Origin: Insolitispirillum peregrinum
GTDB taxonomy: Bacteria > Pseudomonadota > Alphaproteobacteria > Rhodospirillales > Rhodospirillaceae
NCBI RefSeq assembly: GCF_900156605.1
Contig: NZ_FTOA01000001.1
Coordinates: 186,001 to 250,000, forward strand
DNA: 64,000 nt
Direction: 5' to 3'
Shown one piece after another: positions 1-64,000 of this stretch (position 1 is its first letter; each line of letters begins with the position of its first letter). The position numbers and the translations under genes were made by a program. The notes below the pieces were generated by a model. It searched no databases. It was not told the DNA's origin and saw only the letters and a program-made list of their open reading frames with translations.

Positions 1-816
1 AGTCAGTTCCAGATTGTCGCGGGCCACCAGCGCGCCAGACCACAGGGTGCGGGCTTCTTCTTCCAGACGTTCCATGAACTGGTCGTCGTGGTCGGGGTCA
101 TGGTGGAAAATGGCCAGCCGCTTGGCATCGGCCTGACGGCACAGGCGGACGCCTTCCTGCCATGTCGAATGGCCCCAGCCGACTTTGGCCGGGAATTCGC
201 TGTCGGTATAGGTGCTGTCATAGATCACCAGATCGGCACCGGCGATCAGGTCCAGAATGGTCTGGTCCGGCTGGCCGGGGATGTGCTCGGTGTCGGTGAC
301 ATAGCAGACCGAGGCCCCTTTGTAATCAATCCGGTAGCCGGTGGCGCCATTGGGGTGGCGCAGGGGGGCGGTGCGGACCAGCACCCCCGGTTCGGGTTCA
401 AGGGTTTCGCCCTGCGTGAAGTCGATGAATTCCAGAGTGGCCTGCAACGCATCGAGCGGAACCGGGAAGGTCGGGTTGGCCATCTGGTTGGCCAGCACAT
501 GATAAATGCCGCCCATCTCTTGCAGGTGACCGGCATAGATGCGGAAGTGGCGGTTGGCCTGAAACGCCGGAGCAAAGAACGGAAAGCCGTTGATGTGGTC
601 CCAATGGGTGTGGGTCAGCATCAGGCTGCTGCGGCGGATGTCGCGGCGCAGGATTTCATGGCCCAGCCCGCGAATGCCGGTGCCTGCATCAAAAATGATG
701 GTGTGGTCGTCAAGGGTGACCTGCACGCAACTGGTGTTGCCACCATAGACGACATGGTTCGGGCTTGGGCAGGCGATGCTGCCCCGGACTCCCCAGAACT
801 TTACGTGCAAGCTCAT
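1..816 (-). CDS. MBL-fold metallo-hydrolase (3' end outside window)
   Basis: This reads as a metallo-beta-lactamase-fold hydrolase of the phosphodiesterase-like branch, a cytoplasmic metal-dependent enzyme. The protein opens with FWGVRGSIACPSP and YGGNTSCV, followed by the metal-binding HTHWDH motif at residues 69-74. Further ligands are likely in VTDTEH, YDSTYTDSEF, GWGHSTW (about 213-219) and IFHHDPDHDD (about 237-246). The ATG at 816 gives the conserved N-terminus directly. The frame stays open to base 1, so the C-terminus lies outside the window after at least 272 residues. The family includes cyclic-nucleotide and phosphoribosyl cyclic phosphodiesterases, so the substrate cannot be assigned. 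The next gene upstream on the same strand begins 912 bases away with a 159-base gap between the two, so co-transcription is possible. Confidence 0.85.
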   Translation of the reverse strand, partial: MSLHVKFWGVRGSIACPSPNHVVYGGNTSCVQVTLDDHTIIFDAGTGIRGLGHEILRRDIRRSSLMLTHTHWDHINGFPFFAPAFQANRHFRIYAGHLQEMGGIYHVLANQMANPTFPVPLDALQATLEFIDFTQGETLEPEPGVLVRTAPLRHPNGATGYRIDYKGASVCYVTDTEHIPGQPDQTILDLIAGADLVIYDSTYTDSEFPAKVGWGHSTWQEGVRLCRQADAKRLAIFHHDPDHDDQFMERLEEEARTLWSGALVARDNLELT

Positions 817-975
817 TGTTGGACCACCGTTGCTGCGCCCGTCAGGCCGTTCATACCAATGACTGTGATGATGTCCCCAGAATGGGGCAGAATCCGTTTA
901 AATTTACCTAAAGTTTTAGGAAAGGTCGCTTTGTGTCTCAAGGGAAAGGATTTTTTGGTTATCAGAGGCAGGGAG

Positions 976-1728
976 TCAGAACGAGACATGATCGCCAATC
1001 CCCCCGTGCCAGTGAGTCGCCACGCTGCCGCCATTGAGGGCAATCTCAATCAGGCCGTTACTGTTGACGTACCAGAAACCGCTCTGCGGTGGGACCGCGC
1101 CAAAGGTTGTCGCCGCACGGACGCGGTGATCCCGGCAGGACAGAACGGCATCAGCAGCAAGAACCGACGGGCGCAGGCCGGTGATGGCGTTGCCGTAATG
1201 GTCGAGATAGACGATTTCGGCCAGATCGTCGGGCCAGTGTGGGCGGTCAAGCTCGGTCGGGGGAAGGGGGGCTGCGTACAGGCACCCCGCCGTCGGCTCT
1301 GCTGCCGGGCGTTCGCCACGCGCAAGGGCCGCCGCCACCGGGGCAAACAGGTCGCGGCCATGAAAGCTGGCGCTGAGGGTTTCCGGACGCCAGAGGATTT
1401 CCCACGCCTCGACGGTTTTTGCCCGGCGGACGATCTGCGCAAACAGGCCGTTATCGGGGCCGACGAACCAGCCCTGCGCTGTGCGAACGATAACCGCTTT
1501 GCGGTCGGTGCCGACGCCGGGGTCCACCACGCACAGAAACACGCTGTCAGCAGGAAAGGGCGTCCGGCAATAGGCCGGAAGCAGGTATGATGCCCGATAG
1601 GGATCAAACACCGGAAGATCGGCGAACAGGTCAATCCGTGGCACAGAGGGGGCATTGAGGGCGAGGACCGCATGCATCTGGCCCATGTACGGGCCTGCAA
1701 GGCCGAAGTCTGTCGCCAAAATCAGCAT
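976..1728 (-). CDS. SAM hydroxide adenosyltransferase (DUF62 family)
   Basis: This 250-residue protein matches the DUF62/SAM_adeno_trans family, which cleaves S-adenosylmethionine to adenosine and methionine using water-derived hydroxide; fluorinases and chlorinases are close relatives. Visible motifs are TDFG at residues 6-9, VDPGVG at 68-73, GPDNGL at 90-95, SFHGRDLF at 121-128 and LDHYGNAITG near 180. D69, R76 and H123 match the Asp-Arg-His set of the hydroxide transferases, which argues against a halogenase; that inference comes from family knowledge. The ATG at 1728 starts the hallmark MLILATDFG. Its length is normal for the family. The physiological role of these enzymes in bacteria is still unclear. 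Confidence 0.88.
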   Translation of the reverse strand: MLILATDFGLAGPYMGQMHAVLALNAPSVPRIDLFADLPVFDPYRASYLLPAYCRTPFPADSVFLCVVDPGVGTDRKAVIVRTAQGWFVGPDNGLFAQIVRRAKTVEAWEILWRPETLSASFHGRDLFAPVAAALARGERPAAEPTAGCLYAAPLPPTELDRPHWPDDLAEIVYLDHYGNAITGLRPSVLAADAVLSCRDHRVRAATTFGAVPPQSGFWYVNSNGLIEIALNGGSVATHWHGGIGDHVSF

Positions 1729-1986
1729 GGTTGCCCGGTCACTCCCCTGCGCGAATGGTGATAACGTATTGTCCTGATTGAAGTTTTTTGAAAGGCTTCC
1801 GCCCGAAAGAACGGCGATTGTGGCCGATGGATCAGGGCCAACCTGTGACGGTCGTCACGCAACCAGAAATTTATTTCACTTGGGTATTAAGGACCATGGG
1901 TTTGTTTTTATTGTTTTTTTGCCCGATGGTGAAGAAATGTCTTGCCAGATGTCTGGCCGATGCGTATAAACCGCCCACGCCTCGAC

Positions 1987-2062
1987 GTCCCCATCGTCTA
2001 GAGGCCTAGGACACCGCCCTTTCACGGCGGCGACCGGGGTTCGAATCCCCGTGGGGACGCCA
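1987..2062 (+). tRNA. tRNA-Glu (TTC)
   Basis: A full cloverleaf can be drawn. The acceptor GTCCCCA pairs with TGGGGAC, the anticodon stem CCGCC pairs with GGCGG, and the loop CTTTCAC gives anticodon TTC at 2021-2023. The T-arm contains GGTTCGAATCC. The discriminator G is at 2059 and CCA is encoded at 2060-2062. Confidence 0.97.
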
Positions 2063-2156
2063 ACTTTCGAGGACATCAACGCTTCTTGCAGCCCTGAGGG
2101 GACAGCAAGAGGCGATTTTTGTTTTTGGGCCTGAAGGCACCTGACCTCCATTCTTT

Positions 2157-3041
2157 TCACGATTTGCGCATCACGAGATAGATGCCTGCAATGGCCAGCA
2201 GCATCCCCGGAATGGCGGTCAGGGCGAAGGGTTCGCCCAGCACCACAAAGGCGATGATAGCCGTTAATGGTGGGACGAGGAAGAACAGCGCTGAAACCCG
2301 CGATGCTTCGCCATGACGGACCATCGCGAGCAGGAGCGAAATGGCGAGCAAGGAATTTCCGAAGACTAGATAGCTCAGGGAACCGATGAGCGGCCATGAC
2401 CATGTGACGGTCATTGGTTCAAGGCAATAGGCCAGCGGGGCGGCAATAGCCAGGCCTATTGAATACTGCACAAGGTTTGCGGCAAGCGGATGCGTTGGAA
2501 CGGAGAACCGCTTTTCCGTCAGGGTACTGGCCGCCATGGAAAACAGCGCCAAAACACCGAACAGGATGCCGACAGGGGATGTTGCCGTCGTGGTTGCATT
2601 GGCGAGAATGACGATTGCCGCGCCGCTCACCCCGAGGATCAGGCCAAGCCAGCGTGTCCGTGACACCCGTTCCCCGGCGAGGGTGGGGGCCAGCAGGCCC
2701 ATCAGGATGGGCTGTTGGCTGGTGATCAGGGCGACCGCCCCAGCCGTGAGGCCGTAGCGCAGGCTGAGGTAGGTAAAGGCAAAATACCCGGCTTGCAGAA
2801 ACAGGCCGACGCCGATCAGGGCTCCCCATCCTCGTTTTGTTGATGGAAACACGGGCCTGATCAGAAGTATCGGAATGAGCAGCGCGCCGACAACAAGGAC
2901 ATATCTCAGTGCCAGAAATGTCAGGGGATCAGCATAGGCAAGCCCCATTTTGAGAAAAACAAAGCCGCTTGCCCAGAGAATCAGGAAAACAGCGGGGAAA
3001 AATGCCCTGTATTTCTGAATTTGAGGTGCCTCATGTATCAA
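2157..3041 (-). CDS. EamA/DMT-family transporter
   Basis: This 294-residue, very hydrophobic inner-membrane protein has about ten predicted transmembrane helices in two EamA repeats. Typical features are FLILWASGFVFLKMGL in helix 1, ALITSQQPILMGLLAP near the end of the first repeat, and FLVPPLTAIIAFVVLGE with GIYLVMRKS in the second. EamA proteins export small metabolites such as amino acids or nucleosides; the substrate cannot be read here. It stands alone, convergent with tRNA-Glu and downstream of the rne terminator region. No adjacent regulator gives a clue. Confidence 0.85.
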   Translation of the reverse strand: MIHEAPQIQKYRAFFPAVFLILWASGFVFLKMGLAYADPLTFLALRYVLVVGALLIPILLIRPVFPSTKRGWGALIGVGLFLQAGYFAFTYLSLRYGLTAGAVALITSQQPILMGLLAPTLAGERVSRTRWLGLILGVSGAAIVILANATTTATSPVGILFGVLALFSMAASTLTEKRFSVPTHPLAANLVQYSIGLAIAAPLAYCLEPMTVTWSWPLIGSLSYLVFGNSLLAISLLLAMVRHGEASRVSALFFLVPPLTAIIAFVVLGEPFALTAIPGMLLAIAGIYLVMRKS

Positions 3042-3096
3042 GAGCGCAAGCTATGATCATGCGGAAGGCAATCGCTAAATTCTATCTGAAAAAGTA

Positions 3097-3150
3097 CCGG
3101 GGCCTGGGGCCTCAAGGCCCCAGCGGGGTGTGGGGCGGAGCCACACGACT
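3097..3150. repeat. Degenerate half-copy of repeat module R3
   Basis: The stretch GGGGCCTCAAGGCCCCAGC followed by a GTGTGG...CCACAC hairpin matches the right half of the R3 elements near 16010, 46450 and 60210. The TIR-like ends are missing, so this looks like a decayed fragment. Confidence 0.5.
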
Positions 3151-3178
3151 TTTTCCTCTTCCCCTTCCCCGCAGGCAT

Positions 3179-3228
3179 AAAAAAACAGGGTGCTTTCCAT
3201 GTCCAACGGACGACGAAAAGCACCCTGC
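3179..3228 (-). terminator. Rho-independent terminator of rne
   Basis: Read on the minus strand, an 11 bp stem (CAGGGTGCTTT at 3186-3196 against AAAGCACCCTG at 3217-3227) is followed by a run of seven T (the A run at 3179-3185). It lies 24 bases past the rne stop. Confidence 0.9.
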
Positions 3229-3251
3229 TTTTGTTTCAGGCTGGAAGAGCC

Positions 3252-5717
3252 TTACCGGCTCCACCACCCACGGCGCGGCTTGGCGTCGGCAGCCGGGGCG
3301 GCTGCGGCGACTTCGACCGGCTTGCTGGTGGCGACTTCGGCCACGGCTTCAGCGACCGGCTCGACCGCTGCCACCGGGGCAGGGGCCTCAATCACCGGAG
3401 CTTCCACCACCGGAGCGACAACCGGAGCCTCAACAACCATCGGCGCCGGGGCGCTTTCGGGCTGGGCGTCGATGGTCACCGCCGGAGTGCTGGTGTCGCG
3501 GGTGCCAGCGGCACGGCGAACACGGCGGCGGCGCGGGCGCTCGCTGCTTTGCGAGGCGTCGTCGTCTTCGGCCTGCTCCACCACAGCGTCAACAACGACA
3601 GCGACCGGAGCCTCAGCCGGGGCGTCTTCGAGCGGGGCGGCAACCTTGGTGGCACCGTCGGCACCGATGTCTTCGGCATCAATGGCGCGGTCTTCTTCGC
3701 CGTTGGCCTGTTCATCGTTGCCATCGCCACGACGACGGCGGCGACCACCACGACGGGAACGGCGGCGGCGGCGGTTTTCACGCTCTTCCTCGGTGGTCGC
3801 TTCGCTGGCGTCGTCTTCGGCGCCATCGTCCTGACCATCTTCGTCCTGCCCGTCTTCGTCCTGGGCGTCGCTGTCGCTGCCCGTAGCCTGAGCGTCATCG
3901 CCGTCTTCGTAGCGCCGACGACGCTTGCGACGCTTGCGGCGCTTGCGGTCCCCGTTGCCGGTGTCACCGGTTTCGCTGGTGTCTTCGTCGCTGTCAGCGC
4001 CGAGGGTGATGGCGTCTTCGGCATCTTCCGGCTCGATGGCTGCCGAGGCCGACACCACCGCCTGCGCGGGCAGATCTTCGACCGGGCGGTCGTCGCCAGC
4101 GCGCAGCGGCAGGGCTTCGGCCTTGACTTTTTCCATCCGGTAATCGGGGCTGATCAGGGTATCGTCGCCCCGCAGATAGACATTGAAGTCATAGCGGGAT
4201 TCGATTTCAGCCAGTGCCGAACGCTTGTTGTTGAGGATGTAGAGGGCGACCGGGGTCGCCACCGAGACGACGATTTCGGCCGAGCGGCGGCGGACGCCTT
4301 CTTCCTCGATCACGCGCAGGATGTGGACAGCGGCACTTTCGACCGACCGCACCACGCCCGAGCCCTTGCAGTGCGGGCAGACTTCGAAGCTGGTTTCCTG
4401 CAACGACGGGCGCAGGCGCTGACGCGACAGTTCCAGCAGGCCGAAGTGGCTGATGCGGCCCATCTGGATGCGGGCGCGATCCTGCTTCAAGGCTTCCTTC
4501 AGCTTGCGTTCGACGGCGGCGTTGTTGCGGCTCTCCTCCATGTCGATGAAGTCGATCACAATCAGGCCGGCCAGATCGCGCAGACGCAACTGACGGGAAA
4601 TTTCCTCGGCGGCTTCGAGGTTGGTCTTCAGCGCCGTTTCCTCGATGTGCCGTTCCTTGGTGGCGCGGCCCGAGTTGACGTCGATGGCAACCAGCGCTTC
4701 GGTCTGGTTGATGACGATATAGCCGCCCGACTTCAGATGGACGGTCGGGCTGTGCATGGCGTCAAGCTGGCTGTCCACCTGATAGCGGTGATACAGCGGC
4801 ATGGTGTCGTCGCGATAGGGCTGGACTTTTTTGGCGTGGCTGGGGGTCAGCAGCTTCATGAAGTCCTTGGCCAGACGATAGCCTTCTTCGCCATCGACCA
4901 GCACCTCTTCGATGTCCGACGAGTAAACGTCACGGATGGCGCGCTTGATCAGGCTGCCTTCTTCGTGGATCAGGGCCGGGGCGCGCGATTGCATGGTGGT
5001 TTCGCGGATCTGGTTCCAGGTCCGCATCAGGTATTCATAGTCGCGCTTGATTTCGGCCTTGGAGCGTTCCTGTCCGGCGGTGCGCAGGATGACGGCCATC
5101 GAGGTCGGGCTGTGCAGCTCGCCCATGATCTGTTTCAGGCGCTTGCGGTCGGCCAGACTGGTGATCTTGCGCGACACGCCACCCCCGCGCGAGGTGTTGG
5201 GCATCAGCACGCAATAACGACCGGCGAGGCTGAGGTAGGTGGTCAGCGCTGCGCCCTTGTTGCCGCGTTCTTCCTTGACCACCTGCACCAGCATGATCTG
5301 GCGGCGCTTGATGACTTCCTGGATTTTGTAGTCACGCAGCGAACGGGAACGCGAGCGCGGGGCTTCGTCGTCCTGATCGTCGCCGCCGAGGTTGTCAACG
5401 TCGTCGTCTTCGTCGTCATCGCGTGCGGCTTCGGCGGCCTGGGCTTCCATCAGGGCCTGACGGTCGGCCTGCGGGATCTGATAATAGTCGGGGTGGATTT
5501 CGCTGAAGGCGAGGAAACCGTGGCGGTTTCCGCCATAGTCCACAAAGGCCGCCTGAAGTGACGGCTCCACGCGGATCACCTTGGCGAGATAGATGTTGCC
5601 CTTCAGCTGCTTTTTGGTTGACGTCTCGACGTCAAGCTGTTCCAGCCGGGTTCCATTGACGACAACAACGCGCGTTTCTTCGGCGTGCGTTGCATCGATA
5701 AGCATACGCTTGACCAT
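3252..5717 (-). CDS. rne: Ribonuclease E
   Basis: RNase E is the main endoribonuclease of mRNA decay and rRNA/tRNA processing and the scaffold of the degradosome. Of 821 residues, roughly the first 510 are the catalytic half. The start MLIDATHAEETRVVVV, an S1 domain (about 36-150) interrupted by an acidic insert at 100-118, the DNase I-like site AIDVNSG (D346) and DFIDM (D389, D392), and the zinc link CPHCKGSG (447-454) are all visible. Residues after about 540 are low complexity, with acidic and arginine-rich blocks. The C-terminus PRRGWWSR resembles the short partner-binding tail of other alphaproteobacterial RNase E. It is divergent from the amidase/PBP1A/prfB block, an arrangement common in alphaproteobacteria. 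Confidence 0.97.
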   Translation of the reverse strand: MVKRMLIDATHAEETRVVVVNGTRLEQLDVETSTKKQLKGNIYLAKVIRVEPSLQAAFVDYGGNRHGFLAFSEIHPDYYQIPQADRQALMEAQAAEAARDDDEDDDVDNLGGDDQDDEAPRSRSRSLRDYKIQEVIKRRQIMLVQVVKEERGNKGAALTTYLSLAGRYCVLMPNTSRGGGVSRKITSLADRKRLKQIMGELHSPTSMAVILRTAGQERSKAEIKRDYEYLMRTWNQIRETTMQSRAPALIHEEGSLIKRAIRDVYSSDIEEVLVDGEEGYRLAKDFMKLLTPSHAKKVQPYRDDTMPLYHRYQVDSQLDAMHSPTVHLKSGGYIVINQTEALVAIDVNSGRATKERHIEETALKTNLEAAEEISRQLRLRDLAGLIVIDFIDMEESRNNAAVERKLKEALKQDRARIQMGRISHFGLLELSRQRLRPSLQETSFEVCPHCKGSGVVRSVESAAVHILRVIEEEGVRRRSAEIVVSVATPVALYILNNKRSALAEIESRYDFNVYLRGDDTLISPDYRMEKVKAEALPLRAGDDRPVEDLPAQAVVSASAAIEPEDAEDAITLGADSDEDTSETGDTGNGDRKRRKRRKRRRRYEDGDDAQATGSDSDAQDEDGQDEDGQDDGAEDDASEATTEEERENRRRRRSRRGGRRRRRGDGNDEQANGEEDRAIDAEDIGADGATKVAAPLEDAPAEAPVAVVVDAVVEQAEDDDASQSSERPRRRRVRRAAGTRDTSTPAVTIDAQPESAPAPMVVEAPVVAPVVEAPVIEAPAPVAAVEPVAEAVAEVATSKPVEVAAAAPAADAKPRRGWWSR

Positions 5718-6553
5718 TAACCGTGTAACTCCGTGTCACCGCGTCATCCCCCTGCAGGAGGGCATGGATGCGCGGGAAATCGTGCCAAGGGGGCTTTCAG
5801 CGCCCGACAGGCCACCGTCAACGACCATGCAGCGGCGACCCAGCATCAGGCTGGTGCCGTTGTCAGTTTTGTCGTTACGGGGAAGGGGCAGCACAAAAGA
5901 CCTCGAAAATAGGATGGTGAGGTGAACTGATCACTGGTGTTTCCTCCCTGACAGCCTGCGGTCCCTGTTGACGGGATCACCAGACCGGAGCGGCAGGACA
6001 GACTGCGCTGTGGGGCGCCCGGGGCATGGTCCCCGGATTGCGGGGCTTTCTACCCGGATGCACCCCCTGTATGGCAGGGAACGTTCCTGCCGCATCACCC
6101 CTTTTGCGAGTGGTCAGAGCGCCTTTGTTTCGGCGGCTACAGCTCCAGAGCGCGGGAGGGATGCGGAGTGAAAATGGACCAGCGACGGCCATTCACTGGT
6201 TCACAATACCTGTTGGCAGAAACTTCTACAACGCTTCTTTCGCGTCTGTTGCACCTTCTTTGTCCAGTGGGTGGAAAATGGTCAGGGAAAACGGGTGCTT
6301 GCAGGCTTTTTACGCAAATTCAACCGTCTGGGGCTGGCTCCGTCGGACCATGGGGCGGTTTGCGGGGTGGTTTGGGGTTGCATGAACGGGGGCTTTCGGA
6401 CAAACTCGCCGCGACAGTCCCAGAGAATGCCTCTTGAACGCAGGGATGGTGGTTTGTGATCCGTCCTCCCCCTGCATCACTGTGTCAGTACGGCGGCACC
6501 CGGCAGGAGCGTGCCAGAGCAACGGTTAGGTTTAAAAGGGCCCGCACAAAGGC
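5718..6553. other. 836-base divergent intergenic region (rne / amiC)
   Basis: I find no convincing gene here; the open frames lack ribosome sites and family signatures. The region must hold the divergent promoters of rne and the amidase. A long 5' leader is usual for rne in other bacteria, where RNase E cleaves its own leader, but I cannot identify the elements from sequence. None of the R1-R4 repeats that fill other gaps are seen here. Confidence 0.5.
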
Positions 6554-7894
6554 ATGAGATACCGCAAAGGAACCTCCTCCGCAGACGATCAGGCCGTGAC
6601 AGCGCAGGCTTTGACACGACGATCGGCGCGAATGGCCAGAGATGGTCTGGAAGGCCCGGTTCTGCCCCGGCGTGCTGTGTTGGCGGGCTTTTGCGGGCTG
6701 GCCGGTGTGCTGGTCTGCCCCGATGCCGTTCTGGCTGCCGTGCGGGCGACCAGTGTCCGGCTGGGGTCGCATGACGGCTTTACCCGCGTGGTGATCGACT
6801 TTGCCAGTCAGGTGAATTTCAGCCTGTTCACCCTGCCGGACCCGGCGCGGGTGGTGGTTGATATGCCCGAAGTGGCCTGGCAGTTTCAGGGGAACGGGGT
6901 GTTTGGCGGTGGCGGGCTGGTCAGTTCGTTGCGCTATGGCCTGTTCCAGCCGGGAAATTCGCGGCTGGTGTTTGACCTCTCCCGCCCGGCGACGGTAAAG
7001 CAGGCGTTCGTCATTCCTCCCACCGATGGTGGTCCGTGGCGCTTTGTGATGGACCTCGAGGTGACTTCCATCGAGGCGTTCCTCAAGGCGTCGGGGCCGA
7101 ACAACCGCATGGGGACGTTCCAGCCGGCGGCCCCGCCGCCTGAACAGCCGGAAGTGGCGGTCAAGCCGCCGGAAACGCCCAAACAGGTGGCATCGTCCGG
7201 GCGCAAGCCGGTGATCGTGCTCGATCCCGGTCACGGCGGGGTTGATCCCGGTGCCATCGGTGTGACCGGCATCTATGAAAAAAATATCACCCTGGCTGCG
7301 GGCAAGGAATTCAAGGCGATGCTCGATCGCAGTGGGCGCTATACCGTCCACATGACCCGCAGCACCGACATGTTCATCCCCTTGCGTGAGCGGATTGCCA
7401 TTGCCCGTCGCCATGGTGCCGACCTGTTTATCAGCCTGCATGCTGACTCCAATCCCAGCACGGCGGTCAAGGGGCTGTCGGTCTATACCCTGTCTGAAAA
7501 GGCTTCTGACTCCGAAGCCGCCGCGCTGGCGGATTCTGAAAACAAGGTCGATATCATCGCCGGGATGGACCTCAGCCACCAAAGTCAGGATGTGACCAAC
7601 ATCCTGATCGATCTGGCCCAGCGGGAAACGATGAACCTGTCGTCGCAGATGGCCGAAGGGATGGTGGTGCAGTTGCGGCGTGAAGTGACGCTGTTGCGGC
7701 AAACGCACCGCTTTGCCGGTTTCGCGGTGCTGAAGGCCCCGGATGTGCCGTCGGTGCTGATCGAAATGGGCTATCTGTCGAATCCGGACGAAGCACGACA
7801 ACTGCAAACCAGAGAGTATCGTGCCAAGCTGGGAGACTCGCTGACACGATCGGTTGATGCCTACTTCAACAAGGTTCGCAAGAGCGGGCGGTAA
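6554..7894 (+). CDS. amiC: N-acetylmuramoyl-L-alanine amidase (AmiC-like, Tat signal)
   Basis: This periplasmic zinc amidase removes the stem peptide from peptidoglycan during cell separation. A twin-arginine signal is visible (LPRRAVLAGFCGLAGVL, cleavage probably after VLA near residue 60). An AMIN targeting domain follows (about 65-170), then a proline-rich linker, then an Amidase_3 domain from about 218 beginning VIVLDPGHGGVDPGA, with ISLHADSNPS and VLIEMGYLSNPDEA as the remaining zinc/catalytic blocks. ATG 6554 has AAAGG immediately upstream but very close; ATG 6632 (residue 27) is an alternative that keeps the Tat signal. It is followed after 343 bases by the PBP1A gene on the same strand. 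Confidence 0.93.
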   Translation: MRYRKGTSSADDQAVTAQALTRRSARMARDGLEGPVLPRRAVLAGFCGLAGVLVCPDAVLAAVRATSVRLGSHDGFTRVVIDFASQVNFSLFTLPDPARVVVDMPEVAWQFQGNGVFGGGGLVSSLRYGLFQPGNSRLVFDLSRPATVKQAFVIPPTDGGPWRFVMDLEVTSIEAFLKASGPNNRMGTFQPAAPPPEQPEVAVKPPETPKQVASSGRKPVIVLDPGHGGVDPGAIGVTGIYEKNITLAAGKEFKAMLDRSGRYTVHMTRSTDMFIPLRERIAIARRHGADLFISLHADSNPSTAVKGLSVYTLSEKASDSEAAALADSENKVDIIAGMDLSHQSQDVTNILIDLAQRETMNLSSQMAEGMVVQLRREVTLLRQTHRFAGFAVLKAPDVPSVLIEMGYLSNPDEARQLQTREYRAKLGDSLTRSVDAYFNKVRKSGR

Positions 7895-8114
7895 TTACCG
7901 AATGGTGACTGTGGTGGGAGCTGCCTTCTCCGGGGTCGCGCTGCGGCTTGGGGGATGCCTTTTTTCTGTCTGCAAGGCCGTATTGTTCCAGATCGTTGAT
8001 GACACCGTGGCACGGAAACCCCATAACAAGGCCATCGTGCAGACCGTCGGTTTGCCCGTGAGTATCAGGCCGTCCCACGCATAAAGGCGCCGGGATGGTT
8101 GACCCGTGTCGGGT

Positions 8115-8215
8115 TAGGGCATCGTACGCAACAGTGGATCCGGTTTTGCGCACACACGATGCGACACTTCAAAAGGCGGGATCGTCGTGCCTGATCCAGA
8201 TGTAACGCGCGACGG
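8115..8215. repeat. Degenerate R1-R2 repeat unit upstream of PBP1A
   Basis: The order TAGGGCATCG, CCGGTTTTGCGC, GATGCGACACTTCAAAAGG, TCGTGCCTG and TAACGCGCGAC follows, block by block, the intact 104 bp units at 26597 and 44621. Stem pairing is partly lost. The rest of the 7895-8237 gap shows nothing recognisable beyond the expected PBP1A promoter region. Confidence 0.6.
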
Positions 8216-8237
8216 TTTAGAGGATTGGTGACTGTCC

Positions 8238-11105
8238 ATGGTCCGGTTTATCGTTTTCACTCTCAGCACCATTCTGCTGCTCGTCTTTTTGGCGGTCCTG
8301 GCTGTTGGTGGTGTGTTCTGGCACTATGGGCAACAGCTGCCGGACTATACCCAGCTGGCCAATTATCAGCCGCCCGTCACCACTCGCCTGTATGCCGGTG
8401 ACGGGCACCTGATGAACGAATACGCAGTGGAAAAGCGCGTCTTTGTGCCGGTCAATGCCATTCCCCAGCAGATCGTGAACGCCTTTTTGTCCGCCGAAGA
8501 CAAAACGTTCTATACCCATCAGGGGATTGACCCGATGGGCCTGCTGCGTGCGGTGGTGGTGAACGCACGGAACATGGGTTCGGACCGCCGCCCGGTGGGG
8601 GCATCGACCATCACCCAGCAGGTGGCCAAGAACTTTCTGCTGACCAACGAAGTCTCCATTGCCCGCAAGGTCAAGGAAGCGATCCTCGCCACCCGGCTGG
8701 AACAGATGTACAGCAAGGAAAAAATCCTCGAGCTGTACCTGAATGAAATCTACCTCGGCATGGGGTCCTATGGGGTGGCGGCGGCGGCGTTGAATTACTT
8801 CAACAAGTCGCTGGATCAGCTGGATGTGGCCGAAGTCGCCTATCTGGCCGCTTTGCCCAAGGCTCCCAACAATTACCATCCTTTCCGTCACCATGATGCC
8901 GCTGTCGAGCGCCGCAACTGGGTGATTGGCCGCATGCAGGAAGACGGCCACATCACCGCCGAGGAAGCCCGGCAGGCGATGCAGGAACCGTTGACCATCC
9001 GGTCGCGTGACGAAACCGACTATGTGCGCGGTGGCGAGTACTTTGCCGAAGAAGTCCGCCGCCAACTGGTGCAGCAGTACGGCGAAGACCAGCTGTACAA
9101 GGGCGGGCTGGCTGTCCGCACCACCCTTGATCCGGCCTATCAGGAGCTGGCCACCCGTTCGCTGCGCAAGGGATTGCAGGAATACGATCGTCGCCATGGC
9201 TGGCGCGGGGTGGCCGATCATGTTGACCTGCCCAACGCCGCCAGCGATGCCGTGTGGCAAAAGCTGTTGTCGGCGGCCCAGCCGCCGAAGGGGATGCTTG
9301 ATGAATGGCGTCTGGCGATGGTGCTGGATGCCGGGGCCAAAGAGGCAAAAATCGGCCTGCCGGACGGAACGACCGGGATCATCCCGCTGGAAGACATGCG
9401 CTGGGCCCGGCGGGTTCTGCCCGGCAAACAGGGCATGGGCCCGGCGGTTGGCAAGACCGGTGATGTCATGCGGCGCGGCGACCTGATCATGGTCGAACTG
9501 GCTCCGAAAAAGGACAGCAAGCCCGCCAAAGCGGGCAAGGATGACGCAAAGAAAGACGATACAAGGAAAGATGAGGCCAAAGGTCCGGCGATCTATTCGT
9601 TGCGCCAGATCCCCGATGTGAACGGGGCGATGGTGGCGCTGGACCCGCATACCGGGCGCGTGCTGGCGATGTCCGGCGGCTGGTCCAGCAAGGCATCGGA
9701 ATTCAACCGCGCCACCCAGGCCCTGCGCCAGCCCGGCTCGTCGTTCAAGCCGTTCGTCTATCTGGCGGCGCTGGAGGCTGGCTATACCCCGTCAACGCTG
9801 GTGCTGGATGCTCCGTTCATTTATGATCAGGGACCGGGGTTGCCGAAATGGCAGCCCAAAAATTATTCCGGCGAATATTATGGTCCCTCGACCTTGCGTG
9901 TCGGGATTGAAAAGTCCCGTAACCTGATGACCGTGCGTCTGGCGCAGGCTGTCGGGATGGACAAGGTTGCCCATGAAGCTGAAGTCTTTGGAGTTGACGA
10001 AAAATTCCCGCGTTTGCTGGCAGCGTCGCTGGGGGCGGGGGAAACCACTGTCCTGCGTCTGGCAACGGCCTATGGTATGCTGGCCAATGGTGGAAAACGG
10101 TTGCAGCCTACCCTGATCGACCGCATTCAGGACCGCAACGGCAAGACCATTTACAAGCATGACAGTCGCCCCTGTGATGGCTGTGAGGCGATGAACTGGG
10201 TCGGGCAGGATGTCCCATCGGTCCCCGATACCCGCGAGCAGATCGCTGATCCCCGGTCGGTCTATCAGATCGTTCACATCATGGAAGGCGTGATCCAGTA
10301 CGGCACGGCGCGCCGTCTGGCCGAACTGGGGGTGCCAATGGCGGGCAAGACCGGCACCACCAACGACAGCATCGATACCTGGTTCATGGGCTTTACCCCT
10401 GATCTGGTGGTTGGGGTCTTTGTCGGCTTTGACGAGCCACGGACGCTGGGGCGGCAGGAAACCGGGACCTCGACGGCGCTGCCGATCTTCAAGAGCTTTA
10501 TGGAAGAGGCCCTGAAGGGCAAATCCGTCCGCCCGTTCCCGGTGCCGCCGGGGATCGCCTTTGTGCGTGTGAACCATGCGACCGGTCGTCTGGCCGAATA
10601 TGGTGACAGCGACATCATCCGCGAAGCCTTCAAGGATGGCACGCCGTCGCTGCTGGGGACCGATCAGGTGCTGGACGGCTCGGCACCGTTTGATCCGATG
10701 GCGGCCCCGGCGCAGGGCGACATGCTGGGGGATGAACTGGGCGGTGCGCCTGTGGATGAAAATGGTCCGTCGGCGCTGCCGGGTGGGAACAGCCCCTATG
10801 GTGCGGCGGTGCCCGGCGTGACCGCTCCGGCACTGCTGGGGGGGGCGCCTCCGGTGCAGGTCAACCCGGATGGGCTGCCCGAACAGGCGGTTCCGTCTCA
10901 GCCTGTTCCGCAGGCAACACCGGCTTCGCCTGTGTATCAGTCACCAGTGTATCAGCCACAGGTGCCGTCCGCCCAGTCACAGCAACAGCCAGTGGCGCCG
11001 GCCCCCAATGCGCAGCAACCAACGCTGGCTCCGCCGCCGATGACCACCACCGGTCCGGCGACTGCAACGCCGGTGGCGCAGCCGCAGGCCGGTGGGCTGT
11101 ATTGA
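8238..11105 (+). CDS. mrcA: Class A penicillin-binding protein 1A
   Basis: This bifunctional inner-membrane enzyme polymerises lipid II (glycosyltransferase) and cross-links the stem peptides (transpeptidase). One N-terminal transmembrane helix (residues 4-29) anchors it. The GT51 domain has SAEDKTFYTHQGID with catalytic E87, and GASTITQQVAKN. An OB-like insert with a lysine-rich loop lies at about 330-455. The transpeptidase motifs are S501-S-F-K504, S560-R-N562 and K704-T-G706. The last 110 residues are a Pro/Gln/Ala-rich tail. The 955 residues are long because of the insert and tail, which fits alphaproteobacterial PBP1A proteins. Upstream is amiC and downstream, after a tandem hairpin array, prfB. 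Confidence 0.96.
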   Translation: MVRFIVFTLSTILLLVFLAVLAVGGVFWHYGQQLPDYTQLANYQPPVTTRLYAGDGHLMNEYAVEKRVFVPVNAIPQQIVNAFLSAEDKTFYTHQGIDPMGLLRAVVVNARNMGSDRRPVGASTITQQVAKNFLLTNEVSIARKVKEAILATRLEQMYSKEKILELYLNEIYLGMGSYGVAAAALNYFNKSLDQLDVAEVAYLAALPKAPNNYHPFRHHDAAVERRNWVIGRMQEDGHITAEEARQAMQEPLTIRSRDETDYVRGGEYFAEEVRRQLVQQYGEDQLYKGGLAVRTTLDPAYQELATRSLRKGLQEYDRRHGWRGVADHVDLPNAASDAVWQKLLSAAQPPKGMLDEWRLAMVLDAGAKEAKIGLPDGTTGIIPLEDMRWARRVLPGKQGMGPAVGKTGDVMRRGDLIMVELAPKKDSKPAKAGKDDAKKDDTRKDEAKGPAIYSLRQIPDVNGAMVALDPHTGRVLAMSGGWSSKASEFNRATQALRQPGSSFKPFVYLAALEAGYTPSTLVLDAPFIYDQGPGLPKWQPKNYSGEYYGPSTLRVGIEKSRNLMTVRLAQAVGMDKVAHEAEVFGVDEKFPRLLAASLGAGETTVLRLATAYGMLANGGKRLQPTLIDRIQDRNGKTIYKHDSRPCDGCEAMNWVGQDVPSVPDTREQIADPRSVYQIVHIMEGVIQYGTARRLAELGVPMAGKTGTTNDSIDTWFMGFTPDLVVGVFVGFDEPRTLGRQETGTSTALPIFKSFMEEALKGKSVRPFPVPPGIAFVRVNHATGRLAEYGDSDIIREAFKDGTPSLLGTDQVLDGSAPFDPMAAPAQGDMLGDELGGAPVDENGPSALPGGNSPYGAAVPGVTAPALLGGAPPVQVNPDGLPEQAVPSQPVPQATPASPVYQSPVYQPQVPSAQSQQQPVAPAPNAQQPTLAPPPMTTTGPATATPVAQPQAGGLY

Positions 11106-11113
11106 TCCCGCTT

Positions 11114-11276
11114 GCATCGCACGAAAACCTGTTCTCCCTTTTCGTGCGATGCGGGGATGATGATCTGCCGCATCGCTGGTACGAAAACCGGTTCCCACTT
11201 TTCGTGCGATGCGGGGATGATGATCTGTCGCATCGCTGATACGAAAACCGGTTCCCACTTTTCGTGCGATGCTCTA
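11114..11276 (+). repeat. Three tandem 60 bp R1-type hairpins between PBP1A and prfB
   Basis: Three hairpins recur at a 60 bp period, at 11114-11152, 11170-11212 and 11230-11272. The first has a perfect 14 bp stem (GCATCGCACGAAAA against TTTTCGTGCGATGC). The second and third carry the R1 core ACCGGTTCCCACTTTTCG. Units two and three are almost identical, which suggests recent tandem duplication. No T-run follows, so these are not classical terminators, though they could stabilise the 3' end of the PBP mRNA. Confidence 0.9.
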
Positions 11277-11327
11277 AATAAAAATACCACCCGTTCCCGA
11301 TACGATTAGCAAACGGATACCCAAACA

Positions 11328-12450
11328 ATGCGCGCAGAAGCCCAGTCTCTGGTCGATGAAATCAAGCAGTCGATGTCCTTGCTCCGGAGGCATCTTTGAC
11401 TGGGATGTGTCTGTTCTCCGTCTGGAGGAGTTGAACGCCCATGCCGAAGACCCCAACCTGTGGAACAATGCCGAGGCCGCGCAAAAGCTGATGCGTGAGC
11501 GGACCCAGCTCGATAACGCCATCAACGGCTTCCGTCGTCTGGAGCGTGAGCTGGATGATGCGATCACTCTGGTCGAGCTGGGGGAAGTCGAAGGCGACGA
11601 GGACACCATCAACGAGGGCCTTGCATCCCTGCGTGCCCTGCGCGAAGAGGTGGCCAAGCGCGAGCTGGAAAGTCTGCTGTCCGGCGAAGCCGATGGCAAC
11701 GATTGCTATGTGGAAATCAATGCCGGGGCCGGTGGGACCGAGGCGCAGGATTGGGCCAACATCCTGCGCCGCATGTACCTGCGCTGGTGCGATGCCCACG
11801 ACTACAAGACGGAAATTCTCGAAGAGTCCGATGGTGAAGAAGCCGGCATCAAGTCGGTCACCATCAAGGTGACCGGCCACAATGCCTATGGCTGGCTGAA
11901 GACGGAAAGCGGCGTCCATCGTCTGGTGCGTATTTCACCCTATGACAGCTCGGCGCGTCGCCATACCTCGTTCTCGTCGGTGTGGGTCTACCCGGTGGTC
12001 GATGACAACATCGAAATCGAAGTCAATGAAGGCGATTGCCGTATTGATACCTATCGTGCGTCGGGCGCGGGTGGTCAGCACGTTAACCGGACGGAATCGG
12101 CGGTGCGTATCACCCATATGCCGACCGGTATCGTCGTGCAGTGCCAGAGCGAACGGTCACAGCACCAGAACCGCGCACACTGCTGGAACATGCTGCGGGC
12201 GCGCCTGTACGAGCGTGAATTGCAGATCCGCGAGGCCGCATCGCAGGCCGAGCAGGATGCCAAGACTGAAAACGGTTGGGGCCATCAGATCCGCTCCTAT
12301 GTCCTGCAGCCCTACCAGATGGTGAAGGACCTGCGGACCAACGTGGAAACCTCGGATACAGGCGGGGTTCTGGACGGCGATCTGGACCAGTTCATGGCAG
12401 CATCGCTGGCCTCCAAGATTCAGGGCTACGCCGACACCTTGAATTCCTGA
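11328..12450 (+). CDS. prfB: Peptide chain release factor 2, programmed +1 frameshift
   Basis: RF2 ends translation at UGA and UAA. The zero frame starts at ATG 11328 and meets TGA at 11397-11399 after 23 codons; the body of the protein continues in the +1 frame from 11398. The joined product is 373 residues, matching the usual length. The GGQ peptidyl-hydrolysis motif is at residues 248-250 (GAGGQHVNR). The stop-recognition loop reads [14 protein letters not shown], with SPY where enterobacterial RF2 has SPF. A Rho-independent terminator closes the gene. Reading only the main frame would give a falsely short N-terminus beginning near 11356. Confidence 0.96.
11385..11400 (+). promoter_or_regulatory. 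RF2 autoregulatory +1 frameshift site
   Basis: The sequence CGGAGGCATCTTTGAC holds a Shine-Dalgarno-like CGGAGG three bases before the slippery CTT-TGA-C. This is the known RF2 feedback site: when RF2 is scarce the ribosome pauses at UGA and shifts +1. It matches the E. coli layout with AGG-CAT-CTT-TGA in place of GGG-TAT-CTT-TGA. Confidence 0.95.
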
Positions 12451-12464
12451 TCATCCTTAAGGTG

Positions 12465-12507
12465 AAAAAAAGCGGAGATGCCCTTCAGTATCTTCGCTTT
12501 TTTTTAT
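12465..12507 (+). terminator. Rho-independent terminator of prfB
   Basis: AAAAAAAGCGGAGAT pairs imperfectly with ATCTTCGCTTTTTTTT (12490-12505), giving an A-tract/T-tract hairpin 15 bases after the prfB stop. Confidence 0.85.
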
Positions 12508-12627
12508 TCTGAAATTGACGGCTTTTTTACGGACTGATCGTAAAACTAAAGTCCTCGGTCAAAGAGGGTGATTCTGTATCACTGGTGATGCGGGTGTATA
12601 GGAAACCATCGCGATCCGCGTGGGGGC

Positions 12628-14406
12628 ATGGTACAACAAAGCATGGCGTCGGAAGCATTGAAGGATGCGGTGTCAGTGACACCCTTGGAAGGACACGATC
12701 TGCGTCTGGTGACAGAGCGCCTGGATGCGCTGGCTGATCCGATTGCCATTGTGTCCGAGGATGGGGCTGTCCTGGCCCGTAACGCTGCTTTTGCTGCTGC
12801 TGCCGGAACCATGATCCAGCATCATCTGAGTCCGGCGATGAAGGCGATGGTGCTGAGCCTGATCCTGCGAGGGGGTGGGTCCCAGCGTCTGGTGCTGGAA
12901 AGCCCGGAGGGCGAGCGGGTCTATGATGTGACCCTGCTGCCTGCCGCCCTGACCGGTACTGTTGGCCTGATCGGTGGTGGGCGCGAGTTTGGCGGCATGA
13001 TCCTGCTGCGCGATCAAACGCTGGATGCCGGTTTGCGCAATGCCCTGACGATCTCGCGGGCGCGCTACAAGGAGATGGTTGAAATCTCCAGCGACTTTGC
13101 GTGGGAAGTCGACCGGAACGGCTGTTTTGCCTTTGTGGCACCGCAAGGATTGATTGGTTACAAGGCACGCGATTTGATTGGTCGCTCTGCCGGTGAATTG
13201 ATGGACCCTGATCATCAGGTCGGCCCGATTATCCCGTTTTTGTCTCCGACCCCGCTGCATCGTGCCGAGGCCTGGTTGATTGACGCCAATGGCAGCCCGG
13301 CCTGTCTGGAGTTTTCCCAGGTCCCCCTGATGAACCGCGAGGGCGAGTTTGTCGGAGCACGCGGTGTTTGCCGCGATATCACCAATCTGCGTTTCCATGA
13401 GGCCGAGGCGTCGGAATCCCGTGCCCGCGAGCGGACGCTGAGCCGGATTGTCCGCCTGTTCCGCCGCGAAGCGGCCCCCGAGGCAATGATTCAGGCGGCG
13501 GCCAGCGCCGTCACGCATGGATTGTCTGGAACCGGGTGTCAGATTTTTTCCAGTACGACCCCCCAGTTGCGTGGGGTCTCCCGCCCCAATTTCGTGCAGG
13601 AAGCCGTTTTTGGCCGGGCGGGGACCGATCAGGAAATTGCCCGCGTGACCCTGTTGTTGCAGGAAGCCGAAGACGACGACGGCGTTGTCTGTGACGAGAT
13701 CAACGGACGGCGTTTCATGGCTGCCTTTGCCGAGTACGGGGATCGCCTGAACGGAGTCATTCTGGTCTGGCGGGATTACGGCCGCCCGGATTTTACGCTG
13801 GCCGAACAGCGTTTGCTGGTCAGCATCGGCGGCCAGATTGGTGTCGCCCTGGAGCAGTTGCACAATCACCGGATTCTGGTGGCGGTGTCCCGCACGGACA
13901 GCCTGAGCGGGTTGCTGAACCGGCGGGCTTTTTATGAAGACATGCAACGACGGATTCGTCGCCTGGCGCGCAGCCGGGAAACCGGAGCCCTGATGTATGT
14001 TGACCTCGACAATTTCAAGATGGTCAATGATACCCGTGGGCATGAGGTGGGGGACGAGGTGTTGCGTCGGGTGGCTGAAATCCTGAAAGGCAATACCCGG
14101 GGCACGGATATCGTGGCCCGTCTGGGCGGTGACGAATTTGCCGTCTGGCTGGATGCCGCTGACGATACCGTGGCCATCAAGCGGGCCGATGTCTTTCTGG
14201 CGGCCTCTGCTGTCTTGCGAAAATATTCCGGGTCGCCTCAGGCACCGCTGATGTTCTCGATCGGCATTGCGGTCTATGATCCGGTCTATGGCGAAGACAT
14301 GAACCAGTTTATCAGTCGGGCCGACGCGGCCATGTACAGCGTCAAACAGCGCGGCAAGGGAAGCTATAGCGTTGCGCCAGCTCCCCAGGGAGGGCGTTCA
14401 TCATGA
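12628..14406 (+). CDS. PAS-GAF-GGDEF diguanylate cyclase
   Basis: This is a predicted soluble diguanylate cyclase that makes cyclic di-GMP from two GTP. No transmembrane helix is evident. Residues about 25-120 and 140-255 look like PAS modules (for example MVEISSDFAWEVDRNGCFAF). A GAF-like region spans about 275-415. The GGDEF domain follows, with VDLDNFKMVNDTRGHEVGD and GGDEF at 500-504. The RGTD at 491-494, exactly five residues before GGDEF, is the inhibitory I-site, so product feedback is likely. There is no EAL domain. The stop overlaps the next start by four bases (ATGA), so the two are probably translationally coupled. ATG 12643 is an alternative start. Confidence 0.92.
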   Translation: MVQQSMASEALKDAVSVTPLEGHDLRLVTERLDALADPIAIVSEDGAVLARNAAFAAAAGTMIQHHLSPAMKAMVLSLILRGGGSQRLVLESPEGERVYDVTLLPAALTGTVGLIGGGREFGGMILLRDQTLDAGLRNALTISRARYKEMVEISSDFAWEVDRNGCFAFVAPQGLIGYKARDLIGRSAGELMDPDHQVGPIIPFLSPTPLHRAEAWLIDANGSPACLEFSQVPLMNREGEFVGARGVCRDITNLRFHEAEASESRARERTLSRIVRLFRREAAPEAMIQAAASAVTHGLSGTGCQIFSSTTPQLRGVSRPNFVQEAVFGRAGTDQEIARVTLLLQEAEDDDGVVCDEINGRRFMAAFAEYGDRLNGVILVWRDYGRPDFTLAEQRLLVSIGGQIGVALEQLHNHRILVAVSRTDSLSGLLNRRAFYEDMQRRIRRLARSRETGALMYVDLDNFKMVNDTRGHEVGDEVLRRVAEILKGNTRGTDIVARLGGDEFAVWLDAADDTVAIKRADVFLAASAVLRKYSGSPQAPLMFSIGIAVYDPVYGEDMNQFISRADAAMYSVKQRGKGSYSVAPAPQGGRSS

Positions 14407-15770
14407 CGATCGGCTCCATTCTGGTTGCGCTGCGCTGGCAGTTGATGCGTGCCCCGGTCGACGACCGTGGGGTGATGGCCGAGGTTGATCCGTTGCTGAT
14501 TCCCAGCCAGGATGGCGAACTGAGCTATGAACAGGCGCGGGTGCTGGCGGCGGCTGATGTCACCATCCGGCGGCAACTGGCCGCCCGCCTCGATGTTCCG
14601 GCTGAAATTCTTTACTATCTGGCCGGTGATCAGGACCGGGATGTGCGGTTGGCTGTCGCTGGCAATCCGTCTGCGCCGGTGCGGGCCAACCTGCTGCTGA
14701 CCGATGACAGTGATGCCGACGTGCGTGCCCAACTGGCCGACAAGGTGGCGTTGGGGGAAACCAGCCCCGAGCACCACAACCAGCAGAGCAAGCGGGCCCG
14801 TTCGATCACGCTTGAAGTCCTTGACCGCTTGTCGCGTGACCGGGTGGCGCTGGTCCGGGCGGCGATTGCCGAGGGCCTGAAGGAATTGCCGAACATTGAT
14901 CCAGCGTTGATCAATCGTCTGGCGCGTGATCTGGAAATTATCGTTGCCGCCCCGATTCTGGAGTTTTCTCCGATCCTTGGGGAACAGGATTTGTTGGACA
15001 TCATCCGTTCCAGTCCTATCGAGGGGGCCTTGTCGGCCATTTCCCGCCGTGCCTATGTCGATGCCTCGGTGACCGATGCCATCGTGGCCAGCGGAGACAC
15101 CAAGGCCATCACCCATCTGTTGTATAACTCCAATGCCCAATTGCAGGAACATACTCTGGATGCGCTGATTGCGCGCTCCGAAGAGCGGCCTGAATGGCAG
15201 CAACCGCTGGTGCACCGTCCCGAACTGGTGGATTATGGCGTCAAGCGGCTGGCTGAAATTCTGGCCGACCACCTGTTGCAGAGGCTGCTGGAACGGGCAG
15301 ATTTGCCAGCACAGGCGATGAAGGAAATCGGTTCGGTGGTCAATGCCCGCCTGCATGCGAAATTGCAGGAAGGTGGCGGGGCGTTGCCGAATGTTTATAG
15401 TCAGCAGGCGGAAAACCGCTTCAAGCCGTTTATTGCGCAGGCACGGGCGCTGTACGAGATTGGTCGGCTGAATGAAACAACCCTGATGGTGTCATTGCTG
15501 ACCGACCATGTGGATGAACTGGTGGCCGGGCTGGCAGTGTGTTCGGGGCAGTCGGTGCGGGTGGTGCTGGAAATCATCGCCTCGCAGTCGGCGCGGGCCA
15601 TTACTGCACTGGTCTGGGCTGCTGGACTGTCAGCCCGCTTTGCCCACGAAGTTCAGATCAAGCTGGGGCGCGTTCCGGCCAATTCCTCATTGCCTCCGCG
15701 TCCAGATGGCAGCTATGCGATGCCCGAGGTTGAACTGCGCTGGCAACTGGAAATGTTTGCCGAGCATTAG
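14403..15770 (+). CDS. DUF2336 domain protein
   Basis: This 455-residue, probably cytoplasmic protein of helical HEAT-like character belongs to the DUF2336 group found mostly in alphaproteobacteria. Residues about 70-130 (ILYYLAGDQDRDVRLAVAGN, then DDSDADVRAQLADKVALGE) have the repeat texture typical of the family. No catalytic motif is visible and the function is unknown. It overlaps the cyclase gene by four bases, which suggests a partner role in cyclic di-GMP signalling, but this is only inference from position. Its TAG stop (15768-15770) is the first three bases of the adjoining TAGAGC repeat. Confidence 0.75.
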   Translation: MTIGSILVALRWQLMRAPVDDRGVMAEVDPLLIPSQDGELSYEQARVLAAADVTIRRQLAARLDVPAEILYYLAGDQDRDVRLAVAGNPSAPVRANLLLTDDSDADVRAQLADKVALGETSPEHHNQQSKRARSITLEVLDRLSRDRVALVRAAIAEGLKELPNIDPALINRLARDLEIIVAAPILEFSPILGEQDLLDIIRSSPIEGALSAISRRAYVDASVTDAIVASGDTKAITHLLYNSNAQLQEHTLDALIARSEERPEWQQPLVHRPELVDYGVKRLAEILADHLLQRLLERADLPAQAMKEIGSVVNARLHAKLQEGGGALPNVYSQQAENRFKPFIAQARALYEIGRLNETTLMVSLLTDHVDELVAGLAVCSGQSVRVVLEIIASQSARAITALVWAAGLSARFAHEVQIKLGRVPANSSLPPRPDGSYAMPEVELRWQLEMFAEH

Positions 15771-15873
15771 AGCAAATCCCGAGCATATGGGTCCATCTGC
15801 GATGACGTATTTGCTGAAAATACAAGACATTAGAGCATTTAAAGTGATCCAGAGAGAACGGAAAATGCTCTAG
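15768..15873. repeat. Repeat module R4, copy 1
   Basis: This ~106 bp unit starts TAGAGCAAATCCCGAGC and ends GAAAATGCTCTA. It has two internal palindromes: AGCAAAT...ATTTGCT and AGAGCATTT...AAATGCTCT. A direct-orientation copy lies at 16098-16202. It begins on the stop codon of the DUF2336 gene. Confidence 0.9.
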
Positions 15874-16098
15874 AGCAGCGTGCGTTAAACCTGACGCCAC
15901 AGTATACGACAGTCGGGAAGCAAGAGCGGGCCACCGCCTGGACCCGTTTGGGGCCTGAGGCCCCAATCCCCCATTTTTTCTTTGAATTCAAAGGAATGGG
16001 GTCTGGGGCCGATTGGCCCCAGCGAGGTTTGGAGCAGCGCTCCATGATCTTGTTTTCTGTTTGTCGTGTACTGTGATGTGACGCAGGTACAATGCCCT
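15871..16098. repeat. R2 hairpin split by R3 element, copy 1
   Basis: The left R2 arm (TAGAGCAGCGTGCGTTAAACC) is followed by TGACG, then the R3 inverted end CCACAGTATACGACAG. R3 carries GGGGCCTGAGGCCCC, CCCCATTTTTTC...AAAGGAATGGGG, CTGGGGCCGATTGGCCCCAG and GGAGCAGCGCTCC hairpins, ends TGTCGTGTACTGTGATG, and is followed by TGACG and the right R2 arm. The TGACG on both sides looks like a target-site duplication. Confidence 0.85.
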
Positions 16099-16202
16099 AG
16101 AGCAAATCCCGAGCAGATGGACACATCTGCGACGACGTATTTGCTTAGATAACAAGTCATTAGAGCATTTATCGTGATCCTTGGAGACCGAGAAATGCTC
16201 TA
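16098..16202. repeat. Repeat module R4, copy 2
   Basis: Starting TAGAGCAAATCCCGAGC and ending AGAAATGCTCTA, this copy is in the same orientation as 15768-15873 and differs at scattered positions. Together the two copies flank R2/R3, so all 430 bases between genes are repeat DNA. Confidence 0.9.
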
Positions 16203-16212
16203 ATGACCGGGT

Positions 16213-16644
16213 TCACGGCTTGGCGCCCAGCGCCTTTAGCCGGTCCAGCACGTCCTGTGCCGTTTTGCCTTCAACGCGCTGTTGGCGACCATCAGGGGTG
16301 GTCCACAGGCCGCGGAATTTTCCGCACCGCTGAAAGGCTTCGTCTTTCCACGCATTCAGAAACCGCCGCCCCAATTCGGTCAGGCTCTGGGCTTCGGCCT
16401 GATATTGCACGGTGTGCGGGACCGAACTGGGTTTCATGCTGAGGCTGACGCTGCCACTGGGATCGGTTGATACGGCCTGACAGGACAAGGCGACGGCGGG
16501 ATGGGACGGCAGCAGGCCGGGTGTGGAGGAGGGGGGAGTCTCGGTGGGGGGGGCAGTGGCATGGCAAGGGTCTGCCAGGGTCAGGCCAGCAAGGATGGCT
16601 CCGGTAAATGTTGCACGGCAAAAAGAACGGGACATGTGGCTCAT
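16213..16644 (-). CDS. Small exported protein of unknown function
   Basis: I do not recognise a family. From ATG 16644 (143 residues; ATG 16635 is also possible, and an unlikely upstream start lies at 16749) the protein begins MSHMSRSFCRATFTGAILAG, a signal peptide with probable cleavage after CHA. A Thr/Pro-rich linker follows, then a compact domain with two cysteines (LSCQAV and FQRCGKF) that could form a disulfide. The end (TTPDGRQQRVEGKTAQDVLDR) is hydrophilic. A periplasmic location is likely. The gene is isolated, convergent with the DUF2336 gene across the repeat block. Confidence 0.6.
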   Translation of the reverse strand: MSHMSRSFCRATFTGAILAGLTLADPCHATAPPTETPPSSTPGLLPSHPAVALSCQAVSTDPSGSVSLSMKPSSVPHTVQYQAEAQSLTELGRRFLNAWKDEAFQRCGKFRGLWTTPDGRQQRVEGKTAQDVLDRLKALGAKP

Positions 16645-17141
16645 GATTGCACCCACCAAGGAACAGATCTCATTGACTGATCTGTCTTTAGAGAGTTTGT
16701 CTTCTTTGAATGCGTTGCAAGAAGTCTTTTGGATAAACCTTCGGGACACAGCAAAAAAAGGGATGGGACAACCCTCTCTTTGGGGAGAGGGGGGCCTGTG
16801 AGCATCTTGAGCGTTGAGGGAAATGGGAAAAGCAGGCGGTCGTTTACCACTCCGTAATTTTTGCTCCGTATTATGCAGGTCAATGATGTGTTGCTGATCT
16901 GCCTGTGTATCAGCGTGCTGCCTCTGCCGATTGGGGGGATGCCTGTCTCACGAGCATCTTTCCGAACGCGGGGATTTGCCTCATACTGTTGGCATACCCG
17001 TCGGGTTTGCCAGGCACATGAAAGTGCATGTATGGGGCCGCGCCGAAAACGTGCGGTGAAACGATGGGTGAAGGTCGGCCTGTTTTATGGGCCGGTATCT
17101 AGTGGGAAAAGGGCCGCTGCAGCGGCCGGACAGGATATGCA
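16645..17141. other. 497-base gap before flbT with a GC palindrome
   Basis: No reliable gene is visible; the 98-codon frame at 16861 has no ribosome site or family signature. The segment should contain the promoter of flbT-flaF. At 17112-17127 the perfect 16 bp palindrome GGCCGCTGCAGCGGCC sits just before the likely Shine-Dalgarno (GGACAGGA), so a hairpin there could affect access to the flbT start. Confidence 0.5.
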
Positions 17142-17588
17142 ATGCCCCTCAAACTAACGCTTCGCCCCAATGAAAAAGTGCTGGTTGGAACAGCCGTGAT
17201 TGCCAACGGCCCCGCAAAGGCCGAGATTGTCGTGCTGAACCGGGTTCCGGTGTTGCGGCAAAAGGATATCATTGCTGAGGATGAGGCTGATACGCCCGCA
17301 AAGCAGCTGTATGTCGCGATCTTGCACATGTACGTTGAACCGGCAGAAGAGCGGCGGTACCACAAGCTCTACTTCCATCTTCTCCGCCAGTTGATTGAAA
17401 TGACGGTGGACGTCAAGATTATCGACCTGATGGTCGATGTCTCGCGTCGGATTGTCGAAGGCGACCACTACCGCGCCTTGAAACTTTGTCGGAAGCTCAT
17501 CCAGTACGAATCGGAGGTTAGTTCCAATGGCGAAAGAGCAGATCAGCGCCTACCAGCAGATGCAGAAATCGAGTCTGACCCCGCGTGA
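17142..17588 (+). CDS. flbT: Flagellin mRNA regulator FlbT
   Basis: FlbT is a cytoplasmic post-transcriptional regulator that binds flagellin mRNA leaders and, in Caulobacter, represses flagellin synthesis until the hook is complete. The 148-residue protein has the family start MPLKLTLRPNEKVLVGTAVI, then LNRVPVLRQKDII, LYFHLLRQLIEM and a helical C-terminal half (GDHYRALKLCRKLIQYE). The last ~18 residues are non-conserved and overlap flaF by 62 bases in another frame. Pairing with flaF is the standard alphaproteobacterial arrangement. No flagellin gene is in the window. Confidence 0.93.
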   Translation: MPLKLTLRPNEKVLVGTAVIANGPAKAEIVVLNRVPVLRQKDIIAEDEADTPAKQLYVAILHMYVEPAEERRYHKLYFHLLRQLIEMTVDVKIIDLMVDVSRRIVEGDHYRALKLCRKLIQYESEVSSNGERADQRLPADAEIESDPA

Positions 17589-17925
17589 GGTCGAAGCGAT
17601 GGCCTTTACCAAGGCCGCTGTGATGCTGGAAGATGCCAAGCAGAAGGTGAAAAATATCGAAGGGTACGCCCAGGCCCTGCGTTTTAACCACCTGCTGTGG
17701 ACCATCGTTCAGGCTGACATCACCGAACCGGAAAACCAGTTGCCGGCGGACATCAAGGCCAACATCCTCAGCCTGTCGATCTTTGTCGACAAGCAGACGA
17801 TGAAGGCGATGCGCAGCAGCGAGCCGACAGACCTGGACGTGTTGATCAACATCAACCGCAATCTGGCTGCTGGCCTGCGCAACAGCGAATCCGCCGAAGC
17901 TCCTGCTCAGGCTGCGTCGGCGTAG
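17527..17925 (+). CDS. flaF: Flagellar regulator FlaF
   Basis: FlaF is the small partner of FlbT needed for flagellin synthesis and secretion. The 132 residues include YQQMQKSSLTPREVEAMAF, FNHLLWTIVQADI, LPADIKANILSLSIFVDKQT and LININRNLAAGL, which are the typical family blocks. ATG 17527 lies inside flbT, so translation is probably coupled. The C-terminal tail (SAEAPAQAASA) is variable. The TAG stop at 17923-17925 is followed by GGCATT, resembling the TAGAGC repeat edge, and an R1-R2 repeat follows within 15 bases. Confidence 0.92.
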   Translation: MAKEQISAYQQMQKSSLTPREVEAMAFTKAAVMLEDAKQKVKNIEGYAQALRFNHLLWTIVQADITEPENQLPADIKANILSLSIFVDKQTMKAMRSSEPTDLDVLININRNLAAGLRNSESAEAPAQAASA

Positions 17926-17939
17926 GGCATTTTCCGTGC

Positions 17940-18040
17940 CAGAGTATTGTGCGAAAAGCGGGAACCGGTTTTCGCAACAACAATGCGGCACCATAAAGGG
18001 TTGGACCAGCCTGCGTCAGGTTCAACGCACACGGGTCTGG
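17940..18040. repeat. R1-R2 repeat unit after flaF
   Basis: R1 palindrome: TTGTGCGAAAAGCGGGAACC followed by GGTTTTCGCAACAACAATGCG. R2 hairpin: GGACCAGCCTGCGTCAGG against TTCAACGCACACGGGTC. The order and spacing equal the intact unit at 26597-26700. Confidence 0.85.
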
Positions 18041-18116
18041 AACGGTCACGGCAAATGCCTTGTGCTGTTGTGTGTTAAGCAAATCAGCCGGTCGCACTGC
18101 TGAAATAATGGGTGAG

Positions 18117-18154
18117 CATAAAGGCGTGGCGCAATCTTGTGTCACGCCTTTATG
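18117..18154 (+). promoter_or_regulatory. 12 bp perfect hairpin in leader of the OGT-like gene
   Basis: CATAAAGGCGTG (18117-18128) and CACGCCTTTATG (18143-18154) form a perfect 12 bp stem with a 14-base loop, 83 bases before the preferred start at 18238. No T-run follows, so it is not a simple terminator; it may be an operator or leader structure. Confidence 0.45.
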
Positions 18155-18237
18155 CGTTCCGAGAGATACTGCCTCCTGCTCCGGCATCAAGAAATGATGC
18201 TTCCATCCCTCCTGAGAACCAGTTGGTCGAGGACACC

Positions 18238-20976
18238 ATGCCCCCTAAAACTTCGCGTGCTGCCGTGACGGACAAAAACGGATTGCCTTCTTTGAGGCTT
18301 CCACTGTTCCTGCAGGGGTATGACTATGCCCTGCGCGGAGACCGGAATGGGGCGCGGATGTATCTGGGGATGCTGGAAACGTCCAGCCCGGGAAGTGCGG
18401 CTGTTGCGTTGCTGCAAGGGATTCTGGCGCGGGCGGAGGGTGACGAGACGGCGGCTTTGCCGCTGTTACAGGTTGCCAATGCGCTGGCCCCCCGGCAGCC
18501 GGTGATCCTGTTGCCGCTGGCGCTGTGCCTGCAGGGGCTGGGGGATCTGGCCGGGTCGGAGCAAATCCTGTTTCAGGCGACTGCCGCCGCTCCCGCCGAA
18601 GCCGAACTCTATGAACAGCTCGCTCGTCTGGCGTTGCGGCAGGGCAAGGATGGATTGGCGGTCGAGGCCGCAACTCAGGCGGTAACGTTGTCTCCCCGCA
18701 CCAGCGGATACTTGAATACCTTTGGGGTTGCCCTGCGACGGGGAAACCGCCTGGATGATGCGATCATTGCGTGGCGTCAGGCTTTGGCCTTTGCGCCGGA
18801 CAGTGTGGCGGTGTTGAACAATCTGGCTGAAAGCGTCAGGTCACGGGGGGAACTGGCCGAGGCCGAAACGTACTATTGCCATGCCTTGTCATTGCTCAAG
18901 GCTGCCGGAAAACCGATCTGGGTACCGTGCGAAGGATTGGCGCTGATTTACCTCGAACACTCCCGCTGGGATGACGCGCGGGCGGTGCTGGAGGACGGGT
19001 TGGCAGCCACCCCGATTGACAACATCGCCGGGCGGCGGATGCTGCTGGTGGCTCAGGCGTCGCTGCTGCGTCAGACGCTGCAACTGGATGCGGCGCTGGA
19101 GGCTCTGCGTGAACTGGACGGGAACGAGGACGCGCAGGTGTGGAACGCCCGCGCCCTGACCTACATCCAGCAAGGCGAAAAGGGCAAGGCCATCGAAGCC
19201 TTGCAGCAGGCGTTGATCCTGGAGGAGGGGAACCCGGACGTTCTGGCCAACATGTGCCTGATGTGCCTGAACCTTGGGGACATCGCCGGTGCCGAGCAGA
19301 TTCTCGGCCGCCTGACCGACGAAGAGAAAACGCTGCCTGCCGTGAAAAGGGCGCAGGCCCTGTTGCTGTTGCGGCAGAAAGAGTATCTGGCATCCCTGTT
19401 GCTGTACGAAGAGATCCTGCAGCGGGAGCCTGACAACACTCAGGCGTTGGGCAATGCCGCCTACATTCATTTCCATAGCCAGAATTATGATCTGGCCTTG
19501 CGGCTGTGCGAGCGGGCCTTGCAGTGTGGTAGCCGGGAGCCCGAACTCCTGAATATCCATGCCAGTATCCTGCTCGATCTGCGGCGCTTTGACGAAGCCT
19601 ATCAGGTGTGGATCACCGGTATCCGCAACGCCATGCAGCACACCAGCTGGAATGAGTCGTGGTCGATGCTGTTTTCCAATCTGTGCATGGCGTTGCACTA
19701 TGATGATCAGGTCACTCTGGAAGATCATCAGGATATCCTGCAACGTTTTGCGGCGTTCATGCATGATTTGCCGGATGACCTGCAGGCACCACATCTACAG
19801 TCGCGCGACCCTGACCGGCGCTTGCGCGTCGGCTATCTGTCGGCGGATTTCCGCTATCACTCGGTGGCCTGTTTTTTCAAGCCGCTGCTGGAGTCCTTTG
19901 ACCGCTCGGCGGTTGAAATCACCCTCTATTCGTCGGTCGAAGATCCTGATGCGATGACCGACACCTTGCGCGGGCTGGCCGATCATTACGTTGATATCAC
20001 CTATCTGTCCGAAGAAAAGGCCGCCGGTCGCATCCGGCAGGATCAGATCGACGTGCTGATTGACCTGTCGGGGCATACCGGGCGGAACCGTCTGGTGGCG
20101 ATGGAATACCGCCCGGCGCCGGTGCAGTTGACCTGGCTGGGCTATCCGGGGTCAACTGGCTTGCGCATGCTGGACGGGCGTATTGTTGATCACCAGACTG
20201 ATCCCGACGGGATGCAGGAATGGTACAGCGAGCCCCGGATCCGGCTGCCGCGTTGTTTTCTGGCCTATCAGGCCCCCGGGAACGACCCGCTGCCGGTTGC
20301 CGAACCGCCGTGCGTGCAGGCCGGGTATGTGACGTTCGGCTCGTTCAACAACAGTTTCAAGATTAGTACAGCAGTGGTCCGGGCATGGTCGGCAATTCTG
20401 CGGGCGGTGCCGTCGTCGCGGCTGTTCCTCAAGGCGCGGCAGTATCAGGATGCCCATAACGCCGCCGCCCTGCTGGCCGAGTTCGCCGCCGAAGGCATTG
20501 CCGCCGGACGGATCGAGCTGTCAGGGCGCAAGGATGACTTTCTCGAGCATCTGGCGACCTATCACCGCATTGATCTGGCGCTGGATACCTTCCCCTATCA
20601 CGGGACCACCACCACCTGCGAGGCGATGTGGATGGGGGTCCCCACCCTGACGCTGGCCGGGGACCGGCATGCAACGCGGGTCGGGGTCAGCCTGCTTTCG
20701 GCGGTGGGACTGGAAAAACAGCTTGTCGCTAAGGATATTGACGATTACATAACACGGGCAGTGTCTTTTGCCTCGTCGCTGGAAGACTTGCGCGAGGTTC
20801 GGCACAATTTACGGGACAGGATGTCCGCTTCGCCGTTGTGTGATGCCGAGGGATTGGCGCGTGCAATGGAGCAGGCAATCCGTACAGAATGGCGCCGCTG
20901 GTGTGCAAGCCCCGGCCCATCCTATGGAAAGCGATGGAATTATAACGGCCAGACCTCGTTTGCGGCCGAGGATTGA
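18238..20976 (+). CDS. TPR protein O-GlcNAc transferase-like (SPINDLY/GT41)
   Basis: This is a cytoplasmic protein glycosyltransferase of the GT41 (O-GlcNAc transferase) type, which transfers a sugar from a nucleotide donor to Ser/Thr of proteins. The N-terminal ~500 residues are TPR repeats (for example GNRLDDAIIAWRQALAFAPD). The C-terminal ~380 residues hold the two-lobe catalytic domain: RVGYLSADFRYHSVACFF, DVLIDLSGHTGRNRL, QLTWLGYPGSTG, TFGSFNNSFKIS, LFLKARQY and FPYHGTTTTCEAMWMGVP. ATG 18238 (MPPKTSRAAV) is preferred over GTG 18112. Directly downstream of flbT-flaF and followed by a second TPR glycosyltransferase, it may glycosylate flagellin; that target is inferred from position only. 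Confidence 0.87.
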   Translation: MPPKTSRAAVTDKNGLPSLRLPLFLQGYDYALRGDRNGARMYLGMLETSSPGSAAVALLQGILARAEGDETAALPLLQVANALAPRQPVILLPLALCLQGLGDLAGSEQILFQATAAAPAEAELYEQLARLALRQGKDGLAVEAATQAVTLSPRTSGYLNTFGVALRRGNRLDDAIIAWRQALAFAPDSVAVLNNLAESVRSRGELAEAETYYCHALSLLKAAGKPIWVPCEGLALIYLEHSRWDDARAVLEDGLAATPIDNIAGRRMLLVAQASLLRQTLQLDAALEALRELDGNEDAQVWNARALTYIQQGEKGKAIEALQQALILEEGNPDVLANMCLMCLNLGDIAGAEQILGRLTDEEKTLPAVKRAQALLLLRQKEYLASLLLYEEILQREPDNTQALGNAAYIHFHSQNYDLALRLCERALQCGSREPELLNIHASILLDLRRFDEAYQVWITGIRNAMQHTSWNESWSMLFSNLCMALHYDDQVTLEDHQDILQRFAAFMHDLPDDLQAPHLQSRDPDRRLRVGYLSADFRYHSVACFFKPLLESFDRSAVEITLYSSVEDPDAMTDTLRGLADHYVDITYLSEEKAAGRIRQDQIDVLIDLSGHTGRNRLVAMEYRPAPVQLTWLGYPGSTGLRMLDGRIVDHQTDPDGMQEWYSEPRIRLPRCFLAYQAPGNDPLPVAEPPCVQAGYVTFGSFNNSFKISTAVVRAWSAILRAVPSSRLFLKARQYQDAHNAAALLAEFAAEGIAAGRIELSGRKDDFLEHLATYHRIDLALDTFPYHGTTTTCEAMWMGVPTLTLAGDRHATRVGVSLLSAVGLEKQLVAKDIDDYITRAVSFASSLEDLREVRHNLRDRMSASPLCDAEGLARAMEQAIRTEWRRWCASPGPSYGKRWNYNGQTSFAAED

Positions 20977-20992
20977 GTAAAGGCGTTACAGC

Positions 20993-22798
20993 ATGGATTT
21001 GAACCTTGCCCGGGCCTTTCAGGTCTATCAGCAGGGCCGCTATGCCGAAGCGCGCGACTGGTGCGCCAAGGCAATCAAGCAGGCTCGGGCTGGAGCCAAG
21101 ACGGGGCAGGGGCAACCGTCGCCATTGCTGTGGTCGATTGATGGCATGGCCGCGCTGGCGCTGGGCGATGCCGGGGCTGCCGTTGCCAGTTTGCAGCGGG
21201 CGGTGGCGCTGGCACCGCATGACGGAACAATCCTGAACGACTGTGGGCTGGCCCTGCTGAGCAGCGGCCAGCCGGAAGAGGCGGTGGTGATGCTGAAGCA
21301 GGCAGTTGCCCGCCTGCCTAACGTCGCTCACCCGCTGTGTAATCTGGGCAATGCCCTGCGGCAGTGTGGCCAGTCTGCGGCGGCTATCGAACCGTTGCGG
21401 CAGGCCACCCGGCTGGCTCCCGAGCACATGGCCGCCTGGCATAACCTGGGGCTGGCCCTGCTGGAGCAGGGGCAATGGGGCGAAGCCGAACAGGCTCTGG
21501 GGCAGGCGGTGGAGCTGTCGGACGGGGATAACCAGATTCTGGTCCGCCAGCATTGGGTCGAAGCACTCCGCCAGTTGGGAGAATGGGAACGGGCCTTTGA
21601 GCAGGCTCGTTTTGCTTATCATCTGTCCCCTGACAACCCGCAACTGATCAATGAACTGGGGCTGGTCCTGAAGGGCCTGAGCCGCCCCGATCAAGCCGAG
21701 GCTGCCTTTGCCGAGGCCTGCCGTCTACAGCCGGAAAATGTCCAGTATCTGGCCAACCGCGCCACCGCCCTGTTTGATTGCGGGCAGTACGATGATGCTG
21801 CGGACGTATGTCGCCAGGCGCTGGAGCTTGATCCCTGCAATTTGACTGCCCTTAGCTGTCATGGCGAACTGCTGCTGATCAACGGCAATTACCAGCAAGG
21901 ATTGCCCTATTGGGAAATCCGCTGGGCGGCACTGGAAAGTGCCGGGCGGTTCAGACAGGCGCTGGCACCGACATGGGATGGCAGCAGCAGTCCGGGAGCC
22001 ACCCTGTTGATCCGCAACGAACAGGGCTTTGGGGATACCTTGATGATGGCCCGCCTGCTGACGCCTGCGGTACGCCGTCTGGGGCCAAAAGGCCGGTTGG
22101 TTCTCGAATGCCCGGAACCGTTGATGTCGCTGATGGAAAATGTCGCCGGGGTTCATACGACCCTCCGGCGCGGACGCGACTGGCCTGCGCATGATTTGCA
22201 GATCAATCTGATGAGCTTGCCGCGGGTGCTGGGGTTGATTCCGGAAACGGTTCCGCATGCGCCCTATTTGCCGGTTCCGTCGTCGCAACAGGCCTGGAGT
22301 ATTCCGGCAGGCGATGGCCCGCTGATCGGGATTTGCTGGGCCGGGGCTGCGGTGCCACGTGATCGGTCGGTTCCGCTCTCCGAACTGTGGACTGCCCTGC
22401 AACAGGGGGCCGCCGGGCGGTCGGTGCGCTGGGTGTGCCTGCAGGCCGATGACCGCCGGGACAATGCTGCCAATTTGGCGGGGCTGCACATGCCCCCTGC
22501 GCCACGAACGTTTGTCGATACGGCGGCGATTATTGGTCAGCTGGATGCGGTGGTGTCGATTGATACCGCCGTGTTGCATCTGGCCGGGGCGCTGGGCATT
22601 CCTCTGGCTGCCTTGCTGGTCAAAGGATGTGACTGGCGCTATGGCCGACCGGGGACCCGCTCGCCATGGTACCCGGATGCATCGTTGTTCCGGCAGGCGG
22701 CGCTGTATGACTGGTCACAACCGCTCTCGGCCCTCAGCCAGTGGGTGGGGCAGCAACTCGATGGCTGGTTCATTGAACGTCGCCGTCGTTGGTGGTGA
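20993..22798 (+). CDS. TPR protein with GT9-like glycosyltransferase domain
   Basis: This 601-residue cytoplasmic protein has TPR repeats in residues 1-320 (for example PLCNLGNALRQCGQSAAAIE and WHNLGLALLEQGQWGEAEQA). A domain resembling ADP-heptose/LPS heptosyltransferases (GT9) follows, with LLIRNEQGFGDTLMMARLL near 335 and QLDAVVSIDTAVLHLAGALG near 520, ending in DWRYGRPGTRSPWYPDA. It begins 16 bases after the OGT-like gene with AAAGG upstream, so the two form an operon. The substrate is unknown. Proteins of this build often occur in surface-glycan or flagellin-glycosylation islands. Confidence 0.8.
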   Translation: MDLNLARAFQVYQQGRYAEARDWCAKAIKQARAGAKTGQGQPSPLLWSIDGMAALALGDAGAAVASLQRAVALAPHDGTILNDCGLALLSSGQPEEAVVMLKQAVARLPNVAHPLCNLGNALRQCGQSAAAIEPLRQATRLAPEHMAAWHNLGLALLEQGQWGEAEQALGQAVELSDGDNQILVRQHWVEALRQLGEWERAFEQARFAYHLSPDNPQLINELGLVLKGLSRPDQAEAAFAEACRLQPENVQYLANRATALFDCGQYDDAADVCRQALELDPCNLTALSCHGELLLINGNYQQGLPYWEIRWAALESAGRFRQALAPTWDGSSSPGATLLIRNEQGFGDTLMMARLLTPAVRRLGPKGRLVLECPEPLMSLMENVAGVHTTLRRGRDWPAHDLQINLMSLPRVLGLIPETVPHAPYLPVPSSQQAWSIPAGDGPLIGICWAGAAVPRDRSVPLSELWTALQQGAAGRSVRWVCLQADDRRDNAANLAGLHMPPAPRTFVDTAAIIGQLDAVVSIDTAVLHLAGALGIPLAALLVKGCDWRYGRPGTRSPWYPDASLFRQAALYDWSQPLSALSQWVGQQLDGWFIERRRRWW

Positions 22799-22808
22799 TT
22801 CGGGGTGG

Positions 22809-22841
22809 TGATCCGGTTCCCACTTTTGTGCTCACTGCTCC
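22809..22841. repeat. Partial R1 repeat overlapping the histidine kinase 3' end
   Basis: CCGGTTCCCACTTTTGTGC followed by TCACTGCTC is the R1 half-palindrome also seen at 60280-60306. The kinase stop codon (TCA on the plus strand at 22832-22834) lies within it. Confidence 0.7.
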
Positions 22842-24784
22842 AGAAGATCGCGCAAGGCTTTCTCCAGTGTGCGCAGGGCCAGCGGTTTGGGGAGCAGAAC
22901 ATCGCAATTCCCCTCCAGCGCGGCAAAGGCTTCGCGGTCCCGGCGGGCTTGTCCGGTGATCACCACCGTAAAGACGTGCGGATAGTCTTCGGCCATCCGT
23001 TCCAGCAATTCAAAGCCGTTGCCATCGGGCATGCGCAGATCGGTGATCACCACATCAAAGGCCGCTCCTTGCTCCAGTTGCGCCAGAGCGGCATGGCCGC
23101 CGCTGGCCTCGCTCACCTGATAGCCCAGCGTGCCGAGGGCCTGCGCCAGGCTGAGGCGGGTTGGCTGGTCATCATCAACGATCAGCACACGGCCCTTGGT
23201 CGACGCCTGCGCAAGCCCTGCCTGCGTCATGCCTGATGGTGTGGCCGGGGGCGGGGCAGAGGGCAGCGAGGCTCCGTGCGCCTGCGGCAAGGTGATGCTG
23301 AAACAAGCTCCGCCGGTCGGTGATGGCGCATAGTCCAGACTGCCGCCGGCGTCACGGATGATTTCCAGACTTATCGCCAGCCCCAGACCGCTGCCTTGGC
23401 CCGTCGGCTTGGTGGTGAAAAAGGGCTCGAAAATACGCGAGGCGATCGCCGGGGCAATGCCCGGACCATTGTCGCAAATGCGAAGCTGCCAGCGGTCATC
23501 CTGTAAACACAGGCTGGCCTGCACTTCACCGTGCTGGCCCTGATGATGTGAGACCGCATAGAGGGCATTGTTCAGCAGGTTGATCAGAACCTGTTCGATA
23601 TGGCGGGCGTGCCCGTGGGCAAGGCACGGCGGGTCGGGGATGGTCAGCGTCAGGGTGACGCCCGCCCGCTGAAATCCCAGATACAGCACACTGGCTGCTT
23701 CGCGCAGGCTGCGGGCCAGATCGAAGCTGCGGTCAACCGGGGCTGCGGGCAGGGGGATTTGCCCTTCGCTCTGACGGCTGAAGGTCTGCATGAATTCCAC
23801 CGTTTCAAACAGGCGGGCCGCTTGATCGGCGATGGTCTGAAAGCTGCGGGCAAAGTCATCAATCAGGGTTTCCGGCTGATCGGTCTTGCCCAGTTTCAGC
23901 AGGTTGCCCTCTGCTGTCAGGCGGATCACGTTCATCGGCTGGCTGATTTCATGCACCAGACTGGCCGACATGCGGCCCAGAACGGCCAGATTGGCCCCGT
24001 GCTGCAAGGCGGCCTGCATTGCTTTCAGATCGCTGAGGTCATGGATGACATGGGCCTCGCTATAGCCCATGCCATAGGGGGCCGGGCTGACCGAGGTGGT
24101 GCACAGGGCCGGAAAGGTGCTGCCATCGGCGCGGCGGGCGGTGACTTCCCGTTCAAAGCGTTCCCGGCCATCCTGACGGGGGGGCAGGGCGCACAGGTCA
24201 TCCGGCCACAGGCCCAACTCTTCGAGATAGCGTCCTTCGGCCATTGCCCACGGCAATTGGAACAGCGTCTCGGCATAGCTGTTCATGTAAACGATGCGGC
24301 CATGGGTGTCCGTGGCAAGAATGGCGTTGCGCACCCGGTTGAGCAGCGATGCCTGAAAGGCGATGTGGTCCTGTTCCTGTCGGGCGAGGGTGGCATCATG
24401 GACCATGCACAGGAACGACAAGCCGGTGGCCGAGGGGGTGCCGGGTGGGGTGGCGGTGATGTCAATGATGGCCCAGAACGGCTTTTTGCCTTTGGCATGC
24501 AGCAGCCCCTCATAATGGGACGAGCCGTTCTGGCGGGCCTGTGTCAGCAGGCGAAAGGTCAGGGCGGTGGCCGGGCCGGTGTACAGGCGGCTGTGGTGGC
24601 ACCCGATGATGTCGGCAGGGGCGAAGCCAAACAGCGTTTCGGCTGCCTTGTTCCAGCTCTGGACCCGACCACGGGAGTCCAGAGCGTAGAGGGCATGGTC
24701 GGGCACTCCGTCGAGCAGCAACGACAGGGAGTGGTCGTCGCGAGAGCGGGGCGTCCGGCGACGTTTACCGAACCGGAACGGCAT
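22832..24784 (-). CDS. PAS hybrid histidine kinase with receiver domain
   Basis: This 650-residue sensor kinase has no transmembrane helix (start MPFRFGKRRRTPRSRDD), so it should sense a cytoplasmic or membrane-associated signal. Two PAS domains span about 22-140 and 143-255. The phosphoacceptor box is SLVHEISQPMN with H278. The ATPase domain has INLLNNA (401-407), DNGPGI (438-443) and GSGLGLAI (464-471). A receiver domain occupies about 530-648, with VDDD (536-539) and phosphoacceptor D582 in ITDLRMPDG. Its start overlaps the 3' end of the upstream solute-binding protein gene by 20 bases, so the two are co-expressed. No separate response regulator is adjacent, so output may go through phosphotransfer elsewhere. 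Confidence 0.92.
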   Translation of the reverse strand: MPFRFGKRRRTPRSRDDHSLSLLLDGVPDHALYALDSRGRVQSWNKAAETLFGFAPADIIGCHHSRLYTGPATALTFRLLTQARQNGSSHYEGLLHAKGKKPFWAIIDITATPPGTPSATGLSFLCMVHDATLARQEQDHIAFQASLLNRVRNAILATDTHGRIVYMNSYAETLFQLPWAMAEGRYLEELGLWPDDLCALPPRQDGRERFEREVTARRADGSTFPALCTTSVSPAPYGMGYSEAHVIHDLSDLKAMQAALQHGANLAVLGRMSASLVHEISQPMNVIRLTAEGNLLKLGKTDQPETLIDDFARSFQTIADQAARLFETVEFMQTFSRQSEGQIPLPAAPVDRSFDLARSLREAASVLYLGFQRAGVTLTLTIPDPPCLAHGHARHIEQVLINLLNNALYAVSHHQGQHGEVQASLCLQDDRWQLRICDNGPGIAPAIASRIFEPFFTTKPTGQGSGLGLAISLEIIRDAGGSLDYAPSPTGGACFSITLPQAHGASLPSAPPPATPSGMTQAGLAQASTKGRVLIVDDDQPTRLSLAQALGTLGYQVSEASGGHAALAQLEQGAAFDVVITDLRMPDGNGFELLERMAEDYPHVFTVVITGQARRDREAFAALEGNCDVLLPKPLALRTLEKALRDLLEQ

Positions 24785-26492
24785 CGCGGGCCAGGGTCAG
24801 TTCATCGACACGGGGGGTCATCTTGACTGCCTCCTTGCTGGCCCACAGGTTCATCTGGAAATACAGCGGGATTTGTCCCAGATCGTTGATGCCGTCGGCC
24901 ATCGCTTTCTGGATCAGCCCCCGGCGCTTTTCGGCATCCAGCTCATGGTCGGCGGCAATGACCAGATCATCAAGACTTTTGTTGGAATAGCGGTTGTGGT
25001 TGGCCGTCCCCAGTCCCTTGTCGACATCACGGGTGGCGAGCAGGGCCTTGATCGAGTAACCGGCTTCGCCGGTATCGCTGCTCCAGCCGCGCAGGGTAAA
25101 GCTGAAATCGCGGTTTTTGTTACGGGGGAAAAATTCGCTGGCCGGCATGGTTTCGGCGGTGGTGGCAAGCCCCGCGCCGGTCAGCATCAGGGCGACCGAG
25201 CTGGCGACTTCGGCATCACGGACATAGCGGTTGTTCGGGCCGTGCAGGACGGTGGTAAAGCCCTTGGGGTAGCCTGCTTCGGCCAGCAGCGTGCGGGCGG
25301 CGGGCAGGTTGAACGGTTCGGGTTTCAGGGACGGGTTGGCGCCGTCCATGTCGTCGGGGATCAACTGCCCCGCCGGAACCGCCTGCCCATAGAGTAGTTC
25401 GTCAATGATGGCTTGCCGGTTGATCGCCTTGCTGATCGCCTGACGGACTTTTAACGACTGGAACGGGTTGGTCGGCAGCGGAGTGTTCTGGCGGTCGCGG
25501 GCGAACGGGGTTTGCGGGCGGTCAAAGTCAACCGACAGGTAAATCACCCGGTTGGAAACGGCCTTGGCGAGTTTCAGTTGCGGATTGCTTTCCAGCCGGT
25601 GGACATCGGCTGGCGGCACTGCATTGATCAGGTCAACCGTGCCGCTGATCAGGGCCGTCACGCGGTCGGCATCGTTGGGGATGAAGCGGATTTCCACCGT
25701 ATCCCATGCCGGTTTTCCACCCCAGTAGTGCGGGTTGGCGGTCAGGGTCAGGGTGTGGCCGGGGCTCCCCTCGCTGTAGCGGTAGGGGCCGGTCCCGATC
25801 AGGGCCTTGCCGTTGTCAAAATCGGCGGTGGCGGTGTTCTGGACCTCGGCGGGGATGATCATCACCTGCGTCAGATAGACCGGCAGCAGGGGAAAGGGGC
25901 CGTTGGTGGTCAACTGGATGGTATAGGGATCGAGAACCTTGATCTCCTTGACCACTTCGGTATAGACGGTGAACGACGACGGGCCGTGGACCGTCGGCAC
26001 CCGTGCCCAGGATGCCAGCACGTCATTGGCATCAAAGGTGCTGCCGTCGTGAAAGGTGACTCCCTTGCGCAGCTTGAATTCCCAGGTATCCGGGCCGGTC
26101 GCTTTCCATGATTCGGCAAGGCCGGGAACCGGATGCTGCCGTTCGTCCAGATCAACCAGCGTGTCGTAAATGTGATGGCTGATGGTCAGGTTCGGTGCCA
26201 GATTGTGGTGGTAAGGGTCCAGGCTGTCCGGGGTGGTGCTGAGCGCCATCACCAGTTGATGCGGTGCAGCATCTGCGGCGTGGGCAAGAGAATCTGCCCC
26301 GGCCAACAATGAAACCAGCAGAACCAGTTGATGCGGTGCAGCATCTGCGGCGTGGGCAAGAGAATCTGCCCCGGCCAACAATGAAACCAGCAGAGACGTT
26401 GCGCCGAACAGGTTTTTCACCTTGGTTTGGCCCATGAAAAATGATGGAGTCACAGCCTGATATCCCCTTTTCCTTGTCAGAGCAGGCGCCAT
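24765..26492 (-). CDS. ABC-type peptide/solute-binding protein, family 5
   Basis: This is a periplasmic substrate-binding protein of the SBP_bac_5 family (oligopeptide, dipeptide or nickel type). Recognisable blocks are TPDSLDPYHHN, ISHHIYDTLVDLDERQHPVPGLAESW, WEFKLRKGVTFHDGSTFDANDV, LIGTGPYRYSEGSPG, FQSLKVRQAISKAINRQAII and LLAEAGYPKGF. At 575 residues it is slightly longer than usual because the signal peptide carries a perfect 24-residue tandem duplication. ATG 26492 has GAGG nine bases upstream; GTG 26453 and ATG 26435 are shorter options. No permease or ATPase genes are nearby, so this is an orphan binding protein coupled to the histidine kinase gene, perhaps a sensor accessory. The ligand is unknown. 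Confidence 0.9.
   Translation of the reverse strand: MAPALTRKRGYQAVTPSFFMGQTKVKNLFGATSLLVSLLAGADSLAHAADAAPHQLVLLVSLLAGADSLAHAADAAPHQLVMALSTTPDSLDPYHHNLAPNLTISHHIYDTLVDLDERQHPVPGLAESWKATGPDTWEFKLRKGVTFHDGSTFDANDVLASWARVPTVHGPSSFTVYTEVVKEIKVLDPYTIQLTTNGPFPLLPVYLTQVMIIPAEVQNTATADFDNGKALIGTGPYRYSEGSPGHTLTLTANPHYWGGKPAWDTVEIRFIPNDADRVTALISGTVDLINAVPPADVHRLESNPQLKLAKAVSNRVIYLSVDFDRPQTPFARDRQNTPLPTNPFQSLKVRQAISKAINRQAIIDELLYGQAVPAGQLIPDDMDGANPSLKPEPFNLPAARTLLAEAGYPKGFTTVLHGPNNRYVRDAEVASSVALMLTGAGLATTAETMPASEFFPRNKNRDFSFTLRGWSSDTGEAGYSIKALLATRDVDKGLGTANHNRYSNKSLDDLVIAADHELDAEKRRGLIQKAMADGINDLGQIPLYFQMNLWASKEAVKMTPRVDELTLARDAVPVR
26251..26394. repeat. Perfect in-frame 72 bp tandem duplication in a signal peptide
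   Basis: Bases 26251-26322 and 26323-26394 are identical over 72 bp, each beginning ACCAGTTGATGCGGTGCAGC on the plus strand. On the coding strand this doubles LLVSLLAGADSLAHA plus the following nine residues, including the probable signal-peptidase site after AHA. Confidence 0.98.
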
Positions 26493-26596
26493 GTCCCCGC
26501 ACCTCTCTGTTCAACCGCGCACAAGTATAGCGATTTTTTCGCCGTTTCCTAGAGCATGCGGTGGAAAATCGGTAGTGTGCAAAGCAAAAAGAGGAA

Positions 26597-26700
26597 TAGA
26601 GCATTGTGCGAAAAGTGGGCACCGGTTTTCGCAAAAACAATGCGGCACAACAAAAGGTTAGAGCAGCGTGCTTGCGTCCGATTTAACGCACGCGGCTCTA
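26597..26700. repeat. Intact 104 bp R1-R2 repeat unit
   Basis: The unit begins TAGAGCATTGTGCGAAAAG and ends CGCACGCGGCTCTA. R1 is a hairpin closing around GGGCACCGG and R2 a hairpin joining GAGCAGCGTGC to GCACGCGGCTC. It ends four bases from the stop of the GlxA-type gene and is about 88% identical to the equal-length unit at 44621-44724. Confidence 0.92.
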
Positions 26701-26704
26701 GCTT

Positions 26705-27670
26705 TTACGGTTTCCGTGACGTTTGTTGTGCTGGCAGCCGAAATGCCTGCGGAGGGCGGCCAAAGAGGCGAAGAAAGGACCGACGCATACGTTCCGTATC
26801 ACCAAATCCGCTTTGTCGGGCGACCTGCTCGACGGACAGGCCGGTCGATCTTTCCAGCAGGGCGCGTGCGTGGTCAATCCTCAGGCGCTCGATGGCCTTT
26901 GCCGGGGTCATCCCGGTATCAAGACGGAAGGAACGGGCGAAGTTGCGTGGGCTCATGGCAACGTATCGCGCGAGGTCTTCGACGCTCAGGCGCTGGTCGA
27001 GGTGTTCACTCGCCCAACGGAGCAAATCCTGAAATTTTCCGCCGTTGCCTTCCAGTTCCATCAGAGGGGAAAACTGTGACTGTCCCCCCATCCGCCGATG
27101 AGGGACGACCAGATAGCGCGCGACAGTCCGCGATATGTCATCACCGCAATCTTCGGCAATCAGGGCCAGCGCCATGTCAATGCCGGCGGTGATCCCGGCA
27201 GATGTCCAGACCGAGCCGTCACGGACGAAAATCTGGTCGTATTCCAGTTTTACGGCCGGATAGCGGCGCTGAAAATCACCGTTACAGACCCAGTGTGTGG
27301 TGGCGCGACGCCCATCCAGCAGGCCGGCGGCTGCCAGAATATAGGCCCCCGAGCAAACACTGGCGATTCGCCGGGCATGTCTGGACGTTTCGCGGATCAG
27401 GTCCAGGGTCTGGTGATCGTTCAGGGCATTTTCGGTTCCTATGCCCCCGACAATGATCAGGGTGTCACAGATCAGCCCTGTCTCAAACCGTTCTACGGTC
27501 ATCGTCGGTCCGGCAGACAGGCGGATCTGGTCAGAGCCGACCCCAATCATGCGGACCTTATAGGTATCTGCCACCAGTTGCCCGGCGATCTCGAAAGCGG
27601 CCGCAGGGCCTGCAATGTCCAGAATCTGGGCATCGTCGAAAACCAGCAGGGCGATATCACGGCGGATCAT
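26705..27670 (-). CDS. GlxA-type AraC-family regulator with DJ-1/PfpI domain
   Basis: This cytoplasmic transcription factor has an N-terminal DJ-1/PfpI-like sensor domain (about 1-180: IALLVFDDAQILDIAGPAAA, IIVGGIGTENAL, then VCSGAYILAAAGLLDGRRAT with the nucleophile-elbow Cys). A C-terminal AraC domain follows (about 215-315), with two helix-turn-helix units (LSVEDLARYVAMSPRNFARS and LSVEQVARQSGFGDTERMRR). It is divergent from the DUF2946-like/TonB-receptor/DJ-1 genes, and the 140 bases between are the likely shared operator. The same CSG...LLAAAGLL signature appears in the exported DJ-1 protein of the cluster. Whether its DJ-1 domain binds a ligand or is a pseudoenzyme cannot be told. Confidence 0.92.
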   Translation of the reverse strand: MIRRDIALLVFDDAQILDIAGPAAAFEIAGQLVADTYKVRMIGVGSDQIRLSAGPTMTVERFETGLICDTLIIVGGIGTENALNDHQTLDLIRETSRHARRIASVCSGAYILAAAGLLDGRRATTHWVCNGDFQRRYPAVKLEYDQIFVRDGSVWTSAGITAGIDMALALIAEDCGDDISRTVARYLVVPHRRMGGQSQFSPLMELEGNGGKFQDLLRWASEHLDQRLSVEDLARYVAMSPRNFARSFRLDTGMTPAKAIERLRIDHARALLERSTGLSVEQVARQSGFGDTERMRRSFLRLFGRPPQAFRLPAQQTSRKP

Positions 27671-27810
27671 CGGGCGCTTGTCCGAAAAGCAGGGATTTTT
27701 GTCATTTCAGATACAGCGTAGTCAGGGCAGGGTGGCAGAGTCAATCGGGGGGAGGTCAATGTGCGCAAAACCTGTGCTGCAGGGATGATCTGCATCAGGT
27801 CTGTCCCCCA

Positions 27811-28257
27811 ATGGTGGGGATGAGGGGTTTCATCTCCAGTTCTGTCCCATCCCGTGGAGTGCTGTGCCGGATCAGGCGCCAGCATCGGGGGATGGCTTGC
27901 CTGCTGCTGGCGATACTCCTTCAGGTCTTGATGCCGCTCGCCGGGGTGCCTGCGTCAGCCGGTGCCGCGATGACCGCGCCTGCGCTGGCTGGTACACTCG
28001 ATCCCTCTTCCGTGTGTCTGACATCGGTCACGACTGTTCCGGGGCAACAGGCCCTGCCTGACGGGACAGGACATCGGGACGGCATGGTCTGTGGCTATAG
28101 CCACCTTTGCTGTCAGCCGCCATTATCCTTTGGCCAGATCAAGGTGCCGCCCCCGTGCAGTACGGGATGGCGTCTTGCGGCATCAGTCCCGCCGGTACCG
28201 CCCTGCACCTCTGCCCGTACACGGGCCTGTGCCCGCGCTCCTCCTGTCATTTCCTGA
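27811..28257 (+). CDS. Small exported Cys/His protein, DUF2946-like
   Basis: This 148-residue protein (or shorter; ATG 27892 would begin just before the hydrophobic core) has a signal/anchor segment MACLLLAILLQVLMPLAG, then a Cys/His-containing stretch including VCLTSV, TGHRDGMVCGYSHLCCQPP, and a Pro/Arg-rich tail. Layout and cysteines resemble the DUF2946 family, members of which often lie beside TonB receptors or metal-handling genes; the match is judged by eye and is weak. It lies 197 bases upstream of the receptor, with a partial R1 repeat between. A role in metal or ligand handling in the envelope is inference. Confidence 0.45.
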   Translation: MVGMRGFISSSVPSRGVLCRIRRQHRGMACLLLAILLQVLMPLAGVPASAGAAMTAPALAGTLDPSSVCLTSVTTVPGQQALPDGTGHRDGMVCGYSHLCCQPPLSFGQIKVPPPCSTGWRLAASVPPVPPCTSARTRACARAPPVIS

Positions 28258-28330
28258 CGTGATCTCCGGAGTTCTTCCGGCCTTGGACCAGTGTGCGTTA
28301 CCCGTGGCGCATCCTGATCCGACTGTTTGA

Positions 28331-28381
28331 TGTGTCGCAGTGATGTTGCGCAAAACCGGAACCGCTTTTGCGCTCGCTGCT
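28331..28381. repeat. Partial R1 repeat before the TonB receptor gene
   Basis: TGTCGCAGTGATGTTGCGC, then AAAACCGGAACCGCTTTTGCGC, forms an R1 palindrome (GCGCAAAA against TTTTGCGC). The start codon of the receptor is 74 bases further on. Confidence 0.75.
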
Positions 28382-28454
28382 TCAGGTCTTCACTCGACGT
28401 CATGACGCATCCGCCGTTGCTACGGCGGATGGGCGTCGTTGTCAGGAATTTCTC

Positions 28455-30635
28455 ATGTCCCGCTTTGTTTCAGGCCTTGTGCTTGCCCTTGTGCTTGCCC
28501 CCTTGTGTCGTTCTGCCGGTGCCCAGACAGCCACCGGGGCATCGGAGGGGACATCCTCTCTGCCTTCCCCGGAAACCGTGGTAACGCTCCCCACGGTGGT
28601 GGTAACCGGACGTGTCGATGTAACCACCACCACGGCCGGAGACGTTGATGGCTACCGGGCTCTGACCGCCAAAAGTGCGACCCTGACGGATACTCCGTTA
28701 CGGCAGATTCCGCAATCAATCGAGGTCATTCCCCGCAGTGTTCTGGATGATCAGGCCGTCACCTCCATCGGGGAGGCTCTTAAGAACGTCAGTGCCACGG
28801 TCGGACAGCCTGCCTTGCAGACGCCAGTCTATAATTCGAATTATATTAGGGGGTTTGCCGCCGAGCAGTATCTGGATGGCATGACCACCTATCTGGGCAG
28901 CGGCGATACCAATGCGATGGCCGATGTCGAGCGGATCGAAGTGTTGAAGGGGCCAAACGGCATCCTTTATGGCGGCGGCAGCGGTACGCCGTTGGGTGGG
29001 GTTGTCAATGTTGTGTCCCGCATGCCGACTGCCGACCGTTTTCTGGAGATTGGGGGGACCGTGGGCAGCAACGCCTATTATGCTCCCTACTTCGACATCA
29101 ACCAGCCGCTGAGCAAGGATGGCACAATCCTGTTCCGCAGCACCGGAAGTTATGTGAAGTCCGGTTCGGATGTCGATGTCATTGACACCGATCGCTATTC
29201 ATTCAATCCGACGCTCCTGCTGACCAACAAGGAGGGCACGACCCTGACAGTACAGGGGCGGACGTCCCGCTGGGAACAACAGGAATATCAAGGTTTGCCA
29301 GCAGTTGGCACTGTCACCGGATCGTTCAGGGTGAACCCGGACCTGTTTATCGGGACGCCCGATGTCCCGGACAGTTTCTCTGAAACCAATAGCCTGACGG
29401 CAACCCTGGATCATGCTCTGAACGATGTCTGGTCGAACAGTACCAAAGTCCGTTATGGCAAGAGTTCTTATAACCAGATATCGCAAATCATCATCAGCAA
29501 TACGCCTGATGCGGGTGGGTCGTCGTGGAGCCTCTATAACCAGAATGTGGAAGAAGAGCGTGACGAGATTGCGGTGTCATCGCATTTTCTCGGGCAGTAC
29601 ACTTCTGGCCTTTTTGAATTCAAGCCCCTGTTCGGTGTTGATTACAGCCGATTGGCTGAAACCGCTGTCATGCATATGAGCGGCGCAGTGGGTACGGTTG
29701 ATTTGCTGTCTCCCGCCTCGTGGCCAGCCTATACCGCGCCGTCGGGTGTCGCCATGACTGACGGCGATAATGTTTACAGCACATACGGGGCTTATGCCCA
29801 GCTTCAGTCAACGGTAGCTAACCGCGTGCATCTGCTTGCTGGTTTACGGTTGGCGCATCTGGAAATCGACCAGTATTCGCCAACCTATCTGCGTGGTGAC
29901 AATACCAAAAAAACAAAACTGCTGCCGCGTGTGGGGGCGGTTTATGACCTGACGGATCAGTTTTCGCTGTTTGCCGATTACAGCGAAGGAATGAAGGGAA
30001 ATCCTTTCTTCTTTTATTCTGGTGCCGCAGTACCCGAAATCTCCAGACAGTATGAGGGTGGGGTCAAGTTTGACGCCCGGAATGGGGTATCCGGGAGTGC
30101 GGCGCTGTTTCAGGTCAGCCGGTCACATGTCCCGGTCACTGATCCCGCCGATCCTTTCGGTTTGACCAGCCTCGCCATTGGTGAACAGCAGTCGCGCGGG
30201 TTTGATACCGAGCTGACATGGCAACCGGATGAGCACTGGAAACTGATGGCCAATTACGCCTATGTGGATGCGGAATTGACCAGGGATATTCCGGGGGGAG
30301 CCACGGCAGGCAGTAAGCTTGTCGGCATTCCGCGCCATTCCGGTGGTGTCTGGGGAGACTATGCCTTTGGGAGCGGGGCGCTGAAGGGCTGGAGCGCCGG
30401 GGCAGGTCTGCATGCCGCATCCGGGGCACCTTTGGACCTGAAGAATACCTATAAAACAGAGGGCTATGTGACGGCTGACGCGGCCATCCGTTATCAGGAC
30501 GATGGTTTTTCCGCCAGTCTGAATGTCAAAAACATGACTGATGAACAGTACTATACCCCGTATCAGTATCTCGTCGGTGGCGTTGCTTCGGCACCCGGCC
30601 GTTCTGTTTTCCTGACGGTTTCCCAACGGTTTTAA
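28455..30635 (+). CDS. TonB-dependent siderophore-type outer-membrane receptor
   Basis: This outer-membrane active transporter is energised by TonB. From ATG 28455 (726 residues; CAGGAA upstream) a signal peptide ends near GAQ, followed by a TonB box (LPTVVVTGR). A plug domain follows (TDTPLRQIPQSIEVIPRSVL, YIRGF, VERIEVLKGPNGILYGGGSG, GGVVNVVSR), then a 22-strand-type barrel ending SVFLTVSQRF with the terminal Phe. The sequence fits the FhuA/ferric-siderophore subgroup, but the ligand is unknown. It follows the DUF2946-like gene and is followed within about 100 bases by the exported DJ-1 gene, which suggests one uptake unit under the divergent GlxA-type regulator. No periplasmic carrier or ABC permease is adjacent. 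Confidence 0.92.
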   Translation: MSRFVSGLVLALVLAPLCRSAGAQTATGASEGTSSLPSPETVVTLPTVVVTGRVDVTTTTAGDVDGYRALTAKSATLTDTPLRQIPQSIEVIPRSVLDDQAVTSIGEALKNVSATVGQPALQTPVYNSNYIRGFAAEQYLDGMTTYLGSGDTNAMADVERIEVLKGPNGILYGGGSGTPLGGVVNVVSRMPTADRFLEIGGTVGSNAYYAPYFDINQPLSKDGTILFRSTGSYVKSGSDVDVIDTDRYSFNPTLLLTNKEGTTLTVQGRTSRWEQQEYQGLPAVGTVTGSFRVNPDLFIGTPDVPDSFSETNSLTATLDHALNDVWSNSTKVRYGKSSYNQISQIIISNTPDAGGSSWSLYNQNVEEERDEIAVSSHFLGQYTSGLFEFKPLFGVDYSRLAETAVMHMSGAVGTVDLLSPASWPAYTAPSGVAMTDGDNVYSTYGAYAQLQSTVANRVHLLAGLRLAHLEIDQYSPTYLRGDNTKKTKLLPRVGAVYDLTDQFSLFADYSEGMKGNPFFFYSGAAVPEISRQYEGGVKFDARNGVSGSAALFQVSRSHVPVTDPADPFGLTSLAIGEQQSRGFDTELTWQPDEHWKLMANYAYVDAELTRDIPGGATAGSKLVGIPRHSGGVWGDYAFGSGALKGWSAGAGLHAASGAPLDLKNTYKTEGYVTADAAIRYQDDGFSASLNVKNMTDEQYYTPYQYLVGGVASAPGRSVFLTVSQRF

Positions 30636-30738
30636 AGTACTGGTCCGAGCATCAATGATGAAGCAGGGCTGGCGGTCAGATACCGTGTATCCGGCTTCCG
30701 ACTGCCAGCCCGACAAGAGATCTTCAGGAGCCAAGGCC

Positions 30739-31560
30739 ATGACCGACATGGACCGTCGTACCATAACCCTGCTGGCACTGCTGGCACCGTTTACCCCCCT
30801 CGCTTCAGGGCCAGTCATGGGGCAGGTGCCCGAGCATAAGTTACCTGACAATGGTGAAGAGATGAGCTCCGTACCCTGGATGGGGGACGAGCAGATTGCC
30901 ATGCTGATCTATCCGGGAATGACCGTGATGGACCTGATCGGGCCACACTGCATGTTCTCTGCCTTGATGGGGGCCAAAATTGATCTGGTTGCTTCTTCGC
31001 TTGATCCTGTGACCAGCGATGCCGGGGTAACCCTCATCCCGACGGCCACCTTCCAGAGCTGTCCGCGTGATCTGACCATTTTATTCACCCCGGGAGGAAC
31101 CGATGGCACGCTGGCAGCGGCCTCTGATTCCGAAACACTGGCCTTTCTGGCCGATCGAGGGGCGTGGGCGAAATACATCACCAGTGTTTGCTCTGGCTCT
31201 CTGCTTCTGGGGGCTGCGGGATTGCTCAAGGGATACAGGGCAACCTCTCACTGGTCCTGTCGGGATGCGTTGGCCGGGTTCGGAGCCATCCCGACCGATG
31301 CACGCGTGGTGCGCGATCGTAACCGGATTACCGGTGCAGGGGTCACCGCAGGGCTTGATTTCGGCCTGTCGATGGTCGCGGAACTTCGGGGACGGATTTA
31401 TGCCGAATGCACCCAGTTGATGGGGGAGTATGATCCCCAGCCGCCATTCAATGCAGGCTCTTTGCGCACGGCCAGTGCTGATGTGCGAACTGCAATGGTT
31501 GAAATGGCGGCAGACTTTACCAGAAAAGCCGAGGCGCTGGCCGGCCTGCAGCAGAACTGA
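30739..31560 (+). CDS. Exported DJ-1/PfpI protein, isonitrile hydratase-like
   Basis: From ATG 30739 (AGGAG upstream; a longer start at 30655 is unlikely), 273 residues. The N-terminus MTDMDRRTITLLALLAPFTP looks like a twin-arginine signal, so the protein probably acts in the periplasm. The mature part is a DJ-1/PfpI domain: IAMLIYPGMTVMDLIGPHCMF, LTILFTPGGTDG, VCSGSLLLGAAGLLKGYRAT and a glycine turn ITGAGVTAGLDFG. The Asp in VMDLIGP and the Cys in VCSGS correspond to catalytic residues of Pseudomonas isonitrile hydratase, so hydration of an R-NC group is possible, though many DJ-1 proteins carry this label without proof. It has the same core as the sensor domain of the GlxA-type regulator upstream. 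An exported version is unusual. Confidence 0.78.
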   Translation: MTDMDRRTITLLALLAPFTPLASGPVMGQVPEHKLPDNGEEMSSVPWMGDEQIAMLIYPGMTVMDLIGPHCMFSALMGAKIDLVASSLDPVTSDAGVTLIPTATFQSCPRDLTILFTPGGTDGTLAAASDSETLAFLADRGAWAKYITSVCSGSLLLGAAGLLKGYRATSHWSCRDALAGFGAIPTDARVVRDRNRITGAGVTAGLDFGLSMVAELRGRIYAECTQLMGEYDPQPPFNAGSLRTASADVRTAMVEMAADFTRKAEALAGLQQN

Positions 31561-31585
31561 GCACGCTGTCCTGCTCAACGCACAA

Positions 31586-31614
31586 CGCCCGCCCGGTTTC
31601 CCGGACGGGCGTTG
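31586..31614. terminator. GC-rich hairpin between convergent DJ-1 and glnA genes
   Basis: ACGCCCGCCCGG pairs with CCGGACGGGCGT around a short TTTC loop (one bulge). There is no long T-run on either side, so it may be a weak bidirectional terminator. Confidence 0.55.
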
Positions 31615-31659
31615 CTCTGATCAGGCTTGTTGAAGGCCTTGTGGTACAGGCACCACTCC

Positions 31660-33069
31660 TTAGCAGGAGTAGTACATTTTGTACTCGATCGGGTGCGGGG
31701 TGTGTTCGTAGGCGTACACTTCTTCCCACTTCAGTTCGCAGTAGGCGTCGATGAACTCTTCGGTGAACACGTCGCCCTTCTTCAGGAAGTCGCTGTCGGC
31801 CTTGACGGCTTCCAGGGCTTCACGCAGCGAGGCGCAAACGGTCGGGACCTGAGCCAGTTCTTCGGCCGGCAGGTCGTACAGGTTCTTGTCCATCGGGTCG
31901 CCCGGGTGGATCTTGTTCTGGATACCGTCGAGGCCGGCCATCAGCATGGCGGTGAAGGCCAGGTAGGGGTTGGCGGTCGGGTCCGGGAAGCGGACTTCAA
32001 CGCGCTTGCCCTTCGGCGAGGCAACGTACGGAATACGGCAGGACGCCGAACGGTTACGCGCCGAGTAAGCGAGCAGCACCGGGGCTTCGAAGCCCGGGAT
32101 CAGACGCTTGTAGGAGTTGGTCGACGGGTTGGTGAAGGCGTTCAGGGCCTTGGCATGCTTGATGATACCGCCGATGTAGTACAGGGCGGTTTCAGACAGG
32201 TCAGCATAGCCCGAACCGGCGAACAGCGGCTTGCCGTCTTTCCAGATCGACTGGTGAACGTGCATGCCCGAACCGTTATCGCCAGCCAGCGGCTTCGGCA
32301 TGAAGGTCGCGGTCTTGCCATAGGAGTGGGCAACCATGTGGACGCAGTACTTGTAGATCTGCATCCAGTCGGCGGCCTGGATCAGGGTGCCGAACTTGGA
32401 CCCCAGTTCGTGCTGCGACGAGGCCACTTCGTGGTGATGCTTTTCCATGGGCAGGCCCATTTCCAGCATCACGGAGACCATTTCGGCGCGCAGGTCGGTG
32501 CCCGAGTCCACCGGCGGAACGGGGAAGTAGCCGCCCTTGATGCCCGGACGGTGAGCGAAGTTGCCTTCTTCAAAGGCCTTGTCGGTCACCCACGGAGCGT
32601 CTTCGGAGTCCAGCTCGAACGACACCTTGTTCATCGAGACGTTGTAGCGCACGTCGTCGAACACAAAGAATTCGGCTTCCGGGCCGAAGTAGGCGACGTC
32701 ACCGATCCCGGCGCCGTCCATGTAGGTCAGGGCCTTCTTGGCGATCGAGCGCGGGTCGCGGTCATACGGCAGGCCGGTCGACGGTTCCACGATGTCGCAG
32801 AACAGGATCAGCTGCGGCTGGGCAGTGAACGGATCCATGACGGCGGTGGACAGATCCGGCATCAGGATCATGTCGGACTCGTTGATGGCCTTCCAGCCGG
32901 CGATCGACGAACCGTCGAACATGATGCCTTCGGTCAGCAGGTCTTCATCGACCGTGGACACGTGCTGGGCGGTGTGTTGCCACTTACCGCGCGGGTCGGT
33001 GAAACGGAAATCGACGTATTTCACGTCGTTTTCCTTGATCATCTCGAGAACTTTTTTGACGTCGGACAT
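31660..33069 (-). CDS. glnA: Glutamine synthetase type I
   Basis: This cytoplasmic dodecameric enzyme makes glutamine from glutamate, ammonia and ATP. The 469 residues match GSI-beta: [10 protein letters not shown] (50-59), the metal ligands in [13 protein letters not shown] (126-138), [14 protein letters not shown] (210-223), the ATP site [16 protein letters not shown] (259-274), NRSASCRIP (339-347) and [14 protein letters not shown] (357-370). Y398 in KNLYDLP is the adenylylation site, so GlnE-type covalent control is expected. It lies 179 bases downstream of glnB in the same direction, a classic alphaproteobacterial glnBA operon, with the sigma-54 promoter upstream of glnB giving nitrogen control. 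Confidence 0.97.
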
Positions 33070-33248
33070 GATCCCTAATCCCGTCTGTGAGACTGAAAAA
33101 TGTTATGCAACAACGCTGTGCCGGGGTAAGGGGCGCGCAGGCGGCGCACCCGGTGGCAAGCGTGACCGTGATCGAGGCGGTTGCACCGGAACAGCCCGGT
33201 GCCTCCATGGCCTACCCGAAACCGCGCTTTAGGGGAAGTCCCCTAATT

Positions 33249-33638
<390 letters not shown>

Positions 33639-33764
33639 CTACCCGTTCGGTGTCCGCATCTGTCGTTGCCGTCATTTCCCTTATCACGCCGCGTGCCAAC
33701 TGCGCAATATGGCGAAAATACCATAAAAAGAGCCGCTTTTCAGGCGGGTAGAAGTCGCAAAAAG

Positions 33765-33778
33765 GCAAGGGGCATGCC
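33765..33778 (-). promoter_or_regulatory. Sigma-54 (-24/-12) promoter of glnB-glnA
   Basis: On the minus strand the sequence AGGCATGCCCCTTGCC matches the RpoN consensus TGGCAC-N5-TTGC with GG and GC correctly spaced; only T-24-side and the fifth core base differ. It faces glnB, about 178 bases upstream of its start. In Azospirillum and relatives glnBA is known to be driven by RpoN and NtrC. I did not find a clear pair of NtrC sites. The rest of the 33588-33909 gap shows only this and the aminotransferase leader. Confidence 0.65.
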
Positions 33779-33909
33779 TATTTATAAAGCACCTTGCCTG
33801 TTTGTGAGGCACTAGAACGGACGTTTGTGCGGCAACACTTCCGGGGATGGCGGCCGCGTGCTAGTCATGCGACAAAATCTGTCTTTGCTCTGATTCGCGG
33901 AGGGCTACG

Positions 33910-35076
33910 GTGAAACCGGCCAACAGTGTTCTGTCGTCCTACGGGACCACCATTTTCGAAGTGATGAGCGGCCTTGCCCAGCAGTATGGCGCGGTCAATC
34001 TGGGGCAGGGCACCCCGGAAGGACTGGAGCCGCAGGACATCATCGACTGCGCCGCCCGTCACATGACCAGCGGCCCGCACCAGTACCCCAGCATGTTCGG
34101 GGTGCCCGAGCTGCGGCAGGCGATTGCGGCCCATGATCAGGCCTATTACGGGCTGGATCTCGACTGGCGCAGCGAAGTGATGATCACCTCGGGGGCGACC
34201 GAGGCGCTGGCCGACTGCCTGTTCGGGCTGATCGAGCCGGGTGACGAGGTGGTGCTGTTTGAACCGCTTTATGACAGCTATCTGCCGATCATCCGCCGGG
34301 CGGGGGGCATCCCGAAGCTGGTGCGCCTGGCGCCGCCGGAATGGGCGATCCCCGATCAGGAGCTGGCCGCCGCCTTTTCCGATCGGACCAAACTGGTGGT
34401 GATCAACACGCCAGCCAATCCATGCGCCAAGGTGTTCACCCGCGCCGAGCTGACCCGCATCGCCGAGCTGGCAACCGCCCATGATGCGATCGTGCTGTGC
34501 GATGAAGTCTATGAGCATCTGGTGTTTGACGGTCTGGAGCATGTGCCGGTGATGACCCTGCCGGGGATGCGCGAGCGGTGCGTGCGCATCGGATCGTTCG
34601 GCAAGGTGTTTTCGATCACCAACTGGAAGGTTGGCTATATCGTGGCGTCACCGCTGTTGATGCAGGCGATTGCCAAGACCCACCAGTTCATCACCTTCAC
34701 CACCCCGGCAGCGACCCAGCAGGCGGTGGCGTGGGGGCTGCAAAACCGCGATGATTATGTGCGCGGGCTGGCGGCCCAGTTGAGCGTGCGCCGCGACCAG
34801 TTGTCGGCTGGGTTGGCCGGGCTGGGCTTCCGGCCTTTGGTGGCGCAGGGGACCTATTTCCTGTCGGCGGATTTTTCGGCCCTGTCGACTCTGCCCGACA
34901 GCGAGTTCTGCCAGTATCTGGTGCGCGAGGTCGGGGTGGCGACGGTGCCCATTTCGGCGTTCTACGTTGACCGCCCGGGTCTGGAGGTGCCGCGATCGAC
35001 CATCCGTTTCTGCTTTGCCAAAACGCCGCAGGCGATTGATACCGCCTTGGAACGATTGGCAAAGCTGCGGGTGTGA
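33910..35076 (+). CDS. PLP-dependent aminotransferase class I/II (YbdL/aspartate type)
   Basis: This cytoplasmic fold-type I aminotransferase is 388 residues long. Blocks are NLGQGTPEGLEPQDI, QYPSMFGVPELRQAI, ITSGATEALADCLFGLIEPGDEVV, VINTPANPCAKVFT, LCDEVYEHLVFDG, and GSFGKVFSITNWKVGY with the PLP-binding K232; GTYFLSADFS and STIRFCFAK close the protein. The pattern is closest to methionine/kynurenine-oxoglutarate aminotransferases (YbdL-like), but substrate assignment by eye is unsafe. The start is GTG 33910, supported by GGAGGG eight bases upstream. It is divergent from glnB and followed by tRNA-His. Confidence 0.88.
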   Translation: MKPANSVLSSYGTTIFEVMSGLAQQYGAVNLGQGTPEGLEPQDIIDCAARHMTSGPHQYPSMFGVPELRQAIAAHDQAYYGLDLDWRSEVMITSGATEALADCLFGLIEPGDEVVLFEPLYDSYLPIIRRAGGIPKLVRLAPPEWAIPDQELAAAFSDRTKLVVINTPANPCAKVFTRAELTRIAELATAHDAIVLCDEVYEHLVFDGLEHVPVMTLPGMRERCVRIGSFGKVFSITNWKVGYIVASPLLMQAIAKTHQFITFTTPAATQQAVAWGLQNRDDYVRGLAAQLSVRRDQLSAGLAGLGFRPLVAQGTYFLSADFSALSTLPDSEFCQYLVREVGVATVPISAFYVDRPGLEVPRSTIRFCFAKTPQAIDTALERLAKLRV

Positions 35077-35182
35077 CCGTAACGGCGCCTGTTTTCTGGG
35101 GGTGCTGAAAATTTTTTACAGATTTGTTTTTTTCTGCTTGACGCACCCCCTCCAAAACTATAAAAACCGCTCCACGCCCTGC

Positions 35183-35260
35183 GGCGGGTATAGCTCAGTC
35201 GGTTAGAGCACCTGGTTGTGGTCCAGGGGGTCGTCGGTTCGAATCCGTCTACTCGCCCCA
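35183..35260 (+). tRNA. tRNA-His (GTG)
   Basis: The extra G at position -1 (35183) that pairs with C73 identifies tRNA-His. The acceptor GCGGGTA pairs with TACTCGC (one G-U), the anticodon stem CCTGG pairs with CCAGG, and the anticodon GTG is at 35218-35220. CCA is encoded. The T-stem GTCGG/CCGTC has a T-T mismatch at its second pair. Confidence 0.95.
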
Positions 35261-35344
35261 TCTTCCCGCGAAAGCGGAGCCGCTCTTAGGTTACGGGAAA
35301 TCACTTCGGTGATCTTCGTAAGACCAGAGACGGCAACAGACAAA

Positions 35345-35376
35345 ACGCACTCCGGGAAATCGGGGTGCGTTTTTCT
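35345..35376 (+). terminator. Rho-independent terminator after tRNA-His
   Basis: ACGCACTCCG pairs with CGGGGTGCGT, followed by TTTTTC. On the other strand AAAACGC also gives a short T-tract, so it may also stop hrpB transcription. Confidence 0.85.
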
Positions 35377-35449
35377 TTTTCCCTTTGGCGCAATTGCCGG
35401 AAGACCTGCACCCCAACTGCATGCCGGGGCACAGACGCTCTTCCGTCCC

Positions 35450-37978
<2,529 letters not shown>

Positions 37979-38143
37979 GGGACTCCGGGGGGCAAATAAT
38001 CAGGATGCGGGGCTTGGGGGATGGCGCAGCATCGGCTATGGTGCGCCCCATCGTCTGCCAGCTTTCCCCGTCCGGCGCAACTGTCGCTGCGGCCCGGCTG
38101 TCGGCTCTTTCAAACGCTCGCGCTTTGGGATACCGTCCGCACC

Positions 38144-38509
38144 ATGACTGACACATCCATTCCGTCCCTTTTGTACCGGCTGGTTCACGCTGCCGACTGG
38201 CAGGCGGCTGCCGGTGCTGGCGCCTATCGTGGCGCGGCCCATGATCTGGCCGATGGCTTTGTCCATATGTCGACGGCTGAACAAGTGCCCGGAACTGCCG
38301 CGCGCTATTATCAGGGGCTGCCGGATATCCTGCTGCTGACCCTCGACAGTGCCCGGCTGCACGGCGAGGTGAAAATGGAACCGTCCACCGGCGGCAAGCT
38401 GTACCCGCATCTGTACGGTGACATCCCGCTGGAAGCGGTGCTGGCTGTCGAACCGTTGAAGCTTGATTCCGAGGGGCAGTTGGTCGTCCCCTATCTGCGC
38501 GGAGTGTGA
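38144..38509 (+). CDS. DUF952 family protein
   Basis: This 121-residue, probably cytoplasmic protein begins LLYRLVHAADWQAAAGAGAY and has DLADGFVHMSTAEQVPGTA and GGKLYPHLYGDIPLEAVLAV, the typical DUF952 blocks. A fold related to glutathione-S-transferase C-terminal or ADP-ribosyl-like folds has been proposed for relatives; I assign no function. ATG 38144 gives the expected length. It ends four bases before the pyrD start codon, and DUF952-pyrD adjacency is common in alphaproteobacteria. Confidence 0.85.
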   Translation: MTDTSIPSLLYRLVHAADWQAAAGAGAYRGAAHDLADGFVHMSTAEQVPGTAARYYQGLPDILLLTLDSARLHGEVKMEPSTGGKLYPHLYGDIPLEAVLAVEPLKLDSEGQLVVPYLRGV

Positions 38510-38513
38510 AACC

Positions 38514-39575
38514 GTGGTTTTTGATCCCTACCGCGTCGCCGGTCCCCTGTTGCGCAGGATGGATGCGGAGACCGCCCACCGGCTGGCCATCAAGGCGCTG
38601 AAGGCCGGTCTGGCCGGTCGGCAGTCCACCGCCGATGATCCGCGTCTGGCGGTGTCCCTGTGGGACCGCCGCTTTACCAACCCGGTCGGTCTGGCTGCCG
38701 GTTTTGACAAGAATGCCGAAGCCCCCGATGCCCTGCTGGGGCTGGGGTTCGGCTTTGTCGAAATTGGCGGGGTGACGCCGCGTCCACAGCCGGGCAACCC
38801 GCGTCCGCGCGTGTTCCGTCTGCCGGACAACGGGGCGGTGATCAACCGGATGGGCTTTAACAATGACGGTCTGGAGGTGGTGCGCGAGCGTCTGCGCCGC
38901 CGTCGCCGTCATCCGACCGGCCTGCTGGCGGTCAATCTGGGCAAGAACAAGGACACCGAAGATGCCGCCAGCGACTATGAAAAGGGCGCGGCGGCCTTTG
39001 GTGAGCTGGCCGATTTTCTGGTGATCAACGTCTCCAGCCCCAACACGCCGGGCCTGCGTGCCTTGCAGGGCCGCGAGCCGCTGATCGAAATCATCCGCCG
39101 CACCCAGGCGCCGCTGAAGACCCTGAGCCGCCGACCGCCGCTGTTGCTGAAAATCGCCCCCGACCTGACCGAAGCCGACGAGGCCGACATTGCCGAGGTG
39201 GCGGTCAGCGAACAGCTTGACGGGCTGATTGTCTCCAACACCACCCTGGCCCGGCCCGACAGCTTGCGCGGCGATGCCAAAGGCGAAACCGGCGGCCTGT
39301 CCGGCAAGCCGCTGTTCGGCCCGTCCACCGCCCTGCTGGGGCGGATGTATCAGCGGACGGACGGCAAGATTCCGTTGGTCGGGGTCGGTGGTATTGCCTC
39401 CGGGGCCGATGCCTATGCCAAAATCCGCGCCGGGGCTTCGCTGGTGCAGTTGTACACCGCGCTGATCTATCAGGGTCCGTCGCTGGTGCAGACCCTGAAA
39501 CGTGACCTGCTGGCCTGTCTGGAACGGGACGGCTTTTCTTCTGTATCCGAGGCCGTGGGGGCCGATTTCCGATGA
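38514..39575 (+). CDS. pyrD: Dihydroorotate dehydrogenase, class 2 (quinone)
   Basis: This FMN enzyme oxidises dihydroorotate to orotate and passes electrons to membrane quinone in de novo pyrimidine synthesis. The amphipathic N-terminus (DPYRVAGPLLRRMDAETAH) fits membrane association. FMN and substrate blocks are GLAAGFDKNAEAPDAL, VEIGGVTPRPQPGNP, INRMGFNNDG, NVSSPNTPG with the class 2 catalytic S175, ISNTT-like IVSNTTLARP and VGVGGIASGADAY. GTG 38514 is the preferred start, with GGAG nine bases upstream and the expected 353 residues. The stop overlaps the next start (ATGA). Confidence 0.95.
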   Translation: MVFDPYRVAGPLLRRMDAETAHRLAIKALKAGLAGRQSTADDPRLAVSLWDRRFTNPVGLAAGFDKNAEAPDALLGLGFGFVEIGGVTPRPQPGNPRPRVFRLPDNGAVINRMGFNNDGLEVVRERLRRRRRHPTGLLAVNLGKNKDTEDAASDYEKGAAAFGELADFLVINVSSPNTPGLRALQGREPLIEIIRRTQAPLKTLSRRPPLLLKIAPDLTEADEADIAEVAVSEQLDGLIVSNTTLARPDSLRGDAKGETGGLSGKPLFGPSTALLGRMYQRTDGKIPLVGVGGIASGADAYAKIRAGASLVQLYTALIYQGPSLVQTLKRDLLACLERDGFSSVSEAVGADFR

Positions 39576-40516
39576 TTACCAAACTTCGCCCGCATCGTTT
39601 GGGGGCCGATGGCCTGCCGGTTGACGAATGGGGGATGCCGCATGTGTCGGTGCCGCGCCTGCTGCCCGGTGTGCGGGCGGCGGCGTTTCAGTACGATACC
39701 TTTATCCTCGACCTGTGGGGGGTGATCCACGACGGTGCGCAAGCCTTCCCGCATTCACGGGAAACGCTGCGTCGGCTGAAGGATGCCGGCTGCAAGACCA
39801 TGCTGTTGTCCAATGCGCCGCGCCGGGCGCATGTGCTGATTGCCCAGATGGATGGCTTCGGGATCGAGCGTGATCTCTATGGCGAGGTGATGTCGTCGGG
39901 CGAAGCGGTGCGGCAGGCGATGCTCGACCGCACCGATCCGTTCTTTGCCGCGCTGGGCAGCGTCTGTTATCACCTCGGCCCCGAACGCGACCGGTCGATC
40001 TTTGAAGACGTGCCGGTGACCATTACCGACCGTCTGGACGAGGCCGAGTTCATCGTCAACACCGGGCCGGTGGATTTTGCCGATGACGTTGGCACCTATG
40101 AGTCGGTGCTGGCCGCCGGGGTGGCCCGTGACCTGCCGATGGTGTGCGCCAACCCCGACCGGGTGGTGATCCGGCTGGGCCAGCGCATCATCTGCGCCGG
40201 GGCTCTAGCGGACCGCTATGCCGAGCTGGGCGGGCGGGTTGCCATGCGCGGCAAGCCGGATGCGGCTGTTTACGAGCTGTGCCTGAAGGTGCTGGGCAGT
40301 CACCCCTATCGCACGGCGGTGGTGGGTGATGCGCTGGAAACCGACATGCGCGGTGCGGCCAACGCCGGTCTGTCGGGCATCTGGGTTACTGGTGGCATCC
40401 ATGCAAAGGAAGTGGATGGCGCCTATGGCAAGCCAGGCGACCCGGCGATGATGGCCGAGCTGTGCCGCCGCCATGATCTGGCCCCGACGGCGGCGCTGTC
40501 GGGCTTTATCTGGTAA
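39572..40516 (+). CDS. HAD-superfamily class IIA phosphatase (TIGR01459 type)
   Basis: This cytoplasmic HAD hydrolase of the NagD/sugar-phosphatase type is 314 residues long. The nucleophile motif reads ILDLWGVIHDG, the tryptophan variant typical of this subfamily. Motif II is MLLSNAPRRA, and motifs III/IV are RGKPDAAVYELCL and VVGDALETDMRGAANAGL. The cap spans about 110-220. The start overlaps pyrD by four bases, so it is translationally coupled; the pairing suggests a role in nucleotide or phosphate-ester housekeeping, but this is inference. A strong terminator follows. Confidence 0.87.
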   Translation: MITKLRPHRLGADGLPVDEWGMPHVSVPRLLPGVRAAAFQYDTFILDLWGVIHDGAQAFPHSRETLRRLKDAGCKTMLLSNAPRRAHVLIAQMDGFGIERDLYGEVMSSGEAVRQAMLDRTDPFFAALGSVCYHLGPERDRSIFEDVPVTITDRLDEAEFIVNTGPVDFADDVGTYESVLAAGVARDLPMVCANPDRVVIRLGQRIICAGALADRYAELGGRVAMRGKPDAAVYELCLKVLGSHPYRTAVVGDALETDMRGAANAGLSGIWVTGGIHAKEVDGAYGKPGDPAMMAELCRRHDLAPTAALSGFIW

Positions 40517-40544
40517 CCAGCGGTCCCATCAGGCTTTTCTGATC

Positions 40545-40600
40545 TACCCCCCCTGCTGCAATTGGATGTTTTCCAGTCGCTCGCAGGGGGGTATCTTTTT
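40545..40600 (+). terminator. Rho-independent terminator after the HAD gene
   Basis: TACCCCCCCTGC pairs with GCAGGGGGGTA (40583-40593) across a 26-base loop, followed by TCTTTTT. Confidence 0.8.
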
Positions 40601-40636
40601 GGATATGGTACCCGAAGAGACAAGAAGGACGCAGAG

Positions 40637-41326
40637 ATGCTGGAGTGGATGGGATTCAGTGATGCGGTGGCGGTCGGCTGGTTCCTGTTTCTGTGGGTTG
40701 GCTATACGTGGTATGCCGATCTCAGTTCGGCCCATGCCCGCAGCATCGGTGCGGCGATGAACCTGCGGCGTCATGCCTGGATGATGCAATCCTTGCGACG
40801 CGATGGCCGTATCGTGGACAGCAATATTCTGGGAAACCTGCTGACCGGGGTCGGTTTCTTCGCTTCGACGACCATTTTTGTTCTGGGTGGCCTGATTGCC
40901 ATGCTGGGGGTGGCCGAACAGGGGGCCGAAGCCTTGTCCCACCTGCCGCTGACCCAACCGACGCAGGCAACCGCGTGGGAGGTCAAGGTCGTTTGCCTGC
41001 TGGTGATTTTCATCTATGCGTTCTTTAAATTTGCCTGGGCGTTCCGGCTGGCCAATTATTGTTCAATTACAGTTGGAACCATGCCGCCTGCGGCTGAGCA
41101 CGACACCCCGGCCGCAATCAAGGCTGCCAATGCCGCTGCCCGGTTGACCAGTTTGTCCGGTCATCACTTTAACCGGGGTCTTAGAGCTTACTTTTTTGCC
41201 TTGGCAGCGTTAGGATGGCTGGTCAACCCGTGGCTGTTTGCCGTGATGACGCTGGGCGTGGTCATCGTACTTTATCGCCGGGAATTTCGTTCGCATGCCC
41301 TTCGTGCCTTGCACGAGAACGCCTGA
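40637..41326 (+). CDS. DUF599 family inner-membrane protein
   Basis: This is a 229-residue membrane protein with about four transmembrane helices (AVAVGWFLFLWVGYTWYA, FFASTTIFVLGGLIAMLGV, VVCLLVIFIYAFFKFAWAF, and AYFFALAALGWLVNPWLFAV). Conserved DUF599 blocks are FRLANYCSI and the HHFNRGLRAYFF loop. Function is unknown. ATG 40637 (MLEWMGFSD) is preferred over 40562, which falls inside the terminator region. The stop lies in a pair of imperfect direct repeats, GCCTTGCACGAGAACGCC and GCCCTGCACGAGAACGCC (41308-41348). Confidence 0.8.
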   Translation: MLEWMGFSDAVAVGWFLFLWVGYTWYADLSSAHARSIGAAMNLRRHAWMMQSLRRDGRIVDSNILGNLLTGVGFFASTTIFVLGGLIAMLGVAEQGAEALSHLPLTQPTQATAWEVKVVCLLVIFIYAFFKFAWAFRLANYCSITVGTMPPAAEHDTPAAIKAANAAARLTSLSGHHFNRGLRAYFFALAALGWLVNPWLFAVMTLGVVIVLYRREFRSHALRALHENA

Positions 41327-41532
41327 TCGTGCCCTGCACGAGAACGCCTTACCCTGAGCTGACCCCTGACCCGGGTGGCTTTGTACGTCGGATACCAAAA
41401 AAACTGCACCTGTTGTCCTTTAGAACCAGTGAGTTTCTTGGAATATACAGGCAAAATACCCAACTATTCAGCAAAGCCTGCTTTCACGCAGGGTCGCAAT
41501 GTGGTTTTCAGGATGTCTTGGACGGAAAAAGC

Positions 41533-42549
41533 ATGAGCAAATCCGCGCCTCCCGTATCCGCGTCTCTGGACGCTCACCAGTTGGCAGGTATCCTGCTGAC
41601 CATGATTGACGAGGTGCGGAGCACCATTACCGGGGCCGTCTCGCAGTCATTGGGTGAAACCATTGGTCAGCAGGTGCAAACTCTGGTCAATGATCAACTG
41701 CGCACGATCATTGCAGAGGAAGTTCGCTCTGCCGTTCGTGAAGCGCTGAGCGAAGCTCCTCTGCAACAGGCTGCGCCGATGGCCGCAATGTCAGAGGTGG
41801 TGCGCGACGCCAACACCGGTGCGCCGCCCGAAGCCCTGCAGGCGATGGCTCAGGAAGCTGCCTATCAGATGGCGCAGGAAATGGCCGAGCAGCTTGGGCC
41901 CTACATGGTGAAAAACGTTGCCCATGAAGTCACCGCGCAACTGGCTCCCCTGCTGAGTGGCGGTGATGGCGCGGTGAAGGAGGCGGTAACAGAGGCGGCA
42001 AAGGAGGGCTCGGGCGATTACATGGACCTGATCCATCTCGAGCTGATCGAGCTGCTGGACCGCATCCATGCCACCAAGTCCGAAGTGGCGTCGTTGCGTC
42101 CGTCAATGGGGGCCACCGACCAGATCACCGCCGCCACCATGGAGCTGGAGGCCGTCATTCAGGCCACCGAACAGGCAACCTCCGATATTCTGGAAGCGGC
42201 CGAAGACCTGCAAACCACCGTCGAACGCCTGCGCTCGCCCGAGTTGAAGATGTCCGAAATTCTCGGGATTGCCGAGCATCTGGAAGACTCGGCCACCAAC
42301 ATCCTGATGACCTGTTCGTTCCAGGATCTGACCGGCCAGCGGATCACCGCCGCCGTCAATACCCTGCTGTACGTCGAAGAAAGCCTGACCCGTATCGTCG
42401 AACTGTGGGGCATTACCCAGGGAACGGCGGACTCGAACCTGATGCGCAATGCGCCGGACGATGACCGCCCGGACAAGGACCTGCTGAACGGCCCGCAGAT
42501 GGATGGTGCCGGCGTGTCGCAGGACGATATCGACAAGCTGTTCGGCTAA
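41533..42549 (+). CDS. cheZ: CheZ-like chemotaxis protein phosphatase
   Basis: This 338-residue, mainly helical cytoplasmic protein is predicted to dephosphorylate CheY-P. Its C-terminal half contains MTCSFQDLTGQRITAAVNTL, matching the CheZ catalytic helix with the essential Gln in QDLTGQ. The extreme C-terminus VSQDDIDKLFG looks like a CheY-binding peptide. The N-terminal ~190 residues are coiled-coil, with Gln/Ala/Glu-rich segments, longer than in enterobacterial CheZ. ATG 41533 starts MSKSAPPVSA; upstream sequence in frame from 41215 overlaps the DUF599 gene and is not credible. No che cluster is in the window. Confidence 0.8.
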   Translation: MSKSAPPVSASLDAHQLAGILLTMIDEVRSTITGAVSQSLGETIGQQVQTLVNDQLRTIIAEEVRSAVREALSEAPLQQAAPMAAMSEVVRDANTGAPPEALQAMAQEAAYQMAQEMAEQLGPYMVKNVAHEVTAQLAPLLSGGDGAVKEAVTEAAKEGSGDYMDLIHLELIELLDRIHATKSEVASLRPSMGATDQITAATMELEAVIQATEQATSDILEAAEDLQTTVERLRSPELKMSEILGIAEHLEDSATNILMTCSFQDLTGQRITAAVNTLLYVEESLTRIVELWGITQGTADSNLMRNAPDDDRPDKDLLNGPQMDGAGVSQDDIDKLFG

Positions 42550-42561
42550 CAAGACATCCCC

Positions 42562-42862
42562 GGCCCGCACAGGCGGGAACCGGTTTTGCGCATCATCACT
42601 GGGGCAGATCAAAAGGTTAGACCAGTGTGCCTGCGCCAGACCATGGTACACGACAGTTGAAGAAGAATGGCGGACTGCCGTCCGCACCTGCCCGGGGGGC
42701 GATGCCCCCGGACCCCCGTTTTTTCTTTTATGATCAAAGAAATGGGGGGCGGAGCCTCAAGGCCCTGGCGAGGTTTGGAGCAGCGCTCCATGATCTTTTT
42801 GTTTTTTGTCGTGTACCGTGACGTCACATTTAACGCACACTGGTCCAGGGCGTGCGGGGACA
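42562..42862. repeat. R1-R2-R3 composite repeat
   Basis: Partial R1 (GGCGGGAACCGGTTTTGCGC), then R2 left arm TTAGACCAGTGTGCCTGCG, then R3 from GGTACACGACAGTTG to TTGTCGTGTACCGTGA with internal GGGGGGCGATGCCCCC, TTTCTTTTATGATCAAAGAAA and GGAGCAGCGCTCC hairpins, then CGTCA and the R2 right arm TTTAACGCACACTGGTCC. R3 is in the same place in R2 as at 15892. It fills the whole gap before the YqeB-like gene, so that gene's promoter is probably inside repeat DNA. Confidence 0.88.
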
Positions 42863-42879
42863 CAGCAGGGGCGCAAGGG

Positions 42880-43734
42880 ATGGATGCCTATGGCATATCG
42901 GTGATTGTGCGGGGAACTGGCGAATACGGCTCGGCCATTGCGCGCGAGTTGTTTCTGGCCGGGAATGCGGTGGTATTGCAACAAAGCACACCGCCTGCTG
43001 AAATCCGTCGTCTCCGTTGCTTTAGTGATGCCTGGTTCTGTTCTCCCGGACCTTTTGCGATGGCCAGCCTGAGCGGTGCCCAGCTGGAGGGCGTCTTTGC
43101 CCGTCGGGTGGACAGCCCGGCGACCCTGACCGCCTGTCTGGGACGGCGCGAGGCCATTCCGCTGGCCGCCATGCCGCTGGAGCATGTGATCAGTGCCTGG
43201 CCATGGGCTGTTCTGGTTGATGCCCGGATGCTGAGGGCACCGGCAAAGCCTCAACGCCATCTTGCGGGGCTGACCATCGGGTTGGGGGGCGGCTTTCTGG
43301 GGGGCGAAACGGTTGATCTGGTGATTGGCTGTGACGATCAGAACCCCGGCGCGTTCGTTCCCACCGGTCACTGTCTGCCATTCCCGCAAGAAGAAAGTGG
43401 TCCCCTGCGCACGGTGTGCCGGGCGCCGCATGATGGCATCTTTCACACGGCGGCGCGGATTGGTGATCGGGTGTCACCGGGCGAAACGATCGGTTGGGTG
43501 GGGGCCAGCGAAATCCGTATCCCCGACCATGCGCCGCAGAACAGCCTGATCCGTGGCTTGCCCCGTGACGGGGCAACGGTGCGGGATAGTGACGAAATTC
43601 TGGATCTGGCTCCACCGGGGAGTCGGGTCAGTGGGGTCAGCGTCAAGGCGCGGACCATCACCCGGGCGGTGATGCTGGCGATTGCCTCGGATGGCGAGCC
43701 GATCCACGATTTCCTGTTGCGTCATTGGCGCTGA
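42880..43734 (+). CDS. YqeB-like molybdenum-hydroxylase accessory protein
   Basis: This 284-residue cytoplasmic protein resembles the EF2563/YqeB family linked to selenium-dependent molybdenum hydroxylases and related to XdhC. Blocks are SVIVRGTGEYGSAIARELFLAGNAVVL with a nucleotide-binding turn, CFSDAWF, WAVLVDARM, LTIGLGGGFLGGETVDLVI and RAPHDGIFHTAARIGDRVSPGE. The family is thought to help mature the enzyme's cofactor. ATG 42880 has GGGG upstream. No molybdenum hydroxylase, selD or xdh gene is in the window, so the partner must be elsewhere. The 3' end overlaps the convergent DMT gene by 13 bases within an 18 bp tandem repeat. Confidence 0.72.
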   Translation: MDAYGISVIVRGTGEYGSAIARELFLAGNAVVLQQSTPPAEIRRLRCFSDAWFCSPGPFAMASLSGAQLEGVFARRVDSPATLTACLGRREAIPLAAMPLEHVISAWPWAVLVDARMLRAPAKPQRHLAGLTIGLGGGFLGGETVDLVIGCDDQNPGAFVPTGHCLPFPQEESGPLRTVCRAPHDGIFHTAARIGDRVSPGETIGWVGASEIRIPDHAPQNSLIRGLPRDGATVRDSDEILDLAPPGSRVSGVSVKARTITRAVMLAIASDGEPIHDFLLRHWR

Positions 43735-44738
43735 GCGGGTTGGGGGCGCTGAGCGGGCTGGGGGCGCTGAACGGGTTGGGCGTACTTTCTGGCTCCGGCG
43801 ACGCAGGCCACGGCGGCGAGCGTCGCCAGCAGCATGGTGCTGCTGACCGTTTCGTGCAGCAGCAGCGCGGCCAGCGCCAGCGCCATGAAGGGTTGGGTCA
43901 ATTGTAATTGCCCGACAGCGGCGATACCACCCTGTGCCAGCCCGCGATACCAGAACATGAACCCGATCAACATGCTGAACAGCGAGACATAGGCCAGCCC
44001 GAGCCATGCCGTGGGGCTGATATGGCTGAACGAGGCTGGCTGGGTCAGCAGCGCCAGTGGTAACATGACCGGCAAGGCCACCAGCAGCGACCAGCAGATG
44101 ACCTGCCAGCCTCCCAGGGTCCGCGACAGGCGCGCGCCTTCAGCATAGCCGAGGCCGCACACAAGGATTGCCGCCAGCATCAGCGCATCGCCGGCCAGCG
44201 ATGCCTCGGCGTTTCCACTCAGCGCATAGCCTGCGACACAGGTCGCGCCCAGAACCGAAAACAGCCAGAACAGGGGCTGGGGCCGTTCCCCGCCACGCAG
44301 AACGGCGAAAATCGCCGTACACAGGGGCAACAGACCGATAAACACAATCGAATGGGCGGAGCTGATCTGCTGCAAGGCCAGTGCGGTCAACAGCGGGAAA
44401 CCGACCACCACCCCCAACGCTCCCAGTGCCAGAGACGGCACATCGGCAGCCCGTGGGCGAGGCTGACGCCGCAGCAGCAACAGGGCGCACCCCAGCAGCG
44501 CCGCAATCGAGGCACGGGCGCAGGTCAGAAATGTGGGATCAAAATCGATCACTGCCACCCGCGTTGCAGGCAGTGACCCGGCAAAAATCGCCACCCCCAA
44601 AAATCCGTTGATCCAGCCGCTAGACCAGCGTGCGTTAAACCTGACGCAGGCACGCTGGTCTAACCTTTTGTTCTGTCGCATTGTTTTTGCGAAAACCGGT
44701 TCCCGTTTTTCGCACAATGCTCTGGTCGTTTTGTCCAT
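43722..44738 (-). CDS. EamA/DMT-family exporter with repeat-encoded N-terminus
   Basis: This inner-membrane metabolite exporter has two EamA repeats and about ten helices (INGFLGVAIFAGSLPATRVAV, FLTCARASIAALLGCALLL, FIGLLPLCTAIFAVLRGGE, LTQPFMALALAALLLHETVSS). It is divergent from a MocR regulator, so MocR probably controls it. The credible start is ATG 44738, with AAAGG upstream (MDKTTRAL...); from there the frame runs through a complete R1-R2 repeat before reaching the first helix. No ATG lies between the repeat and helix 1, only TTG and GTG codons. Either ~34 residues are encoded by the repeat, or the native start was displaced. The C-terminus ends in repeated Gln-Arg-Pro units. Confidence 0.78.
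   Translation of the reverse strand: MDKTTRALCEKREPVFAKTMRQNKRLDQRACVRFNARWSSGWINGFLGVAIFAGSLPATRVAVIDFDPTFLTCARASIAALLGCALLLLRRQPRPRAADVPSLALGALGVVVGFPLLTALALQQISSAHSIVFIGLLPLCTAIFAVLRGGERPQPLFWLFSVLGATCVAGYALSGNAEASLAGDALMLAAILVCGLGYAEGARLSRTLGGWQVICWSLLVALPVMLPLALLTQPASFSHISPTAWLGLAYVSLFSMLIGFMFWYRGLAQGGIAAVGQLQLTQPFMALALAALLLHETVSSTMLLATLAAVACVAGARKYAQPVQRPQPAQRPQPAQRQ
43727..43780. repeat. Three 18 bp tandem repeats at a convergent gene overlap
   Basis: GGCGCTGAGCGGGTTGGG is repeated three times (43727-43744, 43745-43762, 43763-43780) with one or two changes. It encodes the C-terminal Pro-Gln-Pro-Ala-Gln-Arg repeats of the DMT protein on the minus strand and contains the YqeB stop codon on the plus strand. 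Confidence 0.93.
44621..44724. repeat. Intact 104 bp R1-R2 unit inside the DMT reading frame
   Basis: The R2 hairpin TAGACCAGCGTGCG...CGCACGCTGGTCTA is uninterrupted here, showing the empty R3 target (AACCTGACGCAGG). R1 follows, TTTTTGCGAAAACCGG... to CGCACAATGCTC. Length equals 26597-26700. Confidence 0.93.
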
Positions 44739-44837
44739 GGTCGGGGCCTTTTGCCTTCTGTGGTCTTCTTGTGAGGGAGACTGTCGGGGACAGACAGAGC
44801 AATAAAGCATTGTGGAACTGGTCATGCCAGATACGGT

Positions 44838-44887
44838 CCAGTACAATTGGAAAGAACTGTTATGGATGTAAGGCCAGTACGATTGGA
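44838..44887 (+). promoter_or_regulatory. Direct-repeat MocR operator
   Basis: CCAGTACAATTGGA (44838-44851) and CCAGTACGATTGGA (44874-44887) are direct repeats 36 bases apart (start to start) in the divergent region, the second ending six bases before the MocR start. MocR regulators bind such paired direct repeats. Confidence 0.7.
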
Positions 44888-44892
44888 GACCC

Positions 44893-46272
44893 ATGGAACG
44901 GAGTGGAACACGGATCGAGGCGGTGATGACCGAAATCCGCTCGCGGATTGCCGCGCGCCTGTATTTGCCCGGCACGCGATTGCCGTCGGTGCGGGCGCAG
45001 GCGCAGGCGATGAAGGTTTCGGTTTCGACGGTGGTCGAAGCCTATGACCGCCTGAGCGCCGAGGGCGCCATTGCTGCCCGTCCGGGATCGGGTTTCTATG
45101 TGGTGGGGCCGGTGGCTCCGTTGGCGCTGGCCCACCTTGGCCCCAGCCTTGATCGGGCGATTGATCCGTTGTGGGTGTCGCGCCAGTCACTGGAAAGCGA
45201 TGCGTCGGTTCTGAAGCCCGGATGTGGCTGGATGCCGCCGGACTGGCTGTATGAAACCGGGGTGCGCCGGGCGTTGCGGGCGCTGGCACGGGGGCCGGTG
45301 GCCGAGTTGACCGATTACGCCACATCGCTGGGGCATCCGGGATTGCGCCAGTTCCTGCAACGACGGTTGGCGGGGGCAGGGATCGAGGCCGGGGCGGAGC
45401 AGATCATGCTGACGGAATCGGGTACGCAGGCGATCGACCTGATTTGCCGGTTCCTGCTGGAGCCGGGCGATACGGTGCTGGTCGATGACCCGTGCTATTT
45501 CAACTTTCATGCCTTGCTGAAGGCCCACCGGGTGCGGACTCTCGGGGTGCCTTATACGCCGACCGGCCCGGATGTCGAGCGGTTCGAGGCTGCCGTGCAG
45601 GAGCATTCTCCCCGGTTGTACATCACCAACTCGGGTATCCACAATCCGACCGGCGCAACCCTGTCGCCGGTGACCGCGCACCGGCTGTTGACGCTGGCCG
45701 ACCGTGCCGGTCTGGTGATTGTCGAGGATGATATCTGGGCTGATTTCGAGACCACCCCGGCCCCCCGGCTGGCGGCCTTTGATGGCCTGTCGCGGGTGAT
45801 CCAGATTGGCAGCTTTTCCAAAACCATCTCGGCGTCGTTGCGCTGTGGCTATATTGCCGCGCAACCAGGCTGGATTGACAATCTTGCCGATCTGAAGATT
45901 GCCACCACCTTTGGCGGCGGCCGCTTTGCCGCCGAAGTGGTGCTGCTGGCCCTGACCGACAGCGGCTATCGCAAGCATATGGAGATGGTGCGCCAGCGGT
46001 TGGCCGAGCAGATGCGGAAAACCATCACCCGCCTTGAGCCGTTGGGAATTACGCCGTGGCTGGTTCCCCGCGCTGGTTTGTACCTGTGGTGCCAGCTGCC
46101 CGAAGGCCGGGATGCGGCAGCCATCGCGCAATCCTGCCTGAAGGGCGGGGTGGTGTTGGCACCCGGCAATGCCTTCAGCCCGTCGCTGAGTGCCGGGGGC
46201 TTTTTGCGCTTTAACGTCACCCAGTCCTCGGACGAGCGGGTGTTTACGGCGCTGGCGCGGGCGTTGGCCTGA
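44893..46272 (+). CDS. MocR/GntR-type regulator with aminotransferase domain
   Basis: This 459-residue transcription factor has an N-terminal winged helix of the GntR type (residues about 8-75: IAARLYLPGTRLPSVRAQAQ, VSVSTVVEAYDRLSAEGAI, RPGSGFYVV). A fold-type I aminotransferase-like domain follows, with DPCYFNFHALLKAHR, NSGIHNPTGATLSP, VEDDIWADF, and IGSFSKTISASLRCGYI with the PLP lysine K310. Such proteins sense PLP or an amino compound and usually control a divergent gene, here the DMT exporter. Direct repeats in the intergenic region are candidate binding sites. A start at ATG 44893 fits the conserved N-terminus. Confidence 0.92.
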   Translation: MERSGTRIEAVMTEIRSRIAARLYLPGTRLPSVRAQAQAMKVSVSTVVEAYDRLSAEGAIAARPGSGFYVVGPVAPLALAHLGPSLDRAIDPLWVSRQSLESDASVLKPGCGWMPPDWLYETGVRRALRALARGPVAELTDYATSLGHPGLRQFLQRRLAGAGIEAGAEQIMLTESGTQAIDLICRFLLEPGDTVLVDDPCYFNFHALLKAHRVRTLGVPYTPTGPDVERFEAAVQEHSPRLYITNSGIHNPTGATLSPVTAHRLLTLADRAGLVIVEDDIWADFETTPAPRLAAFDGLSRVIQIGSFSKTISASLRCGYIAAQPGWIDNLADLKIATTFGGGRFAAEVVLLALTDSGYRKHMEMVRQRLAEQMRKTITRLEPLGITPWLVPRAGLYLWCQLPEGRDAAAIAQSCLKGGVVLAPGNAFSPSLSAGGFLRFNVTQSSDERVFTALARALA

Positions 46273-46283
46273 GGGAATACGGC

Positions 46284-46545
46284 ACCAGACCAGCGTGCGT
46301 TAACTGTGACGCCACAGTGCACGACAGTTGGTGGAAAAGAATGGGCTATCGCCCAAACCCATTCGGGGCCTGAGGCCCCGACCATTCACTTGGGGGCGAT
46401 GCCCTCGAACCCCCATTTTCTCTTTTATGATCAAAGAAATGGGGTCTGGGGCCGACTGGCCCCAGCGAGGTGTGGAGCAGCGCTCCACGTCCTTGTTTCC
46501 CAACTGTCGTGTACTGTGGCATCAGGTTTTCAGCACGCTCGTCTA
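46284..46545. repeat. R2/R3 composite repeat between mocR-like gene and tamB
   Basis: R2 arm CCAGACCAGCGTGCGTTAA, TGACG, then the R3 end CCACAGTGCACGACAGTTGG; internal GGGGCCTGAGGCCCC, GGGGGCGATGCCCTCGAACC, CTGGGGCCGACTGGCCCCAG and GTGGAGCAGCGCTCCAC hairpins; right end CCAACTGTCGTGTACTGTG. The last three bases (CTA, TAG on the minus strand) are the tamB stop codon. Confidence 0.9.
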
Positions 46546-49500
46546 ATAATCAAACTTGTAGTTCAGCCCGACATCGGCCCCGGCAGCGCCGCTGGCTTTG
46601 GTTTCGACCGATACGCGCGGGGTCAATTGCACCTCGACCTTAACGCCGCTGCTGCCAGCACTGGCCCCTTGCTCGACACCGACATAGACGCCATCGGCGA
46701 CATATTTTCCCACTTCGACCGAGGCCGCAGAGGTGCTGTCACTGCTGGAACTGTCCGAGGAGCCGCCACCGCCGAACGACACTACATCCAGCCCCAGCGA
46801 GGAGCGCAGCATACCGGTAATGTCCAGCCCGCCGGACAGCAGGCCGCCCTTGCTGCCGCCTCCGCCGCTGTTGAAGCTGGCCATCGAGGCGGCGGCCTGA
46901 GCAAGACTGATGGCCTGCCCGGCGGAAAGCTGGCCGGGTTTGCGGCCAAACAGTACCCGTGACAGCACTTCGTCCTGCGGCAAGGCCGGGGAGGAGGTCA
47001 GGCTGAGGGTGGGCTTGCTGGCAAAGCCGCCGATTTCGACCAGCGCGGTCAGGTCACTGCCGGTGTTCGAAGTGACGATGGTCAGCGCCGGGTCAATGCG
47101 TTCACCGCCCTGAAAGGCCACAATCCCCTTGGTGAAGGTAAAGGTCTTGCCGATCAGGTCGATGGTGCCGCGCACCACTGACAGGTCGCCGACCACCACC
47201 GGCGCGGCGGCGGTGCCGTTGATGGCGAGGTTGCCTTTCCACTCGGACTCCAGACCGTTGCCACGGACAAAAATCTGGCCGGGGATATCGACGGTTACCG
47301 CCAGCGCAATATGGGTGTCACCGCTTTTTTCCTCGACGACCTGCACCGGCGGCAGACCGGCCGAGGCCCGGTGAAGCTCGCGCACCGGCAGGGTGCGCAC
47401 GCCGCCGCCCAGACGGTTGTTCAGACGGACTTCGGCGCCACGGGTGGTCACTTTGCCCGACACACTGCCTTCGCTCAGGCTGCCGCGATACTGGATGGCG
47501 GCGTCAATGCTGGCTTGCAGGTCATCGCGCCGAACCACCGCCGCCTGTTGGGCGGTGAAATCGGCCTCGACCAGTGGGCTGGCTCCCTTTTGCGGGACAA
47601 AGCGCAGGCTGCCTTTCAGTTGCCCCTTGCCGCCGTCAGTGCCATTCAGCGCGGCGGTGATCTGGCCGTCTTCCTGCAAGGTGGCGTCAAGGGTGAGGGC
47701 GGACAGCACGGTGCCCCATTCGCCATTTTCGTAGCGCCCCTTGCGGGCGTGGGCCGAGCCGCTGAACACCGGCTTGGCGAGGGTGCCACTGACCGAGGCC
47801 TGCACCTCCATCTCGCCGGACAGCCGGTGCCCGTCCAGTGGGACCAACGCCCACAGACGACCGAGGTCACCACTCCACGCGAGGTCGGCTTTCAGGGGCC
47901 GGCTGGATGGAATGGCAGGAACACCGTTGCCGTCAAAGGTCAGCGGCAGGCTGGCTGACAGGGTGGCGGGTGTCGTGCCAAAGCCGCGAATTTGCCCGTC
48001 AGCGGTCATCTGTTGCCCGGCGATGGTGCCGGACAGGGCCAGTTGAATGCCCTTCAGGCCGGTTTCGGGGGCGGCAATGTCGCTGCTGTTCAGGCTCCAT
48101 GTGCCGCGAATGCCCTGACCATTGCGGGCCAGCGGGCCTTGCAGGGACAGGCGGGTGCTGAGGGTGCCCTGTAACGGGAACGCCGGGACGGCGATCTCTG
48201 CCAGCGACAGCGGCAGAGCATCGGCGGCAATGGTCAGGCGGATGGCCCCGGCCTTGACGCCGCCGTCAATGGTCAGGCTGCCGCTGTCCACCGCCAGCCG
48301 GGCGTTGTTCAGGCTCCAGCCGTCGCTGGTCCCCATGCCGGGCAGGGATACCGACCATGGGGCGGTGCTGTGCAGGCGGTGACGGTCAAAGCGGGCATCC
48401 AGCGTTTGCACGGTCAGCGGGGCCTGTGGCTGTCCCGGCCATGCCAGTGCCAGAGTCAGCGCCAGCGGGTGGGGTTGCTGGCCCGCAACGGCGACGGTTG
48501 CCTGAATGGCCCCCTTGGCGGCGCGGCTGGCTTGCAGGGTGACGTTCTGAATGCTTTGCCCGGCAACGGTCAGCCCCTGCGCGTCGAGGCTGACCTTTGC
48601 CGCCGGAGCGGTCAGCAGGTCGTCAACGGCGGCATTGACCGCCAGCGACTGGAGCGTGACCGGCTCACCACCGGCAGGGGTTATCCGGATGGTTTTGCCG
48701 TTCAGGGCCAGTTTGGCCTGTCCGTTGCTGGAGGGGGTAACAGTGAGGTCGGCAGTGAGCGTATTGGCCGCCACCGTGACGCCGGTCGCCTGTCGCAAGG
48801 CGTCGGGCTGTTGCAGACTGGCCCGCATCTGGGCCTGAATTTTTGGCTGTGGCGTGGACAGGTCAACCTGTGCCGCAAGCTCGGCGGCAATTCCGGCCAC
48901 CATCAGGCGGGCTTGTTGCAGGCTGACGGCGGTGGGCGAGGCCTCGAACGGCAGCGACAATTCGCTGACCGGAATGCCTTCGGCCTCGATGGCGCTGCCG
49001 GTCAGGGTGCCTTTGACCTGAGGCGCGCTGGCGGTGCCGCTGATCTGTAACGGGATGTCGAGGCTGCCACGGCCCGTCACGCCAACGCTGGCGAGGACCG
49101 GGGTCAGGGTCGGCAGTCGCACGGCCAGATCGGCGGCCAGTGCTTGCGTGGCGAGGGTCAGAGTGCTTTGTCCGTTGATCTGGATGCCCTGATCATTGCC
49201 GCCATTAAACCGTAGCTCCGACAGGCTCAGGGTCGATGCGCCAAGGTGATAGCGGGTGCTGAACGTTGCCTGCGGCCCCAGCAGGGCATCGGCGGCGGCA
49301 ACCCCACTGTTGGGGCCGGTCAGCGTCAGGCTGGTTTGTCCCTGCACACTGCCATCGGCGCGGATCGAGGCTTCGGCATTCAGGTCGAGCCGTTCGGCCA
49401 GCGCTGGATGCAGGCCGCTGGCGGTGGTGTTGAGGGTGGCGGTGATGCCATCCTTCAGGTCGAGGTGGGCCTTGGCCGTCAGCGAGTCAACGGCGGTCTG

Positions 49501-50496
49501 CTGCCCTTCGCTGAGCAGCGTCAGGTCCACCGCCTCGGGTGAGCCGGAAACGGTCAGGGTCAGACTGCGGGCCAACAGCTGTTGCAGCGCCGGGTCAAGG
49601 TTGCTGCCCGGCGTCAGGGTGCTGTCAAGGCGTAGGCTGCGCGGGTTTTGATGGCCGACAATCCCGACCGTGCCGGTCAGGGCCATCAGGCCGTTGGCTT
49701 CGATGTACAGTCGTCCGTCCCAGTCTTTCAACGGGCCGTCACCGTTGAGGGTGACCGACAGCGCGGGCAGGCCGGGAACCCCGGCCAACTGGCTGATCAG
49801 CCCGCCTTGCGGTTCATGGAAGATCAACTCGGCTTGCAGGCGGGTGTCGGCCAGCATGGCCGGGTGCAGGGTGGCCTTCAGACCGAGCGACGTGCCGCCC
49901 TCCAGCCGCTGGCCGTTCAGCGACAGGGTCCAGGCGCCAAAGGCTTCGGAGAGGATGCCACCGTTGAGGGTCAGGTGGGCGGGTTGGCCGATCCACACCT
50001 CGGCCAGATCAAGATCGGCCAGCGAGATGGCGCGCACACTGACCCGGCGCAACAATCCAATCAGCTCCGGCGACAGCGGCGGCGCATCCGTGGCCTCGGT
50101 GGTGGTCTCGGGTACTGCCGGAGCCGCTACCGGCGGTCGCTCGAGGCGCAGATGCCCCAGTGCCAGACTGTCGATATCCAGCTTGCCCGCCAGCAGGGCC
50201 GATGGTTGCCAGGCCAGTGTCACCTGATCAAGGCTCAACCACACCCCGGCGCTGTCGCGCAGGTGAATGTCTTCGAGGTGCAGTTCACTGACCAGCGAGC
50301 CATCAATCTGGCCGACGCTGACATCAGGGGCAAAAGCCAGCCCCTGCCGCAAGGCCCAGCGTGTCCCCATCGGGGTTGCCACCACCGTGGCGACAGCGGC
50401 AAGGGCAAACAGGAGGATCGCCAGCAGCAGCAGCGGGATCGCCCACAGGGGATGCAGGCGACGGCGGGGAGAGATCGGGGCCTGTGCGCTGCTCAT
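46543..50496 (-). CDS. tamB: Translocation and assembly module subunit TamB
   Basis: TamB is a very long periplasm-spanning protein that works with TamA in outer-membrane biogenesis and probably lipid transport. From ATG 50496, 1317 residues: a cytoplasmic Pro/Arg start, one transmembrane anchor (LWAIPLLLLAILLFALAAVATVV, given here only to mark the helix at about 16-38), then repetitive beta-strand sequence, and a C-terminal DUF490 domain with GKVTTRGAEVRLNNRLGGG, GTIDLIGKTFTFTKGIVAFQ and SLTSSPALPQDEVLSRVLFG. It ends VGLNYKFDY, a typical barrel-like terminus. The start is one base after the tamA stop, so translation is coupled. Stop TAG lies in repeat R2/R3. Confidence 0.93.
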   Translation of the reverse strand: MSSAQAPISPRRRLHPLWAIPLLLLAILLFALAAVATVVATPMGTRWALRQGLAFAPDVSVGQIDGSLVSELHLEDIHLRDSAGVWLSLDQVTLAWQPSALLAGKLDIDSLALGHLRLERPPVAAPAVPETTTEATDAPPLSPELIGLLRRVSVRAISLADLDLAEVWIGQPAHLTLNGGILSEAFGAWTLSLNGQRLEGGTSLGLKATLHPAMLADTRLQAELIFHEPQGGLISQLAGVPGLPALSVTLNGDGPLKDWDGRLYIEANGLMALTGTVGIVGHQNPRSLRLDSTLTPGSNLDPALQQLLARSLTLTVSGSPEAVDLTLLSEGQQTAVDSLTAKAHLDLKDGITATLNTTASGLHPALAERLDLNAEASIRADGSVQGQTSLTLTGPNSGVAAADALLGPQATFSTRYHLGASTLSLSELRFNGGNDQGIQINGQSTLTLATQALAADLAVRLPTLTPVLASVGVTGRGSLDIPLQISGTASAPQVKGTLTGSAIEAEGIPVSELSLPFEASPTAVSLQQARLMVAGIAAELAAQVDLSTPQPKIQAQMRASLQQPDALRQATGVTVAANTLTADLTVTPSSNGQAKLALNGKTIRITPAGGEPVTLQSLAVNAAVDDLLTAPAAKVSLDAQGLTVAGQSIQNVTLQASRAAKGAIQATVAVAGQQPHPLALTLALAWPGQPQAPLTVQTLDARFDRHRLHSTAPWSVSLPGMGTSDGWSLNNARLAVDSGSLTIDGGVKAGAIRLTIAADALPLSLAEIAVPAFPLQGTLSTRLSLQGPLARNGQGIRGTWSLNSSDIAAPETGLKGIQLALSGTIAGQQMTADGQIRGFGTTPATLSASLPLTFDGNGVPAIPSSRPLKADLAWSGDLGRLWALVPLDGHRLSGEMEVQASVSGTLAKPVFSGSAHARKGRYENGEWGTVLSALTLDATLQEDGQITAALNGTDGGKGQLKGSLRFVPQKGASPLVEADFTAQQAAVVRRDDLQASIDAAIQYRGSLSEGSVSGKVTTRGAEVRLNNRLGGGVRTLPVRELHRASAGLPPVQVVEEKSGDTHIALAVTVDIPGQIFVRGNGLESEWKGNLAINGTAAAPVVVGDLSVVRGTIDLIGKTFTFTKGIVAFQGGERIDPALTIVTSNTGSDLTALVEIGGFASKPTLSLTSSPALPQDEVLSRVLFGRKPGQLSAGQAISLAQAAASMASFNSGGGGSKGGLLSGGLDITGMLRSSLGLDVVSFGGGGSSDSSSSDSTSAASVEVGKYVADGVYVGVEQGASAGSSGVKVEVQLTPRVSVETKASGAAGADVGLNYKFDY

Positions 50497-50497
50497 G

Positions 50498-52318
50498 TTA
50501 AAAAGCCTGTCCCAAAGATACGTAAAGCTGCCATGCGTTATCAACGCCGGGGCGGCGGTCCAGCGGCATGGCGACGTCCAGCCGGACCGGGCCGACCGGG
50601 CTGTAATAGCGCACGCCAAGACCGGCTCCCCACAGCAGCCCCTGCCCAAAGTCCGGCTGGTTGCCGTCAAAGGCCCGACCGCCTTCGACAAAGGGCACCA
50701 GTCCGATGCTGTCGGTGAATTTCATGCGCAGTTCAAAGCCGGTTTCGATCACCGATTTGCCGCCAACCGGATCCCCGGCGCTATCGACGTCTCCGGCCAA
50801 TTGATAGCCATAGCCACGCACCGAGCCGCCGCCGCCAGCATAGAATCGTTTGTCCGCCGGGACGCTGGTGCGCGAGCCACCCAAAATCGAGCCAACGCCT
50901 CCCCGAACGGCAAAGACATAGTCCTGGGCCTCGTCAATGGGCAGATAGGCACTGCCGTCAAGGCGGGACGAGACAAAGGTGACCGGGCCTTCGTGGAAAC
51001 CGGTATAGGGGGTTACCGATGCCGACAGCTTGAAACCCGATCGTGGATCAAGGGGATCGCTGGTGCCGTCATAGCGCAGCCCCAGCGGTGCCCCGATCAG
51101 CGAGGAGTCATGTTGTCCGTCGGTGTCGGTGATGCTGGCCTGATCGAACGTGGCCCCGACACTGGCCCGCCATTGCCGGTTCAGCGGGCGGGTCAGGCTG
51201 GCGGCCAGCGCAAGAGCGGTCTTGTCATAGGCATCAAGGCTTTCCTCTGACAGCACCGCCGAGGCAGTGCCGCTTTGGCCCCGCCGCCAGAAATTCGGCT
51301 TGGTGATGGTCGAGGACAGCGATGAAATGCTCTGGCCCCACTCGGCTTCGGTTTTGAAGGTTTCAGCCTCGCCCAGCAGGTTGCGGTGTTCCCAATAGGC
51401 ATTCACGGATGGCCCCAGCGAGGTGGAATACGACGTGCCTGCCCCCAGCGACCGCTGGTCTGCTTCGCGCACCCGCACGGTGATCGGGACATTTTCTCCG
51501 GCGACTGTCGGCGGCGGGGCGCTGATGGTGATGCTGTCGAACAGGCCGCTGGACAGCAGGGTGCGGCGATAGTCTTCCAGTTTGGAGGCGTCCCAGCGGG
51601 TGCCGGGCGGCCACGGAATCAGGCTGCGCAGATAGGACTCCTTGACCCGCTCCAGCCCTTCGTACTGCATCTCGCCAAAACGGGCTTCGGGGCCAGGATC
51701 GACCACCAGTTGAGCGGACAGGGTTTGCGCCTGATGGTCAACGGTAAAGGTCTGCTCGCTGATCTGCGATGCCGGATAGCCGCGTTGACGCAACAGCTCG
51801 CGCAGGTGCTCGACTGCCGCCAGCATGGTGTCCGCCTGTGCCGGACTGTCGGGTTTCAGGCCGACCTGTTCGGCAGTTTGCGGGCTGTCATAATCGGCCT
51901 GCGGGCGATAGTCGACATCGAACGCCTGAATTTTATAGACCGGCCCGGCCTTGATGCGCAGGGCCACTTTGGCCGGGCTGTCGCGGCTGTCGACCATCGG
52001 CTGGATGGTGGCGCCGTAATATCCGGCGCTGTGCAGCACATCCAGCAGGTGGCTGGCATCATCTTCGGCGCGGCGGTGAAGGGCAAACAGCGTCGCAGGC
52101 GGATCATCCTGCAAGCGTAACAGGCGTGACTGCGGCTCCAGCAAGGCGCGAACGTCGGCGGACAACGGCTCGCTCTGGCCTTCGGGGGCGGCCAGCTCTG
52201 CCTGATAGGTTGCCTTGGGCAGCTCGTCTTCGGCGTGCGCGGGCTGGCGGCGGCCTGTGACCAACAGGATGCAGCATACAACGACGATGGCGGAAAGGCG
52301 GAGCGACCGCAGGGTCAT
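50498..52318 (-). CDS. tamA: TamA outer-membrane protein (Omp85/BamA family)
   Basis: This outer-membrane Omp85 protein is 606 residues long with an N-terminal signal peptide (cleavage after AHA near residue 29). Three POTRA domains span about 35-280 (for example DDASHLLDVLHSAGYYGATI and LRELLRQRGYPASQISEQTF). A 16-strand barrel follows, with RSLGAGTSYSTSLGPSVNAYW, the conserved FYAGGGGSVRGYGYQLAG loop (VRGY in place of VRGF), and the C-terminal strand WQLYVSLGQAF ending in Phe. Its stop precedes tamB by one base. It is divergent from the metY fusion gene. Confidence 0.94.
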   Translation of the reverse strand: MTLRSLRLSAIVVVCCILLVTGRRQPAHAEDELPKATYQAELAAPEGQSEPLSADVRALLEPQSRLLRLQDDPPATLFALHRRAEDDASHLLDVLHSAGYYGATIQPMVDSRDSPAKVALRIKAGPVYKIQAFDVDYRPQADYDSPQTAEQVGLKPDSPAQADTMLAAVEHLRELLRQRGYPASQISEQTFTVDHQAQTLSAQLVVDPGPEARFGEMQYEGLERVKESYLRSLIPWPPGTRWDASKLEDYRRTLLSSGLFDSITISAPPPTVAGENVPITVRVREADQRSLGAGTSYSTSLGPSVNAYWEHRNLLGEAETFKTEAEWGQSISSLSSTITKPNFWRRGQSGTASAVLSEESLDAYDKTALALAASLTRPLNRQWRASVGATFDQASITDTDGQHDSSLIGAPLGLRYDGTSDPLDPRSGFKLSASVTPYTGFHEGPVTFVSSRLDGSAYLPIDEAQDYVFAVRGGVGSILGGSRTSVPADKRFYAGGGGSVRGYGYQLAGDVDSAGDPVGGKSVIETGFELRMKFTDSIGLVPFVEGGRAFDGNQPDFGQGLLWGAGLGVRYYSPVGPVRLDVAMPLDRRPGVDNAWQLYVSLGQAF

Positions 52319-52399
52319 GCAAAGACCTTCGTTCTGATCATGGTAGGGTGACTGGAGGAGGAACAGGCTGTTCTGCCTTGATATAAGTGCACTCTTTGC

Positions 52400-52480
52400 A
52401 GGCCCCGAAGCAAGGGCTTCTCCCTGGGGACAGGGTAATGGCCCCCGGAACAGGGGACCAGAAGAAATATTCTGTTTTTC
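52400..52480 (+). promoter_or_regulatory. Structured leader with possible attenuator before metY fusion
   Basis: Four successive hairpins can be drawn: GAAGC/GCTTC (52407-52420), CCCTG/CAGGG (52422-52435), CCCC/GGGG (52443-52456) and CAGAA/TTCTG (52459-52474). The last is followed by TTTTT at 52475-52479, like a weak terminator, 86 bases before the start codon. I could not match a known SAM or cobalamin riboswitch. Confidence 0.4.
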
Positions 52481-52565
52481 TGAAGAGTCAGATACAGTCG
52501 CTCAACAGTTTCTTTTGAAACGACACCGATGCTGTCATAGAGCCGATCCCGGAGACGTCCTGAGC

Positions 52566-54419
52566 ATGCCTTTCCTTCATCACCCCGACCTGCTGCCCGA
52601 AGACCCGACGGCTCCGATCCCCTATCCCGATGGCTATCTGCGCGCCATTTTGTCATCGGTGCGGACCATTGCTCTGGTGGGGGCGTCGGCCAACAGCAAT
52701 CGCCCCAGCCATTTTGTGATGAAGTATTTGCAGGAAAGGGGCTATCGGGTGATACCGGTCAATCCGGGGCAGGCGGGCAAGGAGATTTTGGGCGAGCCGT
52801 GTTACAGCAGTCTGGCCGACATTCCCGAACGGTTCGAGATGGTGGACATCTTTCGCGCCTCCGAGGCCGCCGCCGGGGTGACCGATGAAGCAATTGCACT
52901 GGCGGCGCACAAGGGTATCCATGTCGTCTGGATGCAATTGTCCGTTCGCCATGACGAAGCCGCCCACCGGGCCGAACAGGCCGGGCTGCAGGTGGTGATG
53001 AATCGCTGCCCGAAGATCGAGTTCGGGCGTCTGTGTGGCGAGCTGTCATGGTCGGGGGTCAACACCGGCATCATCTCGTCGCGGGTGCGTACCGCGCCGA
53101 AGGATGGCAGCGCTCCCCATGGGCGCAGTGCTGCCGATGGTCTGGAAGATTGCGGCTTTGAAACCCGCGCTGTCCATGCCGGGGCCTCGCCCGATCCGGT
53201 GACCGGGGCGCGCATCACGCCGATCTATCAGACCTCTTCGTATGTGTTCGAGGATTCTGACCATGCGGCGAACCTGTTCAACCTGCATACCTTTGGCCAT
53301 GTCTATTCGCGGATGAGCAATCCGACCGTCAGCGTGCTGGAAGAACGGGTGGCCAATCTGGAAGGGGGCCGGGCAGCGGTGGCCTGTGCCTCGGGGCATG
53401 CGGCGCAGTTTCTGACCTTCTTTACCTTGCTGGAGCCAGGCGACGAGTTTCTGGCCTCGCGCAATCTTTATGGTGGTTCGGTCACCCAGTTCAGCCAGAG
53501 CTTTAAAAAGCTGGGCTGGCACTGCACCTTTATTGATCCGACCGCCCCGGAAACGTTCCGCGCCGCCATTACGCCGCGCACCAAGGCCATTTTCCTCGAA
53601 GTCCTCGCCAATCCGGGCGGGGCGATTGTCGATGTCGAAACCATCGCCTCGATTGCCCACGAGGCTGGCATTCCGCTGATTGTCGATAATACGCTGGCCA
53701 CGCCGTACCTGTGCCGCCCGATTGAATGGGGGGCGGATATCGTGATCCATTCGACCACCAAATTCCTGTCTGGTCATGGCAATGCGCTGGGCGGAGTGGT
53801 GGTGGAGTCCGGGCGGTTCAACTGGAGCGCCAGCGACAAGTTCCCCAGCCTGTCCCGGCCCGAGCCTGCCTATCACGGGCTGGTATTCCACGAGACGTTC
53901 GGGGATTTTGCCTTTACCACCAAGGCCCGTGCAGTGGCGTTGCGTGATTTTGGCCCGGCTCTGGCACCGATGAATGCCTTTCTGACCCTGACCGGGATCG
54001 AGACCCTGCACCTGCGGATGGATCGCCATGTCGCCAATGCGCGGGCGGTGGCGACCTTCCTCAGCCAGCATCCGGCGGTGGCGCATGTGTCGTGGGCCGG
54101 ATTGCCGAACAGCCCGCATGCACCGCTGGCGGCCAAATATTTTCCGCTGGGGGCCGGGTCGGTGTTCACCGTGTCGCTGAAGGGCGGCTATCAGGCGGGC
54201 AAGCGTCTGGTTGAACGGGTCAAAATCTTTTCGCATCTGGCCAATATCGGCGATACCCGTTCGCTGGTGTTGCATCCGGCCTCCACCACCCATCGCCAGC
54301 TCAGCCCGGAACAGCGGGCCTCGGCGGGCGCGGGGGATGCGGTGGTGCGGTTGTCGATCGGGATCGAACGCGCCGAAGACCTGATCCGCGATCTGGAGCA
54401 GGCGCTGGCAGACGAATAA
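52566..54419 (+). CDS. metY: CoA-binding domain fused to O-acetylhomoserine sulfhydrylase
   Basis: This is a two-domain protein of 617 residues. Residues about 20-160 form a CoA_binding (YccU-like) Rossmann domain: SSVRTIALVGASANSNRPSH, YRVIPVNPGQAGKEILGEPC, MVDIFRASEAA and QVVMNRCPKIEFGRL. After a ~35-residue linker, residues about 198-615 are a PLP enzyme of the Cys/Met metabolism family (FETRAVHAGASPDPVTGAR, YSRMSNPTVSVLEERVANLE, VIHSTTKFLSGHGNALGG with K399 binding PLP, HLANIGDTRSLVLHPASTTH). That half makes homocysteine from O-acetylhomoserine and sulfide. The reading frame is continuous with no stop. In relatives as I recall them, the two parts are usually separate neighbouring genes. 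ATG 52566 has GGAG upstream. Confidence 0.88.
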   Translation: MPFLHHPDLLPEDPTAPIPYPDGYLRAILSSVRTIALVGASANSNRPSHFVMKYLQERGYRVIPVNPGQAGKEILGEPCYSSLADIPERFEMVDIFRASEAAAGVTDEAIALAAHKGIHVVWMQLSVRHDEAAHRAEQAGLQVVMNRCPKIEFGRLCGELSWSGVNTGIISSRVRTAPKDGSAPHGRSAADGLEDCGFETRAVHAGASPDPVTGARITPIYQTSSYVFEDSDHAANLFNLHTFGHVYSRMSNPTVSVLEERVANLEGGRAAVACASGHAAQFLTFFTLLEPGDEFLASRNLYGGSVTQFSQSFKKLGWHCTFIDPTAPETFRAAITPRTKAIFLEVLANPGGAIVDVETIASIAHEAGIPLIVDNTLATPYLCRPIEWGADIVIHSTTKFLSGHGNALGGVVVESGRFNWSASDKFPSLSRPEPAYHGLVFHETFGDFAFTTKARAVALRDFGPALAPMNAFLTLTGIETLHLRMDRHVANARAVATFLSQHPAVAHVSWAGLPNSPHAPLAAKYFPLGAGSVFTVSLKGGYQAGKRLVERVKIFSHLANIGDTRSLVLHPASTTHRQLSPEQRASAGAGDAVVRLSIGIERAEDLIRDLEQALADE

Positions 54420-54437
54420 CGCCTGTCCTGCATCCCC

Positions 54438-54490
54438 AAAAAAAGCGGCCATCCTCTTGTGGTTCAAAGGCGATAAGGGGATGGCCCGCA
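54438..54490 (-). terminator. Rho-independent terminator of rpoH
   Basis: On the minus strand GCGGGCCATCCCC pairs imperfectly with GAGGATGGCCGC and is followed by seven T (A run at 54438-54444). It lies between convergent rpoH and metY, 31 bases past the rpoH stop. Confidence 0.85.
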
Positions 54491-54520
54491 GGTGAGGGAG
54501 GTGCAGGCAGACTGTGCTTT

Positions 54521-55414
54521 TTATTGATAGACGGTATCGGGTGCCTGATCGGCGGGCAGGGTAGCCAGCATTTGCAGGCGCAGTTTTTCAAAGGCGCGGG
54601 CTTCGATCTGGCGGACCCGTTCGCGCGAAATGCCAAACCGCTGGCTGAGGTCTTCGAGCGTGGTCGGAGTGTCGCGCAGGCGCCGTTCGGTCAGAATGGC
54701 CTGTTCGCGCGGATTCAGGGTGCTGATGCCCTTTTGCAGCAGGTTGCGCAAGGCTCCGGCGTGCTGCTGTTCGGCCAGAACGCTTTCCTGATCGGACCCT
54801 TCGTCGGCCAGCATGTCCTGCCACTCGCCCTGTCCCATCACGCTGATCGGCACGTTCAGCGAGCGGTCAGGGGATGACAGCCGACGGTCCATGTTGACCA
54901 CCTCGTAATCGGGTACGTCCAGCTTGGTGGCGATGCGGTCGATGATCTCCGCCGACAGGTCGCCGCTGTCGAGATGTGACATCTGTTGCTTCACCTTGCG
55001 CAGGTTGAAGAACAGTTTCTTCTGGGCCGCGGTGGTGCCGATTTTGACCAGAGACCACGAATGCAGGATGTATTCCTGAATCGCCGCCCGGATCCACCAC
55101 ATCGAATAGGTGGCAAGGCGATAGCCCTTGTCCGGGTCAAAGCGGCGGATGGCCCGCAAAAGCCCAATGTTTCCCTCGGAAATAACTTCGCCCAGCGGCA
55201 GGCCGTAGCCGCGATAGCCAACAGCAATCCGCGCAACAAGACGCAGGTGGCTGGTCACCAGACGATGCATGGCAGCCGGATCATCCGCGCCAAGGAAACG
55301 CCGCGCCAGATCCAGTTCTTCGTCTGGCTCAAGGAGCGGAAATTGCTGAATTTCTCGCATGTACCGACCCAGATTGCTGTTCGGGTCGGATTTGGTCATC
55401 GCAACTCTTGTCAT
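54521..55414 (-). CDS. rpoH: RNA polymerase heat-shock sigma factor RpoH
   Basis: This sigma-32 type factor directs RNA polymerase to heat-shock promoters. From ATG 55414 (AGGTAGG upstream) it is 297 residues: region 1.2 NLGRYMREIQQFPLLEPDEE, region 2 HLRLVARIAVGYRGYGLPLGEVISEGNIGLL and GYRLATYSMWWIRAAIQEY, the RpoH box QKKLFFNLRK (specific to this class), and region 4 STLNPREQAILTERRL with SQRFGISRERVRQIEARAF. The gene lies immediately downstream (same strand) of rluD but is separated by the rluD terminator, so it probably has its own promoter in 55415-55570. Confidence 0.96.
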   Translation of the reverse strand: MTRVAMTKSDPNSNLGRYMREIQQFPLLEPDEELDLARRFLGADDPAAMHRLVTSHLRLVARIAVGYRGYGLPLGEVISEGNIGLLRAIRRFDPDKGYRLATYSMWWIRAAIQEYILHSWSLVKIGTTAAQKKLFFNLRKVKQQMSHLDSGDLSAEIIDRIATKLDVPDYEVVNMDRRLSSPDRSLNVPISVMGQGEWQDMLADEGSDQESVLAEQQHAGALRNLLQKGISTLNPREQAILTERRLRDTPTTLEDLSQRFGISRERVRQIEARAFEKLRLQMLATLPADQAPDTVYQ

Positions 55415-55576
55415 GGTGCACCTACCTGTCGCTTTTGCTTTTTTGGGCTTCTCCCGGCGAGGGTTGTCCAGACCGCCGCAAGGAGAAGTAAGGTAGTGGG
55501 TGCCTCGTGTTATTCTTGAGGAAAAGAATAAGCTAATTAGACCGCTTGGCAAGCTGTAAAGTCACTTTTATGCACA

Positions 55577-55617
55577 TAAAAATATACCGCATCGCAGTAA
55601 TTGCGGTGCGGTATATT
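55577..55617 (-). terminator. Rho-independent terminator of rluD
   Basis: A 15 bp stem, ATATACCGCATCGCA against TGCGGTGCGGTATAT (55582-55616, one mismatch or wobble), is followed on the minus strand by TTTTTAT. Confidence 0.88.
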
Positions 55618-55664
55618 GTCTATACTTTGAAAATAAAGGGGAAAAGTGTTTTCTGAAATGCAAC

Positions 55665-56819
55665 TCAGGGGATCGGCGGCGGCTCGCCCCCCAGGCTGCG
55701 GACCAGATCGGCCATGTCATTGGGCAACGCAGAGGTGAAACGGACCGCTTCACCGGTTGCCGGGTGGATGAAGCCCAGCAGCCAGGCATGCAGGGCCTGA
55801 CGGGAGAAACCGCTGACACAGGCAGCGGCTTCGTCTGTTAACCCTTTGCGACGCTTGTTTTGTTGCCCGTAAACCGGATCGCCGATCAGCGGATGACCCA
55901 GATGGGTCATGTGGACGCGAATCTGGTGGGTGCGCCCGGTTGCCAGTCGGCATTCGACCAGACTGGCCGCCCCATCCAGATAACTGGCGATGGTCCGGTA
56001 GCGGGTCAGGGCATGTTTGCCGCCGCGCTGGACAATCGCCATTTTTTGCCGGTTGTGCGGGCTGCGCCCAATGGCACCGGTGATTTCCCCCTGCACGGGG
56101 GACGGGCGGCCCCAGACCACCGCCCAATAGGCCCGTTCCAGCGTATGGGCGGCGAACTGTTCGGCCAGACCATGGTGGGCCTGATCGGTTTTCGCCACCA
56201 CCAGCAGGCCAGAGGTATCCTTGTCGATGCGATGGACGATCCCTGGCCGCCGCACGCCGCCGATGCCGGACAGGCTGCTGCCGCAGTGATGGAGCAGGGC
56301 ATTGACCACCGTCCCGTCCGGGCTGCCTGCCGCCGGATGGACCACCATGCCAGCGGGCTTGTCGATCACGATCAGGTGCTGGTCTTCATAAACCACCGTT
56401 AACGGGATGTCCTGCGGCTCCGGGTCAGCCGGGGCCGCCGCTGGCAGGCAGACGGTGATCCTCTGCCCCGGTTTGACGGCATGGCGGGCGTCCTGTATCA
56501 ATGCCCCATCAATGGTAACGTGCCCTTGCTCGATCAGGTTCTTGAGACGGGAGCGCGACACGTCGGGAGCCGCCATCGCCAGCCATTTATCCAGCCGCTG
56601 CTGCCCGTCATCGGCCTCAACGGGGCCAAAGACCATCGGCTCTCCGCTCAGCAGGGCGGCTTCGTCCTCATCCTCTTCGTCACTGGCTTCGGCCTGTTGC
56701 GGCTGGGGAGGCGGGGCGTCAAACAGGGCATCCCACACCGCGGGTGTCTCGGACCACGCTGCCGGCATGTCGGCTGGGTCTATCTGGGAACTGATGGGAC
56801 GGCGGGGTTTGCGGGACAC
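55665..56819 (-). CDS. rluD: 23S rRNA pseudouridine synthase, RluD/RluA family
   Basis: This enzyme converts specific uridines in 23S rRNA to pseudouridine. An S4-like RNA-binding domain (QQRLDKWLAMAAPDVSRSRLKNLIEQGHVTIDG, in two conserved stretches) precedes the catalytic domain, with LIVIDKPAGMVVHPAAGS, the active-site Asp in HRIDKDTSGLLVVAKT, LVECRLATGRTHQIRVHM and GHPLIGDPVYG. An acidic, low-complexity N-terminal extension of about 80 residues is unlike E. coli RluD. GTG 56819 (AAAGG upstream) is my start; ATG 56768 is an alternative. The neighbourhood (divergent DUF6476 gene, downstream rpoH) is common in Rhodospirillales. Confidence 0.9.
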   Translation of the reverse strand: MSRKPRRPISSQIDPADMPAAWSETPAVWDALFDAPPPQPQQAEASDEEDEDEAALLSGEPMVFGPVEADDGQQRLDKWLAMAAPDVSRSRLKNLIEQGHVTIDGALIQDARHAVKPGQRITVCLPAAAPADPEPQDIPLTVVYEDQHLIVIDKPAGMVVHPAAGSPDGTVVNALLHHCGSSLSGIGGVRRPGIVHRIDKDTSGLLVVAKTDQAHHGLAEQFAAHTLERAYWAVVWGRPSPVQGEITGAIGRSPHNRQKMAIVQRGGKHALTRYRTIASYLDGAASLVECRLATGRTHQIRVHMTHLGHPLIGDPVYGQQNKRRKGLTDEAAACVSGFSRQALHAWLLGFIHPATGEAVRFTSALPNDMADLVRSLGGEPPPIP

Positions 56820-56903
56820 GGGATGCTGGCCTTTGTCTGGGACTGGATCAGATGGACATGGTACCGGGCGGCACCGGGGTGTAACAGGAAAAGGATGGAA
56901 CGG

Positions 56904-57311
56904 ATGAAGGCGGTCAAGACGCTCGTCGTCTTTATGGGGGTCCTGCTGGTGTTGGGACTGGCATTGCTCGGGTACGGGATGTACTCCAAGGCCGGGCGGG
57001 TGGTAAAGCCCTCTGCGCCTGCGGTGGCGACGGCCAGTGCGGTTTCTCCGGTGGCGGCTCCGGCTGTGGTGCCGGTCGTGGTGGGCAGCTTTGGGTCCGT
57101 CGGGCTGGGGCAGCCTGAGGGCAGCCGGATTGCCGCCAGCCACCTCAATGGCCCGGTGCTGGTGCTGACGGTGGTCGAGGGGGGCTTGCCCGACCGGGTG
57201 ATCCTGCTCGATACCGCCGCTGGCGGGGCGATTTTGGGGCAGGTCAGTGTGCAGGGAAGCCCGGCTGCTGCGGCTTCTGCCCCGGTTCCGGTGGTGCCGG
57301 TTGCCAAATAG
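56904..57311 (+). CDS. DUF6476-like single-pass membrane protein
   Basis: This 135-residue protein has a short basic start (MKAVKTLVVFMGVLLVLGLALL), one transmembrane helix, a Pro/Ala/Val-rich linker and a small C-terminal domain with IAASHLNGPVLVLTVVEGGLPDRVILLD. The build matches small alphaproteobacterial proteins annotated DUF6476, which lie next to rluD and rpoH. Function is unknown. ATG 56895 (MERMKAV) is an equally possible start. It is divergent from rluD and overlaps the next gene by 11 bases. Confidence 0.65.
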   Translation: MKAVKTLVVFMGVLLVLGLALLGYGMYSKAGRVVKPSAPAVATASAVSPVAAPAVVPVVVGSFGSVGLGQPEGSRIAASHLNGPVLVLTVVEGGLPDRVILLDTAAGGAILGQVSVQGSPAAAASAPVPVVPVAK

Positions 57312-57750
57312 CGTTGTTCTGGATGCTGCCGTACTGGCGGTGATGGAACAGCATGCCCGTTCTGCATGGCCGGACGAGTGTTGCGGCCTGTTGATCGGGC
57401 ACCGTTCACAAGACGCCGAGCACATCACCCGTGCGGTGCCGATGCCCAATCAGATGGCCCGGACCGGGCAGGCCGGTCGCCTGTTCGAAATTCCGCCGCA
57501 AGCCCTGTTCGATGTTCAGCGGGCCTTGCGCGGAAGCGGGGACGGGATGCTGGGCCATTATCATTCGCATCCGAACGGTCGTCGCGGTCCCAGTCCGCGC
57601 GACCGGGCGGCAATCCATGACCCACAAGCGCTATGGGGTATTCTGGCCCTGTCCTCGGCAGAGGGCGGGCTGGACTTTGGCTTGTGGCGTCCTGATCCTG
57701 CCTGCCTCTGGCAGGATTTCTGTTTGGTGGGCTGGCAGGGATCCCTGTGA
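57301..57750 (+). CDS. M67-family (JAB1/MPN) metallopeptidase
   Basis: This predicted zinc isopeptidase-like enzyme of the JAMM fold is about 149 residues. The catalytic Glu lies in WPDECCGLLIG, and the zinc motif reads GHYHSHPNGRRGPSPRD, matching the JAMM pattern H-x-H with downstream Ser and Asp. In bacteria, relatives cleave ubiquitin-like or sulfur-carrier proteins, but no such partner is here. No ATG is available near the domain start; TTG 57301 (LPNSVVLDAAVLAVMEQH) overlapping the DUF6476 stop is the best start, so coupled translation is likely. Confidence 0.82.
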   Translation: MPNSVVLDAAVLAVMEQHARSAWPDECCGLLIGHRSQDAEHITRAVPMPNQMARTGQAGRLFEIPPQALFDVQRALRGSGDGMLGHYHSHPNGRRGPSPRDRAAIHDPQALWGILALSSAEGGLDFGLWRPDPACLWQDFCLVGWQGSL

Positions 57751-57799
57751 TCAGAACATGGGCAGGCCGCATACCCCCGAACAGTGGGGAGGCAAATCA

Positions 57800-57862
57800 A
57801 TGCGGGAAAGGATGGAAAGCGGTACAGCAAAGGACTATGGTAAGGACGACTGCGTTTTCTGA
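57800..57862 (+). CDS. Possible 20-residue small ORF
   Basis: ATG 57800 is preceded by GGGAGGC at ideal spacing, a stronger ribosome site than most genes in this window have. The peptide starts MRERMESGTAKDYG and ends at TGA 57860-57862, 45 bases before the amidohydrolase start. It may be a leader peptide or chance; there is no repeated regulatory codon and no sequence match that I recognise. Confidence 0.3.
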   Translation: MRERMESGTAKDYGKDDCVF

Positions 57863-57907
57863 CGGCTGTCCCTCTTTGTGCCCATTCGTCGTTTTACTGG
57901 ACATCTG

Positions 57908-59107
57908 ATGACCGCTTCTGCTTCCTCTGTGCCTGCTCGCGCTATTGTTGATCACATTGCCGCCTTTGGGGCGGACATGAAAGCATGGCGCCATGACATC
58001 CACCGCCACCCCGAGTTGGCCTATCAAGAGCATCGGACGGCCAGCAAAGTGGCCGAGCTGTTACGATCCTTTGGCGTCGATGAGGTGATCGAGGGCGTCG
58101 GGCGGACTGGCGTGGTCGGGATTATCCGCACCGGTGAGGGGCCGTCAATCGGCTTGCGGGCTGACATGGATGCCCTGCCGATCCACGAACTGGCCGACCG
58201 GGAATACCGGTCGCAGCATGAAGGAAAAATGCACGCCTGCGGTCATGATGGCCACACCACCATGCTGCTGGGGGCTGCCCGCTATCTGGCGGAAACCCGT
58301 GCCTTCAAGGGTACCGTGGTGCTGATTTTCCAGCCTGCCGAGGAAGGCCAGGCCGGGGCGCGCACCATGATCGAAGACGGGCTGTTCACCCGCTTTCCCG
58401 TCGATGCCATCTATGGCGTTCACAACATTCCAGGCATTCCGGCCGGGACCATCGCCGTGTCCGCCGGGCCGGTGATGGCCGCCGCAGACCGGTTCCGCAT
58501 CACCATTACCGGGCAGGGTGGTCATGCCGCTGCCCCGCACCTGTGCCGCGACCCGTTGCTGGCCGGGGCTGCGGTGGTGACGGCGGCGCAGTCGCTGGTC
58601 GCCCGCAATTGCCCGCCGTCGGAAACGCTGGTACTGTCGATCACCGAATTCCATGGCGGGCATGCGTTCAACGTCATTCCGGACAGTGTGCAACTGGCGG
58701 GAACCGTGCGCTATTTCCGCCCTGACATCGGCGAGCTTGCCAAGCAACGCCTGCCGCAGTTGATCGAGGGGATTTGTGCCGCGCATGGTGTTCGTGCCGA
58801 GTTCACCTATCTGCCGGGGTATCCGCCGACCATCAACTGGGAAGAACCGGCAGCCTTCGCCCGCAAGGCCGCCGAAGCGGTGTTCGGGGCTGACTGTGTG
58901 CAAACACAGCAACCGTTGATGTTTGCCGAGGATTTCAGTTTTTACCTTTTAGAAAAGCCTGGCTGCTATGGTTTCATCGGGAATGGTGAAAGTGGCGCTC
59001 TGGGCTGCACCGGGCTGCACAATCCCCATTATGATTTTAATGACGGAATCCTCGTGCACGGTGCCAGTTTCTTTGCCCGCATGGCCGAGGATGCGCTGAA
59101 CGGGTAA
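57908..59107 (+). CDS. M20-family amidohydrolase (hippurate hydrolase-like)
   Basis: This cytoplasmic di-metal amidohydrolase of the M20D group hydrolyses N-acyl amino acids (hippurate, N-acetyl amino acids or IAA-conjugates). From ATG 57908 it is 399 residues (GTG 57878 is also possible). The metal and catalytic blocks are WRHDIHRHPELAYQEHRTA, GLRADMDALPIHE, HACGHDGHTTMLLGAARYL, FQPAEEGQAGA and LMFAEDFSFYL, with HNPHYDFND near the end; the dimerisation lid lies at about 180-290 (ITGQGGHAAAPHLCRDP). It is followed after 11 bases by the uncharacterised 59119 gene, so the two may be one operon. Confidence 0.92.
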   Translation: MTASASSVPARAIVDHIAAFGADMKAWRHDIHRHPELAYQEHRTASKVAELLRSFGVDEVIEGVGRTGVVGIIRTGEGPSIGLRADMDALPIHELADREYRSQHEGKMHACGHDGHTTMLLGAARYLAETRAFKGTVVLIFQPAEEGQAGARTMIEDGLFTRFPVDAIYGVHNIPGIPAGTIAVSAGPVMAAADRFRITITGQGGHAAAPHLCRDPLLAGAAVVTAAQSLVARNCPPSETLVLSITEFHGGHAFNVIPDSVQLAGTVRYFRPDIGELAKQRLPQLIEGICAAHGVRAEFTYLPGYPPTINWEEPAAFARKAAEAVFGADCVQTQQPLMFAEDFSFYLLEKPGCYGFIGNGESGALGCTGLHNPHYDFNDGILVHGASFFARMAEDALNG

Positions 59108-59118
59108 AGGATTGCGCC

Positions 59119-59988
59119 ATGGCAGATGATCGGAAAAAAGGCAAGAACGCTGCACCTCTGCCCGATCTTTACGATCCTGTGGAAGACGAAGACGACGGTC
59201 TGGATGAGTCAGAAGACAAAAAGGCCGGTCGGAAAAAAGGATTGTTTGCAACGATGCGCTCGCTGTTGAAGCGGGCGCCTGCGCCTGCCGTACCAACCGG
59301 CAAGCAGGCCATCGAGCCAATGGACGGCGAAGAAGACCACTGGGTCAGCCTGAGTCTGGAACAGCTGTTGACTCAGGACCCGTCGGCGCTGGTGCACATC
59401 ATCTCTTTGCGGGCGTTCCGGCAGGCGTTGGGGCCGGTGTGGGAGCGGATTGCCACCAAGGTGTTGATGATCGCCGAAGGCACCTTGCGTCAGCACGCCG
59501 GACCGCTGGCCAAAATTCAGCAGAACGGGCCCGATGTCTTTTTGATCATGTTCAACAGCCTGTCCCCCGAGGCCGGACGCCGCCGGGCATTCGATATCTC
59601 GGTGGTACTGGGGAAAAAGCTGGTTGGAGCCAAGTTCCAGATCGTTGGAAGTGGTGGCGCGCTGGGCATTGGTTTGGTGTCACTGCCCGCTTCGGCGTTG
59701 CTGGGGGAAGATGGCCAGTTGGCTACCGACGCGCTGGATCAGGCGGCGGAGGCTGCACCGCAGGTTTCCGATACCGCCGAAGCTGGCGTCTGGATGGAGA
59801 CGGTGGGAAAGGTCGAAATCGATCCCAATTTCGAACCACTGTCGCGCGGCGATAAGGCCTATAAGGACAATACCTGGCTGAAATTCAAGGTCAGCCAACC
59901 CAAGCCGGAAATTCGTTTGGTGCCGATCGAGCCGCCAAAGAAAAAAGTCGGCGAGCCGGAATGGGTTCCAATCCGCAAGGATCGCTGA
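59119..59988 (+). CDS. Uncharacterised protein, acidic/basic N-terminus
   Basis: I do not recognise this 289-residue protein with confidence. Residues 1-75 are highly charged and probably disordered, with an acidic run (VEDEDDGLDESED) followed by basic segments (KKAGRKKG). Residues about 80-190 look folded (ALVHIISLRAFRQALGPVWE, VFLIMFNSLSPEAGRRRAFD, VVLGKKLVGAKFQIVG). Spacing there vaguely recalls a degenerate nucleotide-cyclase (GGDEF-like) fold, but no active-site motif is present, so I do not call it one. The C-terminus ends PKKKVGEPEWVPIRKDR. It follows the M20 gene by 11 bases and faces the unknown gene at 60306. Confidence 0.65.
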   Translation: MADDRKKGKNAAPLPDLYDPVEDEDDGLDESEDKKAGRKKGLFATMRSLLKRAPAPAVPTGKQAIEPMDGEEDHWVSLSLEQLLTQDPSALVHIISLRAFRQALGPVWERIATKVLMIAEGTLRQHAGPLAKIQQNGPDVFLIMFNSLSPEAGRRRAFDISVVLGKKLVGAKFQIVGSGGALGIGLVSLPASALLGEDGQLATDALDQAAEAAPQVSDTAEAGVWMETVGKVEIDPNFEPLSRGDKAYKDNTWLKFKVSQPKPEIRLVPIEPPKKKVGEPEWVPIRKDR

Positions 59989-60027
59989 CGCAAGACAGCT
60001 TTGTGTTTTGCTCGATGGTTGAGCACA

Positions 60028-60306
60028 AAGTACGGATCGCTGCCTGCACCTGTTCGGGCGTCAATGTCCCTGGACCCCTTTACTATCAAAGGAATGGGGT
60101 CTGGGGCCTGGAGCGTTTTCACACCGAGCGAAAACGCTCTCTGTTTTTAGTGCCGCATTTTCCGAGCCGTTGACCGGAGACGGTCAACTTGAAAATGCTC
60201 TAAAGGCCCCAGCGAGGTGTGGAGCAGCGCTCCACATCCTTGTTTCCTGACTGTCGTGTACCGTGCATCTGCGCAAAACCGGTTCCCGCTTTTGCGCTTA
60301 CTGCTC
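60028..60306. repeat. R3 copy carrying an inserted R4-like unit, plus R1
   Basis: The R3 body (GCCTGCACCTG...GACCCCTTTACTATC...AAAGGAATGGGG) is interrupted in its CTGGGGCC/GGCCCCAG hairpin loop by about 95 bp beginning GGAGCGTTTTC and ending GAAAATGCTCTAAA, bounded like R4. R3 then resumes (GGCCCCAGCGAGGTGTGGAGC) to CTGACTGTCGTGTACCGTG. An R1 palindrome (GCGCAAAACCGG...TTTTGCGC) follows. The gap 59989-60305 contains little else. Confidence 0.85.
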
Positions 60307-61394
60307 TAAAACCAGCTCATTTCTCCGCCGAGTTTTTTGACCTTTTGATCCTCAACCGACGAAACACCACTGTGGTCTGCTTCGTGGTTCGGGGATTGCA
60401 GCTTGGTCATCATCACCCATTGATCAACGGGCATGTAGCGGGGGGCCAGGAAGTGGTAGGTCTCTTCCAATAGCTCTTCGGCATGCTGGCTGCGGCGTAC
60501 TGGCTGGTTGTGCCACTTTTCCAGAATCGGTTTCCATGCCAGCAGGCGGATATGCAACTGGTCGCGCATGTCCTGGATATAGCTGCGTTCGCGTTCGATA
60601 TTGCGCAGGGCAGCCATGATTTCACCGGTCTGTCCATCGGCCTGATCAAACAGGATTTTGAAATCTGACAAGGCGCGTTCCATCAGGCGGGCGCAGGGAT
60701 CGGCTATTTCCAGAACGGTCCTGTGGTTGCCATACAGACGCCGCAGCTCCTGAATTTTGACGTCAATCAGTTGCATCTGTTTGAACTGGTCCCGCATCGA
60801 TTCGATGTAGGAAAGTTCATGCGCCAGCGCCGCGATGTAATGGGTGACCTGTTCCTTGTTGTCACGGCCCAGCCCCAGAGCCTCGGCAGCCTCGCCGAAG
60901 GCATCATTGATTTTTTTGCGAAAGGTTGGATCACCTGCGACCTGTAACAGCTCTTCCGGGTCGGTGATGATGTGCTCGTCGCCAGACAGCCACCCCAGCA
61001 ACTGCATTGCCAGCCGGTGATAGGCAATCTGCTTGTGGCGGGCGTCGGGTTCCCACGATGCTTCGCGGGTCAGAATTTCCGAGGGAACCGGGTCACCCAT
61101 GCGCAAGGCAGTGACATATTTCAGGCTTTTGGCCAGCAATTCCAGCATCTCACCATCGGGGGTGTCTTGCAGGTTGAATTCGCGCATGATCCCGCGCAGT
61201 GGCAGGACGACAGTCTCGACCCCCAAGGTGACCACCGCAACGGGATCATCGGACTGTTCGTCGATCCTGAAATAGATGTCATCAACTTTATGGAACAGGG
61301 TGTGTTCAAAGTGGATGCGGAGGGGCTCTGCTGTCGTCCCGGCATGTTGCGCCGGGGAAGGCTTCTGATCATCAGACGTCATGGCCACACCCAT
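60306..61394 (-). CDS. Uncharacterised helical protein
   Basis: No family is recognised. This 362-residue cytoplasmic protein starts near MTSDDQKPS (ATG 61382; ATG 61394 is also open). Residues about 20-130 are mixed (FHKVDDIYFRIDEQSDDPVA), and residues about 170-330 are strongly helical, probably coiled coil (YIESMRDQFKQMQLIDVKIQ and IMAALRNIERERSYIQDMRD). The C-terminus ends KKLGGEMSWF. A TATAAT-like box at 61393-61398 on the minus strand abuts the start, so a leaderless mRNA is conceivable. Its stop TAG (60306-60308) lies in the R1 repeat. It is flanked on both sides by R3 repeats and is convergent with the 59119 gene. Confidence 0.7.
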   Translation of the reverse strand: MGVAMTSDDQKPSPAQHAGTTAEPLRIHFEHTLFHKVDDIYFRIDEQSDDPVAVVTLGVETVVLPLRGIMREFNLQDTPDGEMLELLAKSLKYVTALRMGDPVPSEILTREASWEPDARHKQIAYHRLAMQLLGWLSGDEHIITDPEELLQVAGDPTFRKKINDAFGEAAEALGLGRDNKEQVTHYIAALAHELSYIESMRDQFKQMQLIDVKIQELRRLYGNHRTVLEIADPCARLMERALSDFKILFDQADGQTGEIMAALRNIERERSYIQDMRDQLHIRLLAWKPILEKWHNQPVRRSQHAEELLEETYHFLAPRYMPVDQWVMMTKLQSPNHEADHSGVSSVEDQKVKKLGGEMSWF

Positions 61395-61397
61395 TAT

Positions 61398-61660
61398 ACA
61401 AACCAGTTGAGAAACAAGGACGTGGAGCGCTGCTCCACACCTCGCTGGGGCCTTGAGGCCCCAGAGCCCATTCTTTTGATATTCAAAGAAAAATGGGGGT
61501 TCAGGGCCTAAGGCCCCGAGCGGTTTCAGGCGGCAGCCTGCACGGATTGAACCAACTGTCGTGTACTGTGATGTGACGCAGGCACGCTGGCCTAACCTTT
61601 TGACCTGTCGCAGTGATACCGCGCAAAACCGGAACCACTTTTTCGCACAACGCTCTAGTT
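61398..61660. repeat. R3-R2-R1 composite in reverse orientation
   Basis: Inverse R3: GAAACAAGGACGTGGAGCGC, CTGGGGCCTTGAGGCCCCAG, the ATTCTTTTGATATTCAAAG hairpin, GGGCCTAAGGCCC, then CCAACTGTCGTGTACTGTGATG, TGACG, the R2 arm CAGGCACGCTGGCCTAACC and R1 CGCGCAAAACCGG...TTTTTCGCACAACGCTCTA. The left TIR is truncated. The final CTA is the stop codon (TAG on minus) of the next gene. Confidence 0.88.
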
Positions 61661-64000
61661 GATCGCGCTCAGGCCGCCGTCTCTCAAGCGTTCACGGTAG
61701 GCGGACATGAACGACTTGAAGTTTTCAGCCTGTTTGATGCGGTCTGCAACGGTACGGTAATCGATCACCCCGGAAACCGGCGGGGTGGTGATCAGCGTAA
61801 AGGCATCCTTGTACGGAGTTTGCGCCATCGCCGTGCCATAACGAACCCGCAAATCGGCGACTGCCCGTTCATCCTGCGACAGGGTGAGGGCGGTTCCCAG
61901 ATCAAGGATCAAACGGGCGTCCTCTTCCGTCATACCTGTGGCTTGCTCGGGTGGCGGAACAACCTTGGCAAGCGCTGCGGCGGCGGCTTTCCAGTTGCCG
62001 GATTTCCATTCGATTTCAGCCCGCAGCAGGTCGGCGTTCCGGCTGTCGTCACCTTCCAGCAGGATCACGGCATCTTCCGGGCGGCCAACGTCGGCAAGGG
62101 CGCGGGCCAGCAACTGCTGCCGCTGCCGTTCCAATCCGGGAGAGGTTTCGGGTGATTTGCTCTGCAGCAGGGCTTCGACGGCTTTGTCGGGTTGATGATC
62201 GAGCAGATAGACCAAGCCAAGACGAGCGCCAACCTTGGCCCGTTCTGCACCCCCGAGGCGATATTTGACCTGACGTTCCAGCAGGGCGGCGGCCTGTTGC
62301 AGCAAATCGACGGAAACCAGACGATCGGCCAGGCGACGGATCATTTCGTCGCCCTTTTCCCCGGTCGGGGTCAATTCCCGGAATTCATCGTACAGGGCAA
62401 TGGCACGCAACGGCGGCATCGAATCGGCCAGGCCACCGTAATACAACTGGTCAAAGGTCTCGCGCATCCGGTTCATTGCCAGTTCGGCACCGGGCTGCTT
62501 GTCGAAATAGGTGGCGGCCTGCTGCCAGACGCGCAGGGCCTTGCCATATTCCTTTTCGTCGCTGTAAAGGTCGCCCAGTCGCATCAGCAGGCCGAGTTCA
62601 AAAGGCCCCCCACGCCAGGCAAAGCGCAGGCGTTCCAGTCCCTTGATCAGGTTCGGGCGGTCAAGCTGTTCCATGCGGGACAGCAGTTCCAGCCGGTCCC
62701 GGGTGGCCAGGGCACGATAATAGCGGTCAGAACTGTCTTCCAGCGTGCCCCACTTTTCGACGGCGCCTTCGTAATTCCCCGACATCTCGGCCTGCTTGCC
62801 GTTGATGTAGGTGATGGCAGCCTTTTCATGCGGGGTATTGTCTTCGGCCTCGGCGGCGGCAAGGAAGGTGTTGGTGGCCTGATCGTCACCGGTCTGCATC
62901 ACGATCTGCGCAGCCTGCAGGGCCAGCGGAACCTTGATGGCGCGCGGATAGCCGTTCAGGACGCCCCCGAAATCGCGCACGGTCTGTGCCTGGAGTTCGG
63001 GTTGCCCCAGTTCGGCCTGAGCCAGTGCCCGCCAGAAGGCAGCCTCCTCGACCCCGGCCAGGCTCGGGTGGCTGAAGTCATCCACAGCTTCGGCCCAGCG
63101 GCCCATCATGAAGCTGGCAGCACCGTGCAGGGCCTTGAACGCGCCACTGTTGGGCAGGTCCTGGCTGTCAGCGGCAATGGTATCGAGAATGCCAAGGGCT
63201 TCGGCTTCATAGCCGTGCGCGAAGTAAAAGCGTGCCAGTTCCAGTCGGGCCGGGTTGCGGCGGTTGGCCGGAGCGATACCGACGGCAGCCTGCAGAACCT
63301 GTTTGTTTTTGATGAAATCTTCGCTGGGACCATGCATCCACGAGCCGATATCCAGCACGCGGGTCAGGTCGGTGCTGGCCCCGATCGATGAAGTGGCCTG
63401 AATTTGGGCCAGATCGGTCGAGAAGGTCAGGCCACCCTGTGCGGTGACATCAACGCCATTCCGGCTGGTGTTGACCATCACCTTGTCGTTTTGTGGTTCG
63501 ACGACAATCCCCTGAATGGTCGCGGGTAAGGTTGCGTCAGGATAGGAATGCGGCGGATAGACGCCGCTGCCGAGCGCGAGCAGGGGGACGGTGATGAAAC
63601 GGTCGCCCACTTCGGGGTCCTGCAGCACCAGCGGTTTGGCGGCGTCGCTGACCGGCATGAACAGGCGCGGCCCCACCGGGCTCTTGGGTTGCGGCGAGAT
63701 TTCGACCGGATGTGTCGGGCGGTAGGGCTGGCGCATGAAATCGACCACCCACAGCAGGCCTTCGCGACGGACCGAAGCATTATAGCCAGGCTCGATCAGC
63801 ATGCGGACGACGGTCGCCGAGCGGCTGGGGAGTTGTTCGATGAACTGAACCACCGAACCACCCAGCTTTTTCTGCAGCTTCATGTCGACATTCTGATGGC
63901 GGTCAAAGACCACCCAGTAGTATCCCGCCCGTTCAAATACCGCGGCAGCGGTCGGTTCGTTCCACGGGAACGACAGGCTGGCAACAACCGAGCGCACGCC
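61655..64000 (-). CDS. Large TPR-type protein (5' end outside window)
   Basis: At least 781 residues are open to the end of the window; the GTG at 63997 is internal, because FPWNEPTAAAVFERAGYYWVVFD reads as the middle of a domain. The N-terminal ~200 residues are beta-rich with an exported look (VVQFIEQLPSRSATVVRML). From about 250 onward, helical TPR-like repeats dominate (LELARFYFAHGYEAEALGIL, RLGDLYSDEKEYGKALRVWQ, LLARALADVGRPEDAVILLE). Relatives in Rhodospirillales are uncharacterised, and some lie near flagellar-motor genes, though none are visible here. Its TAG stop is the outer edge of an R1 repeat. Confidence 0.75.
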   Translation of the reverse strand, partial: GVRSVVASLSFPWNEPTAAAVFERAGYYWVVFDRHQNVDMKLQKKLGGSVVQFIEQLPSRSATVVRMLIEPGYNASVRREGLLWVVDFMRQPYRPTHPVEISPQPKSPVGPRLFMPVSDAAKPLVLQDPEVGDRFITVPLLALGSGVYPPHSYPDATLPATIQGIVVEPQNDKVMVNTSRNGVDVTAQGGLTFSTDLAQIQATSSIGASTDLTRVLDIGSWMHGPSEDFIKNKQVLQAAVGIAPANRRNPARLELARFYFAHGYEAEALGILDTIAADSQDLPNSGAFKALHGAASFMMGRWAEAVDDFSHPSLAGVEEAAFWRALAQAELGQPELQAQTVRDFGGVLNGYPRAIKVPLALQAAQIVMQTGDDQATNTFLAAAEAEDNTPHEKAAITYINGKQAEMSGNYEGAVEKWGTLEDSSDRYYRALATRDRLELLSRMEQLDRPNLIKGLERLRFAWRGGPFELGLLMRLGDLYSDEKEYGKALRVWQQAATYFDKQPGAELAMNRMRETFDQLYYGGLADSMPPLRAIALYDEFRELTPTGEKGDEMIRRLADRLVSVDLLQQAAALLERQVKYRLGGAERAKVGARLGLVYLLDHQPDKAVEALLQSKSPETSPGLERQRQQLLARALADVGRPEDAVILLEGDDSRNADLLRAEIEWKSGNWKAAAAALAKVVPPPEQATGMTEEDARLILDLGTALTLSQDERAVADLRVRYGTAMAQTPYKDAFTLITTPPVSGVIDYRTVADRIKQAENFKSFMSAYRERLRDGGLSAIN

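Follow-up and report, generated by a model that had tools for sequence, protein, structure and literature searches.

An EamA/DMT-family exporter gene of Insolitispirillum peregrinum, found in the window (the whole stretch of DNA analysed here, 64,000 nucleotides), carries a complete palindromic repeat between its only good start codon and the codons of helix 1. Does the repeat add residues to the exporter, or does it simply lie in front of the gene? A reading made from the letters alone (the sequence-only reading) had proposed that the repeat is read in frame as the N-terminus of the protein. We studied the proposal using orthologue comparison, a genome-wide model of the repeat, RNA folding and structure prediction.

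Native start and insertion site

The exporter frame is free of stops for 338 codons, from the ATG at 44738 on the minus strand to 43722, with the 5' context CAAAAGGCCCCGACC-ATG. Hence the earlier claim that the frame is open through the complete repeat into helix 1 holds. The encoded protein begins with MDKTT, continues with 34 inserted residues, RALCEKREPVFAKTMRQNKRLDQRACVRFNARWS, and goes on with SGWINGFLGV. The 34 residues include 10 K/R and 3 D/E with a net charge of +7, and the description of this stretch as basic was correct.

We collected 80 orthologues by a profile search in named genomes, the nearest ones being from other genera. The start codon lies exactly 6 codons before the Gly41-Trp42 position in 52 of the 80, so the check proposed earlier, a start directly before helix 1 in orthologues, gives a positive result that fixes the native start as well. 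The orthologue N-termini include MDKTAS (9), MDRTAT (4) and MDKTTS (2), with MDKTAS-GW or MDKTTS-GW as the typical join. The Azotobacter vinelandii orthologue starts with MDKTTSGWINGFLGV, and the window gene minus 102 nt gives this same normal, orthologue-like N-terminus. The same-family orthologues L002 (MNRTLEGW) and L003 (VNKSANGW) are also without the 34 residues. Because MDKTT and SGWINGF flank the repeat and join into an orthologue N-terminus, the repeat is, on this comparison, inserted between native codons 5 and 6, 3' of the native operator region, ribosome site and ATG (Table 1). The start assigned by the sequence-only reading is supported by the ribosome site AAAAGG and by the match of MDKTT to orthologue N-termini. 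Its claim that the repeat forms the N-terminus stands in part: the translated frame does cross the repeat, but codons 1-5 are native, so the repeat accounts for a 34-residue insertion and not for a new N-terminus.

The upstream region points to the same start. A GTACTG/TTGTACT motif pair, likely the predicted operator of the divergent MocR-type regulator, is found 142 and 108 nt 5' of the exporter ATG. In many orthologues the pair is located ~100-107 and 65-72 nt 5' of the start, with an inter-motif distance about equal to that of the window, and this spacing is conserved across several proteobacterial genera. The location of the pair 5' of ATG 44738, as in the orthologues, argues against transcription initiating within the repeat, and a start 3' of the repeat would put the pair more than 200 bases away.

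Table 1. Features of the exporter locus, in window positions
Feature	Positions	Strand	Basis
Full-length RIME-like palindromic element, 104 bp with end dinucleotides CA (left) and TA (right); net 102 bp = 34 codons	44621..44724	-	nhmmer full-length match; 102-bp arithmetic; genome copies
Palindrome R1, hairpin AGAGCATTGTGCGAAAA...TTTTCGC...ACAATGC, plus start of linker	44672..44723	-	RNA fold; repeat alignment
Palindrome R2, TTAGACCAGCGTGC...GCACGCTGGTCTA	44621..44665	-	RNA fold; repeat alignment
EamA/DMT-family exporter ORF, 338 aa, repeat inside	43722..44738	-	Pfam EamA PF00892, E=4.6e-32; translation; orthologues 55-79% identical
Native start and codons 1-5, ATG GAC AAA ACG ACC = MDKTT	44724..44738	-	matches orthologue N-termini MDKTA/MDKTT
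Probable ribosome-binding site AAAAGG, 8 nt 5' of ATG	44747..44752	-	sequence; inference
Codon AGC, native Ser resuming ...SGWINGFLG	44619..44621	-	orthologue comparison, e.g. Azotobacter vinelandii MDKTTSGWINGFLGV
Paired GTACTG / TTGTACT motifs, probable MocR-type operator	44840..44885	-	motif positions in window and orthologues
Divergent MocR-type regulator (GntR + aminotransferase fold)	44893..46272	+	Pfam PF00392/PF00155; NCBIfam MocR-like models below cut-off

The repeat and its copies

The repeat is abundant in its own genome. A model built from 30 copies gave 126 matches in 1.65 Mb, and the window copy covers positions 2-104 of this model in nhmmer. About 40 near-full copies in the same genome are 90-96% identical to the window copy, far above chance. 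We counted 88 full copies in the examined parts of the genome (the 1.65 Mb and further stretches, together a part of the genome). The consensus is 104 bp long with the termini TAGAGC...GCTCTA, and the layout is R1, linker and R2, i.e. a mosaic of two palindromes, with R1-only tandem and interrupted variants also occurring. No Rfam family covers the repeat.

The ends of the copies fit a 2-bp target duplication with a preference for TA, as in a MITE-type element with terminal inverted repeats. The dinucleotides outside the 100-bp core are TA/TA in 30 copies, and in 9 of the 12 copies with non-TA on both sides the two ends are identical (CA/CA 4, TG/TG 3, GA/GA 2). A sizeable group of copies, including the one in the window, has CA/TA ends; for the window copy this means that either one side has changed or the target duplication was imperfect. 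The 100-bp core plus the 2-bp duplication lengthen the target by 102 bp net (34 codons), and hence the downstream frame is always kept. The consensus is stop-free in two of its six frames, one sense and one antisense. The frame used in the exporter is open in 39 of 61 copies, and the window copy differs from the consensus at 6% of the sites.

The window has several other repeats. At 42585-42848 a composite consists of the R1 palindrome and the start of R2, a GC-rich palindromic unit of ~190 bp, and then the R2 end (ATTTAACGCACACTGGTCCAG); the R2 loop seems to be host to a second repeat, making a mosaic of two families. This second family has palindromes of the GGGGCCTGAGGCCCC and TTGGAGCAGCGCTCCA types and is bordered by CAGTACACGACAG. 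It is found at 15867-16075, 46282-46518, 60079-60265, 61397-61541 and 3091-3154, and several of its copies are joined to R2 halves of the RIME-like element. Three tandem copies with a 60-nt period related to the R1 palindrome (CCGGTTCCCACTTTTCGTGCGATGC) are located at 11108-11287, and the genome has comparable R1 tandems at other places too. A perfect 72-nt tandem duplication, equal to 24 codons if coding, was observed at 26251-26394.

Other copies inside genes

Two more genes of this genome have an in-frame copy. One is a DASS-type anion transporter (C3:226531-226632; Pfam CitMHS and Na_sulph_symp), in which the insert stands between 245 and 217 codons of one reading frame; ~34 residues are absent at the insert site in seven homologues from other genomes and in a paralogue of the same genome. 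The other is an NrtR-like regulator (C15:440180; Pfam NrtR_WHD). Its insert is close to the N-terminus, at a position that corresponds to the Nudix-like part, and its closest homologues are without 34-35 residues at the insert point. In all three genic copies, i.e. those in the DMT exporter, the DASS transporter and the NrtR-like regulator, the frame is kept without a stop, the gene is conserved, and the homologues have a precise gap. The earlier comparison with the Rickettsia palindromic elements is therefore apt in kind, given these two further in-frame insertions.

The DASS and NrtR-like copies use the other sense frame, which is closed by a TAG in the consensus, and both read TGG at this codon. 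Of 73 copies with an identity to the consensus of 84% or more, TAG is found here in 60 and TGG in 10. The TGG in both genic copies fits what is expected from the survival of the readable variant, and is not proof of selection for TGG. The net length change is not divisible by 3 in 12 of 70 other high-identity copies versus none of the three genic ones.

At least 3 of the 88 full copies are genic, which is a lower bound as insertions near gene ends may be missed and the genome was examined in part; most other copies were not found inside genes. A codon-usage screen gave many open frames through copies, the majority being antisense shadow frames or having a good start 3' of the repeat. Three copies with the same frame on both sides (C10:179239, C2:27949 and C10:517097) proved to be intergenic. 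The start lies 3' of the repeat in a chorismate-mutase-like gene (C3:167697) and in the HflX-adjacent case, and we rejected both as in-frame insertions. The partial element in the latter case (L240, C4:891800-895800, locus positions 1974-2049) abuts the start codon of an HflX-like GTPase and may supply its leader or start context. In L227 (C19:21100-27100, locus positions 3019-3121; C19:24118) a full element lies just 3' of one gene and is open into a second one, which has no good start codon 3' of the repeat; its start may lie within the element.

Probable translation of the insert and alternative explanations

Our analysis suggests the following course of events. A non-autonomous RIME-like palindromic element of the MITE type has entered the MocR-linked exporter gene between codons 5 and 6, and the operator region, ribosome-binding site and ATG, all 5' of the element, are native, as the orthologues show. 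The element adds 102 bp, consisting of the 100-bp core and a 2-bp direct repeat, mostly TA, with a stop-free consensus frame, and so keeps the downstream frame. Readthrough is expected since the net 102 bp keeps the frame and the frame used has no stop. A ribosome starting at the native ATG would thus read through the repeat, producing an exporter with a strongly basic 34-residue insert in the N-terminal tail before helix 1. The repeat inside the exporter is very probably translated in this way, judging from the sequence. Most likely the exporter tolerates the insert as a near-neutral extension of a flexible tail, rather than keeping it as a selected new domain. By the same route the element has entered, in frame, at least two other conserved genes. 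We regard this reading as a whole, from insertion at codons 5/6 to readthrough with a basic insert that is likely tolerated and near-neutral, as highly likely.

Two alternatives concern the place of initiation. If the repeat were a 5' leader only, translation would begin at TTG47 or GTG49 and the protein would have zero repeat-encoded residues. These two codons are in frame, and are the only in-frame starts 3' of the repeat near helix 1. However, both are inside helix 1 without a preceding ribosome site, and such a start would leave out G41, W42 and G45, three residues without variation in 36 aligned orthologues; this counts against initiation 3' of the repeat, and with the native MDKTT start and its ribosome site retained upstream we consider it extremely improbable. 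Initiation could also take place within the repeat, at the ATG of codon 20 (ACA-ATG-CGA), giving a shorter N-terminus that is still repeat-encoded. Such an in-frame ATG (M20) is present in the element, and initiation at codon 1 could suffer from the hairpin of the repeat. The predicted fold of this RNA is stable (-57.3 kcal/mol, fold z = -4.2), and the strong hairpin begins ~15 nt 3' of the first ATG. The ribosome site and the first ATG are mostly outside the strong stems and are intact, whereas M20 sits in the 3' arm of the R1 hairpin with no purine-rich site before it, which makes this start very unlikely. The hairpin of the insert could, by the fold model, lower translation.

The remaining alternatives concern the fate of the gene with its insert. 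The hairpin or the extra tail might abolish expression or membrane insertion, with the ORF being a young and still undecayed pseudogene. A strong RNA structure is predicted directly 3' of the start, and the orthologues for comparison, all from other genera, are too distant to test selection. Against this, the 298 downstream codons have no stop or frameshift though the element copy is already 6% off its consensus, the invariant columns are kept, and a basic cytoplasmic tail before helix 1 agrees with the positive-inside rule; we judge the pseudogene explanation unlikely. The opposite idea, that selection maintains the segment encoded by the repeat for a function such as regulation of the exporter or translational control via the hairpin, is quite unlikely as well. 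The segment is kept without indels and its RNA fold is strong, but the substitutions from the consensus appear unconstrained, in small numbers: the silent to changing counts are 2:4 in the exporter, 1:4 and 1:7 in the other two genes, and 127:236 in non-coding copies read in the exporter's frame. With counts this small, the inserts show no sign of selection, and a tolerated neutral insertion is likely. In the AlphaFold model pLDDT stays below 50 for residues 1-15 and for the greater part of 19-25, and the exporter helices are well predicted. Such low values agree with a flexible basic tail, yet are partly expected as no orthologue row covers the insert.

Relation to known repeats

Full-length relatives with the same layout are found on Sphingobium plasmids (~78-83%) and on plasmids of Agrobacterium vitis / Allorhizobium ampelinum (~74%), while Rhizobium plasmids have half-length relatives and the genome's own family has divergent ones. 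Among the long open frames in the family genomes G079, G089, G013, G075, G033, G087 and G091 we found no convincing in-frame insertion by related repeats. On the Allorhizobium ampelinum plasmid pAtS4e (L278, positions 2001-2103) a related element supplies the last codons and the stop of an annotated thioesterase-domain gene; we did not accept it as a genic insertion, only the 3' end of the gene overlapping the element.

Rhizobium-specific intergenic mosaic elements (RIMEs; Osteras et al. 1995, cited in PMC2573895) likewise have two joined palindromes, a length of ~104 bp (104-108) and mosaic variants. The label RIME-like given by the sequence-only reading is supported by the two-palindrome architecture and by full-length copies of similar sequence from plasmids of Sphingobium and Agrobacterium/Allorhizobium. 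By definition RIMEs are Rhizobium-specific, and PMC2573895 treats them as intergenic, whereas our family is present in Sphingobium too, as well as in the genome's own family, and three of its copies are inside genes. Because the Rhizobium restriction and the intergenic location do not hold, we use the term RIME-like and do not file the repeat as a RIME; given its layout and the similar repeats on rhizobial plasmids, it may be related to RIMEs.

The Rickettsia palindromic elements are the type case of in-frame palindromic insertion (Ogata et al. 2000, 2002, reviewed in PMC2229807 and PMC10969869). They too are palindromic repeats, ~105-150 bp in length, which have inserted in frame within conserved protein genes and give rise to additional translated segments. 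PMC2229807 counts 19 insertions in genes, and for one of them a translated, active product has been demonstrated; according to PMC10969869 nearly half of those in R. conorii are genic, compared with at least 3 of the 88 full copies here. The repeats are unrelated, as judged by name and host only, and translation was shown for the Rickettsia gmk gene but is inferred for our exporter insert. The Wolbachia protein-coding palindromic repeats (Ogata et al. 2005, cited in PMC2229807) are also in-frame insertions in bacterial protein genes, but of an obligate endosymbiont, and their repeat is unrelated as far as known. The enterobacterial intragenic elements RU-1/ERIC, RU-2 and RU-3 (Delihas 2007, PMC2759123) and the 107-bp Neisseria Correia element (PMC2229807) are similar in being small MITEs, several of them TA-ended, whose open frames have become in-frame parts of host genes; they differ in repeat family and host. 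We found no report of in-frame insertion by RIME-like repeats in the searchable literature, the coverage of which is incomplete and makes this weak evidence of novelty.

Implications

The clean orthologue evidence indicates that a family resembling the 'intergenic' RIMEs can enter genes and extend proteins in frame, as known in Rickettsia and Wolbachia. With a length that is a multiple of three and two stop-free frames out of six, about one third of the genic insertions would leave a full-length product if phase and orientation are random. This makes the repeats a foreseeable origin of protein insertions, and also a reason why annotation places start codons wrongly. We speculate, with considerable doubt, that RIME-like elements could be a general protein-coding MITE family outside Rickettsiales, in which the TAG to TGG variant opens a third frame and insertions repeatedly lengthen membrane and regulatory proteins of the carriers. 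The three genes in one genome offer direct test cases.
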